64,000 nt of DNA, taken from NCBI RefSeq assembly GCF_014075995.1, contig NZ_CP055153.1, positions 558,001 through 622,000 of the forward strand. Direction: 5' to 3'. This DNA comes from Adhaeribacter radiodurans (GTDB lineage Bacteria; Bacteroidota; Bacteroidia; Cytophagales; Hymenobacteraceae). The notes under the pieces are model-generated. The model had not been told where the DNA came from. It saw nothing but the letters and a program-made list of their open reading frames with translations, and did not search any database. This document shows positions 1-64,000 of this stretch, in pieces (position 1 is the first letter of the stretch; the number at the start of each line of letters is the position of its first letter). The position numbers and the translations under genes were made by a program.

Positions 1-1
1 T

Positions 2-529
2 ATAATTGTTACGGATTTTATTGATATGAAATCGGCGGAAAACCGCCAGAAAGTGTTTGATGTAGTAAAAGAAGAGATGAAAAGGGACCGTTCTAAATCA
101 ACGGTTTTGCCTATTTCTAAATTTGGGTTAATGCAGATTACCCGCCAGCGCGTACGACCGGAACAAAACATTGTTACTGGCGAAGTTTGCCCGACTTGTA
201 ACGGCACTGGTAAAATATCGGCCAGCATTTTGGTTACCGACGAAATCGAAAATACTATTGACGATTTACTAACGAACCAGAATCAGAAGAACATTACGCT
301 TTACGTGCATCCGTTTTTACACGCGTATTACACCAAGGGCCTGATTTCGAAGCAACTGAAGTGGTTCTTCCATTATTATAAATGGATTGGAGTTATGAAA
401 GATACTTCGTTGGGCTTAACGGAATATAAGATAATGGATGAACGTAACGAAGAAATTGAAGTACACTCCAGCGCTATAGAAGTAAACAGTGTACAAGATA
501 AGTTTGAAGCAGTAGACGAAGTAGTTTAA
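2..529 (+). CDS. rng: Ribonuclease E/G family protein, C-terminal part (5' end outside window)
   Basis: This is the 3' end of an RNase E/G gene; the frame is open back to base 2, so the true start lies before the window. RNase G is a cytoplasmic endoribonuclease that processes rRNA and mRNA 5' regions. Visible are the conserved tail of the catalytic domain (IDMKSAENRQKVFD, then FGLMQITRQRVRP) and a CPTCNGTG motif at about residues 60-67 counted from the internal Met at base 26. CPxCxG is the zinc-link motif that holds the dimer together in this family. The remaining roughly 100 residues form the small C-terminal domain seen in Bacteroidota homologues. A strong intrinsic terminator follows 25 bases after the stop, so this is the last gene of its unit. 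Confidence 0.9.
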   Translation: MIVTDFIDMKSAENRQKVFDVVKEEMKRDRSKSTVLPISKFGLMQITRQRVRPEQNIVTGEVCPTCNGTGKISASILVTDEIENTIDDLLTNQNQKNITLYVHPFLHAYYTKGLISKQLKWFFHYYKWIGVMKDTSLGLTEYKIMDERNEEIEVHSSAIEVNSVQDKFEAVDEVV

Positions 530-553
530 TTAGCACCCATTATTAATAAAAAT

Positions 554-586
554 AAAACCCGCCGTTAATTAAACGGCGGGTTTTTT
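554..586 (+). terminator. Intrinsic terminator after rng
   Basis: The stem AAAACCCGCCGTT pairs with AACGGCGGGTTTT around an AATTA-type loop and runs straight into a T-tract. It sits between the rng stop (529) and the convergent gene ending at 637. A-rich bases on the left arm let it also work in the other direction. Confidence 0.85.
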
Positions 587-636
587 AATGCTTCAAAGTT
601 AGAATTGTAAGAGAAATTTAAACCAGAAAGTTATTT

Positions 637-1302
637 CTAAAACTTAACTCCTAAATCAAGAGAAAAAATATTGTTTCTTACTTCAATTTTATCGCTAATT
701 CTTTCTTCATAATAATCATCAATGCTGGCTAAGCCACGATGATATGATAAACCACCGAATAATTTAGTAGTTTCCCCAACCTGGTATTCCAAGCCGGTTC
801 CTAAAATAACATCCGCATCAAATACGTTGAAGTGTTTAGAATATTTTTTATTATCTGGGTCTAATTTTTCACCGTTAACCTTTGCTCCCATGCGGGGGTT
901 AAGCGAAAAACCAGTCTGGAAATAAACTCTCATATCGGGAGCCACCTCGTTCGTAAATAATTTAACCGTAAGTGGAATTTCTAAGTATTGTAAGGAAATG
1001 TCGTCGGTAGTACGACCACTAACGCCAGGTTGAATAAATGAAGTAGGGTAAGAAACGCTTCCACCTTTTCCGGTAAAAGATAAACCTGTGGAGAAAGCGG
1101 CATTTTCGGTAAAGTATAAATCAGCAATTACCCCAAACCCAAACCGGAAATTAGCACCTTCTTTTTCAAAGTCTACATTAGAAGGTACAATAAGACGCTG
1201 GCCGGCAATGGAAGGTGTAATTTTAATGCCTAATTCTAGCTCCTGGGCGAAAGCAGTAGACGTAAAAGCCAATAAGAGACAGATAAAAGTAATTTTTTTC
1301 AT
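637..1302 (-). CDS. Secreted outer-membrane beta-barrel protein (PorT-like/OMP_b-brl_2 type)
   Basis: A 221-residue protein with a clear Sec signal peptide (MKKITFICLLLAFTSTAFA, cut before QE). The mature part has alternating hydrophobic and polar strands and ends in a beta-strand (FSLDLGVKF), typical of small outer-membrane barrels. The length fits the broad PorT-like/outer-membrane beta-barrel families of Bacteroidota. Nothing singles out PorT itself, so no symbol is given. It is convergent with rng and divergent from gldB (61 bp between starts). The role is unknown, probably structural or transport in the outer membrane. Confidence 0.75.
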   Translation of the reverse strand: MKKITFICLLLAFTSTAFAQELELGIKITPSIAGQRLIVPSNVDFEKEGANFRFGFGVIADLYFTENAAFSTGLSFTGKGGSVSYPTSFIQPGVSGRTTDDISLQYLEIPLTVKLFTNEVAPDMRVYFQTGFSLNPRMGAKVNGEKLDPDNKKYSKHFNVFDADVILGTGLEYQVGETTKLFGGLSYHRGLASIDDYYEERISDKIEVRNNIFSLDLGVKF

Positions 1303-1363
1303 AGTTGTAAATTAAATAAACAGATTAAAAGCCTATCAGTATAATAGTTTAGTTTTGTAGCAA

Positions 1364-2374
1364 ATGTATTTAATAAAACATAGCCAAATATTTGTTTTTC
1401 TTTCTTTGTTGTTGGTATTCAGTTGCCAGAAAAAATCCTGCGAAATTGATTCCAGAATTGCTGCCATTAACATTAATCTGCCAATACAACGGCTGGAAAA
1501 AGCTTTATACGCCAGTAAATCAAAAGAAGATGTGCAACGCTTCTTACAGGCAAATTCTTTATTCGCTCGGAAGTACCTGCAAGTTGATGCTAACCATTTA
1601 GATAACAACTTAATAAACTCCCTTTATGGTCTGGTTACCAATCCGCAATTAAGTAAATTTGTAACCGAAACCGAGAAGACTTTTGGTAATCTGGAGCCTC
1701 AGCAACGCGATTTAGTAACGGCATTTAAGCACATTAAATATTATTATCCGAAAACAAACTTACCGCAGGTCCAAACTTTTGTATCGGGCTTACTGGGGCC
1801 GGATTTAGTGGTGAGCGATAGCATAATTGTACTGGGTCTGGATTATTTTGTGGGTGATAAAGCTAGTTATCGACCTAAACAACCCAATTACATTTTGGAC
1901 CGCTACAAACCACAAAATTTAATTCCGGCGGTAATGCTGCAGCAATCGGCCAAATTTAACTCCACGGATTTAGACGATAAACGCATGATGGCTCAGATGA
2001 TCTATTACGGAAAGTCGTACTACTTTACACAACATGTTTTGCCCTGTACCCCTGATTCTACCATAATTGGTTTCTCGGACCAGCAAATTGCCGATGTGCA
2101 ATACAATGAGGGTAAAATTTGGGCGCATTTAGTAGAGAAAAATTTACTTTTTGAAACCAATCATTTTAAAACGGGCAAATACCTGGAAGAACGCCCCACC
2201 GTACCGGAGATTGATGCCAAATGCCCGGGAAGAATTGGCCGGTGGGTAGGCTGGCAAATTGTGCGGAAATACATGGAAGAAAATCCGGAAGTTACTTTGC
2301 CGCAGCTTATGGCGGAAAAAGATGCCCAAAAGATTTTTAATAATTCGCATTATAAACCGAAGCGCAGGAGTTAA
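1364..2374 (+). CDS. gldB: Gliding motility lipoprotein GldB
   Basis: A 336-residue lipoprotein. The N-terminus is hydrophobic and ends in a lipobox-like VFSC (Cys at about residue 21), so the mature protein should be lipid-anchored. The body matches the GldB family: YYPKTNLPQVQTFVSG, the ILDRYKPQNLIPAVMLQQ stretch, and a C-terminal CPGRIGRWVGWQIVRKYM segment. GldB is related to DUF2268 metallopeptidases but is not known to be an active peptidase. In Flavobacterium johnsoniae it is required for gliding. A TAGTTTTG box at 1350-1357 matches the Bacteroidota -7 consensus but lies only 7 bases from the ATG, so either the leader is very short or the box is fortuitous. The start is fixed by the signal sequence. 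Confidence 0.88.
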   Translation: MYLIKHSQIFVFLSLLLVFSCQKKSCEIDSRIAAININLPIQRLEKALYASKSKEDVQRFLQANSLFARKYLQVDANHLDNNLINSLYGLVTNPQLSKFVTETEKTFGNLEPQQRDLVTAFKHIKYYYPKTNLPQVQTFVSGLLGPDLVVSDSIIVLGLDYFVGDKASYRPKQPNYILDRYKPQNLIPAVMLQQSAKFNSTDLDDKRMMAQMIYYGKSYYFTQHVLPCTPDSTIIGFSDQQIADVQYNEGKIWAHLVEKNLLFETNHFKTGKYLEERPTVPEIDAKCPGRIGRWVGWQIVRKYMEENPEVTLPQLMAEKDAQKIFNNSHYKPKRRS

Positions 2375-2414
2375 AAGCAAAAGGTTAAACTGCTTAAGAA
2401 AGAGAAGGAGCTAG

Positions 2415-2951
2415 ATGAAAATACTTATTAAATGGGTAACTGTGTGCTTATGGTCTGTTGTATTGTTATGGGGTTGCAAATTAACGGCTCAGCAAAAAAC
2501 AGAAGCGGAACTACCCGTTACTACCGAAAACCAAATGCCTGAGAAGAAAAAAGCGCCACCTTTACCTATAAAGCAAAGTAACCAGCAAGCAGCGGCGCCG
2601 GCTATTTCTCCCGGGCATTGCCGCATCATTGGGAAAGTAATTGCTATTTCGCCGGAACCGGAAGCCGGAGTTACCGGTATTTGTGGTCAGGTACCTTGCC
2701 GGGCTAAAGTAAAAATTCAAAAGATATTGGGCTACGGACATTCCTTTAATCAAACGCTGGCCGTAGACCAAGAAATAAACGCTTATTTTACTTTTTCTTT
2801 ACAACCTTCGGCTAAACTGTTGCCAAACATGACCACCCCTTTACCCGGTTTAAAAATAGGTAGTTCTTTTCAGGCTGATATTTCACCGGGTGCGGAGATG
2901 GTTGGCACCACTTCGCCTTGGTACCAGGTGGCAGTTTATCAAATTCCTTAA
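2415..2951 (+). CDS. Putative lipoprotein of unknown function
   Basis: A 178-residue protein with a hydrophobic N-terminus ending in LLWGC (Cys at about residue 21), a probable lipoprotein signal. A Lys/Pro/Gln-rich linker of about 40 residues follows. The C-terminal 110 residues form a compact domain with paired cysteines in ICGQVPCRAKVKI and several beta-type stretches. It starts 40 bases after gldB and is preceded by AAGGAG, a better ribosome site than most genes here. It does not look like GldC, which often follows gldB. I do not recognise the fold; an OB-like or Ig-like periplasmic domain is a guess. Confidence 0.65.
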   Translation: MKILIKWVTVCLWSVVLLWGCKLTAQQKTEAELPVTTENQMPEKKKAPPLPIKQSNQQAAAPAISPGHCRIIGKVIAISPEPEAGVTGICGQVPCRAKVKIQKILGYGHSFNQTLAVDQEINAYFTFSLQPSAKLLPNMTTPLPGLKIGSSFQADISPGAEMVGTTSPWYQVAVYQIP

Positions 2952-3109
2952 CCCTTAAGCGGTCACTATATGCTTCTTTAGTGCTTTTTAAAGTAAGGTT
3001 TTGTAACTGATAAATGGCAAAACCTGGGCTTGCATTGTTAGGTAGATACCAGTAACTTATACTTCAGACTAGAAAAAAACATTCCTTTATTACTTACCTT
3101 TTGGGCATA

Positions 3110-5962
3110 ATGCATTCATCAACTAGGAATCGCTACCTGTTATCTATATTTTTCTTACTTATTGTTTTTTGTGGTGCGTTTTATTTTTCTACTAAAACAA
3201 TGCTGAGGGGTAAAGACGCGCAATCTGCTTCTTACTACATTCACCGCATCAAGAAAAAAGTAAAATCTGAAATTGGCTCAGAGGAAGATCCGGGTGCCCG
3301 TGCCCGTTATGAATTTGACAGATTAAAAAATCCGTTTACCGGAGATATTCCGGAAAATATCCGCGCGAAAGAATTAAGCTTTGCTGCTAAATTACCGCGC
3401 AACACAGCTTTATTGCAGTATAAAAATGTAAATCCGGCAGCCAGGCAACTAATTGCCGACTGGGACCAACGTGGTCCGTATAATGTAGGCGGGCGTACGC
3501 GGGCCTTAGCTATTGATGTGGCCGACGAGAATGTAATTTTAGCCGGTGGGGTTTCGGGTGGTATGTGGCGTTCTACGGATAATGGCGTGTCGTGGGAAAA
3601 AACAACGGAACCTAGTATGCTGCACAGCGTTTCCGCCTTAGCGCAAGACACGCGTCCGGGTAAAACAAATATTTGGTACCATGGCAGCGGCGAGTTGGAG
3701 GGTAATTCGGCAGCAGCGCCTTCGGCCAATTACCGGGGCAACGGAATCTATAAATCAACAAATAATGGAATATCCTGGCAAATTCTACCCTCTACACAAA
3801 CTACCGACGTAACCACCTTTAATAACGTTTTTCAGTGGAGTTGGCGATTGGTCACGAACCCGGCTAATGTTAATCAGGATGAAGTATACGTGGCTACGAT
3901 TGGCGGTATTCAACGTTCCGTGAATGGCGGCACTACCTGGACGAATGCCTTAGGCACGAACAGTGCCGTACAAAGTAATAATTACTCCCGTTATACCGAT
4001 ATTGCCATTAGTAGTCAAGGAGTGCGTTATGCTACCATGAGCGAAATTACAACCAGCGGTAGCGGCAGCTCACCCCAAAAAGGCATATTTCGGTCAACGG
4101 AAGGCACCAACTGGATTAATATAACCCCAGCTAAATTTCCGGAAGGATTTGAACGGATTGTGCTGGCTATTGCGCCTTCCAACGAAAACATAGTTTATTT
4201 CCTGGCTCATACTCCCAATTTTGGTAAGTTTGATGCCAGTATCTGGAAATATACCTATATTTCTGGTGATGGTAGCGGAGCGGGCGGTACCTGGGAAGAT
4301 CGATCGGCTAACGTACCTGATTTTTCGAAAGATATAGGAGATTACAATGCTCAGGATAATTATAATATGCTTATTCAGGTGAAACCTGATAATCCGAACA
4401 TAGTTTTTATTGGAGGTACCAACTTGTATGTGTCCAGAAATGGGTTTGCTACTGGTAATCAAACGCGCTGGATTGGTGGTTACCTGGAAAATGTAGATTG
4501 GTATCCCAACCATCACCCGGACCAACATGCTTTGGTATTTTATCCATCTAACCCAAACCGGATTCTTTCCGGGCACGATGGAGGACTTAGCCGGGCTAAT
4601 AATATTAATACTTCCGATTCCATCCGCTACGAAGATTTAAACCGGGGATATATTACCACCCAATGCTATAGTATTGCCATTAACTTAAACGAACAAGAAA
4701 ACGATATTCTGGGCGGATTTCAGGATAACGGCTCTTGGGTAACGCAAAACAACAGTGCGACCACTAACTGGAGTAATTTGTTTTTCGGCGATGGTGCTAC
4801 TACTGCTATTACTAAAAATTCCTGGATTGTTTCAGCTCAGGAAGGTTTTATTGTGCGATACGCTTTTAGTAATACAAACGAATTTTTAGGTTATGCACAG
4901 CTTAATCCAGCGGGAGTAGAAGGTTACGAATTTATTAATCCGTACCTTATTGATCCGAATAACCAATTTGTAATGTATTTGCCCAAAGGGGATACCTTGT
5001 ACCGCAACAGCGATATTTCAGCTATTCCGTTGTCCAAAGGGGATTTAAACGAAGAAACTCCTAATTGGCGCATCATAAGCACCGTCGATCCTTCTTTATC
5101 CCGACGCATCACCGCAGTAGCAGTAAGTAAAACACCCGCTGATATTGTTTATTTTGGTACGGATAATGGCAAGTTATTTAAGTTAACCAACCCGGGAGGA
5201 GCCACTCCAGCCAGAACTACTATTACCGGAACTAATTTCCCGCCAGGTTATATTTCTTGTATTGCGGTAAATCCAGCCGATGCCAACGAAGTAATAGTTA
5301 CATTTTCTAACTATGGGGTACTTAGTTTATTTCAAACCAAAGATGGCGGTACTACCTGGGTAGCAGTGGCCGGTAATTTAGAACAAAGACCTGATGGCAC
5401 CGGAAATGGCCCTTCTACCCGTTGGGTAAGTATTTTACCTTCTACAACCGGTGGTCAAACCAAGTATTTTGTAGGAACCAGTACCGGCTTATACGCTACG
5501 GCTAACTTACAAGGCGAACAAACCATTTGGCTGAAAGAAGGCCAGACTACCATTGGCGATGTTCCGGTGGATATGGTTTTATCCCGGTCGGTAGATAACC
5601 TGGTGGCAGTAGGAACCCACGGTAATGGCGTATACACGGTAAATTATAACGTAGATATTGAAAGCCCGGCAGCAACCGATCAGATTGCGGTAAAAGCTTA
5701 CCCTTCTCCGTTTACGGTAAATAAACCGATAACCATTGAGTATACCATACCGCGGCAAAGCCGGGTAATTATTAAAATTTACGATGTGGCGGGGCGGCTT
5801 ATAACCACTTTATTAGACGAAAGCAAACAACCCGGTAACAACACTGTGCAATGGAATGGCCGCTCATCTACGGGAGCACAGGTGCATCGGGGAATGTATT
5901 TGTATACCGTTGCTACAGCCAACGATATGGAGTCGGGGAAGGTGCTGTTTTTAGGTGATTAA
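3110..5962 (+). CDS. Secreted BNR/sortilin-like beta-propeller protein with T9SS C-terminal sorting domain
   Basis: About 950 residues. The ATG at 3110 is preferred over an in-frame TTG at 3101 because it starts directly at the signal/anchor segment (RYLLSIFFLLIVFCGAF). Repeated Asp-box (BNR) motifs are visible, such as STDNGVSWE, STNNGISWQ, SVNGGTTWT and TKDGGTTWV, which build sortilin/sialidase-like propellers. The last 90 residues carry a FlgD-like/T9SS type A sorting domain (YPSPFTVNKP, KIYDVAGRLI, VHRGMYLYTV). It is therefore predicted to cross the outer membrane by T9SS and be released or surface attached. Asp boxes are structural, so an enzymatic role cannot be assumed. A 400-bp AT-rich gap follows. 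Confidence 0.85.
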   Translation: MHSSTRNRYLLSIFFLLIVFCGAFYFSTKTMLRGKDAQSASYYIHRIKKKVKSEIGSEEDPGARARYEFDRLKNPFTGDIPENIRAKELSFAAKLPRNTALLQYKNVNPAARQLIADWDQRGPYNVGGRTRALAIDVADENVILAGGVSGGMWRSTDNGVSWEKTTEPSMLHSVSALAQDTRPGKTNIWYHGSGELEGNSAAAPSANYRGNGIYKSTNNGISWQILPSTQTTDVTTFNNVFQWSWRLVTNPANVNQDEVYVATIGGIQRSVNGGTTWTNALGTNSAVQSNNYSRYTDIAISSQGVRYATMSEITTSGSGSSPQKGIFRSTEGTNWINITPAKFPEGFERIVLAIAPSNENIVYFLAHTPNFGKFDASIWKYTYISGDGSGAGGTWEDRSANVPDFSKDIGDYNAQDNYNMLIQVKPDNPNIVFIGGTNLYVSRNGFATGNQTRWIGGYLENVDWYPNHHPDQHALVFYPSNPNRILSGHDGGLSRANNINTSDSIRYEDLNRGYITTQCYSIAINLNEQENDILGGFQDNGSWVTQNNSATTNWSNLFFGDGATTAITKNSWIVSAQEGFIVRYAFSNTNEFLGYAQLNPAGVEGYEFINPYLIDPNNQFVMYLPKGDTLYRNSDISAIPLSKGDLNEETPNWRIISTVDPSLSRRITAVAVSKTPADIVYFGTDNGKLFKLTNPGGATPARTTITGTNFPPGYISCIAVNPADANEVIVTFSNYGVLSLFQTKDGGTTWVAVAGNLEQRPDGTGNGPSTRWVSILPSTTGGQTKYFVGTSTGLYATANLQGEQTIWLKEGQTTIGDVPVDMVLSRSVDNLVAVGTHGNGVYTVNYNVDIESPAATDQIAVKAYPSPFTVNKPITIEYTIPRQSRVIIKIYDVAGRLITTLLDESKQPGNNTVQWNGRSSTGAQVHRGMYLYTVATANDMESGKVLFLGD

Positions 5963-6300
5963 AAAAGTGGATATTATTTATTATCACCACTCTAAATATA
6001 AGGCGCTTATATCTACTTATTTAATTCAAGGTAAGTAGTTTGAATTTTAGTAAATAATCAGAGTTAAGCACTGGTTTTCTACTTAATACTATTGTGTTTT
6101 GAATCGTTAAAGGAAAATCCTTTAGATACTAGAAGTTAAACTTTACAGCTGTTCCGCATTTTAGAAGTTTATTTATTATCGGGTTATTTTAGTAACCATT
6201 AGTTAGTTGCAAAGTCCTATATGGTGGTGAGGATAAACTCTTAGGCGAAATTTTTACTTTTTTTAATGCGAAACAGCTTTTAAATAGTTAAAGATTACAT
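5963..6300. other. Intergenic AT-rich stretch without a recognisable gene
   Basis: Between the BNR protein and the terminator of hemB I see no credible open frame, RNA or repeat. There is only a weak short inverted repeat near 5967-5991 (GTGG/CCAC), just after the BNR stop, that could aid termination. Confidence 0.5.
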
Positions 6301-6342
6301 AAAACAGAAAGGCCAGCTGTATTTAGCTGGCCTTTCTGTTTT
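6301..6342. terminator. Bidirectional intrinsic terminator downstream of hemB
   Basis: A perfect 18-bp stem (left arm AAAACAGAAAGGCCAGCT) with a 6-base loop, T-rich on both strands. It lies 18 bases beyond the hemB stop and can also stop plus-strand transcription. Confidence 0.85.
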
Positions 6343-6359
6343 ATGGAGGTACTTAATTG

Positions 6360-7340
6360 TTAGCCTTTTTTTAAATATTGAGCGGCTTCTTTGGCAAAAT
6401 AAGTGAGAATAATATCGGCACCAGCCCGTTTCATACTTAGTAAACATTCCATCATGGCTTTTTCGCCATCAATCCAACCATTTTGGGCTGCCGCTTTTAC
6501 CATAGCGTACTCACCGCTTACATTATAAGCGGCAATGGGTAAATGTGAATTGTCGCGCAACAGTTTAATAATATCCAGATAGGCTAAAGCTGGTTTTACC
6601 ATTAAATAATCGGCTCCTTCGGCGGTGTCTAACTCAGCTTCCAGTAAAGCCTCCCGGCTATTCGCGGGGTTCATCTGGTACGTTTTCTTATCGCCAAATT
6701 TTGGGGCAGAATCAAGAGCATCGCGGAACGGACCGTAGAAAGCACCTGCATATTTAGCGGTATAGCTCATAATAGCTACATTCTGAAATCCATTTCGATC
6801 TAACTGCTCGCGAATAAAGCCAACCCGGCCATCCATCATGTCGGATGGAGCAATAATATCGGCACCTGCGCGGGCTTGTTCTAAAGCCATTTTGGCCAGT
6901 ATTTCTAAAGTCGCATCGTTTAAAATTTCGCCATTATCTACAATACCGTCGTGACCATCGGAAGAGTAGGGGTCCATAGCCACATCGGTTACTAAAATCA
7001 CGTCCGGAAAATTTCTTTTTACTTCCCGGATAAAAGAAGGAAATAAGCCTTCAGGATTAAAGCTTTCGGACGCAAACCGGTCTTTTTTACTTTCCTGAAT
7101 ATTGGGGAAAGGTGCAAAGGCTTTCACGCCAAGGTCTACGCAAGACGCAATTTCGTCGAGCATTCTATCGGTAGAGTACCGGGCAATGCCGGGTATCGAG
7201 GTAATTTCTACTTTCTTGTTTTCCCCTTCCAGCACAAAAATGGGGAATATTAAATCGTTAACGGTAAGGTTATTTTCCTGAACCAGGTTCCGGATTACTT
7301 CTGTTCTCCGGTTCCGGCGCGGACGTCTGGTTAAGTTCAT
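6360..7340 (-). CDS. hemB: Porphobilinogen synthase (delta-aminolevulinic acid dehydratase)
   Basis: A cytosolic enzyme that condenses two 5-aminolevulinate molecules to porphobilinogen in tetrapyrrole synthesis. At 326 residues it has full family length. The two active-site lysines are visible: Lys196 in SYTAKYAGAFYGPFRDA and the Schiff-base Lys249 in DYLMVKPALAYLDI. The ASDGHDGIV-like metal/allosteric region is represented by DPYSSDGHDG at about residues 122-131. It starts with ATG and is monocistronic, with a strong terminator after it and a 221-bp gap before the next gene. Confidence 0.97.
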   Translation of the reverse strand: MNLTRRPRRNRRTEVIRNLVQENNLTVNDLIFPIFVLEGENKKVEITSIPGIARYSTDRMLDEIASCVDLGVKAFAPFPNIQESKKDRFASESFNPEGLFPSFIREVKRNFPDVILVTDVAMDPYSSDGHDGIVDNGEILNDATLEILAKMALEQARAGADIIAPSDMMDGRVGFIREQLDRNGFQNVAIMSYTAKYAGAFYGPFRDALDSAPKFGDKKTYQMNPANSREALLEAELDTAEGADYLMVKPALAYLDIIKLLRDNSHLPIAAYNVSGEYAMVKAAAQNGWIDGEKAMMECLLSMKRAGADIILTYFAKEAAQYLKKG

Positions 7341-7561
7341 GTGGTAAATATTATTTTAGTTTATAGGTTGCCATCAACCGCTTACTTATACCACAAAGTT
7401 TAGACTTATGCCGTTCCCTTGCAAGTAAAATTAGTATTCTGTTTATGGTTTAAACCTAAAGAAGAAGTTCATTTGAATAGTATGTCTTCTGAGTAGGGGT
7501 ACGTTAAGCAAATTTAATATACTGTCTGTTCCACCATAAACGGTGCTTTATTCTAACCCAC

Positions 7562-8602
7562 TTACTTAACCCACTTTAAAAGTTGGAAGCGGCGCGATTG
7601 ATGTTGCTTAATAGTGCTGCTAACGTTGTTTACAATGGCCGCAGCTGCTTTGGGTGTGTGATTGGCTAACTCTATACTTTGCTCTATAGGTAAAACACTT
7701 AAAGCTGTAGAAAGCCAATCGGCATCGGTGCCGTTTTTAGCTATTATGGTTACCAGTCGCTGGTCCGTAAGGCCTAGGCCGGTAAAAGGATTAATAATGT
7801 GCGAATAGCGTTGGCCGTTTAGCTCTACAAATTGGTACAAATCACCGGAAGTAGCAACGCCGCCGTGTTTCAGATAAATTTGCTTACCGCCTATGTAATT
7901 AGTTTCGTTGCCAATGCTTAAATCAATTTCCCAGCCTTTAGTAGCAGGTGGCGCTTTACTTACCCGGATGTTTCCACCGCCATCTATCAGGGCTATTTTT
8001 ATTCTATTTTGTCGCAAAACTTCCATGGCTTCATCTACGGCGTAGCCTTTGCCAATGGCGCCCAAATCTAACTGCATATTGGGTACCAGTAATTGCGCGG
8101 TTTTATGTTGCTTATTTAAAATTAAATGCTGGTAGCCAGTTGCCGCTTTAGCCTTGGCTAACGCTTCGGGACTTGGAAGTTGCTGTTTCCTACGGCTTCG
8201 TCGCCAAAGTTGCACCAATGGGCCTACGGTTATATCGAAAGCTCCTTCTGTTTTTTGGGCAACCTCTTGTGAAATTTGTAAGATCTGCCACAAGTCCGGA
8301 CTTAATTTTACTTTTTTACCCGTACCTGCTGTTACCGAAAGCTGATTTAGTTCGCTATCCGGAATATAGTCGCTCATTACTTGGTTTAACTGGTCTACGC
8401 GGTTAAAAGCGGCTTCAGCGGCTGATTGGGCCTGAGTTGCAGAGCGAGCATACAGAACTATCCGGAAAACAGTACCCATTTGCGGGTGGCTGTACTCATA
8501 CCGTTGGAGAGGTAATTTTTTATTTGTTCCTGCGGTTTTGGCAAAATTAAAAACTGGTATAAACCAAAATAGAAAAAGGAAAAACCAAGACCGAAAGAAC
8601 AT
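7562..8602 (-). CDS. FAD:protein FMN transferase (ApbE family)
   Basis: About 346 residues. The ATG at 8602 is chosen over an in-frame TTG at 8608 because it directly precedes the hydrophobic signal (FFRSWFFLFLFWFIPVF). ApbE enzymes attach FMN covalently to Thr/Ser of partner flavoproteins such as NqrC/RnfG outside the cytoplasm. Family marks are MGTVFRIVLYA near the N-terminus, LDLGAIGKGYAVDEAME in the middle (FAD/Mg site), and ALIDGGGNIRV. It is probably the last gene of a minus-strand unit with the RsmI-like gene, 16 bp upstream, and the alpha/beta hydrolase. No flavinylated partner is seen in the window. Confidence 0.9.
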   Translation of the reverse strand: MFFRSWFFLFLFWFIPVFNFAKTAGTNKKLPLQRYEYSHPQMGTVFRIVLYARSATQAQSAAEAAFNRVDQLNQVMSDYIPDSELNQLSVTAGTGKKVKLSPDLWQILQISQEVAQKTEGAFDITVGPLVQLWRRSRRKQQLPSPEALAKAKAATGYQHLILNKQHKTAQLLVPNMQLDLGAIGKGYAVDEAMEVLRQNRIKIALIDGGGNIRVSKAPPATKGWEIDLSIGNETNYIGGKQIYLKHGGVATSGDLYQFVELNGQRYSHIINPFTGLGLTDQRLVTIIAKNGTDADWLSTALSVLPIEQSIELANHTPKAAAAIVNNVSSTIKQHQSRRFQLLKWVK

Positions 8603-8618
8603 TAACAAAAATAGTAAA

Positions 8619-9332
8619 CTATGAGCGGTAAATTAAGAAAACCGTGGGCTGCTTATGAATGTCGGGTAAATTGCCTTGCCAATTCGCGATGGTATTGGTT
8701 TTGATAAATTCGTTCGGGCCGGTAATATTGGTGGCAATGCAAAGGCGGGTAGTAGGGTGAAGCTGTTGCAATAAATCGGTGAGCATTTGATTGTTGCGGT
8801 AAGGCGTTTCCATAAAGATTTGCGTTTGGTCGCGCTGCAGCATTTCTTTTTCTAAATTCCGGATGGCCTGTACCCGGTCTTTTTTCTCGATGGGCAAATA
8901 CCCGTGAAAAGCAAACGACTGCCCGTTAAAACCAGAACCCATCAGGGCCATTAATATCGACGATGGACCTACTAAGGGCACTACTTTTATTCCGGCGCGA
9001 TGCGCCAATTTTACTACTTCGGCACCCGGGTCAGCTACGCCGGGGCAGCCAGCTTCCGAAATAATACCGGCGTTTTGCCCCTTGGTAATCGGCTCTAAAG
9101 CTTTTTTAACTTCTGCTTCCGAAGAGTTTTTATCAATTACGGTAATCAGCAACGATTCAATAACTTTATCGGTAGCCATGGTTTTAATATAACGCCGGGC
9201 TGTGCGGGCGTTTTCCACGATAAAGTACGAAAGTCCGGAAATGCACTGCGTTACTTGCGCCGGAATAACGGCCGCCGCAGTATCCTCGGCAAGTATGGTG
9301 GGAATAAGGTAAATTATACCGGGTGTAGGCAT
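8619..9332 (-). CDS. SAM-dependent tetrapyrrole-methylase-fold enzyme (RsmI-like)
   Basis: 237 residues, with the tetrapyrrole methylase fold shared with 16S rRNA 2'-O-ribose methyltransferase RsmI. The SEAGCPGVADPGAEVV segment and LVGPSSILMALMGSGF are the glycine-rich SAM-binding and core motifs; FMETPYRNNQML follows. It is shorter than E. coli RsmI (about 286 residues) and its N-terminus has IPTILAEDTAAAVIP rather than the usual ATPIGNLxD motif. It therefore belongs to the divergent Bacteroidota subgroup, and its rRNA target is inferred only. It starts 4 bp after the alpha/beta hydrolase ends, suggesting a co-transcribed pair. Confidence 0.8.
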   Translation of the reverse strand: MPTPGIIYLIPTILAEDTAAAVIPAQVTQCISGLSYFIVENARTARRYIKTMATDKVIESLLITVIDKNSSEAEVKKALEPITKGQNAGIISEAGCPGVADPGAEVVKLAHRAGIKVVPLVGPSSILMALMGSGFNGQSFAFHGYLPIEKKDRVQAIRNLEKEMLQRDQTQIFMETPYRNNQMLTDLLQQLHPTTRLCIATNITGPNEFIKTNTIANWQGNLPDIHKQPTVFLIYRS

Positions 9333-9336
9333 GCCG

Positions 9337-10098
9337 TTAACGGATAAAATCTACAACCAACTGGTAAAACTTTTCAGGCGCTTCGGCGTGTACCCAGTGG
9401 CCAGCATTCTCCACAGCGACAATTTGCGACTGCGGAAATAAACGTTGAATAGCTGGATAGTCTTTTTCCTGTATGTAGCGGGAGTTGCCTCCTTTTATAA
9501 ACAATGTAGGTTTAGTAAATGGTACTTCAGCAGTAATTTCGCGGCCTATTTCTTCAATGTTTTGTTCAATTGAGGCTAAATTCATGCGCCAGCCAAAGGT
9601 GTTATCTTCTTTTCGGTAAAGGTTTTTTAGCAAAAATAACCGCGTATCTGCTTCTGGAATATAAGGTAACAGAGCAGCTTCTGCCTCGCTACGGCTGGTC
9701 ATGGTGCTTATATTAATGGCATTTAATCCGTTAATAATATCTTGGTGGTGCACAGGGTAAGGACGCGGAGCTATATCTACCACAATTAATTTATTTACTT
9801 TTTCAGGATAGCTGAGAGCAAAGTTCATGGCTGCTTTACCACCCATCGAATGACCCATCACAACCGGATTAACTAACTGGTGGTCGGTTATAAATTCTGC
9901 TAAATCTTCGACCATTAAGTCGTGATTAAAATCAGTACTGTGCGGCGAGCGACCGTGGTTTCGTAAATCGAGCAGGTATACGTGGTATTTCTGGCTCCAG
10001 TATTTAGCCAAAGTTTGCCAATTATCCGAAAGGCCAAATAAACCATGTAAGATAACAAACGGAGTGCCCTGACCTAAATCGCGGTAGTGTAATTTCAT
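9337..10098 (-). CDS. Alpha/beta hydrolase (YbfF-like esterase)
   Basis: A 253-residue cytoplasmic hydrolase with no signal peptide. The oxyanion HGLFGLSDNW loop, RNHGRSPHS, the nucleophile elbow GHSMGGKAAM (Ser at about 95) and the C-terminal His in ENAGHWVHAE form the usual catalytic layout. The closest recognisable family is YbfF/ABHD11-type acyl esterase; the substrate is unknown. It is the first gene of a three-gene minus-strand set with the RsmI-like and ApbE genes. Confidence 0.85.
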   Translation of the reverse strand: MKLHYRDLGQGTPFVILHGLFGLSDNWQTLAKYWSQKYHVYLLDLRNHGRSPHSTDFNHDLMVEDLAEFITDHQLVNPVVMGHSMGGKAAMNFALSYPEKVNKLIVVDIAPRPYPVHHQDIINGLNAINISTMTSRSEAEAALLPYIPEADTRLFLLKNLYRKEDNTFGWRMNLASIEQNIEEIGREITAEVPFTKPTLFIKGGNSRYIQEKDYPAIQRLFPQSQIVAVENAGHWVHAEAPEKFYQLVVDFIR

Positions 10099-10279
10099 GG
10101 TTTAGTAATTCTTTTGACAACAAGAGCGAAGGTAATGGCTTTTTTACGCAGGAATCAATTTAAATTTTCAATTGGGGCTTACTTTATTGAAACAACCCAC
10201 CTTAAAAGAAGTTTGTTGTTTCGGTGAAGAGAAGATTTTCGCCGGATAATTTGAATTAAATTTAACGTAAAACTTAAAA

Positions 10280-10300
10280 CCTACTACCTACTACCTACTA
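10280..10300. repeat. Short tandem heptamer repeat (CCTACTA x3)
   Basis: Three perfect copies of a 7-base unit directly downstream of the FG-GAP lipoprotein stop. Similar near-repeats of about 7 bases lie before cysS (36911-36945) and recO (23027-23049). It may be slippage-prone intergenic sequence; no function is evident. Confidence 0.7.
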
Positions 10301-10311
10301 CTTATAACCTC

Positions 10312-11850
10312 TTACCGGGCCGTCGAAAACAAACCGTTACCATTAGAACCCATGTAGGCTCCCCATAGAGGCTTTTCTTTAATTTTAATGGGAGTATCAA
10401 TTCGTTTTACCCGCATACCCAAAAAAGAGAGGATATCGGAATGGCTGAAATACTGGCAATGAACAATGTCCAGAAACCCATCATTATCCAAGTCGCCAAT
10501 CCAGGGAGTGGAGAAAATATTTTTAAATCCGCTGGTTTGGTCAATGGTGTTAATAGATTTGTCTTTAAAGTTGATGGCTAAAAGCTTGTTTTCAATCGGG
10601 AAAGAAGATTGATTGGTTAAATCGCGGGTGCAATCATATTCATTAATGCTAATAATTGCTTCGTCCTGACCATCGTTATTTAAATCATAAACTACCGGCG
10701 AAGAAAATCCGGAACAACCTAAGGAATTTTGGTACGCTATGTGGCCGTCTTTGCCATCTATTAACATTTGCATGGTACCGGTATTTGCCGGCCAAGCGCC
10801 TTTGCTCACAAAAGTGAAGAAATCCGGAATATCATCGTCGGTGAAATAGCCCACGGCAAAACTATTACTGGATTCGGTACCCGGAATATTTTGCTTCCAT
10901 AATTGTTTTTGATTTTTTCCATCTATGGCAAAAACGGTACTACCGTGCGAGATGCCTACAATATCATAATTACCATCCTGCGTTATATCGGCTAAAACCG
11001 GTGGGGCAATAAATCCGTGGCCTTTCTCGGTGGCAAGTACTTTGGACCGGTTCAATTTCTTTTCCATTAAATCAGAAAGTTTCGTGATGTACAAACTTCC
11101 TGGTATGGTTTCGCCGCCTGTGCCAAATACAATATTGTAATCCGGACTGTCGGGCTGTTTAAAGCACAACGGCGACATATACGATTCTTTTCCGTCGGGC
11201 ATGGTGTCGGCGGCTAACACCAGACCAGTTTTCGCATCAATAACCATTAACACGCCCGGAAATCGGTCCGCTTCGGAATTAGGCTTGGCCTGCGCATTAC
11301 CGCCGTTAAGAGCCAGTAAATCTGGCAAACCATCTTTATTTTGATCGGGAACTAAGGCAATGTTGTAAAAATTGAAACGGGCATAGCGTAAAATAGGATC
11401 TTTCTCGTACTGGTAATCATACTTCCAGATTACTTTTCCGGTTTTACCATCCAAAGCCTTTAAGTTCGGAGACCGGCCACCAATAAAAATATCTTTTACG
11501 CTGTCGCCGGAAATATCATAAAATGTAGCTGAACCATATACCTGGTCTGGAGCTTCCTGTTGCCATAATACTTCTCCGGTTTTACCATTTAAGGCCAAAA
11601 TTCCTTGGTCACTTTGTTGAAATTCGTTTTTGCCCCCACCAATAACAATATCCAATACGCCATCTTTATTTAAATCTTCGGCTCTCGGCGAAGATTGCGA
11701 ACCAATGGTGTAGAGGTTTTTATCCCAAACTATACTACTTTGTTTTTTCTTGGGAGCACAATTCTCCAGAGTAAGTAAAACAGCTAAACCGAAAAAGAAT
11801 AAAAAGGAATAGTTGAGTTTTTTTATTTTTTTATGAAAAAGTAGGTGCAT
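10312..11850 (-). CDS. Lipoprotein with PQQ/FG-GAP-like beta-propeller repeats
   Basis: 512 residues. The N-terminus has a basic stretch, a hydrophobic helix and a lipobox-like LENC (Cys at about residue 31), so it should be a lipid-anchored export. The rest is repeats of the form DLNKDGVLDIVIGGG, ISGDSVKDIFIGG, DQNKDGLPDLLAL, DITQDGNYDIVGI and DLDNDGFLDIVHC, whose DxNxDG loops resemble calcium sites of integrin-like FG-GAP propellers. They alternate with ALNGKTGEVLW and ALDGKTGKVIW, which are PQQ-propeller type. The function is unknown; surface binding or adhesion is plausible. It stands alone, with 270 bp to the next gene. Confidence 0.8.
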   Translation of the reverse strand: MHLLFHKKIKKLNYSFLFFFGLAVLLTLENCAPKKKQSSIVWDKNLYTIGSQSSPRAEDLNKDGVLDIVIGGGKNEFQQSDQGILALNGKTGEVLWQQEAPDQVYGSATFYDISGDSVKDIFIGGRSPNLKALDGKTGKVIWKYDYQYEKDPILRYARFNFYNIALVPDQNKDGLPDLLALNGGNAQAKPNSEADRFPGVLMVIDAKTGLVLAADTMPDGKESYMSPLCFKQPDSPDYNIVFGTGGETIPGSLYITKLSDLMEKKLNRSKVLATEKGHGFIAPPVLADITQDGNYDIVGISHGSTVFAIDGKNQKQLWKQNIPGTESSNSFAVGYFTDDDIPDFFTFVSKGAWPANTGTMQMLIDGKDGHIAYQNSLGCSGFSSPVVYDLNNDGQDEAIISINEYDCTRDLTNQSSFPIENKLLAINFKDKSINTIDQTSGFKNIFSTPWIGDLDNDGFLDIVHCQYFSHSDILSFLGMRVKRIDTPIKIKEKPLWGAYMGSNGNGLFSTAR

Positions 11851-12041
11851 AAAAATTTAACCAGGTAAATAGAGCTTTTAATATAATACAAAAATCCAGA
11901 TTCCTAAAACCAGAGTACTTGAATTCAAAAAGATACCCTCTTCGCCTGAATGCTTTTTTATGAGCATTTTGTAATAAATTACTACCATCAATTTGAGGCT
12001 TACACAAAAAGACTTGCCAATTTATTCCAGCTTTAAAGAAT

Positions 12042-12073
12042 TTGGGGCATTGCCGGCAAAAAGTTTATATTTA
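12042..12073 (+). promoter_or_regulatory. Candidate promoter for the RidA gene and chitin locus
   Basis: TTG at 12042-12044, a 21-base spacer and TATATTTA at 12066-12073 (7 of 8 matches to TAnnTTTG). A start site near 12078 would give a leader of about 40 nt before the ATG at 12121. Confidence 0.45.
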
Positions 12074-12120
12074 GAGCAACGAATCAACTCTATTCTTCAA
12101 CCAAACTTATTCAGGTACCT

Positions 12121-12582
12121 ATGGAAAATGTACAAAGAAGATCTATTTTAAAACGATTGTTTGCTTCTGTGGCTGGTATTGCCGGTTTGGGCTTAACTAA
12201 TAGCGCCAAAGCCAGTGCTCCCCTGGAAAAAGAAGTATTTAATGTGACTAATTATCAGGACGTACCTTTATTTTCGGGCTCTACTAAAATGGGTAATCTG
12301 GTTTTTGTGGCCGGCAAAGGAGCTCATTTTGAGGGTGATATTAAAGCACATACCGAGCATGTTTTAAAAGAACTGGATTCCGAACTAAAAAAAGCGGGTT
12401 CTTCTATGCAAAAGGTATTAAAGGTGAATGTGTATCTGGCTGATTTAAACGATTATAAAGCTATGAACGAAGTTTTCCGTGGACGGTTTGGCAGCAAACC
12501 ACCGGTGCGTACTACAGTAGCCACTTACGGCGGCGTACCCGGCGATTCTCTGGTAGAAATGGATTGTATTGCTTACGTGTAA
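12121..12582 (+). CDS. RidA/YjgF family protein with twin-arginine (Tat) signal
   Basis: 153 residues. RidA proteins hydrolyse reactive enamine/imine intermediates released by PLP enzymes and are normally cytoplasmic. Here an N-terminal extension has a twin-arginine motif (QRRSILKRL, Arg6-Arg7) followed by a hydrophobic AGIAGLGL core and an AKA-type cleavage site near residue 32. The RidA body is complete, ending with PPVRTTVATYGGVPGDS (the conserved substrate-carboxylate Arg) and VEMDCIAYV. It is 119 bp upstream of a PLP enzyme that also carries a Tat signal, so the two probably act together outside the cytoplasm. That partnership is inferred from context. Confidence 0.85.
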   Translation: MENVQRRSILKRLFASVAGIAGLGLTNSAKASAPLEKEVFNVTNYQDVPLFSGSTKMGNLVFVAGKGAHFEGDIKAHTEHVLKELDSELKKAGSSMQKVLKVNVYLADLNDYKAMNEVFRGRFGSKPPVRTTVATYGGVPGDSLVEMDCIAYV

Positions 12583-12701
12583 CGAAGTAAAAGTCTGAAT
12601 AGTAATTACTTCTACGAAATTGGTTTATAATATAAATACTCACAAGGAGTTTTCTACCAAAAGATTAGAGTCCGAACAACAAATAACAAACAACTACTTT
12701 C

Positions 12702-13922
12702 ATGTTAAGCCGAAGAAAATTAATTAAACATTTGTCTGCTATTCCTTTTGTAGGCGGATTGTTGGGGCCAGCCTTACCCGTATCAGCTTCCCTGGCTGCT
12801 CCGTCCCGGAAGCGAGACTTATTTAAGGAATTAGGAGTGCGTACCTTTATTAACGCGGCAGGCACTTATACCCGCATGACCGGTTCCCTGATGCACGACG
12901 AAGTGCTGGATGCCATTAACGGCAGCGCAAAAGATTTTTGTTTGATTGATGAATTGCAGGATAAGGTAGGGGAGAAGATTGCTAAAATTGCTCACTCCGA
13001 ATCAGCGGTGGTTACGTCCGGTGCCTTTGCAGGCATGACTTTAGGCCTGGCGGGCATTTTAACAGGTATGGATCAGAAAAAAATTGAAGCCTTACCCCAC
13101 CTGGAATACACCGGCATGAAATCGGAAGTTATTTGCCAAAAAGGCCACGATATTGTGTATAACCATGCCCTTACCAATACTGGTTGCAAAATGGTAATGG
13201 TTGAAACCGTGGAAGATGTAGAAAAAGCTATTAACGAGCGAACAGCTTTAATGCATTTCCTGCATATCCAGTCCGACCAGGGAAAAATTCAGCACGAAGA
13301 ATGGGTAGCCTTAGGTAAGAAACACAACATACCTACTTCCATTGATATTGCCGCCGATGTGCCTCCAGTAGAAAATCTCTGGCGATTTAACGACATGGGC
13401 TTCGACTTTGTGGTAATTTCAGGTGGTAAAGCTCTACGTGGCCCTCAAAGTGCAGGTATTCTAATGGGTAAAAAGGATATAATTGCCGCTGCCCGCCAGC
13501 ACATGCTACCACGGGGCTATAATATTGGCCGGGGCATGAAGGTGAACAAAGAAGAAATTCTGGGCATGTACGTGGCGCTGGAGAAGTTCGTGACTCAGGA
13601 CCAGAATAAAGTATGGAAACAATGGGAAGCAGGTGTCGCCCATATTGAGAATGCAGTTAAAAAAGTAGACGGTATTACTACTTCGGTTACAGCTCCGCCA
13701 TTAGGTAATCATACCCCCACCCTGAAAATAGCCTGGGACCAGAGCAAAATAAAAATGAAGTCAACGGATTTGCAGGAAAAGTTGCGCATGGGAAATCCTT
13801 CCATTGAAGTAGGCGATGGTCAGGAAAACAACATTACTGTTACCGTTTGGATGTTGAAACCCGGACAGGAAAAAATAGTAGCCACCCGCCTCCGGGAAGA
13901 ACTTTCCCGCGCTTCGGTTTAA
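12702..13922 (+). CDS. SelA/DgaE-like PLP-dependent enzyme with Tat signal
   Basis: 406 residues of PLP fold type I (aminotransferase class V/SelA-like superfamily). The N-terminus reads SRRKLIKHLSAIPFVGG, a textbook Tat signal (Arg4-Arg5), suiting an enzyme that must fold around its cofactor before export. Recognisable parts are FINAAGTYTRMTGSLM, the SAVVTSGAFAGM phosphate-binding region, and FVVISGGKALRGPQSAG with the likely Schiff-base lysine Lys243. Close family members include D-glucosaminate-6-phosphate ammonia-lyase (DgaE) and other beta-eliminating enzymes. With chitinases and a deacetylase downstream, an amino-sugar-derived acid is a reasonable but untested substrate. Confidence 0.8.
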   Translation: MLSRRKLIKHLSAIPFVGGLLGPALPVSASLAAPSRKRDLFKELGVRTFINAAGTYTRMTGSLMHDEVLDAINGSAKDFCLIDELQDKVGEKIAKIAHSESAVVTSGAFAGMTLGLAGILTGMDQKKIEALPHLEYTGMKSEVICQKGHDIVYNHALTNTGCKMVMVETVEDVEKAINERTALMHFLHIQSDQGKIQHEEWVALGKKHNIPTSIDIAADVPPVENLWRFNDMGFDFVVISGGKALRGPQSAGILMGKKDIIAAARQHMLPRGYNIGRGMKVNKEEILGMYVALEKFVTQDQNKVWKQWEAGVAHIENAVKKVDGITTSVTAPPLGNHTPTLKIAWDQSKIKMKSTDLQEKLRMGNPSIEVGDGQENNITVTVWMLKPGQEKIVATRLREELSRASV

Positions 13923-14045
13923 GCTGCCCAGAAAGTTTAGGATTAACTTCGTTTCATTTCACTTGGATTGAAAAAATGCTGGAATTTGGAACTATTGGTG
14001 CTTGCTGCATTATGTCCTTGAAAATTAGTAATTAAAGTTTAATAT

Positions 14046-15191
14046 ATGATAAATAAACGATTCAGCTTATTCTGCTTGGCTTTCTTTACCGCTCTAACAG
14101 TTTTTACTAAACCCAAACCCAATCCTCCGGAAACTCCTAAGCCAAAAAAATACGTGGTAACTGGTTACGTAGGAGGCTTCCGAGGTTTAGTTGCGGCCGA
14201 CCAAATTGATGCTGAAAAACTAACGCATATTATTTACGCCTTTGTTAATTGCAAAGACAGCATGGCAGTACTAACCAATCTGGCTACCGATTCTATTAAT
14301 TTCCGGAAGCTGAACGCGCTGAAGCTTAAAAATCCAAATTTGAAAATCTTAATTTCAATTGGCGGTTGGGGCTGGAGCGATTTCTTTTCGGATGCCGTTT
14401 TAACGCCTACTTCCCGCGCTTTGTTTGCCCGCACCAGCGTAGATATCATCCGGCAATATAAACTGGACGGAGTAGATATTGATTGGGAATACCCGGCCAT
14501 GAAAGGCGAAGAAGGTAATATTTTCCGGCCCGAGGATAAGCAAAATTATACCTTAATGTTTAAAGCCGTTCGGGAAGAATTAGATAAACTCGAAAAAGAA
14601 ACTGGAAGAAAGTATGAATTAACAGCGGCCGTTGGTGGGTCTAAATCTTTCATCCAAAACACCGAAATGGATAAGGTGCAGCAATACCTGGATTACATTT
14701 ATTTAATGACCTACGACTACTCTGGTAAAAACAATACCGTTGGGCATCATACCAATTTGTACCCAGCTAAGAGTGAGGTGCCGGGTTCTTCGGCCGACCA
14801 ATCGGTGAAAAATTTTATAGCGGCGGGTGTTCCGGCGCATAAACTAGGTTTAGGGGCTGCATTTTACGGCAAGGGCTGGGAAGCCGGCAGCGCCAAGAAC
14901 AAAGGCTTAAACCAAACCCGCGTAAAAGCTGCTCAAGGCGGCGGATATTCCGATATTAAAGATGCTATGATTAACCAGCAGGGTTACAAACGTTACTGGG
15001 ACCGGAAAGCCAAAGCACCTTATTTATTTAATACCAGCAGCAAAGTATTTATCACCTACGACGACGAAAAATCCATTAAGCAAAAGTGTAAGTACATTCA
15101 AAAAAATAAACTAGCTGGCATATTTTTCTGGGAATATTTTCGCGACCCGAAAGAGTATTTAATCTCCACCATCCACCAGGTACTACCTTAA
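14046..15191 (+). CDS. Secreted GH18 chitinase
   Basis: 381 residues with an N-terminal signal (RFSLFCLAFFTALTVFT). It is a glycoside hydrolase family 18 TIM barrel: the SIGGWGWSDFFSD strand, then the catalytic DGVDIDWEYP with Asp141-x-x-Asp144-x-Asp146-x-Glu148. Glu148 is the expected acid/base of substrate-assisted cleavage. IYLMTYDY and the terminal IFFWEYF strand complete the barrel. There is no carbohydrate-binding module or T9SS tail, so it is probably periplasmic or simply Sec-exported. It lies 123 bp after the PLP enzyme and 37 bp before the deacetylase, consistent with one operon. Confidence 0.93.
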   Translation: MINKRFSLFCLAFFTALTVFTKPKPNPPETPKPKKYVVTGYVGGFRGLVAADQIDAEKLTHIIYAFVNCKDSMAVLTNLATDSINFRKLNALKLKNPNLKILISIGGWGWSDFFSDAVLTPTSRALFARTSVDIIRQYKLDGVDIDWEYPAMKGEEGNIFRPEDKQNYTLMFKAVREELDKLEKETGRKYELTAAVGGSKSFIQNTEMDKVQQYLDYIYLMTYDYSGKNNTVGHHTNLYPAKSEVPGSSADQSVKNFIAAGVPAHKLGLGAAFYGKGWEAGSAKNKGLNQTRVKAAQGGGYSDIKDAMINQQGYKRYWDRKAKAPYLFNTSSKVFITYDDEKSIKQKCKYIQKNKLAGIFFWEYFRDPKEYLISTIHQVLP

Positions 15192-15228
15192 CTAAAATCA
15201 CGCACTTATTTCTTTTTTCCTTCATATC

Positions 15229-16554
15229 ATGTTTAAAAAAATTACCTTAGTTTCAGCGGCTATTATTTCAATTATCAGTGCCTGTAACCGTAAGGAAGAA
15301 GTTATTGGTCAAACCGAAATTGCCAATTGGCAGTACGGCAAAAAGGCCGCTGTTTCGCTTACCTACGACGATGGTTCTACTAACCAGTTTGCCAAAGCGC
15401 TGCCTATTATGAACGAACTGGGTTTTCCGGCTACCTTTTTTATTATTACCGGACAAATACCAGGTTCTCAGTACCAAGGCCGGTTTATTGGTCGACCAGT
15501 AAAAGAAATTATTGCCGAAACCGCTACCCAACCTACCAACAAAGAAAACTTTTTTGAACGGGCATCGGCCGTTGGCTTTTTAGGTTACCAGGGAACCATC
15601 GACTATCATAGCCAGGCCGGTGCTTTAGTAGATGCCGGAAAACCAGAAGAAGCCTATAAGGTAATAGATGAAGTTTATAAGAAAGTAAGAGAAGGAGCCT
15701 TTAAACCCGGTTACCTGGCCAATAAAGAAGTAGCCGAAGCCAGAGGAGTTACCTGGGATAAAATCCGGAGTTACGCGGCGCAAGGCCATGAATTTGCCAG
15801 CCATACCGTAACCCACCCTCGCTTAGCTGCCTTAGATGAGCCCAATATGCTTTATGAGCTGGAAAAAAGTAAAGAGGATATTCTAAAGCAACTCGGTCCA
15901 AAATATACTTTCTCGGCCGAAGGACCATACGGAACCGAAAATGAGCGGGTAGTAGAATACGCCAAAAAAATATACCCGGCTTTAAGAAACCGCATGCCCG
16001 AACCCTTCTTAGCCGAGATAAACCGTGGCAGCGACGAACAGCCGGGTAGTTTAAAAAAAGAGTACGTGCAATGGCAACGCGGCGCTACTACTAAAACACC
16101 TTTGCCTTTAATGAAATCCTGGGTAGATACCGTTGCCGCTCACGATAATAACTGGTTGGTGTTGGTTATACACGGGGTAGAAGGAATTGGCTGGGAAGCT
16201 TTGCCCACAACCTTACTTGACGAATATTTCAGGTACATTAAGGCTAAGGAAGATAAACTTTGGGTTGCTACTTTTGGGGATGTTGCCAAATATATGCGGG
16301 AAAGAATGAACGGCAAAGTTCAAGGCGAACAAAAAGGAAATATTATTACCGTTAATTTAACGCACTCTCTAGATAAAAATTTGTATGATCTGCCGCTTAC
16401 TTTAAAAACCTACGTGCCTGCCACCTGGAAAGCGGTAAAAGTAAAACAAGGCACTAAAGAACAGCAAGTACAGCCAGAAAAAGATGAAAAAGGTTCTTTC
16501 GTGTTGTACCAGGCTCTTCCTAATACCCAACCTGCCGAGTTATCGGGTGTGTAG
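15229..16554 (+). CDS. Polysaccharide deacetylase family lipoprotein (NodB-like, CE4)
   Basis: 441 residues. The signal peptide ends in IISAC (Cys at about residue 19), a likely lipobox. The NodB motifs are present: SLTYDDGS (Asp47, Asp48; catalytic base and metal ligand) and HTVTHP (His192 and His196; metal ligands). The domain has a large insertion between the first two motifs and about 150 extra C-terminal residues ending in a small beta-rich segment. It may de-N-acetylate chitin oligomers or peptidoglycan; its place between two chitinases favours chitin. Confidence 0.85.
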   Translation: MFKKITLVSAAIISIISACNRKEEVIGQTEIANWQYGKKAAVSLTYDDGSTNQFAKALPIMNELGFPATFFIITGQIPGSQYQGRFIGRPVKEIIAETATQPTNKENFFERASAVGFLGYQGTIDYHSQAGALVDAGKPEEAYKVIDEVYKKVREGAFKPGYLANKEVAEARGVTWDKIRSYAAQGHEFASHTVTHPRLAALDEPNMLYELEKSKEDILKQLGPKYTFSAEGPYGTENERVVEYAKKIYPALRNRMPEPFLAEINRGSDEQPGSLKKEYVQWQRGATTKTPLPLMKSWVDTVAAHDNNWLVLVIHGVEGIGWEALPTTLLDEYFRYIKAKEDKLWVATFGDVAKYMRERMNGKVQGEQKGNIITVNLTHSLDKNLYDLPLTLKTYVPATWKAVKVKQGTKEQQVQPEKDEKGSFVLYQALPNTQPAELSGV

Positions 16555-16689
16555 TTAGATTTTATTTACTAAATTTTAAATTATAAAAGCTGAATCTGGT
16601 GAAAGTTGTTTTGCCCGTATCGGCTCATGAAAATATATTTGCGTTTTTTCACCGGATTGGTGGAATACATTTACTTACTTAAAAATAGA

Positions 16690-17805
16690 ATGAAGATTAT
16701 TACTAAGATAAAACTTTTGACTTTACTGGCACTTTGCCTATTTACCACGGTTGGGTTTGGGCAATCAACGAATAAAATGCGCGTTTTGGCTTATTATGCG
16801 GGCGGTCCGGATGAGTTAGATAGCTATGACGTTAATCAAATGACACATATTATTTTCTGCTTTGGTCACTTAGAAGGAAATCGTTTTAAGGTCAGAAGCG
16901 CTCAGGATTCCGCTACTATTCGAAAAATGGTATCCTTAAAAAAGAAAAATCCGCAGCTAAAAGTGATTGTATCCCTGGGTGGGTGGGGTGGTTGCGAACC
17001 TTGTTCCGATGTTTTTTCTACTAAAAAAGGAAGACAAGAATTCGCGCAATCTATAAAAGAATTGCACCAGCACTTTGGTACCGATGGGTTAGATTTAGAT
17101 TGGGAATATCCAGCGGTAGAAGGGTATCCTGGCCATAAATTTACCCCGGCAGATAAACAGAACTTTACGAAGCTGGTAAAAACATTAAGAAAATTAGACT
17201 CTAAATATGAGTTGAGCTTTGCGGCGGGTGGGTTTAAAGAATTTTTAGAAAAAGCCGTTGAATGGAAGAAAGTAATGCATCAGGTAGATTACGTAAACTT
17301 GATGACCTACGACCTGATAAACGGGTATTCTAAGGTTACCGGCCACCATACGGGTTTGTATTCTACCCCAAATCAGGAAAATTCTACCGACTTTGCCGTA
17401 AATTACTTAATCAATTTAGGTATACCCCGCGAACAACTAATTGTAGGAGCTGCATTTTACGGCAGAATGTTCCAAAACGTAGAAAATGTGAATAATGGTC
17501 TTAACCAACCTGGTAAGTTTAAAAGTGGCGTAGATTTTAAAGATTTTACTACTCAATTACCCGCCGACAGTGGTTATGTATCTTTTTGGGACGAAACCGC
17601 CAAAGCACCTTATTTATACAACTCAGCTAAAAAGCTGTTTTTTACTTACGATGACAAGCGCTCAATTGAAATAAAAACGAAATACGTGCTGGATAATAAA
17701 TTAGGAGGAATCATGTTCTGGCAACTAGCCAGCGATACCTACACCGATGGCTTATTACAAACCATTCATAACGTAAAAAGCAGTTATCCTACCGCAACAA
17801 AGTAA
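16690..17805 (+). CDS. Secreted GH18 chitinase (second copy)
   Basis: About 371 residues from the ATG at 16690, which begins a normal signal peptide (MKIITKIKLLTLLALCLFTT, ending GFGQ). An in-frame TTG 84 bases upstream is rejected because it would bury that signal. The GH18 motif is DGLDLDWEYP with Asp132, Asp135, Asp137 and catalytic Glu139. VSLGGWGGCEPCSDVFS carries two cysteines not found in the other chitinase here. The two proteins are clearly paralogous but diverged, suggesting different chain-length preferences. It is the last gene of the locus and is followed by a terminator. Confidence 0.92.
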   Translation: MKIITKIKLLTLLALCLFTTVGFGQSTNKMRVLAYYAGGPDELDSYDVNQMTHIIFCFGHLEGNRFKVRSAQDSATIRKMVSLKKKNPQLKVIVSLGGWGGCEPCSDVFSTKKGRQEFAQSIKELHQHFGTDGLDLDWEYPAVEGYPGHKFTPADKQNFTKLVKTLRKLDSKYELSFAAGGFKEFLEKAVEWKKVMHQVDYVNLMTYDLINGYSKVTGHHTGLYSTPNQENSTDFAVNYLINLGIPREQLIVGAAFYGRMFQNVENVNNGLNQPGKFKSGVDFKDFTTQLPADSGYVSFWDETAKAPYLYNSAKKLFFTYDDKRSIEIKTKYVLDNKLGGIMFWQLASDTYTDGLLQTIHNVKSSYPTATK

Positions 17806-17840
17806 AAGCGAGCCTTCTTTTAACAGAACATAGCAATAGC

Positions 17841-17881
17841 AAAACAAAAAGCCGGAGTAATGATCTCCGGCTTTTTGTTTT
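17841..17881. terminator. Bidirectional intrinsic terminator
   Basis: A 17-bp stem (AAAACAAAAAGCCGGAG with its complement), T-rich on both strands, between the convergent chitinase gene (stop 17805) and the minus-strand gene ending at 17900. It serves both. Confidence 0.88.
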
Positions 17882-17899
17882 GTAGAACGAATAATTTTA

Positions 17900-19024
17900 T
17901 CAGCTATCTGCAAATTTACGGTCAATGAGCCGGAGTAATTTATTAATGTGTTCTTCTTTGCGGGTCCAATCGTAGCGGGAAGCTAAGTTTTGCGTAACAT
18001 AGTTTTTAGCGCTGGCAGCATCTTCAAATTTATCAAGTGCTTGAATAGCCTGGTAATATTCCACGTTTTCCCCGTTAAACAACTCATTAATAAAACTAAA
18101 CCGCTGATTTATGGAAATAGAGTCTTTCAGCGATTCTATTTTTTTACTCATTTCGTTGTTAGCAATATTAGGCACCTCGAGCTTCACAAACTTTTCGTTT
18201 AAGGTGGTGCCCGAACGTTCGGCTTTAAAGCGTTCGTTCAAATTACTTTCTTTAGTTCCATTAAGGGGAGCAGCAACTGGTTTTACCGGAGCAGATGCTG
18301 GATGTACCGGTACGGCCGATGGTGGTTGCGGCGTAAACCGTTCCGGAGAAATGGTTAACTCATCAACGGTGCGGGTAGTAGTGGGAACAGCTGCTTGCGG
18401 AACAGGATGCTCGATGTCTTCGCTTTTAATGGAAAGTAAAGCATTAAATTCGGCGATGATAGCTTCTGGTTGCGTTTTTTCGGAAGATCGACTTTCCAGA
18501 AGTTCTCTAAATTTAGTCAGTATGTTTTCCTTGCTTAAAGTGCCTGGTGGTAAAGTAGAAATAAATTCCCGGACCAACTCTTTATCTATATTCACATATT
18601 TTACTTGCGCCTCGAGCGAAGCAGCGGATAAATCTTCCGAAACTTGCAAAAACTTCTGATCAAAGGCAGCAACCGGATCTAGAACCCAAAGAAAAGTATC
18701 AGCAATGGCTTTGGTTAGTAAAGGTTCAAAGTGAGTGCGCCGGATTAGTATTTTACGCGAAAGTACGTTCATAAACTGCACCAAGGCTTCTTTCACTTCC
18801 TCGTTTTCAAAATCGAAATAAGGACTTTTTAAGTTAGCCATTTCGTTGTTCCACTGATGCAGGAGTTCTTTTATCAGGAACAAGTTAATTTGTTTAATGG
18901 GAGCAAAATGGATGAGTTGCTGACCATTAATAGTATCCGTGGCGTTAAAGTACCGATCGGATAAGACTTTTGCTAACTGACGACTGTACCGCTCTACGCT
19001 TATTTGATTATATTTGTCTTTCAT
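17900..19024 (-). CDS. Conserved-looking cytoplasmic protein of unknown function
   Basis: 374 residues from the ATG at 19024. An upstream in-frame start would overlap the divergent ferredoxin gene and is rejected. There is no signal peptide. The N-terminal 200 residues are helical (IKQINLFLIKELLHQWNNEM and similar). A Pro/Ala/Thr-rich linker of about 70 residues follows, then a C-terminal helical domain with SISINQRFSFINELFNGEN and ending LLRLIDRKFADS. The start is 39 bp from the divergent ferredoxin start, so they share a control region. I do not recognise a family. The layout of two helical domains joined by a linker suggests a scaffold or regulator. Confidence 0.75.
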   Translation of the reverse strand: MKDKYNQISVERYSRQLAKVLSDRYFNATDTINGQQLIHFAPIKQINLFLIKELLHQWNNEMANLKSPYFDFENEEVKEALVQFMNVLSRKILIRRTHFEPLLTKAIADTFLWVLDPVAAFDQKFLQVSEDLSAASLEAQVKYVNIDKELVREFISTLPPGTLSKENILTKFRELLESRSSEKTQPEAIIAEFNALLSIKSEDIEHPVPQAAVPTTTRTVDELTISPERFTPQPPSAVPVHPASAPVKPVAAPLNGTKESNLNERFKAERSGTTLNEKFVKLEVPNIANNEMSKKIESLKDSISINQRFSFINELFNGENVEYYQAIQALDKFEDAASAKNYVTQNLASRYDWTRKEEHINKLLRLIDRKFADS

Positions 19025-19063
19025 GACGACAACTAGACTAATTGGCTGGCAAAGATAAAAAGA

Positions 19064-19387
19064 ATGCCGATAGTAAAGATACAAAACCTGTTTGGCAAAG
19101 CTATTAACGTTGCCGCCGGGCAAACAATTTTGCAAGCTATTTTAGAAGCCGGTATTGATTGGATGCACGCTTGCGGTGCTAAAGGCCGTTGTACTACCTG
19201 CCGGTTAATTGTTACCGAAGGACAATCTTATTTTACTGCCTTAAGCGCCGCCGAACAAAAGTTTCGTAACCAGGGTCGGCTGAAAGAGAACGAACGATTA
19301 TTGTGCCAATGTATGTTGCCCACTGGCGAAGTGAGCGGTTATATACCCGAGCAAACCAAGTTTCCGCACGTAATCTATTCAAAGTGA
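19064..19387 (+). CDS. 2Fe-2S ferredoxin
   Basis: A 107-residue plant/adrenodoxin-type ferredoxin carrying a 2Fe-2S cluster for electron transfer. Cluster cysteines are visible as Cys37, Cys43 and Cys46 in HACGAKGRCTTC, with the fourth as Cys81 (Cys83 also present) in ERLLCQCML. The C-x5-C-x2-C spacing is the family norm. There is no reductase partner nearby. It is 66 bp upstream of tdk and may be co-transcribed with it. Confidence 0.92.
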   Translation: MPIVKIQNLFGKAINVAAGQTILQAILEAGIDWMHACGAKGRCTTCRLIVTEGQSYFTALSAAEQKFRNQGRLKENERLLCQCMLPTGEVSGYIPEQTKFPHVIYSK

Positions 19388-19453
19388 AGTACTAGTGTTT
19401 TAAATTTAAATTTTTCATCCTGATCGGGATAATCATATTTTAATATTTAGAAG

Positions 19454-20050
19454 GTGTTTATAGAGCCACGAGTTGGAGTAAAACATAACCAAAAACGCGG
19501 GTGGATTGAGGTAATTTGCGGGGCCATGTTTTCGGGCAAGACAGAAGAGTTAATTCGCCGGTTAAACCGGGCTAAAATTGCCCATCAACGCGTTGAAATA
19601 TTTAAACCGGCATTAGATACCCGCTATCATCTGGAAGATGTAGTAACGCATAGTGCTATGACTATTCGTTCTACTCCGGTAAACTTTGCCCACGATATGT
19701 TACTCCTTGGCAGTAGTTGCGACGTAGTAGGTATCGACGAAGCACAATTTTTTGATGAAGGTTTAATTGAAGTGTGCGACATTCTGGCCAACCGCGGCAT
19801 TAGGGTAATTGCAGCGGGTTTGGATATGGATTATTTAGGAAAGCCTTTCGGACCCATGCCGGCCTTAATGGCTATTGCCGAATATGTAACTAAAGTACAT
19901 GCTGTATGTGTGTGCTGCGGCGATATTGCTTCGTATTCCTTCCGGGTATCTGCTTCAGATGAAAAAATCCTGCTCGGCGAAACGGATTCGTATGAAGCTC
20001 GTTGCCGTATTTGTTTTCTGGAAGGAATGAAACAGTTAGCTCAAAAGTAG
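19454..20050 (+). CDS. tdk: Thymidine kinase
   Basis: A 198-residue type II thymidine kinase, which phosphorylates thymidine to dTMP in nucleoside salvage. The P-loop [14 protein letters not shown] has Lys29-Thr30, the catalytic/Mg region is GIDEAQFF, and the lid zinc site is CVCCGD at about residue 155 plus CRICF near the C-terminus. The start is a GTG, because the downstream GWIEVICG region must stay complete and no ATG precedes it in frame. Together with the CNT transporter at 44.2-45.4 kb it indicates nucleoside uptake and salvage. Confidence 0.95.
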
Positions 20051-20189
20051 TGGTATCAAATAAGCCAATCCTTTACTAAATCGAACTACTTTTAAATTCC
20101 AGATTATTTAAATAGAGAACCTGCTCATAACAAAGCTTATCGGGCCTGGTTAAATGTAAATAGTAAATTTTTAAACGTTCAACCTGAAA

Positions 20190-20471
20190 ATGTGGGTAAA
20201 ATATAATCCGAATTGGCTGGTAAATTTACTAAAAGAGCAATTGCCGGAAAAAATTGAAATTATAGAGGCAGCTAAACAATGTACCCGGGGCGTTTGGGAA
20301 AAGAAGAATTACATCTATTTTGTTACTCTTAAAAATGCAGATTTACCCGGCGCGGAGTGGCAGTTCAAAGAAAATTTAATTCTGGAAGATCCAACCCGAG
20401 GAATGATAGTAATAGATATTTTAAAAGACGGTCGGGTAGGAGGCATTCAATTCGAAAGTTTAGAAGAATAA
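20190..20471 (+). CDS. Small protein of unknown function
   Basis: 93 residues, soluble, no signal peptide. It is rich in Trp and Glu, with a beta-type pattern (EWQFKENLILEDPTRGMIV, then DILKDGRVGGIQF). Codon use and spacing between tdk and porZ (60 bp before porZ) look like a real gene. I do not recognise the family. Confidence 0.6.
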   Translation: MWVKYNPNWLVNLLKEQLPEKIEIIEAAKQCTRGVWEKKNYIYFVTLKNADLPGAEWQFKENLILEDPTRGMIVIDILKDGRVGGIQFESLEE

Positions 20472-20531
20472 GGATAACTGATTTATGGGCGAAAAATATT
20501 AACTTATGCTGAAGAACAAATAGTAAATTTT

Positions 20532-22853
20532 GTGAGTAACAGGCTGCTGGTAAACCGGGTATATATAAGTGTTTTGGGGATAGTGCTTGGGTGTATTGGG
20601 GCCGGAAAAGTTTACGCGCAACAAAGTACTTTGGGGCTTGGAAAATGGCAAGTGCATGTACCTTATAACCGGGCTAAAGCAATAGCTGAAGTGGATAGTA
20701 AAATTTATTGTGCCACCGAAGATGGTTTTTTTTTATTTGATACAGAGTTTAATCAAATAAAAACGCTTTCTAAATCCGACGGTTTTCATAGCATTAATAT
20801 TAGTACCCTGGCGTATGAAACTGGTACTCAAACGCTGGTAATTGCCTACGAAGATACCCATTTGGATTTGCTTCGGGAAGGCGAAATAATTGCTTTAACC
20901 GATATAGCTCGCAAGAACATCCCAGGCGACAAAACGATACATCAAATTACTTTTCGTGATAAAAACGCCTATCTGGCTACAAGCTTTGGTGTAGTAGTGC
21001 TGGATTTAGAAAAGCTGGAAATTAAAGAAACGTATAGCAATCTGGGGCTAAACGGGCAAATTTTAGATGTGTATGCCAGCGCCACGCTTAACGATAGCAT
21101 ATACTTAGCCACCTCAAACGGCTTAATGGCAGCTTCTTTAAACGGGCCTAACTTACTCGATTATAAAAGTTGGCGCACTTTCGGTACGGAAGCTGGTTTG
21201 CCGGTAGCTGCTGTTAGTAAAACCATTGCCACTTTTTCTCAAAGTATCTACGCCGGATTAAATCAGGAAAGAGTTTATAAATTTAACGGAAAAGCATGGG
21301 TGCCTACCGCCGCAGACCTAACTAATACCGAAGCGTACCAATTAAATGCAACTGCCAATCATTTACTTATTGCCAACCAGAACAACGTTATTTTGCTGGA
21401 TGCCGCTGGTCAGGTACAAATTTATGATGATCCTTTATTAAAACAGCCTCGGGCAGCCCTGCAAAGTGCCGATCAAAGCTATTGGATAGCCGATTACAGT
21501 AGGGGGTTGATGCATTTAGTAAATAATACCTATACAGCTATTGTACCGGCCGGGCCATTTTCTAATCAAGCCTTTAGTGTGTATTCCGATAATGCAGCTA
21601 CTTTCGTGCTGGAAGGCGGCTATAACCAATCGTACGAACAGCGAGGCGCTAAAGCAGGTTTTTACGAATATGCCAACGGGCAATGGACAAATTATACCAG
21701 CTGGTTACAAACCGATCCTAATCAATTTCCGGCAATAACCGATTTAACCCGGGCAGTCCGCAATCCTGTTAATCAAAAATTATACATGGGTTCTTACGGT
21801 AATGGGCTTTTGGAATGGGCAGGTTTGGGACAATTTAAAGTATATGACCCTACAAATAGTACTTTACTATCTTCTTTGCCCAATAACAATAACTTTACCC
21901 GGGTACCCGATGTGGCAGCCGATGCCGAAGGAAATATTTGGGTATTAAATCGTAATCAGTTTCCTAATTTACCGGGTTTGCACGTGTTAAAGCTCGACAA
22001 TACCTGGCAATCGTTTTCTTTTCCTGGCTTTTCGGATGGCAGCAACTTAGAACGTATTGTAATAGACGATGTAAACTTTAAGTGGATGGCACTTAGTAAA
22101 AATGGTACGAGTGCAAAAGGTTTATTAGTCTTTGATGACGTGGCCAATACTTTTAAACATTTCACGCCGGCTAATGCTAACCTACCTGGCTTAGATGTTT
22201 ATAGTCTGGCTAAAGATCGAATGGGTGCTATTTGGGTAGGTACAAATAATGGATTAGCCATTTTTGATGATCCGGATCAAGCTTTTGGTAACGATTTTAC
22301 GGCTAGTCAGCCAATTATTAATGGCCGACCCACTCTGGAAGGACAATTAGTACGGGCCATTGCGGTAGATGGCGGTAACCGAAAATGGATAGGCACCGAT
22401 GCGGGATTGTGGCTGTTTAACGAAAATGGAGATAAGTTATTGGCTAACTTTACCAGTGAAAATAGTCCTTTGCTGTCTAATAAAATTGCAGATATTAGTA
22501 TAAACCAAAAAACCGGCGAAGTATTTATCTCCACCGATGTTGGTTTAGTAAGTTATAGAGGAGCGGCTACCGTTACCGAAGGCAAGCCAAGTTGCGCTAC
22601 GGTTTTCCCCAACCCGGTACGCCCCGAGTCGGAAGGCTTAGTAGCTATTTCAGATTTACCCAATAACGCGCGCGTAAAAATTACCGATACAGCGGGCCAT
22701 TTAGTTTACGAAACCCAAGCTGCCGGCGGTACAGTAGCCTGGAACACCCGCGATGTGCACGGGCGTCGCGTAAAAACCGGCGTATATCTGGTTTTTAGTT
22801 CCACTTCCGATGGCAGCCAGAGTTGCATTAGTAAAGTAGCCGTAGTGGATTAG
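20532..22853 (+). CDS. porZ: T9SS-associated cell-surface beta-propeller protein PorZ
   Basis: 773 residues. A signal peptide ends in VYAQQ. Two seven-bladed propellers of two-component-regulator type follow, with repeats such as KIYCATEDGFFLFDTE, SIYLATSNGLMAAS, AIWVGTNNGLAIFDD and RKWIGTDAGLWLFNENGD. The C-terminal 85 residues (VFPNPVRPESEG, VKITDTAGHLVYET, KTGVYLVF) are a T9SS-type sorting domain. In Porphyromonas, PorZ works with PorU, PorV and PorQ in the surface complex that cleaves cargo and attaches it to A-LPS. The start is a GTG, as no ATG precedes the signal sequence. recO follows after 204 bp. Confidence 0.85.
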   Translation: MSNRLLVNRVYISVLGIVLGCIGAGKVYAQQSTLGLGKWQVHVPYNRAKAIAEVDSKIYCATEDGFFLFDTEFNQIKTLSKSDGFHSINISTLAYETGTQTLVIAYEDTHLDLLREGEIIALTDIARKNIPGDKTIHQITFRDKNAYLATSFGVVVLDLEKLEIKETYSNLGLNGQILDVYASATLNDSIYLATSNGLMAASLNGPNLLDYKSWRTFGTEAGLPVAAVSKTIATFSQSIYAGLNQERVYKFNGKAWVPTAADLTNTEAYQLNATANHLLIANQNNVILLDAAGQVQIYDDPLLKQPRAALQSADQSYWIADYSRGLMHLVNNTYTAIVPAGPFSNQAFSVYSDNAATFVLEGGYNQSYEQRGAKAGFYEYANGQWTNYTSWLQTDPNQFPAITDLTRAVRNPVNQKLYMGSYGNGLLEWAGLGQFKVYDPTNSTLLSSLPNNNNFTRVPDVAADAEGNIWVLNRNQFPNLPGLHVLKLDNTWQSFSFPGFSDGSNLERIVIDDVNFKWMALSKNGTSAKGLLVFDDVANTFKHFTPANANLPGLDVYSLAKDRMGAIWVGTNNGLAIFDDPDQAFGNDFTASQPIINGRPTLEGQLVRAIAVDGGNRKWIGTDAGLWLFNENGDKLLANFTSENSPLLSNKIADISINQKTGEVFISTDVGLVSYRGAATVTEGKPSCATVFPNPVRPESEGLVAISDLPNNARVKITDTAGHLVYETQAAGGTVAWNTRDVHGRRVKTGVYLVFSSTSDGSQSCISKVAVVD

Positions 22854-23057
22854 GTTACAGTTTTTTGAATACCTATAGGGTAAATTTCTCTTATTAAATA
22901 AAGTAGAAATTCTTTCCGGAGTAATAACTACTTTTTATAAATCTGGAATGACATTTTTACTACTTACTTTTTCATAATCTCTGCTACTATTCAACTAAAT
23001 CTTCTGAGCTATTCTATTCGTTTAACTCTTAACTTATAACTCTAAACTCCCCAAGCG

Positions 23058-23765
23058 GTGCTGGTAAAAACACGCGGTATTGTTCTTAATTTTATAAAGT
23101 ACCGAGAAACTTCTATTATTGCCCGGGTTTATACCGAACAATTAGGCCTGCAAACCTATATTGTAAACAGTGTGCGCAAGAAAGGACCTGGAGCCCGAAT
23201 TGCTTTGTTTCAGCCATTTACTTTACTGGATATGGTGGTGTACACTTCGTCTAAGGGCGGCATTACCCGAATATCGGAGTATAAATGTAATTACCCGTTT
23301 TCCAGTATTCCGTTCGATACCCGCAAGAGTAGTATTGTTTTATTTTTATCGGAAGTACTAGCCTATACTATTCAGGAAGAAGAAGAGAATCCGCCTTTAT
23401 TCGGGTTTTTGTACGATTCTATTGTTTATTTCGATCAGCAAGAGCAAGGATTTAGTAATTTCCATCTGTTCTTTTTGCTGCAGTTAGCGCATTATCTAGG
23501 TTTTGGTCCTACCTCGGGGGCCGACATTACTTCGCAAGTAGCCTTTTCGGTGGGTACGGCTACCCAAAGCCGTGGTTCAGTACTGCATTTTCAGATGTTT
23601 GAAGCTTATTTTGATGCTTTAATGCAGAGCTCCGAGGAGGTTTTTATGAACAATAAAGTCCGGAAAGAACTTTTACTTATTTTAATCCGGTATTATCAAT
23701 TACACGTGGAAAAACTCGGCGAAATCAAATCTTTGCAAGTACTTTCTGAAGTGTTATCTGATTAA
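23058..23765 (+). CDS. recO: DNA repair protein RecO
   Basis: 235 residues, GTG start. It has an N-terminal OB-fold (KTRGIVLNFIKYRETSIIARVYTE, positions about 3-27), as in RecO, which with RecF and RecR loads RecA on SSB-coated DNA. YIVNSVRKKGP and the long helical C-terminal half (FHLFFLLQLAHYLGFGP) follow. The zinc-finger cysteines of some RecO proteins are absent, which is common in Bacteroidota. Confidence 0.88.
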   Translation: MLVKTRGIVLNFIKYRETSIIARVYTEQLGLQTYIVNSVRKKGPGARIALFQPFTLLDMVVYTSSKGGITRISEYKCNYPFSSIPFDTRKSSIVLFLSEVLAYTIQEEEENPPLFGFLYDSIVYFDQQEQGFSNFHLFFLLQLAHYLGFGPTSGADITSQVAFSVGTATQSRGSVLHFQMFEAYFDALMQSSEEVFMNNKVRKELLLILIRYYQLHVEKLGEIKSLQVLSEVLSD

Positions 23766-23870
23766 ATTAAAGTATTAAAATTTTACTGTTAAATAACTTA
23801 TGCCTTTATGCTTAATTATACCAAGGCATTGATTTAGCTAAATTAATTTGCGGTTAAATGCTTTATCAAT

Positions 23871-23909
23871 AAAAAAGCGCCACTTACTACTAAGTGGCGC
23901 TCTCTTTTT
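23871..23909. terminator. Intrinsic terminator between recO and the FKBP genes
   Basis: An 11-bp stem AGCGCCACTTA/TAAGTGGCGCT with a short loop, A-rich on the left and T-rich on the right, so it can act on both strands. It lies 30 bp beyond the end of the minus-strand FKBP gene. Confidence 0.8.
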
Positions 23910-23939
23910 AATAATTGGTTGATTAAGAAGGAGAACGAG

Positions 23940-24452
23940 CTATTTAACTTCTAATATAGTCATATCAAATACTAAAACAGTACCCCCCGGGATTGAGCCG
24001 GATGGGCTTCCATATTGCCCGTAAGCTAAATGCGAAGGAACAATTAAAGTAGCCTTTTCCTGATCACTCATTAACAAGGCACCTTCATCCCAACCCCGAA
24101 TTACCTGACCAGATCCTACCGTGAAAGTAAGCGGAATACCAGTATCGTAAGATGATTCAAACTTTTGACCATTCAGGAATTTACCTATGTAATGCATCTT
24201 CACCAAATTGCCTTTTTGCACCTTAGCCCCCGTTCCGGCTTGTTGGGGCAAATAGTATAAACCAGTAGACGTTTTAGTAAAGTTTGTAATTTTATTAGCA
24301 GTTAGATACTCCTGAATATACTGGTCGTCTGCTTCACGTTGCTGCCGGTTGTATTTTTCGTACGGATCTTCGCTCTTACAGCCTAAGAAGGGCAATAGCA
24401 CCAAAAAACAGAGGATGGTAGTTAATCTGGGTGTTTTAAAAGTTGGGAACAT
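23940..24452 (-). CDS. FKBP-type peptidyl-prolyl isomerase, lipoprotein
   Basis: 170 residues. The lipobox is LLPFLGC (Cys at about residue 25), followed by a charged helix (YNRQQREADDQYIQEYL) and one FKBP domain. Active-site features are present: FESSYDTGIPLTFTVG, VIRGWDEGALLM with the conserved Trp, and LAYGQYGSPSGSIPGG. It should be active in prolyl isomerisation in the cell envelope. It is the last of three FKBP genes in a row (10 bp after the previous one). GldI, needed for gliding in Flavobacterium, is a lipoprotein of this type, but I cannot tell which of the three is its counterpart. Confidence 0.88.
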   Translation of the reverse strand: MFPTFKTPRLTTILCFLVLLPFLGCKSEDPYEKYNRQQREADDQYIQEYLTANKITNFTKTSTGLYYLPQQAGTGAKVQKGNLVKMHYIGKFLNGQKFESSYDTGIPLTFTVGSGQVIRGWDEGALLMSDQEKATLIVPSHLAYGQYGSPSGSIPGGTVLVFDMTILEVK

Positions 24453-24462
24453 AAATTATAAG

Positions 24463-25032
24463 TTATTTTACTTCCAGCAATTCAATGTCGAATATTAACA
24501 CGCTGTTAGCCGGAATTTTTTCCTGTGCCTGGTCTCCGTAAGCTAAGCCCGAAGGTAAAAAGAATAAAGAACGTTCTCCTACCCGCATCAGCGAAACTCC
24601 TTCCTGGAAGCCCGAAAGAATATTAGCACGGCCCAGTTGGAAAGTTAATGGGGTAATGGTTGTTTGACCAGAACGTGGTTTACGGGAGGTATCAAGAGTG
24701 TCGCCTTGTAAATTGGTTAGTATGTAATGAGTAACTACTGTTTTTCCTAAAGCTGCGCTATCGCCGGTACCCGGTTTTTGTATGGCATAAAACAAGCCGG
24801 ATTTATAAGGCGAGCGTTGGGCATTAGGTATATTTTTAGTAAGAATATAGTTTTTGATAGTAACTGTATCAATAGCTAATTGCTTTTTGTACGCTTCTTC
24901 CCGACGGCGGGCTTCATCTTCCAGTTCATCGTTGTTATTACAGCCGTAAAACGCAGTTAAACTTAGAAAAAAGAAAATTGCAGTTAATAATCGGTTATTA
25001 ATAACCGTAGTAAAAATGGATTTTAGATTCAT
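24463..25032 (-). CDS. FKBP-type peptidyl-prolyl isomerase-like lipoprotein (GldI-like)
   Basis: 189 residues. Lipoprotein signal with TAFYGC (Cys at about residue 31), a charged spacer helix (ELEDEARRREEAYKK), then one FKBP domain. The domain is less canonical than its neighbours: ILSGFQEGVSLM replaces the usual VIRGWDEG (no Trp), so isomerase activity may be reduced and a chaperone role is possible. It lies in the middle of the three-FKBP run, 181 bp after the two-domain paralogue. Length and placement near a DHH phosphoesterase and ndk resemble the gldI region of flavobacteria. Confidence 0.82.
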   Translation of the reverse strand: MNLKSIFTTVINNRLLTAIFFFLSLTAFYGCNNNDELEDEARRREEAYKKQLAIDTVTIKNYILTKNIPNAQRSPYKSGLFYAIQKPGTGDSAALGKTVVTHYILTNLQGDTLDTSRKPRSGQTTITPLTFQLGRANILSGFQEGVSLMRVGERSLFFLPSGLAYGDQAQEKIPANSVLIFDIELLEVK

Positions 25033-25213
25033 GAGTGTTGTTAAATTTTGTTAAAAATAGGATTTAAATCTCCGGATTTTTAGTCAGATAAAGATTACAC
25101 TCGAAACGAAGAGGTAGGCCGTTTATTGCAACCGCTTTTCATTACGAATGTAACCTGTTTTCTTTCAACTGTTTCGGAATCAGTATCTTACACTATCCTA
25201 CTTAATCAAACAA

Positions 25214-26158
25214 TTATTTAACGTCTACTAGTTCAACATCAAAGCGGAGCACCGCATTTGCCGGGATAGTCCCTTGCGATTGTGGTCCGTAACCCATAGT
25301 GGAGGGTACAATTAAGGTGCATTTTGCTCCTTTATTTAATAAAGCAATACCTTCGTCCCAACCTCTGATTACCTGCTGCTGGCCTAAAGTAAACTGAAAA
25401 GGTTTACCGCCTAATTGCGGATTATCCGACGAGTCAAATACTTTACCATCCAGCAAAGTGCCTTTGTACTTAACCGAAACTGTTTGGCCAGCTTTAGCCG
25501 GTGCACCACTTCCCGGTTGGTTTACTACGTAATATAAACCAGAAGCTGTTTTCTGAGCATTTAAACCTTCTTTTTTAACGTATTCCTGAATAATTTGCTC
25601 ATCTTTTTTGTTTTGTTTCTCCATGAATTCCATCATCATTTTCTGCTGATCCATCATGGCTTCCTGCTGCGACTGTACCTTTTGAGCCAATACCTGGAAG
25701 GTTAACTTTGAGCCTTTCTTAATAAAAGGAGGCATAGGTTGCTGAAACGTTCTGGCAAATAAAGAATCGGCACTGATTCGGAAAACAGCGCTATCACCTG
25801 GCCGAACCAATGAAAATGCATCTTCTAAACCGCCTTTAAAGGTAGCTTTCATTATTGGAATTTGAACCGGGAAACCGTTTTTACGCGTGTCAAACAAGAG
25901 CGTATCTTTACCGGATTTATTTTGGGTAAAATACTTCATTTCCAAGGTAAGCACCTGTCCTTCTTTTGGTTTACCAACTGTATCCGTTTTGGCAGGTGCG
26001 TTTTTAGGTTCAAATTTACCGTTTTTGTTTTTAGTAAATAATTTGTATTCAACGCCGTTATCGGCTTTCTTAAAATCTACTGATTTATTATTGTTACAAG
26101 CTTGTAACGCACAAAGACCCGCAAGCACGGGAAGGAAAAATTTACTTTTTTTTAACAT
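25214..26158 (-). CDS. Two-domain FKBP-type peptidyl-prolyl isomerase, lipoprotein
   Basis: 314 residues with a lipobox-like ALQAC (Cys at about residue 21). The C-terminal 110 residues are a canonical FKBP domain (VKYKGTLLDGKVFDSS, VIRGWDEGIALLNKG, MGYGPQSQGTIPAN). The N-terminal 150 residues look like a second, degenerate FKBP-like domain (VLTLEMKYFTQNKSG, DAFSLVRPGDSAVFRI). The two are joined by a Gln/Met-rich helix (EAMMDQQKMMMEFMEKQNK), possibly coiled coil. It starts 19 bp after the DHH phosphoesterase and is probably co-transcribed with it. Confidence 0.85.
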   Translation of the reverse strand: MLKKSKFFLPVLAGLCALQACNNNKSVDFKKADNGVEYKLFTKNKNGKFEPKNAPAKTDTVGKPKEGQVLTLEMKYFTQNKSGKDTLLFDTRKNGFPVQIPIMKATFKGGLEDAFSLVRPGDSAVFRISADSLFARTFQQPMPPFIKKGSKLTFQVLAQKVQSQQEAMMDQQKMMMEFMEKQNKKDEQIIQEYVKKEGLNAQKTASGLYYVVNQPGSGAPAKAGQTVSVKYKGTLLDGKVFDSSDNPQLGGKPFQFTLGQQQVIRGWDEGIALLNKGAKCTLIVPSTMGYGPQSQGTIPANAVLRFDVELVDVK

Positions 26159-26177
26159 TTTAAATATAGGTTACGAA

Positions 26178-27197
26178 TTAATTATCTTTGGTTAGTTGGT
26201 CTTTATACTCAGGTAAAGTTTGTAAAAATTTAGCTACTGTATCGGTAAGTGAATCGTACGATATACCGCCAGCCGCATTGCGGTGGCCACCTCCTTGGAA
26301 ATGTTTGCGCGCAAAATCGTTCACTGAAAAATCGCCTACCGACCGGAATGACATTTTAACGGCGTTACTACGGTCAATTATTAAAGCAGCAAAAACTACT
26401 CCTTCAATAGATAAGGCAAAATTTACGAGGCCTTCGGTATCGCCGGTTTTAGAATCATAGTGTTTTAATTCGTCGGCTGTAATAGCAATATAAGCTGTTC
26501 TAAATTCCCGGAGTACGGTTAGCTTATCTTTCAGCACATAGCCTAAAAACCGCAGCCGGGTTTCAGTATGACTATCGTAAATAAGACGGTGAATATTAGA
26601 AGTGTTCACGCCAACGTGCAGCAGTTCGGCAATAATTAAGTGAACATTACGCGAGGTACTCGGATGCCGGAAAGAACCCGTATCGGTCATAATGCCCGCG
26701 TATAAGCATTCGCCAATATGAACATCAATTAACGATTGGTCGCCTAAATCGCGAATTAATTCAAACACCAACTCGGCGGTAGCGGCAGCTTTGGTATTGG
26801 AGAAACTTATTTCGGCAAAATTCTCGGGTTCTAAGTGATGATCAACCAGTACTTTTACGCCCGGCGCTTCTTGTACATAAGGGCCCAATTCATTAATTCG
26901 ACTCAACGAAGAAAAATCGAGACAGAAAATAACGTTGGCCTGATTTATTAATTTACGTACTAGTTCATCATTTACATTCGGGTCGTAGGTAATTACCTCG
27001 TTGTTACCGTTCATCCAGTTAAGGAAATCCGGGTAATCAGAAGGGGTAACTACTGTAACTACGTGACCTTTCTTTTTGAGGTAACCAGCTAAACCCAGCG
27101 AAGAACCTAATGCATCGGCATCAGGTTTATGGTGAGTGGTGATCAGAATCTCTTTTGGTTCCTGAAGCAGTTCCTTTAGAGCAGTAATTTGTTGCAT
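26178..27197 (-). CDS. DHH/DHHA1 phosphoesterase (NrnA-like oligoribonuclease/pAp phosphatase)
   Basis: 339 residues. The DHH domain begins with ITTHHKPDADALGSSLGL (metal-binding HHxxDAD) and has the signature VLVDHHLEP at about residue 117. The C-terminal DHHA1 domain ends with the substrate-binding HFQGGGHRNAAGG. This is the architecture of NrnA, which degrades short RNAs and pAp. It starts with ATG and heads a minus-strand set with the three FKBP genes; ndk is divergent 342 bp away. Confidence 0.9.
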   Translation of the reverse strand: MQQITALKELLQEPKEILITTHHKPDADALGSSLGLAGYLKKKGHVVTVVTPSDYPDFLNWMNGNNEVITYDPNVNDELVRKLINQANVIFCLDFSSLSRINELGPYVQEAPGVKVLVDHHLEPENFAEISFSNTKAAATAELVFELIRDLGDQSLIDVHIGECLYAGIMTDTGSFRHPSTSRNVHLIIAELLHVGVNTSNIHRLIYDSHTETRLRFLGYVLKDKLTVLREFRTAYIAITADELKHYDSKTGDTEGLVNFALSIEGVVFAALIIDRSNAVKMSFRSVGDFSVNDFARKHFQGGGHRNAAGGISYDSLTDTVAKFLQTLPEYKDQLTKDN

Positions 27198-27539
27198 TCT
27201 TAGCTTAAAAGCTCCTTTTTAAAAATTAGGTGCAAGACACAAAATTCGGTATAAAATAATTTAAAACAAAACATTAATTATCAAGGCTCAAACAGCAGTC
27301 AAATAACGCTTAAACCAGCTAATTATTAGTAGTATATTGCCGAACTCTGTTAATTTTGCGCCGGTTTTGCGGTTGGCTTTAAAGTTGGAAGGTTAAAAGA
27401 CTGGAAAGTTGTTTTACTTTTTTACATAATCCATAATAGGTTGTACAATTTAAAAACAATTCAGCAATCCAGTTTTTCAACATATACCTTTATAAACTAT
27501 TAAATATTATTATTTACTAAAAAAAACAAATTTATATAC
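27198..27539. promoter_or_regulatory. Divergent control region between the DHH gene and ndk
   Basis: 342 bp of AT-rich sequence without a gene. TAATTTTG at 27351-27358 matches the Bacteroidota -7 box for ndk, but the -33 TTG is not at the right distance. No hairpin or other element stands out. Confidence 0.3.
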
Positions 27540-27959
27540 ATGGCTACTAACCAAACATTTACAATGATTAAGCCGGATGCGGTACAAGACAACCACATTG
27601 GCGCTATTACTCAAATGATCGAAGCGGGTGGTTTCCGGATTGTTGCTTTGAAAAAAACAAAATTAACTTCGGAGCGGGCTGGTCAGTTTTACGAAGTGCA
27701 CAAAGAACGTCCTTTTTACGAGGGTTTAGTAAATTATATGAGCTCTGGCCCAATTGTAGCCATGATTCTGGAGAAAGAAAATGCAGTAGCCGATTTTCGT
27801 AAGTTGATTGGAGCTACTAATCCGGCCCAAGCCGAAGAAGGAACCATCCGGAAAAAGTTTGCTAAATCTGTTGAAGCCAACGCCGTACACGGCTCTGACT
27901 CTGATGAAAATGCCCAAATCGAGGGAGATTTCTTTTTTGCTGCCGATGAGCGTTTCTAA
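27540..27959 (+). CDS. ndk: Nucleoside diphosphate kinase
   Basis: A 139-residue enzyme that moves the gamma phosphate of ATP to nucleoside diphosphates through a phosphohistidine. The active-site motif NAVHGSDS carries His117; [10 protein letters not shown] at the N-terminus and [10 protein letters not shown] are further family marks. Length is typical. It is a single gene with a strong terminator 48 bp after the stop. Confidence 0.97.
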
Positions 27960-28006
27960 ATGGCTGCTTTTCAAACAATAATGAAATAGGGTAAACATTA
28001 AATTAA

Positions 28007-28062
28007 AATAATAAAAGAGAAAGCTGGTTCATTTTAATGAGCCAGCTTTCTCTTTTATTATT
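28007..28062. terminator. Bidirectional intrinsic terminator after ndk
   Basis: A very long stem: AATAATAAAAGAGAAAGC pairs with GCTTTCTCTTTTATTATT and continues inward as TGGTTCAT/ATGAGCCA with one G-U pair. The short loop is TTTA. Confidence 0.88.
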
Positions 28063-28138
28063 AGAAGCATGCTTAGTTTTAAAATTTATTTCTATAAAAG
28101 AAACCAGACCTTTTAACAAAGGGGGCCTTTCAGAAACT

Positions 28139-29215
28139 TTATTTGGTTGATAGCTCCGGCTCTAATTCTGGTTTAACATTAGTGCCAAATACCCTGGATA
28201 CCCAGCGTGGTAAAAATACAGAACCTAAAATTAAATAAAGATAATAGGTAACCATGCGGTAAAGCAATACAATAACAGTGGTAAAGCTACCTAGCCATTT
28301 ACCAAAAAAAGTAGGAAAAGCAATTTCGGCGAAACCAGCGCCTCCGGGCGTTATAGCTACTAACAGTACTACTTTATAAATTAGGTTACGCGAAAAAATA
28401 AGCATGTGGTCCTGAAAGCCAATATTGGTAAAAGCTGCAATCAAGCAATTAATAACATAGTAACGAGCCGTCCAGACGAAGATAGTAGATAAGCAGGCTC
28501 TGCTCCAATAACCAAAAGAATAACCTTTTAATTGCCGCGACGCCCATACTAACTCGTTGCCATGTTTATAAGCCGCTAACCGCCACTTTTTTAGAAAACC
28601 TATTGAAGTAATTCGTAGGAATAATCGTTTAACTGCTTTAGGGTTGCGAAATAAAGCGTACCACATTAACATCGCGTATAAAGCAATTAGTAAATAGCTA
28701 ATAATAAATGCAATCTCTAAACCTGCTTTAAATGATTCGGGTAGAGCGGTTACATCGGGGAAAACATCGCCTTGGGTGGCAAACAAAACTAGAGGTACTG
28801 CTGCTAAAAAAAACATATTGTCGAGCATAGCGGTAACCATTACGTACGCCAACGACTTACCTAATGGAATGCCTTCTTTGTTAATAATAAAGGCCGCTAC
28901 CGTAGAACCACCCGCCACCGACGGCAACACGCAGGAGGCAAACTCCCACAGCATAATTACATCCAGGCTTTTGCGCCAGGTAAGGACTTTTTCGGTGATA
29001 TGCCGAATACGATAAACGTATCCTGCATCGCGAACTATTAACACCAAAATAGTCATAACCAGCCAAAAGGGCTGGGCATTTTTTAAATTTTGCAAATCGG
29101 TGATATTGTTGTTCCGGTAAAACATGTAGCCAATTACCACCAATCCAATAAATACTGGAATTAATATTCGCTTTGTCGAAAAGTTTTCCAGTAATTTTTT
29201 TCTATTCAGATCCAT
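28139..29215 (-). CDS. Flippase-like integral membrane protein (LPG synthase TM/UPF0104 family)
   Basis: 358 residues with about eight hydrophobic helices (ILIPVFIGLVVIGYMFY, FWLVMTILVLIVRDAGY and others). The motif ITPGGAGFAEIAFPTFFG near residues 290-307 is the hallmark of the lysylphosphatidylglycerol synthase membrane domain/AglD-like flippase superfamily. The soluble synthetase domain is absent, so a lipid flippase or exporter role is more likely than aminoacyl-lipid synthesis. Its start overlaps the end of scpA by 14 bp, indicating co-transcription. Confidence 0.85.
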   Translation of the reverse strand: MDLNRKKLLENFSTKRILIPVFIGLVVIGYMFYRNNNITDLQNLKNAQPFWLVMTILVLIVRDAGYVYRIRHITEKVLTWRKSLDVIMLWEFASCVLPSVAGGSTVAAFIINKEGIPLGKSLAYVMVTAMLDNMFFLAAVPLVLFATQGDVFPDVTALPESFKAGLEIAFIISYLLIALYAMLMWYALFRNPKAVKRLFLRITSIGFLKKWRLAAYKHGNELVWASRQLKGYSFGYWSRACLSTIFVWTARYYVINCLIAAFTNIGFQDHMLIFSRNLIYKVVLLVAITPGGAGFAEIAFPTFFGKWLGSFTTVIVLLYRMVTYYLYLILGSVFLPRWVSRVFGTNVKPELEPELSTK

Positions 29216-29969
29216 CAGAAGCTACTTGTAAAGATTCCTCAAATACTTTAAGCCGGAAATTATTAAAGCCTTCGTCAATAATTATGCTAATTACCTGCAG
29301 TTGTAGCATATCCAAAATGGCTAAGAAATTAAAAATAATTCCAATTTTATCCGGAAAAGCCGTTATGAGTTCCGTAAAAGTGATAGAACCAGCTTTTTGT
29401 AATTTGGTTTGAATAAAATCACGTTGCTGTTCAATGGTATACGGGTAAGTATAAACAGTATGTTTGGGCCGGTTTTGTTCTTCCTCGTAGCGGTTCATTG
29501 CTTTTTCAAAAACCCGCATGAGTTTATATAAGCTTAAATCCTGAAGTTCATAATCGAGTTTACTTTTTTTAGCTATTAGCTGTAATTCATCTTCAATATT
29601 ACCCCGTTCTTCCTGGAGCAAGCGTCTTTCTTCCATTTCGGCCATATCGCCGATTATGGCTTTATATTTTTTATACTCAAGTAAGTGCTGTACCAGTTCT
29701 TTACGCGGATCTATGTCGTTACCCTGTTCGTCCTTTTCTATCCGGGGCAGGAGCATTTTAGCCTTAATACGCATTAAGGTAGCAGCGGTTAAAATAAATT
29801 CGCTGGCTACGTCCATATTTAACTTTTCGAGTTGAGCAATGTACGCCATAAAATCGTTTGTGATTTTATAGATTGGAATATCATGGATATCCAGTTCATC
29901 GCGCTCAATAAAGAAAAGAAGCAAATCAAAAGGGCCTTCAAAAAGGGATAACTTTATCTCAAAACTCAC
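29202..29969 (-). CDS. scpA: Segregation and condensation protein A
   Basis: 255 residues, GTG start. ScpA is the kleisin subunit that joins SMC and ScpB in chromosome condensation. The N-terminus IKLSLFEGPFDLLLFFIERDE and EFILTAATLMRIKAKMLLPR are diagnostic. The C-terminal winged-helix (FTELITAFPDKIGIIFNFLA) is complete. Neither scpB nor smc is in the window. Confidence 0.93.
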   Translation of the reverse strand: MSFEIKLSLFEGPFDLLLFFIERDELDIHDIPIYKITNDFMAYIAQLEKLNMDVASEFILTAATLMRIKAKMLLPRIEKDEQGNDIDPRKELVQHLLEYKKYKAIIGDMAEMEERRLLQEERGNIEDELQLIAKKSKLDYELQDLSLYKLMRVFEKAMNRYEEEQNRPKHTVYTYPYTIEQQRDFIQTKLQKAGSITFTELITAFPDKIGIIFNFLAILDMLQLQVISIIIDEGFNNFRLKVFEESLQVASDGSE

Positions 29970-30080
29970 GCTGCAATCAGGAATTAACTGTATTTAAATA
30001 AGTTGCAAAATTAGGTAAATTATACAGTATACTACTGTTTTGCCATTAATGATTTGTAAAGGTTTAAAAGTGACTAGTTA

Positions 30081-30143
30081 ATGAAAGCCTTTGGAAGTCT
30101 AGTCATTGTTGCTATTGCTGCTCTATTGGTTTTAGTAAATTAA
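30081..30143 (+). CDS. Possible 20-residue hydrophobic microprotein
   Basis: ATG at 30081, then MKAFGSLVIVAIAALLVLVN and a TAA stop. This would be a single short membrane helix with a basic residue at its N-side. It lies in the 351-bp gap between scpA and infB, opposite in strand to both. No matching promoter or ribosome site is clear, so this may be chance. The near-perfect helix composition without any charged residue after Lys2 is the only support. Confidence 0.25.
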   Translation: MKAFGSLVIVAIAALLVLVN

Positions 30144-30237
30144 TTAAAAGAAAGTAAAAAGTAATCCTGGCTACAATCATCCATTTTATTTAATCAGAAC
30201 AGCTAAGCATTTTAAAAGTTGTTAACATAACGGAAAT

Positions 30238-30270
30238 AAAAAAACCGGAAGTACACTTCCGGCTTTTTTA
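30238..30270. terminator. Intrinsic terminator after infB
   Basis: CCGGAAGT/ACTTCCGG stem flanked by A-tract and T-tract on both sides, 50 bp beyond the infB stop. It is the end point of the rimP-nusA-infB operon on the minus strand. Confidence 0.85.
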
Positions 30271-30320
30271 TTTTAAATAAATTTTGTTTAAAACTTACTT
30301 GCTTGACGCAAGACTTAACT

Positions 30321-33300
30321 CTACAAGGTACGTTTCACTTCGCGTTCTTCGTATGCTTCAATAATATCACCTTCCTGAATATCGTTAAAGTTTTTAATGC
30401 TAATACCGCATTCGTAACCTTGGCGTACCTCAGATACATCGTCTTTAAAGCGTTTCAGAGCTAGGATTTCACCAGAGAAAACTACAATACCGTCGCGCAC
30501 TAATCGTACCCGGCTATTGCGGTTGATCGTTCCATCAGTAACCATACAGCCGGCAATAGTACCCACTTTTGTAATCCGGAATACTTCGCGTACTTCTACG
30601 TTGGCTATTACTACCTCCTGCATAGTTGGTGCTAACATACCTTCCATTGCATCTTTCAACTCGTTAATAGCATTGTAGATAATAGAGTAAAGCCGGATAT
30701 CAATTTGTTCCTGCTCGGCGAGTCTCCGCGCGTTGGCCGATGGCCGCACCTGGAAGCCAATAATAATTGCGTCAGAAGCGGAAGCTAACAATACATCGGA
30801 TTCTGAAATTTGACCAACGCCTTTTGCCAGAATATTTACCTGAACTTCGTTCGTAGAAAGTTTTAGTAATGAATCGGAAAGGGCTTCTACGGAACCATCC
30901 ACGTCACCTTTAACAATTACGTTTAATTCTTTAAAAGAACCAATTGCTAAACGGCGGCCAATTTCATCCAAGGTAATGTGCTTCTTGGTACGTAAGCTTT
31001 GTTCGCGTTGCAACTGCTGGCGGCTCGAAGCAATTTCGCGTGCTTCCCGTTCTGTATCGTATACAACAAACTTATCACCAGCTTGCGGCGCACCATCCAG
31101 ACCCAGCACCTGTACAGGAGTAGAAGGTCCGGCTGTTTTCATTTTTTTGCCCCGGTGATCGGTCATAGCCCGAACGCGGCCGTAATGTGAACCAGCTAAC
31201 ATAACATCTCCTACGTGCAAGGTTCCGGTTTGTACCAGCACGGTAGTTACATAACCGCGGCCTTTATCTAACGAAGCTTCAATAATAGTACCCACCGCGT
31301 TACGGTCTGGGTTTGCTTTTAATTCCAATAATTCGGCTTCAAGCAATACTTTTTCCAGCAACTCCGGTATACCTACCCCCGTTTTGGCCGAGATTTCCTG
31401 GCATTGGTACTTACCGCCCCAATCTTCCACGAGTACATTTATAGCGGCTAATTGTTCCCGGATACGATCTGGGTTCGCGGAAGGCTTATCTATTTTATTA
31501 ATTGCAATTACAATAGGACCACCTGCTGCTTGCGCATGATTTAATGCTTCTTTAGTTTGAGGCATTACATCATCGTCGGCAGCTACTACAATAATAACTA
31601 CGTCGGTAACCTTAGCACCCCGGGCGCGCATCGCCGTAAAGGCCTCGTGACCTGGTGTATCTAAGAAGGTAATGCGTTTACCGGTATCCGTTAATACATC
31701 GTACGCTCCAATGTGCTGGGTAATACCACCTGCCTCACCAGCAGTTACTTTAGAATTACGGATATAATCGAGCAATGAAGTTTTACCGTGGTCAACGTGA
31801 CCCATTATAGTTACAATTGGTGCACGGTCTACCAGGTCATCGGTATCATCTTCTTCCTCTACTATTACTTCTTCCTCTTCAGTAGATAAAAACTCTACAT
31901 CGTAGCCAAATTCGTCTGAAATAATAGTAATAGCTTCTGCATCCAGGCGTTGGTTAATAGAGACGAACATACCCAACGACATACAAACTTTAATTACATC
32001 GTTAACGGATACGTTCATGAGTGAAGCCAGGTCATTAGCCGAAATAAATTCAGTTAACTTTAAAATTTTAGCTTCTGATTGTTCCTGTTGTCTTCTTTCT
32101 TCAGTAGCATCAGCTATAGCCGAGCGTTTCTCACGGCGATATTTTGCCCGGTTTGTATTGGTATTTTTGTTACCACTTAAACGAGCCAGGGTAGCTTTAA
32201 TTTGATCCTGAATTTGTTTGTCAGAAACCTCTGGTTTTGCTCCTGCAGCTATTGGCGGCCGGTTATTGGCACCTGGTGTAGCAGGACGATTATTAGGCCG
32301 GTTGTTATTACCTCCTTGGTTTGGACGCGGCTGGCTAAAATCTTTACGCTCGCCGCGTGTTACCACCGGCCGTTCAGATGGATCAGGTGCAGCAGCGTTG
32401 TTCTGAACAATAATACGTTTCCGTTTTTTCTTATTGTTTCCGCTGCCTCCACCAGTATTAGCAGAACTATGTTGGTTCTGGTTATTACTTACAGGGGCAC
32501 TCGCTGGCTTGTTTCTGATTTCAGGAGTTGGTTTACCGCCTTTTTTACGCGGAAAATCTTTAGGTAATTCAATTTTACCTAAAACAGTAAGGCCTTTTAA
32601 GGTATCTGCCTTGGCCGGAATAATTTGTTCTATTTCTTCGTCGTTATTATGTGAAACTTCTTCGTTGGTAACTTCCGTTTCTTCCACATCTGCTTCTGCT
32701 TGCTCTTCTACAGTAGTATCATTTACGGAGGCAGTTGGAGCAGGAAGTTCTGCTACAGGTTGTGGTTGCGGTTCTATCTGTTGAGGAACTTCTGCAACGG
32801 GTGCTTCCTCAACCTTCTCCATCACTGGTTGTATTGCTGGTGCTTCTGGTTCCGGTTCCGGGGTATGAACTATTTCTGGTTGAGGAACTTCAACCTCAGG
32901 CTCTTTAAATTCCGGAATCTCTATTGGTTTTTCCTCTACATCTACAATCACTGGGGCAGGCTCATGTTCCGCAACTGCTACCGGTTGTTCTACAGGCTTT
33001 GGCGCAGGCGCAGCTACTGGGGCCGGGGCAGTTTTGGGGCTATTTAAATTAATGTTGCCAACTACTTTAAGACCTGGTAATTTAACTCCGGTTTCAACGG
33101 GCACGTCTTTAGGAATCTCAGGTTTTTTTACCTCAGGTATAGTGGGAGTAGGGGTAGGTTTTGGTGCAGGGTTAGGTTTCGCAAATATATTTGGGTCGGC
33201 TTTCTTCACCTCAGGCACTTCTGTTTGGGCAGCAACACCAGAAGGCTTTTTGTTAATATTTAATTTTTCAGCCTCAATTTTAGCCTGAACCGACGATTCA

Positions 33301-33461
33301 AATGCATTCATCAGCACCTCGAACTGCTTCGATGTTATTTTTGAGGTAGGTTTGTTCTCGATATCAAAACCTTTAGCCGCCAGAAAGTCTACCACCGTAG
33401 ACGTACTGATGTTTAAGGTTGTTGCTACCTGTTTAAGCCTCATCGTTTTTTCTTCTGCCAT
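30321..33461 (-). CDS. infB: Translation initiation factor IF-2
   Basis: A 1046-residue GTPase that places initiator tRNA on the 30S subunit and promotes subunit joining. The N-terminal IF2_N-type helix bundle (residues 1-55) precedes a long Pro/Glu/Ala/Val-rich disordered stretch to about 420, including Gly/Asn-rich blocks. A second IF2_N-like region lies near 465-515. The G domain starts at GHVDHGKTS (554-562), with [15 protein letters not shown] and NKIDKP following. Domains II to IV complete the protein, ending [10 protein letters not shown]. The disordered N-terminal region is large, as is common in Bacteroidota. It lies 194 bp downstream of nusA. Confidence 0.97.
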
Positions 33462-33655
33462 GCTCTAAATATGCTGTCTTTTTTAATAGGTTATTGGTAA
33501 TCGGTTGAATCGCCGTAATTTTCGCGCTAAATTAAATGAAATAATGCGTTTCTGAATCCAAATTTTTCGTAATCAAAAAAATATTATTCAACTGTTACTA
33601 TAATAAGTATAACAAATAAGTAGCTGTTGTTCGTTCCGCTGCGCATACACCAAGT

Positions 33656-34906
33656 TTAACTGTTATCTGTATCAAATTCCTGCCGGATAACTGCTAGTAA
33701 ATCATCTACAGTTTCTTCTTCTAATTCGGTGCGGCGTACTAAATCTTCGCGTGTAACAGCCAATACGCTTTTAGCGGTATCTAAACCTATCCGCTTGAGT
33801 TCTTCAATTACCCAGGCATCAATTTCATCGGAGAATTCGTCCAGAGAGATATCTTCTTCGTATTCTTCCTGCTCCCGGAATACATCAATTTCTAAACCTA
33901 CCAAGCGGCTAGCTAATTTAATATTTTGTCCGCCTTTACCGATTGCCAATGAAACCTGGTCGGGTTTCAGGAAAACGGAAGCCCGACCGTCTTCTTCGTT
34001 AATGCGAATGCTGCTAATTTTAGCTGGGCTCAAAGAGCGTTGGATATACAGTTCAAGATTATCGGTGTAATTAATAACATCAATATTCTCGTTTTCCAGT
34101 TCACGTACAATTGAGTGAATCCGGGAACCTTTCATGCCTACGCAGGCTCCTACCGGGTCAATGCGGTCATCGTACGATTCTACTGCTACTTTAGCCCGTT
34201 CTCCCGGTTCACGCACAATGTTTTTAATTACAATTAAGCCGTCGTAAATTTCAGGTACTTCGTTTTCAAACAACCGCTCCAAAAAGGCAGGAGACGTACG
34301 CGATAAAATAATTTTAGGCGTACCATTATGAATTTCTACGCGGTGTACTACTGCCCGTACTACATCGCCCTTCCGGTAACGGTCTTTGGGTATTTGCTCT
34401 GATTTTGGAATAATTAACTCGTTGTCGTCCTGGTCCACGAGCATTACTTCGCGATTCCAAACCTGATATACTTCGCCGGAAATAATTTCACCTACCAGAT
34501 CTTTGTATTTCTGGTACATTAAATCTTTTTCCAGATCTTTTACCCGTTGAATTAAAGTTTGCCGAGCTGTTAAAACGGCCCGGCGGCCAAAATCTTCTAA
34601 TTTTATTTCTTCCGATACTTCTTCCCCTACTTCAAAATCCGGCTCAATTTTTTGAGCATCAGATAAGGCAATTTTATCGTGGTCCCAAATGTCTTCGGAA
34701 TTATCATCTACAATTTCGCGGTTACGCCAGATTTCCAAATCCCCTTTCTCCACGTTCAGGATAATATCGAAGTTTTCATCCGTTCCCCACCTCTTACGAA
34801 TCATGGTCCGGAATACGTCTTCCAGAATTCGCATCATAGTAGGACGGTCAATATTCTTGAACTTGGCAAACTCCGCAAATGATTCTATCAGGACTGAACT
34901 GTTCAT
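33656..34906 (-). CDS. nusA: Transcription termination/antitermination factor NusA
   Basis: 416 residues. An N-terminal RNA-polymerase-binding domain is followed by an S1 domain (about 130-200) and two KH domains (DPVGACVGMKGSRIHSIVREL and VSLAIGKGGQNIKLASRL). The C-terminus is short, with one HhH-like acidic segment (ISLDEFSDEIDAWVIEEL and following). It lacks the extended acidic repeats of E. coli NusA, as usual outside Gammaproteobacteria. It starts 9 bp after rimP and is the middle gene of the operon. Confidence 0.96.
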   Translation of the reverse strand: MNSSVLIESFAEFAKFKNIDRPTMMRILEDVFRTMIRKRWGTDENFDIILNVEKGDLEIWRNREIVDDNSEDIWDHDKIALSDAQKIEPDFEVGEEVSEEIKLEDFGRRAVLTARQTLIQRVKDLEKDLMYQKYKDLVGEIISGEVYQVWNREVMLVDQDDNELIIPKSEQIPKDRYRKGDVVRAVVHRVEIHNGTPKIILSRTSPAFLERLFENEVPEIYDGLIVIKNIVREPGERAKVAVESYDDRIDPVGACVGMKGSRIHSIVRELENENIDVINYTDNLELYIQRSLSPAKISSIRINEEDGRASVFLKPDQVSLAIGKGGQNIKLASRLVGLEIDVFREQEEYEEDISLDEFSDEIDAWVIEELKRIGLDTAKSVLAVTREDLVRRTELEEETVDDLLAVIRQEFDTDNS

Positions 34907-34915
34907 TTTTCTTTC

Positions 34916-35389
34916 TTATTTAAAAGATATTACAATATTCGTCTTCACTATATCCGTAAAGTTTACCTGGGTTGGTACCAGGGTAACTTTTTTACTTTTT
35001 TCTTTTACTTCTTCCGTAATTTTAATGCCATCGGCCAGTACTTCTTCTAAGATTCCGGTTTTTTCAGAGCCATCTTTTAGTACCAACTTCAGTTTACGGC
35101 CAACATGGCGTTTGTACTGTCGCTCCGACGTTAAAGGCTGATCTGCTCCCGGCGAGGTTACTTCCAGGACATAGCTAATATCGTCGCCATATGTAGTTTC
35201 AATGCGGTTGTTCAGCCGTCGGCTAACCACGGCGCATTCATCTATTCCTACGCCATTATCGCCATCCAGTATTACCGTAATTTTGGGCTTAGCCGGATTA
35301 TCCGATACCTGAACTTTTACTACGAATAATTCATCCGAAGGCAGACAACTGGGTAACATTGTTTTAATATTTTCCGCGTTTAGCGTCAT
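34916..35389 (-). CDS. rimP: Ribosome maturation factor RimP
   Basis: 157 residues from the ATG at 35389; RimP assists 30S assembly. Family marks: DGDNGVGIDECAVVSRRLN, YVLEVTSPGADQPL and a C-terminal SH3-like beta domain. An in-frame ATG at 35440 would add 17 residues, but that stretch runs through a hairpin (35417-35434) and has no family counterpart, so the downstream ATG is preferred. It is the first gene of the rimP-nusA-infB operon, with a good promoter at 35455-35485. Confidence 0.92.
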   Translation of the reverse strand: MTLNAENIKTMLPSCLPSDELFVVKVQVSDNPAKPKITVILDGDNGVGIDECAVVSRRLNNRIETTYGDDISYVLEVTSPGADQPLTSERQYKRHVGRKLKLVLKDGSEKTGILEEVLADGIKITEEVKEKSKKVTLVPTQVNFTDIVKTNIVISFK

Positions 35390-35401
35390 GTACTTCTGTT
35401 T

Positions 35402-35434
35402 TCTAAAAAACAAAATAGGGGACGCCTGTCCCCT
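35402..35434 (-). promoter_or_regulatory. Terminator-like hairpin in the rimP leader (putative attenuator)
   Basis: On the minus strand the leader reads AGGGGAC, loop AGGC, GTCCCCT (perfect 7-bp stem, 35417-35434), then ATTTTGTTTTTT. It lies between the predicted start site (about 35450) and the rimP ATG at 35389. A stem followed by a U-tract inside a leader is the layout of an attenuator. An upstream in-frame ATG at 35440 reads through it into rimP, so translation could open the stem. The structure is visible; the regulation is inferred. Confidence 0.5.
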
Positions 35435-35454
35435 CTTCATCCAATTAATTTGTA

Positions 35455-35485
35455 CAAATGTATGAAAAAATTACGTTTAAAACAA
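35455..35485 (-). promoter_or_regulatory. Promoter of the rimP-nusA-infB operon
   Basis: Minus strand: TTG at 35485-35483, a 20-base spacer, then TACATTTG (35462-35455), a full match to TAnnTTTG. The predicted leader is about 60 nt. Confidence 0.7.
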
Positions 35486-35698
35486 ATTCCATTCTTTTTG
35501 CTTTAATTTTTTCTGGTTGATTACCTTACAGATACTAAGATAAAAGTACCAATAGAATAGAAGAGAGAGGTAAAAGAAGTACTTTAAGGTAGCTAAAAGC
35601 AGGTTATTACTAATTTTAATTGTTTGGTATATTTACTAAGGTGAAATTATAGACATTAAACCTTAATTTGTAAGTTTGTTCTGGTTTATTTTTAAAGC

Positions 35699-36802
35699 GT
35701 GCGTAAAAAAGTTTCGGTTACATTTTATTATATTCTGGTAATCTGGTTATTGCTGGCAATTGCATCCATGCGTATTCCATCTTACTATTTTTGGCTAACC
35801 GGCTTTTTTTTATTTACCACGCCCATTCCGTTAGTACTTAACCTGGTTTACCTTTTTACTTGGGGTTGGCAACGCTCACGCCTGGTTATTATGCCGGTTT
35901 TAGTAATAGTATTTGCCTGGAACTACTACCAGCGGGGTTTAACCCTGAATTTTAACGAAAAGCCTTCTGAAGCAAAAGCTGCTAATTTACCTAAAACCGC
36001 AACCCTAGATGTGTTAAGTTATAATGTGCGTATTTTTAATACTTACGCGCACCTGCAAGATAAACAGGCCACTAATTCCCGGGACATGATAAAATGGGTA
36101 GCCGAAAATTCTGCTGATGTATATTGCTTGCAGGAGTTCTACAACGAGCCCCAATCTTCTGTTTATAATTCGGTACAAAAAATTGTAAAAAAATACGGTA
36201 AGTATTATTTCATATCCAATACCTTAATTAACCGGGTAAATGGCCAGTTTGGGATGGCAATTATTTCTAAGTATCCAATTTTAAATAAAGGCACAATTAA
36301 GTTCGAGAAGCTTACTCAAAACCACGCAATGTTTGCCGATTTGAAAATTAAGAATGATACCGTACGGGTATACAATTTTCATTTGCAATCGATGAGCATT
36401 GAGGAGCAGGATATTATTAATACCTACCGGGAGCAAAATTTATTCGGGAAAGATTTACGGAAAGTCTTACGCCGTTTAAAGAATGGTTTTATTAAACGCA
36501 GTTACCAGGTAAATACTTTATACGACCATCTTAAAGATTCGCCTTACTCGGTAATCGTTTGCGGCGATTTAAACGATGTGCCTTACAGTTATACTTACCA
36601 AAAATTGAACCGCCAGTTACTAAACGCACATACGGCCGCTGGTTGGGGAGTGGGAAGTACTTATAATGGTATTTTGCCTTTACTTCGTATCGATAATCAG
36701 TTTTTTAGTCCTGCTTTAAAAGTAAGTAATTTTAAAGTACACCACGATATAACTTTTTCCGACCATTTTCCGCTAACGGCTACTTATATAATTAGTCAAT
36801 AG
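35699..36802 (+). CDS. Endonuclease/exonuclease/phosphatase family protein with N-terminal membrane helices
   Basis: 367 residues, GTG start. Two or three hydrophobic helices occupy about residues 8-75 (FYYILVIWLLLAIASM, FFLFTTPIPLVLNLVYLF, LVIMPVLVIVFAW). The EEP domain follows with LDVLSYNVRIFN, VYCLQEFY (metal-ligand Glu), VYNFHLQSM, VIVCGDLNDVPYSYTY (catalytic Asp, Asn) and TFSDHFPLTATY (Asp-His). The catalytic set is complete. This arrangement is common in Bacteroidota; the substrate (nucleic acid, phospholipid or another phosphodiester) is unknown, and the catalytic side would be extracytoplasmic or membrane-adjacent depending on topology. Confidence 0.85.
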   Translation: MRKKVSVTFYYILVIWLLLAIASMRIPSYYFWLTGFFLFTTPIPLVLNLVYLFTWGWQRSRLVIMPVLVIVFAWNYYQRGLTLNFNEKPSEAKAANLPKTATLDVLSYNVRIFNTYAHLQDKQATNSRDMIKWVAENSADVYCLQEFYNEPQSSVYNSVQKIVKKYGKYYFISNTLINRVNGQFGMAIISKYPILNKGTIKFEKLTQNHAMFADLKIKNDTVRVYNFHLQSMSIEEQDIINTYREQNLFGKDLRKVLRRLKNGFIKRSYQVNTLYDHLKDSPYSVIVCGDLNDVPYSYTYQKLNRQLLNAHTAAGWGVGSTYNGILPLLRIDNQFFSPALKVSNFKVHHDITFSDHFPLTATYIISQ

Positions 36803-36964
36803 ACACTGGTCGACAGTCCACGGTTTATACTGTATAGTGTGAAACCATAATTAGCTTTTTAAGCCTGAATAATACCAGACTGAAAAAATATATAGCCATT
36901 CAAACTCTCTGGACTATTGACTATCGTCTATGGACTATCGACTAAATCTACTACCTTTGCGCCC

Positions 36965-38446
36965 ATGCAACCTTTAGCTCTTTATAACACCCTTACCCGA
37001 AAAAAAGAAATATTTGAACCGCTGCACGCTCCCTTTGTAGGAATGTATGTGTGCGGCCCTACGGTATACGGCGAAGCGCATTTAGGCCATAGTCGGGCGG
37101 CTATTACTTTCGATGTGCTATTCCGGTATTTAACTCATATTGGCTACAAAGTACGTTATGTGCGCAATATCACCGATGTTGGTCATTTAGTAAACGATGC
37201 CGACGAAGGCGAAGATAAAATTGCCAAACAGGCTAAAGCCGCTCAATTAGAACCCATGGAAGTGGTGCAGCATTTTACCAGCCGCTACCACCAGGATATG
37301 CAGCAGCTAAATGTGCTTTCACCGAGTATTGAACCGCGCGCCTCTGGTCATATGATTGAGCAGATAGGTATGATTCAGGAAATCATAAACAATGGCTATG
37401 CTTACGAGGTAAATGGTTCGGTTTATTTTGATGTGCAAGCTTATAACCAGCAACACCACTACGGTAAATTATCGGGCCGAATTATCGATGATTTATTAGC
37501 AAACACCCGTGAGTTGGACGGGCAGCAGGAAAAGCGTTCGCCGCTCGATTTCGCTCTTTGGAAGAAAGCTTCGGAAGCGCATATTATGCGCTGGCCTTCG
37601 CCGTGGAGCGATGGTTTTCCGGGCTGGCACCTAGAATGCTCGGCAATGAGCCGCAAGTATTTAGGAGCACAGTTTGATATTCATGGTGGTGGTTTGGATT
37701 TAATGTTTCCGCACCACGAATGTGAGATTGCCCAAAGCCAGGCTAGTAACCATACCGATGCCGCTAAATACTGGGTCCATAATAACCTGATTACTATTAA
37801 TGGCCAGAAAATGGGTAAATCGTTGGGGAATTTTATTACGCTCCGCGAGTTGTTCTCCGGTCAGCATGAGTTACTGCAAACGGCTTATACTCCCATGACT
37901 ATCCGTTTTTTTGTGTTGCAGGCGCATTATCGCAGTACTTTAGATTTCTCGAACGAAGCCTTGCTGGCTGCCCGAAAAGGGTATTTAAAGTTAATGAACG
38001 GTTTAAAGGTTTTAGATAAAATTGATTATCCTTCTGAAGGCCAAGAAACGGGCGCTCAGGACAGCGACCTGCAAAAGCTACTCGACGATTGCTACCGCAG
38101 TTTAAATGATGACCTGAATACCGCTAAAGCTATTGCCTCTTTGTTTAATGTTTTAAAGAAAATAAACAGCATTTACATGGGGCAGGTGCCGGTAACTAGT
38201 TTAAGCATCAGTATGTTCCAAAATTTAAAAACTACTTACCGGGCCTTAGTAACCGATGTATTAGGTTTAACCGAAGAACAACCAGATAACTTGGACCAGA
38301 TGCTAGCCTTGCTCCTTAAGTTTTACAAAGAAGCCAAAGATGCCAAAGATTACGACAAAGTAGATGAAATTCGGGCCGAGTTTAAAAAATTAGGAATTGT
38401 GGTTAAAGACATGAAAACCGGCATTGACTGGGCTTATGAAGAATAA
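36965..38446 (+). CDS. cysS: Cysteinyl-tRNA synthetase
   Basis: 493 residues from the ATG at 36965. An in-frame TTG 48 bases upstream lies in repeat-like intergenic sequence and is rejected. This class I synthetase charges tRNA-Cys. The HIGH-type motif is HLGH (39-42) after [11 protein letters not shown], and the KMSKS loop is KMGKS (282-286). Zinc ligands include the Cys of MYVCGPT and CSAMS/HHECE. A TACCTTTG box at 36952-36959 fits the -7 consensus and implies a very short leader, though a proper -33 TTG is missing. Confidence 0.96.
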
Positions 38447-38486
38447 GCTTAAACCCTTTTTCTAAATTTTATCAGAAGAAAACATT

Positions 38487-38532
38487 AAAAGTAAAACCCC
38501 GGTAAATAGCAGTTTATCGGGGTTTTACTTTT
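38487..38532. terminator. Bidirectional intrinsic terminator between cysS and ldcA-like gene
   Basis: A 15-bp perfect stem AAAAGTAAAACCCCG/CGGGGTTTTACTTTT around a 16-base loop, T-rich on both strands, between convergent genes. Confidence 0.88.
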
Positions 38533-38579
38533 ACTTGTAGTTTACCAGGTGGTTGCCGTTGATTTTAGTGAAATTATAT

Positions 38580-39497
38580 TTAAAGGTTAACTTCCTCCGA
38601 TACGTACTCCAGCAAACTCCCATTTGCCTTTACTTTTAAATGAACTTGCTTCCCGCAAATTAAAGCTAGATTATTCGTTTCGTGACCAGTTGGGAAATCA
38701 AAGCAAATTGGATACGAATAGTTAGCCGTGTGTTCCTGAATAATTTCGTAAGCTGTTTTTCCAAATGGAACCGGATTGTCGCGCAAATCGGTCATGTGCC
38801 CCACAATTAAACCGGATAAGGTTGCTAATTTACCGCAACGCTTTAACTGTACCAACATCCGGTCGAGGTTATATAAATATTCGTCGATTTCTTCTACAAA
38901 CAAGATTTTGCCCGCATAATCCACATCAGAAGGTGTACCAATTATAGTGTTTAGCAAACTAATGTTGCCGCCAATTAGTTGGCCGGTAGCTTCGCCAGGT
39001 CGGTTAAAATTGTGCCCTGTAACCTGGTAGCTAATGGGTTCATCAAATAAAATCTGGCGTAGACTCTCGATGGCCGCTTCACTGCCTGCCCGCCCGAATA
39101 AAGAAGGCATTATGCCATGAATGCAAGCATAACCTAGCCCGGTTAAATGAAATAGCAATGCAGTAATATCGCTAAACCCTACTATCCATTTAGGAGATTG
39201 CGCAAATAAAGTAAAATCAATTTGATCCAGCAGGCGAGTGGTGCCGTAGCCACCCCGGGCAGAGATAATGGCTTTAATTTCTGGGTTATCCAGCATGGTT
39301 TGCAAATCAGAAACGCGTAACTCATCGTTACCGGCAAACTGATGGTAATCTCCGGCTATACTTTTGCCAATAACTACTTCTAAACCCCATGAAGTAAGTA
39401 TCTGAATAGCAGGTTGAATTTCGGATAAGGTAATTTTACGGGCTAAAGCACAAATCGCAATTTTATCGCCGACCCGTAGAGTAGGGGGAAAGATCAT
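38580..39497 (-). CDS. LD-carboxypeptidase (S66 family, muramoyltetrapeptide carboxypeptidase)
   Basis: A 305-residue cytosolic enzyme that trims the terminal D-Ala from murein tetrapeptides during cell-wall recycling. The Ser-Glu-His triad is visible: Ser in VGFSDITALL (about 109), Glu in ILFVEEIDEYLYNLDRML, and His in FDFPTGHETNN near the C-terminus. ARGGYGTTRLL is a further family mark. There is no signal peptide. It is monocistronic. Confidence 0.93.
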   Translation of the reverse strand: MIFPPTLRVGDKIAICALARKITLSEIQPAIQILTSWGLEVVIGKSIAGDYHQFAGNDELRVSDLQTMLDNPEIKAIISARGGYGTTRLLDQIDFTLFAQSPKWIVGFSDITALLFHLTGLGYACIHGIMPSLFGRAGSEAAIESLRQILFDEPISYQVTGHNFNRPGEATGQLIGGNISLLNTIIGTPSDVDYAGKILFVEEIDEYLYNLDRMLVQLKRCGKLATLSGLIVGHMTDLRDNPVPFGKTAYEIIQEHTANYSYPICFDFPTGHETNNLALICGKQVHLKVKANGSLLEYVSEEVNL

Positions 39498-39591
39498 GGG
39501 TAAAATATTCTATTTATTGAGAGGTATTGGCCACGTAAAAAGTCCTGAGTGGAGAAAGTTAATATTAAGTACAAATTACTTTAAAAGGAAA

Positions 39592-39632
39592 TAAAAAAGG
39601 CTGTGCCACTAAAACAGCACAACCTTCTTGTT
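39592..39632 (-). terminator. Intrinsic terminator after hom
   Basis: Stem AAGGTTGTGC/GCACAGCCTT (one mismatch) followed on the minus strand by a T-tract, 20 bp beyond the hom stop. It marks the end of the methionine gene set. Confidence 0.75.
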
Positions 39633-39647
39633 AAGAGTATATAATTT

Positions 39648-40901
39648 TTAAATTACTTCTATTTCTTCAATAGCTTTTTCCCGTACGTCTGCAGGTGTAG
39701 TATCTCTGGCCTGAAAGTTACCCGTACTTACTAAAAACGCATCCGATTCGCGGAGTAACTCAATGTTCTGCAATAAAGTGTCGAGCCGCACATAGCCGAT
39801 AATGTATTTAAAATCTTTCGCGATAAATTTCTCGGAAATATTTTCAAACTGCAGCGTTTTGAGTAAATCTTTGTTGGTGTAGCGCAGATAAACTTCTACC
39901 TCAATATTATTAGTAGAGTTTACTTCGATGTGCTGCAGGTGTTTTTTGTATTCGTATTTGTAGCCGTAGGTTAAAGCCGATATATCCGATAAAACGGCTG
40001 AACCAGTAGGATACCCACCAGCTCCCTTACCCGAAAAGAATTGCTTTTCGGAGAAAGCAGCCTCTACAATCACGCCATTATATTCGTTGTCAACGTTGTA
40101 AAGGGGATGTTTGCGGGTAATAAACTGGGGCATTACAAATAAAGTAACGGTAGCTTCGTCTACTTTACTTACGTGCGGCACCAATTTGATTTTATAGTCT
40201 TTCTCGCGGGCATATTGAATATCGTACTTCGATAAATTTTGAATGCCGATATTAAAAACAGTATCCGGGTTCAGGAATAAGCCAAAAGCATGCGCCGCGA
40301 TAATAGTTAATTTATATTTAGGGTCAAATCCACCTACGTCTAGGGTGGGGTCGGTTTCGGCAAAGCCTAAATCCTGGGCTTGTTTAAGGGCTATGTCGTA
40401 ATCTAAATTCTCGTTAAAAATTTTTGATAGAATATAGTTCGAAGAACCATTAAAAATACCACTTACGGCATACAGTAACTCATTATCGTAGTACTCTTCC
40501 AGTGTCCGGATAATCGGAATAGAACCGCAACATGAGGCTTCGTACAACAACGATACCTGGTGCTCGTGCTGCAATTGAACCAACTCTTCTAAGTGCTGAG
40601 CCACCATTTTTTTATTGGCAGTTACCACGTTTTTACCTTTTTTTAAGGCAGTAGCTACAATCTCAAAGGCTTCGTCGGCATTATCAATCAATTCAACAAT
40701 CAGGTCAATTTCCGGATTGTCTAAAATATCATCTTTTTCGAACGTAAAGTAGGAAGTAGGTAACTTACGCTTTTTAGTGCGGTCTTTTACACATATTTTC
40801 TCAATGCTGGCTTTAATACCGCGGCTGTTTTCCAATACATCATATAACCCCTGTCCTACGCAGCCAAACCCAAACAAACCTATTTTCTGAATCTTAGTCA
40901 T
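39648..40901 (-). CDS. hom: Homoserine dehydrogenase
   Basis: 417 residues. It reduces aspartate semialdehyde to homoserine, the branch point for methionine and threonine. An N-terminal NAD(P) fold (IQKIGLFGFGCVGQGLYDVL) is followed by KNVVTANKKMVA, YEASCCGSIPIIRTL, FNGSSNYILSKI and FAETDPTLDVGGFDPKYKL (catalytic Asp/Lys). The C-terminal 100 residues are a divergent regulatory-type domain. It lies 103 bp downstream of metX and follows metY-metX in pathway logic, making homoserine for the acetyltransferase. Confidence 0.95.
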   Translation of the reverse strand: MTKIQKIGLFGFGCVGQGLYDVLENSRGIKASIEKICVKDRTKKRKLPTSYFTFEKDDILDNPEIDLIVELIDNADEAFEIVATALKKGKNVVTANKKMVAQHLEELVQLQHEHQVSLLYEASCCGSIPIIRTLEEYYDNELLYAVSGIFNGSSNYILSKIFNENLDYDIALKQAQDLGFAETDPTLDVGGFDPKYKLTIIAAHAFGLFLNPDTVFNIGIQNLSKYDIQYAREKDYKIKLVPHVSKVDEATVTLFVMPQFITRKHPLYNVDNEYNGVIVEAAFSEKQFFSGKGAGGYPTGSAVLSDISALTYGYKYEYKKHLQHIEVNSTNNIEVEVYLRYTNKDLLKTLQFENISEKFIAKDFKYIIGYVRLDTLLQNIELLRESDAFLVSTGNFQARDTTPADVREKAIEEIEVI

Positions 40902-40971
40902 AAGTAATAAATAACACGTTTTTGGCTGAAGTTTTCACAGCCGGTATAACGTTGTGGTACTAATTAGAATG

Positions 40972-41000
40972 CAAAATTAATGGAAACCAATATCTTGCAA
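40972..41000 (-). promoter_or_regulatory. Candidate hom promoter
   Basis: Minus strand: TTG at 41000-40998, an 18-base spacer and TAATTTTG (40979-40972). The spacer is slightly short. It lies between metX and hom and suggests hom can be transcribed on its own as well. Confidence 0.4.
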
Positions 41001-41004
41001 AAAT

Positions 41005-42033
41005 TTATTTCGCTACTGGTACGGCCAGAAACGTCTCAATAAGCTGCGTTAATTTTTCGGTTTCAATTAAAAATCCATCGTGCCCGTAAAAAGAATCAAT
41101 TTCCTGATAGATTGCTCCCGGGATATGTTGAGCCAGATACCGCTGCTCTGATGTTGGGAACAAGATATCGGAACTTATTCCTATTACTAAAGTTTTGGCT
41201 TTTACCTGTTGTAAAGCACTTTCTACGCTGCCGCGATGCCGCCCTACATTGTGCGAATCCATGGTTTTACTGAGCGAGATGTAAGAATACGCATCAAAAC
41301 GATTAACTAATTTTTCGCCCTGGTAATTTTGGTAGGAACTGGCGTTAAAATTATCGGTTCTATTTAAATCTGTTTCGCGTTGCGTTTTAGAGTACGTATC
41401 GTAAGTACGATAACTGAGTAAAGCAATGGCCCGGGCAGCTTTTAAACCTTTTCGGCCTCCATCCGGCACGTTCAAATGATAGGTATGATCGGCGCGAATG
41501 GCCATGCGTTGGGCTTCGTTAAAGGCAATGCCCCACGGCGAATGAAACGCGTTGGTAGCTACTATTAGTAAATGCTGAACAATTCCGGGTTGCAGAATTG
41601 CCCATTCCAAGGCTTGTTGCCCCCCCAGAGAACCACCAATTAAAATATTAATTTTAGAAATGCCCAGATGTTGCCGTAAAATTTCGTGAGCGGCCACCAT
41701 GTCGCGAATAGAAATATCTGGGAAGGACTGAAAATAAGCCTCACCCGATTCAGGGTTTTCAGAAAGTGGACCGGTGGTACCGTAGCAGGAACCTAAGATG
41801 TTCGCGCAAATAATAAAATGTTCTTCCGGATTAAATAAAAAATTGGTTCCGAATAAGCCTTTCCACCAATCAAACACATCCGCATTGGCCGTAAGCGCAT
41901 GACATACCCAAATAACATTATTTCTTTCGGCATTTAGCGTACCGTAAGTATGATAAGTAATCTGAAGCTGAGGTAACGTTTTCCCACATTCGAGTAAAAA
42001 AGGCTGTGGGCAATGTAAAATTTCCTGACTCAT
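41005..42033 (-). CDS. metX: Homoserine O-acetyltransferase
   Basis: 342 residues from the ATG at 42033; an in-frame start 72 bases further upstream would read through the promoter region and is rejected. It acetylates homoserine with acetyl-CoA, the first step from homoserine to methionine. This is an alpha/beta hydrolase fold with the elbow GGSLGGQQALEW (Ser135) and a C-terminal YGHDGFLIE (His). NVIWVCHALTANADVFDWW is typical of the MetX family. It sits between metY and hom. Confidence 0.95.
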   Translation of the reverse strand: MSQEILHCPQPFLLECGKTLPQLQITYHTYGTLNAERNNVIWVCHALTANADVFDWWKGLFGTNFLFNPEEHFIICANILGSCYGTTGPLSENPESGEAYFQSFPDISIRDMVAAHEILRQHLGISKINILIGGSLGGQQALEWAILQPGIVQHLLIVATNAFHSPWGIAFNEAQRMAIRADHTYHLNVPDGGRKGLKAARAIALLSYRTYDTYSKTQRETDLNRTDNFNASSYQNYQGEKLVNRFDAYSYISLSKTMDSHNVGRHRGSVESALQQVKAKTLVIGISSDILFPTSEQRYLAQHIPGAIYQEIDSFYGHDGFLIETEKLTQLIETFLAVPVAK

Positions 42034-42050
42034 GCGTTGTGTTATTTCCG

Positions 42051-42080
42051 CAAAGATACAAAAACCAAATTTACAGTCAG
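42051..42080 (-). promoter_or_regulatory. Candidate metX promoter
   Basis: Minus strand: TATCTTTG at 42058-42051 (full match to TAnnTTTG), with CTG at 42080-42078 in the -33 position after a 19-base spacer. The predicted leader is only about 14 nt. Confidence 0.5.
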
Positions 42081-42107
42081 GAAATTCCACTCCTGCGCCG
42101 CCCACCC

Positions 42108-42310
42108 GTTGTTATGGCAACAGCAGAAATTGCTGCAACAACAAAACAGAGGTAATTTTGAGTCTTTATATTTTTTCACTGTTAATTCTTAAAAATAGAT
42201 AGATAAACTATAGCGGATTAATTTCTATTACCAACTTACACTTCCTATAATCCTGCCGGGTAAAGATTTTTTAGCCGGCTATTGCCTGGTTAAAGAAAAT
42301 AGCCGGCTAA
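42108..42310. repeat. Two inverted repeats between metX and metY
   Basis: The first, 42108-42143, pairs GTTGTT with AACAAC and internally CAGCA with TGCTG. The second, 42271-42310, is TTAGCCGGCTATT/AATAGCCGGCTAA around a 13-base loop, a few bases after the metY stop. The second lacks a T-tract on either strand, so it may protect the metY mRNA 3' end or act as a weak terminator. Confidence 0.6.
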
Positions 42311-42315
42311 GTTAA

Positions 42316-43749
<1,434 letters not shown>

Positions 43750-43938
43750 TTAGTATTCGCGGTACTTCCCGGATTAAAAAACGAATTATAAAAAAGTAAA
43801 AATGCGGGAAACGAAAATAGCTTAACAGCTACAACAACCAAAAGTTACAGGCCATATAGAACGTAAAAAACTTGGCAGAACAGCAGAAGGCTGCACAATA
43901 GTAGACCCAGAAAGGTATTTAGTGTATTTCATATAAAA

Positions 43939-44048
43939 TTAATTTATATTTCCCCTACATCGGGATAGGAATTGGCACCTTTCAACAAAGGCTGATGGTT
44001 GCCAGAGGGTCAGGGAGCCTATTCTCTCGCCTCTTCTTTATAAATCAA
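43939..44048 (-). ncRNA. SAM riboswitch (S-box superfamily) upstream of metY
   Basis: Reading the minus strand from 44048: P1 left arm TTGATTTATA, a purine-rich GAGGCGAGAG turn, GGCTCCCTGACCCTCTGGC and AACC, then the hallmark AAAGGTGCCAATTCC, a CCCGATGTAGGGG hairpin, and the P1 right arm TATAAATTAA (43948-43939). P1 pairs over 10 bp with one G-U. These are the conserved core features of SAM-I/SAM-I-IV aptamers, which switch off methionine genes when S-adenosylmethionine is high. Which subtype it is cannot be settled by eye. About 240 nt lie between it and the metY ATG, and no clear terminator stem is seen there. Confidence 0.9.
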
Positions 44049-44076
44049 TTCTGTTTGGTAACAGGGTTTGATGTTG

Positions 44077-44108
44077 CAAATTAAGTATAGGTTTGGAGAT
44101 ATTTCCAA
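44077..44108 (-). promoter_or_regulatory. Candidate promoter of the metY leader
   Basis: Minus strand: TTG at 44108-44106, a 21-base spacer and TTAATTTG (44084-44077), 7 of 8 matches. Transcription from here would begin about 25 nt before the riboswitch P1 stem. Confidence 0.5.
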
Positions 44109-44189
44109 ATTTACCGGAGTATTTTTGCAACTAACAGGCAGTCACAGGAATTGAGTTTGGTACTTTATTCAGACCGAACATTTAAAAAA

Positions 44190-45428
44190 TTAAATTAGTA
44201 AACCCGCCAAGGTAGCTGAAAGATAAGAGGCCAAGGTACCGCAGATAAGGGCTTTAAATCCTAGTTTTGCTAAATCGGCCCGGCGCGAAGGAGCCAATTC
44301 GCCAATACCGCCCACCTGAATAGCAATAGATGAAAAATTAGCAAATCCGCAAAGGGCAAAACTGGTAATAAGAAGAGTTTTAGGATGCAGGGTTTCTTTA
44401 ATTTTTACTAAATCCAGGTAAGCTACAAATTCGTTTACCACCATTTTAGTACCCATTAATGCTCCGGCCGTTTCCACATCTTTGCCTGGTACACCCATGG
44501 CCCAGGCAAATACGGCAAAGAGTTTCCCCAATAATAAATTTAAACTAAGAGCAGGTACCTGAATAAGCGGACCCAGTTTGCCGAGTAAAACATCAATTAA
44601 GGCTATTAAGGCAATAAACCCGATTAGCATGGCGGTTACATTTAAGCCTACTTTTAAACCATCCGAAGCCCCAGCGGCAATAGCATCTATAATGTTGGTG
44701 TGTGTTTTTTTTACTTCGAGCTTTACAATGCCTTTCGTCTCGGATTGTTCGGTTTCGGGGTAAACAATTTTAGCTATTACCAAAGCTCCCGGGGCAGCCA
44801 TTAAACTAGCCGCCAGTAAATAAGGCGCAGGTACACCAAAAGAAATATAAGTAGCCATAACTCCACCCGCAATACAAGCAAACGAGCCCGCCATTGAGGC
44901 CATTAGCTCCGAATTGGTCATACCTTTAAGGTAAGGTTTAATCATAATCTGTGCTTCTACCTGGCCCACAAAAGCACTTGCCACGTTCGATACCGCTTCG
45001 GCACCGCTAACGCCCATGGCCCAATGCACGGCCTTGGCCATAGCAGATACTATTATCTGCATCAAACCAATATGGTAGGCAATATTTACCAGAACCGCCA
45101 CAAAAATGATAGTTGGAATAACATTAAAGAAAAATATATGACCGTTGCCTATCCCAAAAGCTTTTTCGAGTACCTCTTTGTTTACTAATGCGCCAAACAC
45201 AAATTCTGAACCTTTCTGCGCAAGGCTCAATAATCTCTCGATGCTGTGACCTACGTAGCCAAAAATAGCTTTGCCAGTATCGGTTTTTAAAATAAAAATG
45301 GCTAGCCCAAATTGCAGTAATAAACCAACTCCTACCAACCGGTAATTAATGGCCTTGCGGTTATTGGATAGTAGGAACGCTAAACCTAAAATAAGTACTA
45401 TCCCAATCAACCCCGTAAATCGCTCCAT
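44190..45428 (-). CDS. Concentrative nucleoside transporter (NupC/CNT family)
   Basis: 412 residues with about eight to ten membrane helices. It imports nucleosides using an ion gradient. The family signature is seen in VGQVEAQIMIKPYLKGMT and SMAGSFACIAGGVMATYI, with the C-terminal GTKMVVNEFVAYLDL and SFALCGFANFSSIAIQVGG. Length and order match NupC. Salvage partners in the window are tdk and ndk. It stands alone. Confidence 0.94.
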   Translation of the reverse strand: MERFTGLIGIVLILGLAFLLSNNRKAINYRLVGVGLLLQFGLAIFILKTDTGKAIFGYVGHSIERLLSLAQKGSEFVFGALVNKEVLEKAFGIGNGHIFFFNVIPTIIFVAVLVNIAYHIGLMQIIVSAMAKAVHWAMGVSGAEAVSNVASAFVGQVEAQIMIKPYLKGMTNSELMASMAGSFACIAGGVMATYISFGVPAPYLLAASLMAAPGALVIAKIVYPETEQSETKGIVKLEVKKTHTNIIDAIAAGASDGLKVGLNVTAMLIGFIALIALIDVLLGKLGPLIQVPALSLNLLLGKLFAVFAWAMGVPGKDVETAGALMGTKMVVNEFVAYLDLVKIKETLHPKTLLITSFALCGFANFSSIAIQVGGIGELAPSRRADLAKLGFKALICGTLASYLSATLAGLLI

Positions 45429-45620
45429 AAAAAAGTAAAGGTGTAAATCATATGGTGTTAGAATAAGATAATTGTGTTTTTCACCTGGCAGGTTGTTCTA
45501 CGCGGAACAGAATTGTTTGGGTGATTTGAACAGGTAAAGTTAAGTTAATTTTAAATGTGAGTTTTTAAGTTTTGCTAAGTTAATTTGAAAATTCTTAAAC
45601 TTACTTTGATTAAACGCATA

Positions 45621-45662
45621 AAAAAGAAAGGGCTTCGGTTAAATAACCGAAGCCCTTAAAAA
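45621..45662. terminator. Intrinsic terminator after superoxide dismutase
   Basis: A perfect 13-bp stem AAGGGCTTCGGTT/AACCGAAGCCCTT with an AAAT loop; the minus strand continues into TTTCTTTTTT. It lies 15 bp beyond the sod stop. Confidence 0.88.
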
Positions 45663-45676
45663 TATAAAAAAGTTAA

Positions 45677-46288
45677 TTAGCTAGCTTGTGAGAACCGGCG
45701 GTTTACTTCGTCCCAATTAATCAGGTTAAAGAAAGCAGTAATATACTCAGGCCGACGATTTTGGTATTTTAAATAGTAAGCGTGTTCCCAAACGTCTAAA
45801 CCTAATAAAGGAAAACCGCCGCAATTTTTTTCGACATCCATAAGTGGGTTATCTTGGTTGGCGGTAGAGCAAATTTGTAAGTTGCCACCTTCCATTTGGC
45901 ACAGCCAAGCCCAACCCGAACCAAATCGGGTAGTAGCCGCTTTCGTAAATTCGTCTTTAAATTTTTCGTAGGAGCCAAAAGAACTGGTAATTGCATCGGC
46001 AATTGGCCCGGTGGGCTCGCCGCCGGCATTAGGAGCCAGAATGGTCCAGAACAAATTATGGTTGTAGTAACCACCACCATTATTGCGCACTGCCGCTGGA
46101 GCATTACCAATATTTTGCAGGATTTCTTCAATGGATTTTCCTTCCAAATCGGTACCCTGAATGGCATTGTTTAAGTTGGTAGTATACGCCTGGTGATGCT
46201 TAGTATGATGAATTTCCATGGTTTGCCGGTCGATATGTGGTTCCAGGGCATCGTAAGCATAAGGTAATTGAGGGAGTTCGAAAGCCAT
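45677..46288 (-). CDS. Superoxide dismutase, Fe/Mn family
   Basis: 203 residues, cytoplasmic (no signal). It dismutates superoxide. Metal ligands: His27 in MEIHHTKHH, His in [11 protein letters not shown], and Asp plus His in [20 protein letters not shown]. Fe versus Mn cannot be decided from these motifs alone. A consensus promoter lies directly upstream and a terminator follows, so it is a one-gene unit. Confidence 0.96.
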
Positions 46289-46345
46289 AGTTTTATAGTT
46301 TTAAAGGTTAGATATTCAAGTATGTATAATACCAGCAAAAGCAGC

Positions 46346-46375
46346 CAAAGATAGCCGCTAATTTCGTTTATTCAA
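46346..46375 (-). promoter_or_regulatory. Promoter of superoxide dismutase
   Basis: Minus strand: TTG at 46375-46373, a 19-base spacer and TATCTTTG (46353-46346), a full consensus match. The -33 part lies inside the 3' end of tadA. Predicted leader about 50 nt. Confidence 0.7.
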
Positions 46376-46804
46376 AAAAAACTCCCGGAGCAGTTCCGAG
46401 CATTCGTGCGCCAGAATACCGCTTTCCATTTCCGTTTTCGGGTGCAATAAAGTACTCCCAAAACGCCGGAAGCCTCGCTTCGGATCAGCTGTAGCATATA
46501 CCAATCGTTTTAATTGCGCCCAATAGCTTGCTCCCGCGCACATAACACAAGGTTCTACGGTTACGTACAGGGTGCATTCGTGCAAGTATTTATTACCTAA
46601 GTAATTTTCTGCCGCTGTAATAGCCAGTATCTCGGCATGGGCGGTTACATCGTTTAACTTTTCGGTTTGATTGTAGGCCCGGGCAATTATTTTGTTTTGG
46701 CTAACCACTACTGCGCCAATAGGAAGCTCGCCTTCTTCTAAAGCGTACAATGCTTGTTTGTACGCCTCTTTCATAAAATGTTCGTCGCTGAGTACTGAAA
46801 GCAC
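46358..46804 (-). CDS. tadA: tRNA-specific adenosine deaminase
   Basis: A 148-residue zinc deaminase that converts A34 of tRNA-Arg(ACG) to inosine. The HAEI motif (His zinc ligand, Glu catalytic) is in VTAHAEILAITAA, and the PCxxC site is EPCVMCAGASYWAQL. The start is a GTG, chosen because the DEHFMKEAYKQA helix is conserved in length; an ATG ten codons later is the alternative. The gene is convergent with nothing and shares its 3' end with the sod promoter. Confidence 0.93.
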   Translation of the reverse strand: MLSVLSDEHFMKEAYKQALYALEEGELPIGAVVVSQNKIIARAYNQTEKLNDVTAHAEILAITAAENYLGNKYLHECTLYVTVEPCVMCAGASYWAQLKRLVYATADPKRGFRRFGSTLLHPKTEMESGILAHECSELLREFFLNKRN

Positions 46805-46880
46805 GTGGGTTATAATTAATAAAATAAAATATGAAGTCAGATAACTTTAACTGCCTTTAGCCCGATTTGTTCTGTTATTT

Positions 46881-47432
46881 TTAGCTAATTTTAATGGAAC
46901 GCATTATTTTATTAGCGGTAGCTTGCCATTCGGGTTTTAAATTTGCCGGACAATTAAAAGTAAAAATCAGCAGCTTATCGTTTTCAATTGCGTATTGAAC
47001 AATCGTGTATTTCTGGATAGGAGCTAATTTATTTTTTTTCTTGTCATCATCCTTTACTGACGATACAAACTCAAAAACCAAAAATTCATGGCCATTAAGA
47101 GTAGTTACTTCCTCCCGGATAAATTGTACCTCCGAATACATACTTAAAATGGCGGGTTTATAAAACTTTTGAAGCAACGGTATGTCTTTCTTCGCGAAAG
47201 TAGAAGGTTTTTCTGTAACCACTAAATCAACTAAGCCGTTGGCTCCGGTATAAGCTGCAATAGGTTTCCGTTGCGCCGGATACCTCGATGCAATCAATTC
47301 GTCTGGCATAACCCCAAAATCAGCGGGCAAAGAGGTAGTAATATTTTTAGTAATCTTAATTGGTTTTAACCTGCCAGGCCCAAAGCTGCTTAGCCCAAAA
47401 ACTAATGTTAAAGAAAGAAAGAGATATTTCAT
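46881..47432 (-). CDS. Secreted protein of unknown function
   Basis: 183 residues from the ATG at 47432, which begins the signal peptide (KYLFLSLTLVFGLSSFG). The mature domain (LPADFGVMPDELIASRYP, NGHEFLVFEFVSS, LIFTFNCPANLKPEW) has an alpha/beta pattern resembling small PsbP/DUF1795-like folds in layout, a weak impression only. It lies 76 bp upstream of tadA on the same strand. Confidence 0.65.
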   Translation of the reverse strand: MKYLFLSLTLVFGLSSFGPGRLKPIKITKNITTSLPADFGVMPDELIASRYPAQRKPIAAYTGANGLVDLVVTEKPSTFAKKDIPLLQKFYKPAILSMYSEVQFIREEVTTLNGHEFLVFEFVSSVKDDDKKKNKLAPIQKYTIVQYAIENDKLLIFTFNCPANLKPEWQATANKIMRSIKIS

Positions 47433-47985
47433 AAATGTTTGCAAAATAAAAAGGCAAAATAAGTTCTGGTTAATTGCCAACTATTTTTACTAAATACTTC
47501 AACGAAGGTAGTTTAAAGTATAGAAATGGATTGAAAATTCTTGGTTAATTATTATTGTTATTTTAATAGACCAACTACTTATAACAAAAAGATTGTAAGG
47601 TTAGTTGCTTCAAAAATTGGGGTTGTTATACCATTGGGACTACTTTTTGCCAGGTAACCTTTCTTTATTTTTTAGCTAAGGTGTCAGGAGATAAGCTTAA
47701 TAAGTACGTATTTATTCTGTTTTTTTAACCTAAACAGCTTAAATACTTAATTCTTACTTGTAATCAGACTAAATTATTAGAGAATTGTTAAATTTATCTA
47801 GTTCTATTTAAATTCAAATGTTACCTTTGGCTTCTTGGGTAAACGAGTTAAACTTTTTTTCTTAAGAACAGTATTTAGGAATTGTGTAGAAGAAAAAAGT
47901 AAATAAATTTTTCGGACGTGCAACTAAGTATGCATGGGGAGGGTCTTGACGTTGATATCTTAAGTTTTATTTGCGGTTGTTTGCT
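47433..47985. other. AT-rich intergenic stretch without a supported gene
   Basis: 553 bp between divergent genes. Poly-T and poly-A rich, with no convincing open frame, RNA or repeat. Divergent promoters must lie here, but no pair of boxes at the right spacing was found. Confidence 0.4.
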
Positions 47986-48192
47986 ATGAAAAAATTGAGT
48001 GCCAAACGAAGAAAAGAACTTTATAGTTTAAGCTCTTTGTTGTTTCATATTATTGCTTTTATAAGTCTGCTATTTATTTTAAACTACAACTCCGAAGAAA
48101 AGAAAGTAGCTAAGAAAGCGAATATCTATGCTTCCTCTCCGGAGTACGAACAATACAAAGCCGCTTCTGGCAGAATCGCTACTTTAAAATAA
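47986..48192 (+). CDS. Small single-helix membrane protein
   Basis: 68 residues from the ATG at 47986 (an in-frame TTG at 47971 is less likely). A basic N-terminus (KKLSAKRRKELYS) is followed by one membrane helix (LLFHIIAFISLLFILNY) and a charged tail with SSPEYEQYKAASGRI. A positive-inside topology would put the N-terminus in the cytoplasm. No family recognised. Long gene-free regions on both sides make it a lone gene. Confidence 0.5.
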   Translation: MKKLSAKRRKELYSLSSLLFHIIAFISLLFILNYNSEEKKVAKKANIYASSPEYEQYKAASGRIATLK

Positions 48193-48333
48193 CAGTAAGT
48201 GCCAATCGGCCTATTTCGTATATCTCCTGAATAAAACTTTTTAGGATCTTTGTTCCTGCATTAAAGTAAATTCAGGTTTATACGCGTATTCTAGCTGTGT
48301 TTTAGCCAAGCAAACTCTCTTTCTTTTACATAT

Positions 48334-48447
48334 AAAACGAATTAATACAGCAAAAGCTATTCTGGGTGAGATCATCCCAAAATTCGTTTTACACTTATTC
48401 ATTTCAGGGCTTTTACCTAGTATACTTATCTAAAGTCCTGAAATGAA
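48334..48447. repeat. Two stacked inverted repeats in an intergenic region
   Basis: First: AAAACGAATT (48334-48343) and its exact complement AATTCGTTTT (48381-48390), enclosing GGGTGAGATCATCCC. Second: TTCATTTCAGGGCTTTTA (48398-48415) against TAAAGTCCTGAAATGAA (48431-48447), nearly perfect with one bulge and one G-T. They lie in the 593-bp gap before aspS. No T-tract follows, so they are not plain terminators. A small RNA or a remnant of a mobile repeat is possible. Confidence 0.6.
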
Positions 48448-48636
48448 ATTAGTTTTGAGCACTTTAATGTTAGGTTACCTGTAGATAAAGCCTTGGTTTT
48501 ATCTTGCTATAGTGTACATACCTACATTTCTCCTTCGAAATATTTACTGCAATTCTGGTATAAGTTTAAGAGATATTCTAATCTTTGTCTATTATTCTGA
48601 GGTGCTGTTAAATTAAAACTAGTAGCAAAGCTAACT

Positions 48637-48667
48637 TTGGCTGAATTACTTATTTTTTTTAAGTTTG
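48637..48667 (+). promoter_or_regulatory. Promoter of aspS
   Basis: TTG at 48637-48639, a 20-base spacer and TAAGTTTG at 48660-48667 (full consensus). Predicted leader about 115 nt before the ATG at 48786. Confidence 0.65.
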
Positions 48668-48785
48668 CCCCTCCAATTTTAGGCAGTGGTGAGGGTTGTT
48701 TTTACTTGAGAAATTCTTTTAGTAAGCTGCAACTCACTTGCGTATTTAAAAGATTGAACGTTTTTAGATTAGATAGATTAATTAT

Positions 48786-50531
48786 ATGCTTAGAACCCAT
48801 ACTTGTGGCGAATTAAGATTAGAAAATGTAGGACAGGAGGTTACCCTTACTGGTTGGGTGCAACGTACCCGCGACAAAGGCGGTATGCTTTGGGTTGATC
48901 TGCGCGACCGGTATGGCATTACTCAATTAAAGCTCGAGGAAGGAATTACTCCAGCCGAAACTATTAGCCAAGCGCGTAATTTAGGCCGCGAATTTGTAAT
49001 TAAAGCCACTGGTACCGTAATCGAGCGAATATCTAAAAACGATAAGCTACTCACCGGCGATATTGAAATACAATTACATGATTTAGCCGTTCTGAACCCG
49101 GCTAAATTACCACCTTTTTTAATCGAAGACGATACGGATGGGGGCGATGATTTGCGTATGAGATACCGCTACCTGGATTTACGACGCAGCAGCGTACGCA
49201 AAAATCTGGAACTTCGTCACCGCATGATGCAACAAACCCGGGCTTACCTTGATGGCTTGCAGTTTATTGAGGTAGAAACTCCCGTATTAATTAAATCAAC
49301 TCCCGAAGGAGCCCGCGATTTTGTGGTACCTAGCCGGATGAACCCGGGTGAGTTTTATGCCTTGCCGCAATCGCCGCAAACGTTTAAGCAATTGCTCATG
49401 GTATCGGGGTTCGATAAGTATTTTCAAATTGTGAAGTGTTTTCGCGACGAAGATCTACGAGCCGATCGCCAGCCTGAGTTTACCCAAATAGACTGTGAAC
49501 TTTCTTTTATTTCGCAGGAAGATATTCTGAATACTTTTGAAGGGTTGGTAAAGTACTTGTTTAAAACAGTACGCGGGGTAGAAGTGCCGGAGTTTCCCCG
49601 GATGACTTACGCCGATGCCATGAAGTACTACGGCAATGATAAACCGGATACTCGTTTTGACATGCGTTTTGTGGAGATGAATAGCTTTGTGCAAAACAAA
49701 GGATTTAAGGTTTTTGACGACGCTCAATTAATAATTGGAATAAATGTTACCGGCGCTGCTTCTTATACCCGCAAGCAATTAGACGAATTAACCGAGTTTG
49801 TAAAACGACCACAACTGGGAGCTACTGGCTTAATTTATGCCCGCGTAGAAGCAGATGGTACGGTAAAATCATCGGTAGATAAATTCTTTAATCAGGAGGC
49901 TCTGCAGCAATGGGTACAAGCATTTGCGGCTAAACCCGGTGATTTACTTTTAGTAATTGCGGGGGCCGCTGATAAAGCCCGTAAAGCCTTATCAGAATTA
50001 CGTTTAGAAATGGGAGAGCGCTTAGGTTTACGCGATAAGAATACTTTTGCGCCTCTGTGGGTGCTGGATTTTCCGCTGCTGGAATACAACGAAGAAGAGA
50101 AACGTTATTTTGCCATGCACCATCCTTTTACCTCACCCAAGCAGGAAGATTTTAGCTTACTAGAAACGGACCCGGGGGCTGTTCGGGCCAACGCCTACGA
50201 TATGGTAATTAACGGCGTAGAAGTAGGAGGCGGTTCTATCCGGATTCACGAGCGGCCCTTACAGGAACGCATGTTTAAATTATTAGGCTTTACCGAAGAA
50301 GAAGCACGCGAGCAGTTTGGCTTTTTATTAAATGCCTTCGAATACGGAGCTCCACCGCACGGAGGTATTGCCTTTGGTTTTGATCGATTGTGTTCTTTAT
50401 TTGGTGGAGCCGACTCTATCCGCGATTTTATTGCTTTCCCTAAAAACAACTCTGGTCGCGATACCATGATTGATTCTCCGTCGCCGATTGCCGAAGCGCA
50501 GCTGAACGAACTGAATATCCGGTTGAAATAA
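48786..50531 (+). CDS. aspS: Aspartyl-tRNA synthetase
   Basis: A 581-residue class II synthetase of the bacterial type. An N-terminal OB anticodon-binding domain ([20 protein letters not shown]) is followed by motif 2 ([24 protein letters not shown]), the bacterial-specific GAD insertion (about 280-420) and motif 3 ([17 protein letters not shown]). Full family length. It charges tRNA-Asp; whether it also misacylates tRNA-Asn depends on the presence of AsnRS elsewhere. A terminator follows. Confidence 0.97.
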
Positions 50532-50555
50532 GTTTTTTGACCAATATAATTATAG

Positions 50556-50608
50556 AACTGCATCTGCTAATAGGGTAATGGTTTACCTAAAGGCAGATGC
50601 AGTTTTTT
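50556..50608 (+). terminator. Intrinsic terminator after aspS
   Basis: AACTGCATCTGC (50556-50567) pairs with GCAGATGCAGTT (50593-50604) and leads into a T-tract. The loop contains a second small stem (TAGGGTAA/TTTACCTA). Confidence 0.85.
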
Positions 50609-50648
50609 ATGGGCTAAACTTAGCTGTTGATAGAATTTCTCCTTGCTA

Positions 50649-51113
50649 TTATAGTAGCTGAACGGGCCGGCTAATACTTTCTTCAAGGGAAATAAAAGTT
50701 TCGGTTCGTTGAATACCCGGTATTTTCTGGATTTTATCCGTTAAAACGTTTTTAAGGTGCATGGTATCTTTGCAAATAAGTTTGGCAAACATGCTGTAAA
50801 TTCCCGTAGTATAATTTACGCTAATTACTTCTGGTATCCGACGGAGTTGCTCTAACACCTCGTTATACATAGAGCTTTTGCGCAGGTAAATTCCCAAAAA
50901 AGCATTTACATCATAACCCAGATTACCATAATTTAACTTTAATTGGGTACCGGTTACGATTCCCATTTGTTCCATTTTTTTCATCCGGACGTGGACGGTA
51001 CCACCCGAAACAAACACTTCTTTTCCTACATCTGCATACGCCATTTTCGCGTCTTCCATCAGCAGAGAGAGGATTTTAAGATCCGTATTGTCAATTTCTA
51101 AATTTTTGAGCAT
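50649..51113 (-). CDS. Lrp/AsnC family transcriptional regulator
   Basis: 154 residues. An N-terminal winged HTH (LDIKILSLLMEDAKMAY-like region, then VFVSGGTVHVRMKKMEQMGI) is followed by the RAM ligand-binding domain (AFLGIYLRKSSMYNEVLEQL, IPEVISVNYTTGIYSMFAKL). It would bind DNA as dimers or octamers and respond to an amino acid. A TACTTTTG box at 51150-51143 on the minus strand is a possible -7 element. It is divergent from the tRNA-like unit starting about 120 bp away, so the two share a control region. Confidence 0.92.
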   Translation of the reverse strand: MLKNLEIDNTDLKILSLLMEDAKMAYADVGKEVFVSGGTVHVRMKKMEQMGIVTGTQLKLNYGNLGYDVNAFLGIYLRKSSMYNEVLEQLRRIPEVISVNYTTGIYSMFAKLICKDTMHLKNVLTDKIQKIPGIQRTETFISLEESISRPVQLL

Positions 51114-51199
51114 AAAATTCGCCGATTTTTGATTTGTTTTAACAAAAGTAAGGATAAATTTAAAATAACATAATTTTTAAGTAAAATATTTAAAATATT

Positions 51200-51230
51200 T
51201 TGAAGTAATTAATTTTAAGCCGTATATTTG
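51200..51230 (+). promoter_or_regulatory. Promoter of the tRNA-like RNA
   Basis: TTG at 51200-51202 within TTTTG, a 20-base spacer and TATATTTG at 51223-51230, a full consensus match. A start near 51235 lies about 12 nt before the cloverleaf. Confidence 0.7.
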
Positions 51231-51247
51231 AATAAATAAAAACACAC

Positions 51248-51377
51248 TGTAGGGTGTTGAAACTGGCAGACATGCCCTCCTCTCTCGGGGGTGGAGATAA
51301 ATAGGATAAAGCGTTTTCGACCTCTAAGTTGATTCTTGCCTAACTACTCCGTGGAGGTTCGATTCCTTCCCCTACAG
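51248..51377 (+). ncRNA. Class II tRNA-like RNA with very long variable arm and CUC anticodon loop
   Basis: A cloverleaf can be drawn. Acceptor TGTAGGG (51248-51254) pairs with CCCTACA (51370-51376), extendable by C51247-G51377 to 8 bp. The D-loop AAACTGGCAGA matches the tRNA-Leu type; its stem is weak. The anticodon stem CCCTC/GGGGG encloses the 7-base loop CTCTCTC (51280-51286), giving CUC at 34-36 with T at 37. The variable arm is about 60 nt (51293-51352), closed by GGAG/CTCC and inner TAGG/CCTA. The T-arm GGAGG-TTCGATT-CCTTC is canonical. No CCA is encoded. CUC would read the Glu codon GAG, but tRNA-Glu is class I. A dedicated promoter and terminator flank it, so it is probably expressed. 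It could be an aberrant or repurposed tRNA, or a tRNA-Leu-derived pseudogene. Confidence 0.7.
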
Positions 51378-51379
51378 CT

Positions 51380-51416
51380 AAAAAGCCTCTTCGTTTCAAA
51401 CGAAGAGGCTTTTTTA
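51380..51416 (+). terminator. Intrinsic terminator of the tRNA-like unit
   Basis: AAAAAGCCTCTTCGTTT pairs with AAACGAAGAGGCTTTTT and runs into T's, starting 3 bases after the acceptor stem. It fixes the 3' end of the transcript. Confidence 0.9.
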
Positions 51417-51793
51417 TTTATTTCGGAAATATTTCGGACACTAGATTTATTTAGGTAAGCACTTAACTACTCTTTAACTTGCTTTGTTAAGTTATAATTT
51501 TAGGAATTATAACTTAAGCCGTCTTAATGAAAGATACTTAGAATGGTATAGGTTTACCTAAATCCGTTTTGGTTTTAAAGAACTCCTCTAAAATGCTAAT
51601 ACATTCTAATTGAAGGTAAACTAAGTAGTTGGTTTCGTTGCCTATATGGCTATCCGCAATTAAGCTTTTTCCCACTCCCTTCATGTCCCAGATGGAATGA
51701 GATCCATTTACATTAGAGTAAACCAGAAAAGAAAGGTTACTTTTATTTATCTTATTGGGGAATATTATCTTTGGTATAACCAATTCCTTCCAT

Positions 51794-52609
51794 ATGCCGG
51801 CACCTGACTTGGAACCTTCCGCGGAGATGGAAAAACTCTCCGGGATCGTCAAACGCATTACTTTCCACAGTGTGGATACCGGCTATACCGTGCTTAAGGT
51901 AAACAATTTTCAGAAGCCTCAGGAAGAAATCACGATACTGGTGCATCAATCCAAAGTGTTTGCCGGAGCTACCCTTGACTTTTATGGGCAGTGGATCACG
52001 CATACGAGTTATGGTCTGCTATTTAAAGCTACTAAAGTTATTGAACGGAAACCGGCTACGGCTAACGCCCTGGAAAAGTACTTAGGTTCCGGAATTAATT
52101 AAAGGGGTAGGCCCGGTAACTGCAAAAAGAATTGTGAAGCATTTTGGCGCTTAAACCCTGAAGGTGTTTGAATCAAATATCGAAAGATTAACCGAAGTAG
52201 AAGGAATTGCTAGATTGAAGCTGGAAATGATCCGCCAGGCCTGGATAGAACATCAGGAAATTAGGAATGTCATGTTGTTTTTACAATCTCATAATATTTC
52301 TACTTTGTTTGCGGTCAAAATTTATAAAACGTATGGCAACAATGCCATTGAGATGGTTCAAAATAATCATTATCGCTTAGCCATGGTCATCTAAGGCATT
52401 GGCTTTTCTCGACCGATAAAGTGGCCTCAAGTCTAGGTTTGATAACTAATCCTCCTCAGCGGATACTGAACGTCATTGACCATGCGCTGCTAAATGCACA
52501 GGAATAAAGGTACTGCCATTTCACCCAACAACTAAAAATTCCAAATGGTAAGTGCTTAGTCACAAAGGATTATAAAGTAGAATTCCTAAAATTGATGGAA
52601 TACTATTAA
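51794..52609 (+). pseudogene. Decayed N-terminal fragment of a RecD2-type DNA helicase
   Basis: The conceptual translation matches the N-terminal region of RecD2-like helicases across several frames: SGIVKRITFHSVDTGYTVLKV, then after a frame change near 52097 IKGVGPVTAKRIVKHFGA, an in-frame stop, IERLTEVEGIARLKLEMI, FLQSHNISTLFAVKIYKTYG, another stop and shift near 52393, and STDKVASSLGLITNPPQRIL. These are the OB-like and helix-hairpin-helix parts that precede the helicase core in RecD2. The ATPase motifs are missing altogether. It is therefore a dead, truncated copy; the cut end abuts the IS630 remnant. Confidence 0.85.
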
Positions 52610-53563
52610 CCTATCTGGGAGAGAGCCTGCCCTAACGGTTCTTTTAACACGGGTACAGAAGCATAGTTTTTGGCTGGCACCTTTCATATTTAATCTTTCG
52701 CTAAAGGGTATCAATTTTTTCTGGTGCGGGCAATACTTCGGTAAAAATAAAATAAACAAATTCTTTTCATGCCATTGCTTCAACTGAATCAAAAAGGGCA
52801 TAGCCTGATAAATAGATGCACCATCTGACACCAGAACTGTTGGCTTGCTGAGCGTGTCTGCCCAATGCTGAAGGCACTCTATTATATGATATAAGATCCG
52901 TTTGCAAACTTCCTTCATTTTGAAAGCTAAGCAACTTATTGTTCTTTGTCATCACCCAAACACGTTTACTCTTTTTGAATTTTGCGGCGGTATTCTGATT
53001 TCCTCTCCTGGGTAGGGCCAGCCGTAAACCAGCACCGGCCGTAAATAAAAGCCGCTTTCTTACCCATCAGTTCTAAATGCTCTATTTCGGCCAAACGGGC
53101 CTGCTTATCGAGTACTTTTTCTGGGGCTTGCTGCGCCTTCAATCATCTTCGCCAACGTTTCCAGCCAACACTAAGCTTTTAATAAGCGGTTCAAAGTTTT
53201 TGCAAAGAACTCTTTTTGGAGTTCCGATATTAGTTCTTTTCGGACTAGGGAAAGCTTTTGCTGATGAGCTTGTACTTTCTGGTTAATGATGGCTCGCTCC
53301 GCCTCAACCAAAATTGCTTTCTTCCTCCTTTTTGGTTGAACCGGCTCACTAATACTTTTTCTTCCCAGCGGTAAAACCAGGAATAAATCGAAAGCGGAAT
53401 TAAAGCTAAGATTTGATCCAATTTCTTAACTTCCTTGCCTTGGGGGCTCAACACTTAGCAATGACAACGGTCTTTACTGGAGCAGGAGCATGATGCTTAT
53501 GGCCTTGTTGTAAGTTAAACTGTTCCTCCTCGGTTAATCGAATAAATTTCTTAGCCAAAATGG
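52590..53563 (-). pseudogene. Degenerate IS630-family transposase
   Basis: Minus-strand reading with several frameshifts and stops gives, in order, AKKFIRLTEEEQFNLQQGH, IPLSIYSWFYRWEEKVLVS (HTH region), IPPQNSKRVNVFGVMTKNN and KPTVLVSDGASIYQAMPFL (second catalytic Asp region), ending LFILFLPKYCPHQKKLIPF, where the usual Asn/Glu part of the DDE site is changed. The order matches IS630/Tc1-mariner transposases. No intact reading frame remains. An inverted repeat TGGAATAT/ATATTCCA (53571-53595) lies just outside the 5' end and may be part of an element terminus. Confidence 0.82.
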
Positions 53564-53635
53564 AATATAAAAATTTTACCAAATTTCATATTCCATTTGT
53601 CTAATAATAAAGGTATTTACATAGTGTTTAAAAGT

Positions 53636-53915
53636 TATTGGACGATCTGGTTGATGTAGGAGGAGTGGAGTAGAGTAGAGAATTAATTTGTTCGTAGGAG
53701 TAAGCCAAGGTAATAGTGGCAATGCATTTTATAAATTCGGGTTTAACCAGAAGGTGCGAAGAACCACATTGACTTTAGTTAAAATCTTTTTCCTGGGTTT
53801 TAGTAGTAGCCAAATAAACTAGGCCAATGTTTTCGTGAACCCGCAATTCGTTTTCAAGGTAATAACTGGCTTTATCTAAGCAGATGATCTTGTAAACTTC
53901 TTGCTAAGTAGATCG
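53636..53915 (-). pseudogene. Unidentified decayed coding remnant
   Basis: On the minus strand a protein-like stretch reads KIICLDKASYYLENELRVHE, continuing NIGLVYLATTKTQEKDFN, a stop, then in the same frame KPEFIKCIATITLAYSYEQI and onward without stops for about 40 codons. The composition looks like real helical protein, but there is no start and an internal stop. Family unknown. Confidence 0.35.
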
Positions 53916-54478
53916 GCTAAAGGAATTGAAAGAAGGGAGTACGATGTTAAAGAAAATATTTGTCGAACTAAGTCGGTAGCGAAAAAGAAAGAAATCATTA
54001 CAAAATATCTACTCAATACTAGCTCAAGAAATGGACATCATTCTCATTTCATGTTGGTAGTAGTAAGTATTTAAGATTAATTCAATTTAGGCTACCTGAA
54101 TCTTGAAGTTACAAGGCATATTAGTTAAGGATAAACTGTTTTTTAAAGTATTTCACCAATTTTTAAAACTCCAATCTCTTCTGCTTATCTATATTTGCTT
54201 ATGACTTTGCCATTATGGAGATTATTGTTTTATGTTAGCTTTTGATAGTGGCTAATTTTACTAAATCTGGTTTGTGTCAAACTTATGCCCCCATACTCTG
54301 GACTTGAAATTGTAAATTATAAATACAGCTAATATTATTATTTGGTAAATATTAAACCAAGCACTATTTAGTCCATTCTAAGCACACTAACTATTTAAAT
54401 TATTTTCCAAAATGAATTATTAATGTAATACCAAATAATAATAAAAAGAACTATTATCCATTTTATCAACAATCGTAC
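53916..54478. other. AT-rich gap before the pectin cluster
   Basis: No supported gene. A TATATTTG box at 54190-54197 fits a -7 element but lacks a -33 partner and lies 280 bp before the first pectin gene. Any promoter of the cluster should be within this stretch. Confidence 0.35.
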
Positions 54479-55408
54479 ATGTTACGTCTCTTACTATTAG
54501 TCTTGATCCTGTGTCTAAGTTTGCCAAAAGTGAATGCACAGGAATTTATTCCGCTTTGGCCTAAAAACAAGATGCCCAATTCAAAAGGGCTTTCCTTGAA
54601 GGACAGCATCACCAATGAAAGGATTTATCAGGTAGGTACGCCTGGCATGTATGCCTATTTCCCTTCGGATCAGGAAAACAAGCGAACAGCGGTAGTAATT
54701 TGTCCGGGGGGTGGATATGCCCGGCTGGCTTATGTTATTAGCGGGCTGCAATTGGCAAAGTGGTTTAATACCATAGGTATCAGTGCTTTTGTGCTCAACT
54801 ACCGGCTGCCCAATTCACCAGATTTGAAGGAGAGACAAATTGGCCCATTGCAGGATGCCCAGCGGGCGGTTCGTCTAATCAGAGCCAATGCCGCCAAATG
54901 GGGCATTAACCAGGAGAAAATAGGCATTATGGGTTCTTCGGCAGGAGGACATTTGGCTACTACGTTGGGTACTTACCCGGAAGATGTAGCTGCCATTAAT
55001 GACACGTACAATAAGGTATCCTTCCGGCCAAATTTCATGATTCTAATATCTCCCGTCATTAGCCTGGGAACTTATGCGCATACCGGTAGCAGAGACAATC
55101 TGTTGGGCGACAAGCCTGCTAAAAAACTAGTAGAAAGGTTTTCTACAGAATTACAGGTTACTGCCGCTACTCCACCTACTTTTTTAGTGCATGCGACCAA
55201 TGATAATGCCGTTAGTCCGCTCAACAGTGTCTTGTTTTACCAAGCCTTGCTGAACCATAAAATTCCGGCCAGTTTACATATTTTCCCCCAAGGCGGGCAT
55301 GCCATTGCCCTACGCAATAACCCGGGCTCTACGCAATTATGGACTAATCTATGTGAAGAATGGCTGAATGAAATGGGCTTTATTCCTAAAAACATTGAAA
55401 GCAAATAA
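54479..55408 (+). CDS. Secreted alpha/beta hydrolase, probable carbohydrate acetylesterase
   Basis: 309 residues with a signal peptide (LRLLLLVLILCLSLPKVNAQ). The BD-FAE/esterase-lipase fold shows VVICPGGGYARLAY (oxyanion), GIMGSSAGGHLATT with nucleophile Ser154, HATNDNAVSPLN (Asp) and FPQGGHAIAL (His). Such proteins remove acetyl groups from xylan or pectin side chains. It is the first gene of the pectin cluster, 113 bp before the GH43 gene. Confidence 0.85.
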   Translation: MLRLLLLVLILCLSLPKVNAQEFIPLWPKNKMPNSKGLSLKDSITNERIYQVGTPGMYAYFPSDQENKRTAVVICPGGGYARLAYVISGLQLAKWFNTIGISAFVLNYRLPNSPDLKERQIGPLQDAQRAVRLIRANAAKWGINQEKIGIMGSSAGGHLATTLGTYPEDVAAINDTYNKVSFRPNFMILISPVISLGTYAHTGSRDNLLGDKPAKKLVERFSTELQVTAATPPTFLVHATNDNAVSPLNSVLFYQALLNHKIPASLHIFPQGGHAIALRNNPGSTQLWTNLCEEWLNEMGFIPKNIESK

Positions 55409-55521
55409 AGCAATAGAGAAAGTAAACGAAGAGCAATTACATTCTTTTGGTACCTGACCAATTTCATTACTGGGCTGCTCAGCGGCAAATTTATTTGGTA
55501 AAATGATTAATAGTAAACACA

Positions 55522-57246
55522 ATGATTTTCTTCCGCCTATCCTTTACTTATTCTGTTGTAGTTGCAGCCTTATTTTGTAGTTCCTGTTCCAGCGTTGCTC
55601 AACGTAATACAGCAGCCAGCAATACATCCCTCACCAACGAGGCTGCTCCAGTTACCGGGATTTCTAAGGTGTGGGTAGCCGACCAGGGAGATGGCACCTA
55701 TAAGAACCCGGTTCTTTACGCCGACTATTCTGACCCGGATGTATGCCGCGCAGAAGATGATTATTACATGACTTCTTCCAGTTTTAATGCGGTGCCGGGC
55801 TTGCAAATTCTGTATTCTAAGGATTTAGTTAACTGGAAAATAATAGGGTATGCCTTAGACCGATTAACGCCTTATGCGCATTTCTCTAAGCCGCAGCACG
55901 GCAATGGCGTATGGGCCCCTTCTATCCGGTACCACAATGAAGAGTTTTATATCTACTGGGGAGATCCGGATTTTGGTATTTATATGGTAAAAACTAAAAA
56001 TCCGGCTGGCCCTTGGGAGAAGCCGGTACTGGTAAAGGAAGGAAAAGGGTTAATAGACTCCTGTCCGTTCTGGGACGAGGACGGAAAGGCCTACCTAATA
56101 CATGGTTGGGCGGGAAGCCGCGCCGGCATTAAGAGTATTTTAACCATCAACCGCCTAAGCCCGGATGGAACAAAGGTGTTAGATGAAGGAGTGATGGTGT
56201 TTGATGGGCATGATGCCCATCCAACGGTAGAGGGGCCTAAGTTTTACAAGCACAATGGTTATTACTACATTTTTGCTCCGGCCGGTGGGGTGGCTACTGG
56301 TTGGCAATTAGTGCTGCGTTCTAAAAATGTGTATGGTCCTTATGAGGAACGCATTGTGATGGACCAGGGATCCAGCCCTGTTAATGGTCCGCATCAGGGG
56401 GCTTGGGTAGATAATAAAAACGGCGAAGACTGGTTTCTTCACTTTCAGGATATAGGAGCATATGGGCGGGTAATGCACCTGCAGCCCATGAAGTGGGTAA
56501 ACAATTGGCCGGTAATAGGAGAAGATAAAGAGGGCGATGGGAAAGGCCAGCCGGTGCTCACTTATAAAAAACCGAATATGGGTAAAATTTTTCCGGTCAC
56601 TACCCCACAGGAGTCGGATGAATTTGACGACCACACGTTGGGGCTACAATGGCAATGGCACGCTAACCCAAAAGCAACCTGGGCTTTTATCACTGGCAGT
56701 AAAGGACAATTGCGTTTGTTTACCGACCAGGTTCCGGCTGATTTTAGAAATTATTGGGATGTGCCCAACCTGCTGCTGCAAAAATTTCCGGCTGATACTT
56801 TTACAGTTACTACCAAGCTAAAATTCACTCCGAACGCAAAGCTCCAGAACGAGCGAACCGGTCTGATAGTGATGGGCGAAGATTATGCTTACGTTTCTCT
56901 GGTAAGTAAGAAGGATGGAATTTATTTAACCTACAATACGGTAGAAGAGGCTTTTAAAGGTACACCCGAAAAAGAAGAAGTGTTGGGAAAACTGAACGGG
57001 AATGAAGTGTACTTCCGGGTAAGTGTAGGTAAAAATGCCAAATGCCAATTCAGTTATAGCGAAGATGGCAGCCAGTTCCGGAATGCTGATACTGCTTTTA
57101 CTGCAGTGGCAGGCCGCTGGATAGGCGCGAAAGTGGGGATTTTTGCTACCCGGCTGGATAAGATTAACGACTCCGGTTACGCCGACTACGATTGGTTCCG
57201 GATTACGCCTCTTACAACCGAAATAACGGAGAGCAGCCAGAAGTAA
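55522..57246 (+). CDS. Glycoside hydrolase family 43 lipoprotein (arabinosidase/xylosidase type)
   Basis: 574 residues. The signal ends in AALFCSSC, a likely lipobox. The five-bladed GH43 propeller covers about residues 55-350: NPVLYADYSDPDVCRAEDDY (base Asp71), GLIDSCPFWDEDGKAYL (Asp179, pKa modulator), HPTVEGPKFYKHNGYYYIF (acid Glu237). The last 200 residues are a beta-sandwich of the GH43 C-terminal (concanavalin-like) type, including TWAFITGSKGQLRLF. It probably trims arabinose or xylose side chains from pectin or hemicellulose; the exact sugar cannot be told. Confidence 0.92.
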   Translation: MIFFRLSFTYSVVVAALFCSSCSSVAQRNTAASNTSLTNEAAPVTGISKVWVADQGDGTYKNPVLYADYSDPDVCRAEDDYYMTSSSFNAVPGLQILYSKDLVNWKIIGYALDRLTPYAHFSKPQHGNGVWAPSIRYHNEEFYIYWGDPDFGIYMVKTKNPAGPWEKPVLVKEGKGLIDSCPFWDEDGKAYLIHGWAGSRAGIKSILTINRLSPDGTKVLDEGVMVFDGHDAHPTVEGPKFYKHNGYYYIFAPAGGVATGWQLVLRSKNVYGPYEERIVMDQGSSPVNGPHQGAWVDNKNGEDWFLHFQDIGAYGRVMHLQPMKWVNNWPVIGEDKEGDGKGQPVLTYKKPNMGKIFPVTTPQESDEFDDHTLGLQWQWHANPKATWAFITGSKGQLRLFTDQVPADFRNYWDVPNLLLQKFPADTFTVTTKLKFTPNAKLQNERTGLIVMGEDYAYVSLVSKKDGIYLTYNTVEEAFKGTPEKEEVLGKLNGNEVYFRVSVGKNAKCQFSYSEDGSQFRNADTAFTAVAGRWIGAKVGIFATRLDKINDSGYADYDWFRITPLTTEITESSQK

Positions 57247-57337
57247 GCCTAAAAAATGTTTTGATGAACGTCAAAGTCAGGGAATAAAAGCGGTGTGTTA
57301 CGCACTAAACTTTCCGGATGAGATAAGAAAGGTAATC

Positions 57338-58330
57338 ATGAAAAAGACTGTTTATTTACTGTTCTGGTGCTGGCTGTTGGGAGGAACGGCGGTTGCGCAG
57401 CGGGTCGATTTTCCTCGCGATACTTCTTTTACGGTAGTCAGTGCCTTCAAAAATATTAAAAAGCAATATCCTATTGTTAAGCCCGTTCTGCCAAAATTGC
57501 CCGCTGGAGTTAAGAGCAAAGAGAATATTGTTTACCGCTCACTCGGCCAAAGAGCGCTTCACCTGGATGTGTTTTATCCCGCAAAAAAAACAACTAAAGG
57601 TTACCCCGGGGTGTTGCTGATTCATGGAGGGGGCTGGCGGGCCGGTGATAAATCCATGGAATGGCCTATGGCACAACAATTAGCAGCTCAAGGTTATATA
57701 GCCGTAACGGCAGAGTACCGGCTTTCGCTGGAAGCGCCTTATCCGGCAGCTGTGCATGACTTAAAAGCAGCTCTGCGCTGGCTGCGGGCTCATGGTCAGG
57801 ATTATAATTTAGATACGAGTAAAATAGCTATTTATGGTACTTCTGCGGGCGGACAGTTAGCGGCGCTGGTGGGCACTACCAATGGTTCGGGAATGCTGGA
57901 AGAACAAGGAGAATATCGCTCCCGTTCCAATAAGGTACAAGCCATCGTGGATGTAGACGGTGTTTTAGCCTTTAAGCATCCCGAATCAAAAGAGGGAACC
58001 GTGGCGGCGCAGTGGTTAGGAGGAACCTCCGAAGAAGCTCCGGATACTTGGGCTCAGGCCTCCGCCCTTACTCATACTGGCAAAAATACCCCACCCGTAT
58101 TGTTTATTGCCAGTTCGCATCTGCGGTTTCACGCTGGCAAAGCCGATATGATTAAAATACTGGAAAGCCACGGCATCTACTATGAATCTTACTTAATTCC
58201 TGATACGCCGCATACCTTCTGGCTTTTTGAGCCATGGTTTAAGCCTACTCTGCAGTACACCGTTAACTTTTTAAACAAAGTGTTCAAAGGAAAGCCATTG
58301 GCTACTTCGGAGAAAAATAAAACCAAATGA
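57338..58330 (+). CDS. Secreted alpha/beta hydrolase (esterase/lipase fold)
   Basis: 330 residues from the ATG at 57338, which begins the signal peptide (KKTVYLLFWCWLLGGTAVAQ); a GTG 45 bases upstream is rejected. It has the HSL-like/BD-FAE esterase layout: VLLIHGGGWRAGDKSM, IYGTSAGGQLAALVG with nucleophile Ser169, and DTPHTFWLF with the catalytic His. The function is likely removal of acyl groups from pectin or other cell-wall sugars. It is related in fold, not closely in sequence, to the first esterase of the cluster. Confidence 0.85.
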   Translation: MKKTVYLLFWCWLLGGTAVAQRVDFPRDTSFTVVSAFKNIKKQYPIVKPVLPKLPAGVKSKENIVYRSLGQRALHLDVFYPAKKTTKGYPGVLLIHGGGWRAGDKSMEWPMAQQLAAQGYIAVTAEYRLSLEAPYPAAVHDLKAALRWLRAHGQDYNLDTSKIAIYGTSAGGQLAALVGTTNGSGMLEEQGEYRSRSNKVQAIVDVDGVLAFKHPESKEGTVAAQWLGGTSEEAPDTWAQASALTHTGKNTPPVLFIASSHLRFHAGKADMIKILESHGIYYESYLIPDTPHTFWLFEPWFKPTLQYTVNFLNKVFKGKPLATSEKNKTK

Positions 58331-58667
58331 GCAGTTTAATCCACTGGCAATTTATCCGGATTAAGCTAAAGAACTAACTATAGGCAAGTGAATAGGGGTA
58401 GCAAAAGTTTTTGTAGTACCTCGGATCGGAGGTCGGTTTTACCAGATTTATAACTCCTGCTCTCGACAAAGCCAGTTATACACCCTTTAAACCCTACGTA
58501 CTAGGGTTTAAAGGATAAATATGGATTAATGGTACCGAAAATAACCAAAAGTACCTGCTGAGAAGCATACTCTTCATTTACTATGAGCATCAAAAGTATG
58601 AAGGCTATCCTCCTTAAGGATACTTTCATGCTAAAATTTAACGCTTAAAACCAATATTCTTACTTAT
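58331..58667. other. Gap within the pectin cluster with a perfect inverted repeat
   Basis: 337 bp without a credible gene. At 58484-58514 CCTTTAAACCCTA is mirrored exactly by TAGGGTTTAAAGG around a 5-base loop. A second loose pair of GTATGAA/TTTCATGC-type repeats lies near 58565-58632. No T-tract follows the first stem, so it is not a standard terminator. The gap may split the cluster into two transcripts. Confidence 0.55.
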
Positions 58668-60320
58668 ATGAAAATATTCTTCCGGCCTCTACTGGTGTTT
58701 TTGCTCCTTGTGGTAAGTCTATGTAACCTTTACGGACAATCTTCCATCCAAAAATATTCCTGGAGTAATCTGCCAAAAGTGGCTGTTCCGGTATTTAAGA
58801 GCGATACTTTTAACATTATCCAATTTGGGTCTAAGCCGGACGGACTGACCCTGAACACCGAGAGTATTAATAATGCTATTAAAACCTGCAGCCAGAAAGG
58901 GGGAGGGGTGGTGTTGGTACCCGGGGGTGTTTGGCAAACCGGCCCGATAGTGATGCAGAACAATGTGAATTTGCACGTCAGCCGCAGTGCCATTCTGCTC
59001 TTTACCAATGATTTTAATCAATATTCACTGGTAAAAGGCAGTTATGAGGGAAAACCATCCATGCGGAATCAATCCCCAATTTCCGGAACTAACCTGCAAA
59101 ATATTGCCATTACGGGTAAAGGTATAATTGATGGCAACGGCGATTATTGGCGAATGGTCACCAAAGATGCCCTGACTGAACAGGAATGGCAAAAGAAAGT
59201 AGCCAGTGGTGGCTCAGTAAGCGAAGATGGACGTACCTGGTTTCCTTCGGAAAAAACGCGGAAAGGGCACAGCCTAAAAGAACCCGGCGCCATTATGCCG
59301 GGGAAAACCGAAAAAGATTATGCAGCGGTAAAAGACTTTTTGCGGCCCACGCTGCTCAATTTAGCTTCGTGTAAAAAAATACTGCTGGAGGGTGTTACTT
59401 TTCAGAATTCGCCGGCCTGGGGACTGCACCTGCTCATAAGTGAAGATATTACCCTCAGAAATGTGTTTGTGAAAAATCCGGATTATGCCCAGAATGGCGA
59501 CGGGGTAGACGTGGAATCCTGTAAAAATGTATTAATAGAGGGCTGCACGTTTGATGTGGGTGATGATGGCATTTGTATAAAATCTGGCAAAGATAAACCC
59601 GGCCGGGAAAGAGGCATGCCCACCGAAAATGTTGTCATCCGCAACTGCGTGGTATACAAAGGGCACGGCGGCTTTGTGATAGGCAGCGAAATGAGTGGTG
59701 GCGCTCGCAACATCTTTGTCTCGGATTGCAGCTTTGTGGGAACCGACAAAGGGCTGAGGTTTAAAACAGCAAGAGGCCGGGGCGGAGTAGTAGAAGATAT
59801 TTACATGAAAAACATCTTTATGAAAGATATCGTGGACGAGGCTATTTATTTTGATATGTACTATTTTACCAAACCGCCTGCTCCGGGCGAAAAAGTAAAA
59901 ACGCCAACCGTCACCGAAGAAACGCCCCAATTCCGGAATTTCGAAATAGATAATGTGGTGTGTAACGGCGCCAATAAGGGTATATTTATCCGGGGTTTGC
60001 CGGAAATGAGCGTTAAAAATATTAGCATCAAAAATTCGGTTCTGAAGGCCAACATTGGGGCCGAAGTAATAGAAGCCGAGCAAATTACTTTACAGAAGGT
60101 AGCTCTAACTGCCTCCGAAGCAAACCCGGTAGTATATGTCGAAAATAGCCGTTCTATTCTGGTGGATGATTTAACCTACAACCAAAATACCAACCTGCTC
60201 CTGAAAGTAAATGGCGAACGAAGCAAAAGTATTCGGCTTTTAAACACCGATATGGCTAATTCCATCCATAAAGTCGAAGCGCTGAATGGCGCCACTACCA
60301 AAGCAGTACAAATCCAATAG
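58668..60320 (+). CDS. Glycoside hydrolase family 28 (polygalacturonase-like)
   Basis: 550 residues with a signal peptide (PLLVFLLLVVSLCNLYG). A right-handed parallel beta-helix enzyme that hydrolyses galacturonan bonds. Catalytic motifs: QNGDGVDVESC (Asp278 and Asp281), VGDDGICIKSG (Asp299, Asp300) and KGHGGFVIGSEMSGG (His333). RFKTARGRGGVVEDI is the usual RxK region. It heads four tightly packed genes (gaps of 7, 10 and 12 bp), so these should be one operon. Exo- or endo-action cannot be decided. Confidence 0.94.
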   Translation: MKIFFRPLLVFLLLVVSLCNLYGQSSIQKYSWSNLPKVAVPVFKSDTFNIIQFGSKPDGLTLNTESINNAIKTCSQKGGGVVLVPGGVWQTGPIVMQNNVNLHVSRSAILLFTNDFNQYSLVKGSYEGKPSMRNQSPISGTNLQNIAITGKGIIDGNGDYWRMVTKDALTEQEWQKKVASGGSVSEDGRTWFPSEKTRKGHSLKEPGAIMPGKTEKDYAAVKDFLRPTLLNLASCKKILLEGVTFQNSPAWGLHLLISEDITLRNVFVKNPDYAQNGDGVDVESCKNVLIEGCTFDVGDDGICIKSGKDKPGRERGMPTENVVIRNCVVYKGHGGFVIGSEMSGGARNIFVSDCSFVGTDKGLRFKTARGRGGVVEDIYMKNIFMKDIVDEAIYFDMYYFTKPPAPGEKVKTPTVTEETPQFRNFEIDNVVCNGANKGIFIRGLPEMSVKNISIKNSVLKANIGAEVIEAEQITLQKVALTASEANPVVYVENSRSILVDDLTYNQNTNLLLKVNGERSKSIRLLNTDMANSIHKVEALNGATTKAVQIQ

Positions 60321-60327
60321 CTAGTTT

Positions 60328-61092
60328 ATGAGAAATAATAAAAGTTATGTACTTGTATTAATGGCCCTGGTTGGATTGGCCTTTATAACCCCGCCACCTA
60401 AGCGCCAGATTTTTCTGATTGGCGATTCAACTATGTCGGATAAACAAATTACCGCCTATCCCGAAACCGGCTGGGGAATGATGTTTGCCAAATTTGTGGA
60501 TACCAGCAACACCGTTGTATACAACCACGCGCAGAACGGACGCAGTACAAAATCGTTTCTGGAAGAAAATCGTTGGGAGCCCATTGTAAATAAATTGCAG
60601 CCAGGCGATATCGTGCTCATTCAATTCGGGCATAATGATGAAGTGGCAACCAAGCCCCAGGCAACAACCCCCAGGCAATTTCAAAAAAATCTGGCGACGT
60701 ATATAAAAAATGCCAAGGCCAAAAAAGCAATACCGGTTTTAATTACTCCCGCCGCCCGGCGGAGTTTTAATGCGGAAGGAAAAATTCAGGATACGCATCA
60801 GCTTTATTCGGAACTGATTCGGAAGGTAGCCCAAAAAGAGCAAGTACCCCTCATTGAGCTGAATAAAAAAAGCCAGGCTGTACTACAAACTTTCGGACCG
60901 GAAAACTCTAAGTGGCTCTATAATTATCTGAAGCAGGGCCAACACCCTAACTATCCGGAAGGAAAAGTGGATGACACGCATTTTAGTGAACTCGGAGCCC
61001 GCAAAATGGCGGAAATTGTTTTTGCCGAACTAAAAACGCTCAATCCGGGCGGCATAGCCGGTCATTTCTTTAAACCAGTACCTAAAAAATAA
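60328..61092 (+). CDS. Rhamnogalacturonan acetylesterase-like SGNH hydrolase (CE12 type)
   Basis: 254 residues with a short hydrophobic signal (YVLVLMALVGLAFITPP). SGNH blocks: IFLIGDSTMSD (Ser34), NHAQNGRSTKSF, LIQFGHNDE (Gly, Asn) and KVDDTHFSELGARKMAE (Asp215, His218). The family removes acetyl groups from rhamnogalacturonan I, opening the backbone to hydrolases. The next gene is a paralogue. Confidence 0.9.
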   Translation: MRNNKSYVLVLMALVGLAFITPPPKRQIFLIGDSTMSDKQITAYPETGWGMMFAKFVDTSNTVVYNHAQNGRSTKSFLEENRWEPIVNKLQPGDIVLIQFGHNDEVATKPQATTPRQFQKNLATYIKNAKAKKAIPVLITPAARRSFNAEGKIQDTHQLYSELIRKVAQKEQVPLIELNKKSQAVLQTFGPENSKWLYNYLKQGQHPNYPEGKVDDTHFSELGARKMAEIVFAELKTLNPGGIAGHFFKPVPKK

Positions 61093-61102
61093 TCTGATTT
61101 GT

Positions 61103-61897
61103 ATGCGCATTTTTTATAAAGTAGCGGCTCTGGCTATAGTAGTTACCCTTTGTTCTTTTGAATTATCGGAGCCGGCTAAAATAACCGTATATCTTATCGG
61201 CGATTCCACGGTTTGTACCCAGCCCATTTCCCAGGCGCCGGTAACCGGGTGGGGAACACCCTTCGCAGTATTTTTCAACGAAAAGGTAACCGTAGCGAAT
61301 CACGCTAAAGGCGGGAGAAGCACCCGGACATTTATAGGTGAAAACCGCTGGCAACTCATTGCCGCTGCCTTAAAACCGGGGGATTACGTTCTGATGCAAT
61401 TTGGGCATAACGATGAAGCAAAAGAAGAAATTTACAAAGAGCGGTATACTTCGCCGGAAGATTACCGCAAAAATCTGATTCGGTTTATCACGGAAACCAG
61501 AGCGAAACAAGCCAATCCGGTTTTGGTAACGCCGGTATCGCGGCGTAAATTTAGTCCGGAGGGGAAAGCTTTGGAAACCCACGTCGAGTATTCACAAGTG
61601 GTAGCCGAAGTGGCAGTTGCTCATAAGGTTTCCCTGCTAGACCTGGATACCCGAAGCCGCCAGCTTTACGAATCTTTTGGTCCGGAATATTCAAAATTAC
61701 TTTTCAATGTTTCAGAACCCGGCATTAATCCGCAATTCCCGAACGGAATAAACGATAATACGCACTTTAGTGAATATGGCGCCAGGCTGTTAGCGGAACT
61801 GGTTCTGGATGAGATGAAGAAATCAAATCTGGAACTTTTAAAATGGGTGGTTACTCCCAATACAAAAAACAATGACCATAAACCTTCTAAACTTTAA
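61103..61897 (+). CDS. Rhamnogalacturonan acetylesterase-like SGNH hydrolase (second copy)
   Basis: 264 residues with a signal peptide (FYKVAALAIVVTLCSFEL). The blocks are VYLIGDSTVCTQ (Ser35), NHAKGGRSTRTF, LMQFGHNDEAKEE and INDNTHFSEYGARLLAE (Asp218, His221). It is clearly related to the gene before it (10 bp gap), a tandem duplication that has diverged. Difference in acetyl position or oligomer length is a natural guess. Confidence 0.9.
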   Translation: MRIFYKVAALAIVVTLCSFELSEPAKITVYLIGDSTVCTQPISQAPVTGWGTPFAVFFNEKVTVANHAKGGRSTRTFIGENRWQLIAAALKPGDYVLMQFGHNDEAKEEIYKERYTSPEDYRKNLIRFITETRAKQANPVLVTPVSRRKFSPEGKALETHVEYSQVVAEVAVAHKVSLLDLDTRSRQLYESFGPEYSKLLFNVSEPGINPQFPNGINDNTHFSEYGARLLAELVLDEMKKSNLELLKWVVTPNTKNNDHKPSKL

Positions 61898-61909
61898 TCA
61901 ATAAGAACC

Positions 61910-62914
61910 ATGGCTAAATATATAGTAGGTTTTCTGTTGGTGATTTTTCTTTTTACTCCTGATAGTTTTGGGCAAACAAATTATCCGGCCACGCTTACCG
62001 TGGCGCAGGACGGCACCGGCAATTACAAAACCATTCAAGAAGCCGTTAATTCCGTGCGTGATTTAGGAGAGCAGCGGGTACAGATTTATATTAAAAAAGG
62101 CAAATACCACGAAAAAGTTATTATACCTTCTTGGAAAACTAAAATTTCCTTAATTGGCGAGAGCCCAGAAGCTACGATTATTACCGGCAATGACTATTCG
62201 GGCAAATTGATACCTGGCGGGAAAGATGGCTATACCCTGGAAAAGTATTCTACCTATACTTCTTTTACCGTTCTGGTGCAGGGAAACGATGCCATCCTGG
62301 AGAACCTGACTATTGAAAATACCGCTGGACGGGTAGGGCAGGCCGTAGCTTTGCACGTGGAAGGCGATAGGATTGTTGTGCGGAACTGCCATATTCTGGG
62401 TAACCAGGATACTTTGTACACGGCCAAAGAAGAAAGCCGACAATACTACGAAAATTGCATAATTGAAGGTACCACTGATTTTATTTTCGGGGAGGCCACT
62501 TGTGTATTCCAAAGCTGTACAATCCGCAGCCTTTCTGAATCGTATATTACGGCTTCGGCCCAGAGAAAATCTCAAAAGTTTGGTTACGTTTTTTTCGACT
62601 GCAAATTAATAGCTGCTCCAGAAGCGAAAAAGGTTTATTTAGGCCGGCCCTGGCGGCCCTACGCCAAAACAGTATTTATACGCACCCAAATGGGAGCTCA
62701 CATTATTCCGGAAGGTTGGCATGCCTGGCCGGGAGATAAAATGTTTCCGGATAAAGAAAAAACAGCTTTTTACGCCGAATATCAGAGCGCAGGTGCCGGT
62801 ACCGCGCAACGGGTTCCCTGGTCCAAGCAACTTTCCAAAAAGGAAGCGGAAAAATATACTTTAGAAAATATTTTTAAGGGTGAAAAAGATTGGATTATAA
62901 ATCAGGCAAATTAA
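61910..62914 (+). CDS. Pectin methylesterase (carbohydrate esterase family 8)
   Basis: 334 residues with a signal peptide (YIVGFLLVIFLFTPDSFGQ). A beta-helix esterase that removes methyl groups from homogalacturonan. Motifs: VAQDGTGNYKTIQEAVN at the mature N-terminus, VGQAVALHVEGD, LGNQDTLYT (Asp167), GTTDFIFGEA (Asp190) and YLGRPWRPYAKTVF (Arg246). Full family length. It is the last gene of the cluster; de-esterified pectin is then open to the GH28 enzyme. Confidence 0.95.
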   Translation: MAKYIVGFLLVIFLFTPDSFGQTNYPATLTVAQDGTGNYKTIQEAVNSVRDLGEQRVQIYIKKGKYHEKVIIPSWKTKISLIGESPEATIITGNDYSGKLIPGGKDGYTLEKYSTYTSFTVLVQGNDAILENLTIENTAGRVGQAVALHVEGDRIVVRNCHILGNQDTLYTAKEESRQYYENCIIEGTTDFIFGEATCVFQSCTIRSLSESYITASAQRKSQKFGYVFFDCKLIAAPEAKKVYLGRPWRPYAKTVFIRTQMGAHIIPEGWHAWPGDKMFPDKEKTAFYAEYQSAGAGTAQRVPWSKQLSKKEAEKYTLENIFKGEKDWIINQAN

Positions 62915-62954
62915 ACTACTAGTGTTCAAAACCAATTCTTTGCTTAATGATGAA

Positions 62955-63180
62955 TAGGTGAGACGTCGTTCGGTGGAGCCTTTTCAAGTTCTGGACAGCT
63001 GTGCGGATGCGCTTTAAAAGGCTGAGTTTGCCTCAGGGCCGGCGGGCCTCGTCGGGCCACTCGGACGGGCTGCTTTTCCTTTCCTCGTCCTCGGAATGCT
63101 GCCAGGCAGCACCGGAAAACCAGCAGGCCCTCGTTGTCCCGACCGCTGACTATCCCTTTTCGCTACCGCTTTTCTAGTTT
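62955..63180. repeat. GC-rich block with nested inverted repeats
   Basis: About 220 bp clearly more GC-rich than its surroundings. It contains GGGCCGGCGGGCC, a TGCTGCC/GGCAGCA palindrome (63097-63111) and GGGC-TGCT-TTTCC opposed by GGAAA-AGCA-GCCC (63067-63130). No start-bearing frame looks like a protein. It is sharply bounded by AT-rich DNA, directly after the last pectin gene. It could be a dispersed repeat, a mobile-element end or a structured RNA. Confidence 0.55.
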
Positions 63181-64000
63181 TAACCTTTTAGGATAATAAT
63201 TGCTCCCTTAACGAAGTGCCCAAATATAGTTCCCAAGCCCGACTTATATCTAAGGTGCGTAACTGCAATTAATAGTAGAATTCGATATTTTAATTAAAGA
63301 ATACTCAAGACCTTATAGATAATTTTTAAAGCTATAAAAGGTTTGTACCTTCTAATTTTTGATAAAAATAGGACTACTTGAAATTGGCCACTTTCAGGGA
63401 AAAGTAAAGGAGGCTACACTATGGCGACCTTGTCAAAATTGCAAAATTCCTCTTCGAAATTTAGAAAATCCAGAAATACCTTACAGGTGGGTGAAAAATT
63501 TATCAGGAACGAACATTTTTGCGCCTCTAAAATTAAAATTTCCCAAAAACGTGCTTCTTCAAGCTTTAAAGCCAATTTTTAAAAGAGTTTCACCAAAATT
63601 TAAAACAGTTTGCCGGCCCGGTTGCATACTTTTAACTCACTTTTTTAATAAAAATACCGCCTTAATACTCTTTTATGACAAACAAAGTTTTGTGTTTGTC
63701 AGCGGTAAGGTTAAATAAATCACATCCTGATTTTCTGATTTGTAAATGAGACTTTCCATAAAAGCTCGCTGGATATAGCTATTACTCAGAGATAAATGAG
63801 TCAGGTAGGGGAGGAATTGGTAGCGAAGTAGAAGAGTACAAAACGCAATTAACGTCTTTAAAAGACTAATGGCTTTCATTCGGATGTCAAGCCTTAATCC
63901 ATACTTATTTATCAAAAATCAATTACAGAATAAACAATTGTAAAACGCTAAAGCCCACGTGTATGAAAAGAAATTTATCTAACTATTTAAAAGAAAAACT
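63181..64000. other. Terminal stretch without a supported gene
   Basis: A 119-codon frame at 63359-63718 has no ATG start, low-complexity composition and no family features, so it is not accepted as a gene. The rest is AT-rich. A gene may begin at or after 63964 (ATGAAAAGAAATTTATC) but is cut by the window edge. Confidence 0.4.

What the first reader, a model, noticed from the sequence alone, without database searches (positions are those of the whole stretch)
51200..51416. Self-contained transcription unit for a non-canonical class II tRNA-like RNA
Seen: promoter (TTG-N20-TATATTTG), a cloverleaf with perfect acceptor and canonical T-arm, a Leu-type D-loop, a 7-base anticodon loop CTCTCTC, an about 60-nt variable arm and an immediate strong terminator. 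Known: class II tRNAs (Leu, Ser, Tyr in bacteria, Sec) have variable arms of roughly 10-25 nt and never CUC (Glu). The acceptor can extend to 8 bp. Inferred: an aberrant tRNA with a special role (recoding, regulation, priming, decoy for a synthetase) or a tRNA used as an integration site. Retention of promoter and terminator argues against simple decay.
Basis: partly seen in the sequence, partly recalled or inferred. Interest (0 to 1): 0.82.

Follow-up and report, generated by a model that had tools for sequence, protein, structure and literature searches.

The report
Asp/Asn-type tRNA that does not decode
An overlooked tRNA-shaped RNA, widespread in one order of bacteria and present in some of their viruses, looks built to carry aspartate for conversion into asparagine rather than to read the genetic code.

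Summary
In detail: window 51248-51378 (+) is a class II cloverleaf with a promoter-like site and a terminator. It is a conserved RNA family, not decay: strong covariance hits in 198 of 243 genomes of the order, 19 of 64 sampled genomes in other orders of the class and 2 of 220 outside it, plus 75 stretches of uncultivated viral contigs. Helices covary. In 61 homologues (44 loci, 59 distinct sequences) U1-A72, G2-C71, U35, C36, C38, G73 and C74 never change, while 33 and 34 do and 37 is always a pyrimidine. That is most of the aspartate-identity set plus the GatCAB recognition pair of tRNA-Asn, in a loop unsuited to decoding. An AsnC-family gene (best PDB match E. coli AsnC) is divergent from the RNA in all 48 loci where found, of 83. 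Among genomes with GlnRS over cut-off, free-standing gatB is in 27 of 27 RNA+ and 2 of 17 RNA-. Best explanation: a non-decoding tRNA, aspartylated by AspRS, amidated by GatCAB, serving asparagine supply with AsnC as regulator. Charging is inferred, not shown.

The parts
51248..51378 (+). tRNA-like RNA gene, tRNA positions 1 to 74
51248..51254 (+). acceptor 5' strand TGTAGGG; U1, G2 and U3 invariant in 61 of 61
51257..51273 (+). D-arm, 3-bp stem with Leu-type loop (A14 A15, G18 G19, A21)
51275..51291 (+). anticodon arm; stem has 9 fully paired versions among 61 homologues
51280..51286 (+). loop CTCTCTC (positions 32-38); U35, C36 and C38 invariant in 61 of 61, N34 = C here
51292..51352 (+). 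61-nt variable region: 4-bp stem GGAG/CTCC, conserved GGATAAA and CTAAC motifs, lineage-specific inner part
51353..51369 (+). T-arm GGAGG-TTCGATT-CCTTC
51370..51378 (+). acceptor 3' strand CCCTACA, discriminator G73 and encoded C74
51200..51230 (+). promoter-like site TTG-N20-TATATTTG (that this is the Bacteroidetes type is recalled, not tested)
51380..51414 (+). intrinsic terminator-like hairpin
50649..51113 (-). AsnC-family regulator, divergent from the RNA; best PDB match E. coli AsnC 2cg4 (E 1.9e-34)
48786..50531 (+). aspS, bacterial-type aspartyl-tRNA synthetase; within 1.5 kb only in the window's own genus among the loci fetched, so not part of the conserved unit

Best explanation
The RNA is a non-decoding tRNA. 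Like a normal tRNA transcript it is processed and given its CCA end. Its anticodon loop (U35 C36 C38) and G73 let aspartyl-tRNA synthetase load aspartate. Its U1-A72 pair lets the amidotransferase GatCAB turn the bound aspartate into asparagine. The irregular loop and long structured variable arm keep it out of the ribosome, so the product serves asparagine supply and not Asp codons. AsnC, divergent from it in many genomes, regulates it by asparagine level, as E. coli AsnC regulates asparagine synthetase A. Shown by comparison: conserved tRNA fold, invariant positions, AsnC synteny, gatB co-occurrence. Inferred: transcription, processing, charging, amidation, release of asparagine, exclusion from the ribosome, AsnC control. 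Estimates: tRNA-type RNA 0.95; non-decoding 0.85; AspRS substrate 0.65; GatCAB substrate 0.65; main role in asparagine supply 0.5.
For: Identity elements: in 61 homologues from blastn/CM loci (loop not imposed by a pattern) U1-A72, G2-C71, U35, C36, C38, G73 and C74 are 61 of 61, although the anticodon stem has 9 versions (44 loci, 59 distinct sequences). Aspartate determinants G73, G34, U35, C36, C38: PMC9976931 (passages). GatCAB recognises U1-A72 of tRNA-Asn: PMC4206432 (passages). In this genome tRNA-Asn has U1-A72 with G73, and tRNA-Asp has loop CTGTCAC. Non-decoding: U33 in only 50 of 61, a pyrimidine at 37 in 61 of 61. Seven genomes of one genus have a 77-nt class I form that lost the variable arm but keeps U1-A72, U35, C36, C38, G73. 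Synteny: AsnC divergent in 48 of 48 loci where found, of 83; start-to-start 122-229 nt. E. coli AsnC activates asnA, less so with asparagine: PMC8707732 (passages). In RNA-negative G310 an AsnC relative has a divergent asnB beside it. Co-occurrence over 80 hand-chosen genomes: gatB over cut-off in 45 of 45 RNA+. AsnRS over cut-off in 79 of 80. With GlnRS over cut-off: free-standing gatB in 27 of 27 RNA+ against 2 of 17 RNA- once G129 is moved (Fisher 5.9e-10; 4 of 17 and 4.6e-8 counting two fused genes). Five RNA+ genomes (G041, G046, G063, G403, G517) have no AsnA or AsnB over cut-off but do have AsnRS, GlnRS and gatB over cut-off.
Against: Transcription, charging and amidation are untested. 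G34, a strong Asp determinant, is C in this window and non-G in 15 of 61. G1-C72, which PMC9976931 calls crucial in bacterial tRNA-Asp, is absent here. Blastn and CM searches favour similar sequences, so invariance may be overstated. AsnRS is nearly everywhere, and 40 of 45 RNA+ genomes have an AsnB-family hit over cut-off; this genome also has AsnA, so the RNA is not generally the only route; of the five without, three (G046, G063, G517) have AsnB-like hits below cut-off at 174-219 bits. AsnC was not found in 35 of 83 loci; in 9 of 9 RNA+ genomes of that kind tested it lies elsewhere, and 15 of 29 genomes with no form of the RNA also have an AsnC relative. G087 and G272 have GlnRS and gatB without the RNA; 17 of 17 RNA- genomes without GlnRS have gatB. 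Fisher tests ignore shared ancestry. The conserved variable-arm motifs and the viral copies are not explained by AspRS and GatCAB alone.
Confidence: 0.5

Rival explanations
1. Sensor or decoy: the RNA binds or is charged by AspRS/GatCAB to report Asp/Asn status or hold back the enzymes, and is regulatory rather than biosynthetic.
For: AsnC neighbour; structured variable arm with conserved motifs that could bind another partner; AsnB-family genes over cut-off in 40 of 45 RNA+ genomes.
Against: Tandem arrays of up to 5 copies (G138; Flammeovirga) and viral copies suggest bulk use; the 77-nt form lacks the variable arm.
Confidence: 0.17
2. Amino-acid donor: Asp- or Asn-loaded RNA feeds a ligase that modifies lipid, envelope or peptide, as known tRNA-dependent transferases do (recalled).
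For: Non-decoding loop with complete acceptor, G73 and C74; gatB co-occurrence.
Against: In the fetched flanks (mostly 1.5 kb) the most frequent neighbour is AsnC; I recognised no transferase there but did not search for one.
Confidence: 0.12
3. Translation-linked RNA: an Asp-type tRNA used on the ribosome under special conditions.
For: ARAGORN calls tRNAs in 45 of 75 viral loci; one also has a tmRNA; G34-U35-C36 in 46 of 61.
Against: Position 37 is never a purine and U33 is not kept; position 34 changes among G, C and A; long variable arm; 9 viral loci with tRNA-Asp(gtc) also carry it.
Confidence: 0.1
4. Decoy against tRNA-cutting toxins, or a tRNA fossil or integration site without a function of its own.
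For: Viral carriage; a decayed copy beside AsnC in G226.
Against: Invariant identity positions, covariation, wide conservation, gatB co-occurrence.
Confidence: 0.05

Closest known systems
tRNA-dependent asparagine formation (AspRS plus GatCAB on tRNA-Asn), as in Bdellovibrio (PMC4206432, passages read)
   Same: Same inferred enzymes; U1-A72; argued there from GatCAB kept despite AsnRS and GlnRS and the absence of AsnA/AsnB, as in 5 RNA+ genomes here (over cut-off).
   Different: There the carrier is the decoding tRNA-Asn. Here it is a separate RNA with an NUC loop, pyrimidine 37, Leu-type D-arm and (usually) a long variable arm, often beside AsnC.
E. coli AsnC and asnA (AsnC activates asnA; PMC8707732, passages read)
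   Same: AsnC relative; here the RNA is its divergent neighbour in 48 of 83 loci. That E. coli asnC and asnA are divergent neighbours is recalled.
   Different: The gene opposite AsnC makes an RNA, not asparagine synthetase A.
Bacillus cereus pseudo-tRNA tRNA-Other (PMC3399842, abstract and outline read)
   Same: tRNA-shaped RNA outside translation.
   Different: Reported as part of longer regulatory RNAs and flanking a genomic island; here a compact unit with Asp/Asn-type invariant positions, found across an order and in viral contigs.
tRNA-Leu (body) and tRNA-Asp (loop) of the same genome
   Same: D-arm and class II layout like tRNA-Leu; loop like tRNA-Asp CTGTCAC except at 34 and 37.
   Different: Full-length bacterial members listed score 88.4 bits or more; below the one 77-nt form (73.6) the next hits are 62.3 and lower, and those examined are mostly tRNA-Leu. 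G73, not the A73 of this genome's Leu tRNAs.

Membership tests
Decoding tRNA | complete acceptor, D, anticodon and T arms with elbow bases G18 G19 and T-loop TTCRA | tested here: met
Decoding tRNA | U33 and a purine at 37 | tested here: not met
   U33 in 50 of 61; a pyrimidine at 37 in 61 of 61. That these features are needed for decoding is recalled.
Rfam tRNA (RF00005) | match at the gathering score | tested here: not met
   no match in the window even at E 10
Aspartate-identity tRNA | G73, U35, C36, C38 | tested here: met
   61 of 61; determinant list from PMC9976931
Aspartate-identity tRNA | G34 | tested here: inconclusive
   46 of 61 bacterial rows and 27 of 27 viral rows, but C34 in the window; not met for this copy
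Aspartate-identity tRNA | G1-C72 | tested here: not met
   U1-A72 in 61 of 61
Aspartate-identity tRNA | aspartylated by AspRS | not testable with these tools
   needs a charging assay
GatCAB substrate | U1-A72 pair | tested here: met
   61 of 61; 26 of 27 viral rows
GatCAB substrate | GatCAB encoded in the same genome | tested here: met
   gatB in 45 of 45 RNA+ genomes; gatA and gatC not searched
tRNA-dependent asparagine synthesis as sole route | no AsnA or AsnB | tested here: inconclusive
   5 of 45 RNA+ genomes have none over cut-off; the window's genome has hits over cut-off for both
tmRNA | tRNA domain plus tag-peptide reading frame | tested here: not met
   ARAGORN finds no tmRNA in the window

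The most novel reading that the evidence does not exclude
A dedicated biosynthetic tRNA: a gene whose product is an RNA carrier on which an amino acid is made for metabolism, holding the place next to AsnC that an enzyme gene holds in E. coli, and also carried by viruses of these bacteria. In this reading GatCAB is retained in many of these bacteria for the RNA rather than for translation.
Probability: 0.45. Interest if true: 0.95.

Novelty: new variant of a known kind. Interest (0 to 1): 0.85.

Why it matters
If true, some tRNA genes exist for amino-acid synthesis alone, and the retention of GatCAB beside AsnRS and GlnRS in many genomes of a large bacterial order gets a cause that a simple charging assay can test. 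Even without the mechanism, an RNA family with strong hits in about four fifths of the sampled genomes of an order (198 of 243) and present in viral contigs, yet unmatched in Rfam and missed by ARAGORN in its long form, is worth annotating.

Tried and rejected
Decay or integration-site reading: rejected by wide conservation and covariation. Single-sequence thermodynamics: uninformative. The inner two-pair helix I first drew in the variable arm pairs in only 43% of cells, and one of five covariation measures (further pair types, 44 of 500 shuffles) was not exceptional. TALLY lines (243 of 243; 286 of 296) count ordinary tRNA-Leu matches, so I counted the tables by hand: strong means best E below 1e-17 (45 of 243 weaker) and over 85 bits. 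Link to aspS: within the fetched flanks only in the window's genus (9 loci), dropped as a conserved feature. GenBank phages and PLSDB plasmids: no blastn match. Sole source of asparagine: not supported for most genomes. E. coli-type AsnB (my definition: profile match ending before position 390 in a 528-584 aa frame) in 12 of 35 RNA- and 0 of 45 RNA+; with AsnA over cut-off 15 of 35 against 3 of 45 (Fisher 2.6e-4): a weak, ancestry-confounded point.

Literature: searches returned no paper; the listings of 71, 79 and 82 showed none that describes this RNA. Only open-licence PMC papers were searched.

Selections: alignment A1 has 29 of the 30 sequences extracted (L002 left out as near-identical to L001; L028, cut by a contig end, and L029 were not extracted there). 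For one search I gave 88 hand-picked loci. In one search I dropped 10 weak rows of 124: eight coincide with ARAGORN tRNA-Leu or tRNA-Asp calls, two (L274:7682-7830, L325:3170-3299) are unexplained. The 61 bacterial rows include tandem copies. The 80 genomes were hand-picked to span families with RNA status known; 17 of 97 were cut before any gatB result. In one search the loop TCTC, a T at 8 and acceptor and T-stem pairing were imposed, so only other positions are evidence. The pattern fixed most of the anticodon arm.

Full report
What is there. Window 51248-51378 (+) reads as a class II tRNA: 7-bp acceptor TGTAGGG/CCCTACA, Leu-type D-arm, 5-bp anticodon stem with loop CTCTCTC, a 61-nt variable region, T-arm, G73 and C74. 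A promoter-like TTG-N20-TATATTTG precedes it and a 16-pair terminator-like hairpin follows. ARAGORN reports no tRNA in the window and Rfam no tRNA match. The own genome has 43 RF00005 hits. The tRNAs that ARAGORN lists from them include five Leu anticodons plus Glu, Asp, Asn and Gln, so no decoding gap is apparent there; most encode only C74 after the discriminator, as this RNA does.

It is a real family. Blastn found homologues in 29 of 59 relatives. On an alignment of 29, 95.1% of cells pair (89.6% in shuffles), 10 pairs change on both sides, and the covariation score is 0.243 against 0.125 (0 of 500 shuffles). A covariance model from these separates family and tRNA: the lowest full-length member listed has 88.4 bits, then come a 77-nt form (73.6) and hits of 62.3 and less; of those weaker hits examined most are tRNA-Leu. 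By hand count, 198 of 243 genomes of the order have a best E below 1e-17. In the phylum sample strong hits are in 11 of 12 genomes of the order, 19 of 64 elsewhere in the class and 2 of 220 outside it. Of the 45 weaker genomes, seven carry the short form, G129 a copy cut by a contig end and G226 a decayed copy.

Invariant positions. In one search, 61 homologues (44 loci, 59 distinct sequences) all have U1-A72, G2-C71, U3-A70, G73, C74, U35, C36 and C38. The anticodon stem meanwhile has 9 different, fully paired sequences. Position 34 is G in 46, C in 8, A in 7; 33 is U in 50, G in 7, A in 3, C in 1; 37 is U in 59 and C in 2. Both search methods favour similar sequences, so rarer variants may be missed. 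A wider regex set of 281 distinct RNAs (loop TCTC imposed) has G73, C74 and G2-C71 in 281 of 281 and U1 in 278 of 281. PMC9976931 names G73, G34, U35, C36 and C38 as the main aspartate determinants. PMC4206432 names U1-A72 as the GatCAB recognition pair of many bacterial tRNA-Asn. The RNA thus joins an Asp-type loop to an Asn-type acceptor end, in a loop lacking the purine 37 and constant U33 of decoding tRNAs (recalled).

A natural experiment. Seven genomes of one genus have a 77-nt version that ARAGORN calls tRNA-Asp(atc); the genus is Hymenobacter by a contig-length match (276,234). The variable arm is gone, the anticodon stem is replaced (CTAGC/GCTAG), yet U1-A72, U35, C36, C38 and G73 remain. 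AsnC was not found in the 1.5 kb around these.

Neighbourhood. The gene upstream on the minus strand is an AsnC relative: best PDB match E. coli AsnC (E 1.9e-34), best NCBIfam model AsnC though below its cut-off (164.5 against 227 bits). Of 83 loci examined, 48 hold it, all divergent from the RNA, start-to-start 122-229 nt; this includes two genomes outside the class (L131, L132). Some of the 83 loci are one genome seen twice. The link is not universal: in nine RNA+ genomes without it that I tested, AsnC relatives (57-66% identical) lie elsewhere, and 15 of 29 genomes with no form of the RNA also have an AsnC relative. E. coli AsnC activates asnA, less so with asparagine (PMC8707732). In RNA-negative G310 an AsnC relative (44% identical) has asnB divergent beside it; this was the only one of the 30 loci with asnA or asnB in its flanks.

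Co-occurrence. Over 80 hand-chosen genomes (45 RNA+, 35 RNA-), free-standing gatB over cut-off is in 45 of 45 RNA+ and 20 of 35 RNA-. AsnRS is over cut-off in 79 of 80, GlnRS in 44. Where both exist GatCAB has no evident decoding duty: gatB is in 26 of 26 RNA+ against 3 of 18 RNA-, or 27 of 27 against 2 of 17 after G129 proved to hold a cut copy. RNA and gatB are jointly absent in families that also hold positives (f23 G261; f24 G275, G369; f14 G100, which keeps only gatB fragments), which suggests more than one loss, but no tree test was made. Where GlnRS is lacking all 36 genomes have gatB, which is uninformative. AsnA over cut-off is in 3 of 45 RNA+ and 4 of 35 RNA-. AsnB-family hits over cut-off are in 68 of 80; five RNA+ genomes have neither, though three of them have AsnB-like hits below cut-off.

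A related oddity. G231, G247 and G095 have a gatA-like gene followed by one protein that is GatB in its first half and AspRS in its second. In G231 and G247 both halves are over cut-off, which shows Asp-to-Asn amidation enzymes being joined in this order, here in genomes where I found no RNA.

Viral copies. 75 stretches of IMG/VR contigs carry the core pattern. Of ten proteins tested from such loci, two match terminase, one a portal protein, one partly a primase/helicase, three other phage families and three nothing. ARAGORN calls tRNAs in 45 of 75 loci and a tmRNA in one. G34 is kept in 27 of 27 viral rows and U1-A72 in 26 of 27. Some have an extra hairpin in the D-loop. In 28 sequences (17 viral, 11 bacterial) 20 of 33 predicted pairs have double changes, including 7 of 8 in a long variable-arm helix, and TTGACCAC or TAGACCAC is kept in 26 of 28, which suggests a further partner.

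Mechanism and confidence. The most economical reading is a non-decoding tRNA loaded with Asp by AspRS and amidated to Asn by GatCAB, tied to asparagine supply under AsnC. The fold, invariants, synteny and gatB association are shown by comparison; transcription, charging, amidation, fate of the asparagine and AsnC control are inferred. Against it: C34 in this window, missing G1-C72, other asparagine synthetases in most RNA+ genomes, AsnC present without the RNA, and unexplained motifs in the variable arm. I give the whole mechanism 0.5.

Novelty. Rfam has no match and the literature searches named in Tried and rejected found no description. tRNA-dependent asparagine formation and pseudo-tRNAs are known (PMC4206432, PMC3399842); a separate RNA dedicated to it is, to my knowledge, not. 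I therefore file it as a new variant of a known kind, with the stronger reading in the section on the most novel reading.

Noticed in passing
G231:C26 (L345), G247:C1 (L346), G095:C6 (L347): A gatA-like gene followed by one protein of about 1,100 aa that is GatB then AspRS (both over cut-off in L345 and L346; L347 by its frame). G231 and G247 lack the RNA; G247 also has no AsnA/AsnB over cut-off.
   Followed up: partly
L071 (G000:C2:4358352-4358622): A second odd tRNA of this genome: anticodon GCT (Ser) on a short-variable-arm body resembling its tRNA-Cys.
   Followed up: no
window 43941-44046 (-): SAM riboswitch, 73.6 bits.
   Followed up: no
window 51755-52102 (+): A 115-aa frame matches only the start of RecD2 helicase (profile 1-82 of 713), possibly a remnant.
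   Followed up: no
L135 (G138), L138 (G166), L217 (Flammeovirga), G522:C84, G528:C68: Tandem arrays of 3 to 5 RNA copies, starts about 156-229 nt apart.
   Followed up: partly
L286 4948-5517 (viral): Viral locus with the RNA, a tmRNA and 25 tRNA genes.
   Followed up: no
L274:7682-7830 and L325:3170-3299 (viral): Two weak long covariance matches (49.5 and 41.9 bits) that ARAGORN does not call tRNA; possibly diverged second copies.
   Followed up: no
L368 (G226): Decayed copy of the RNA still near AsnC; the T-loop motif and G73 look lost.
   Followed up: no
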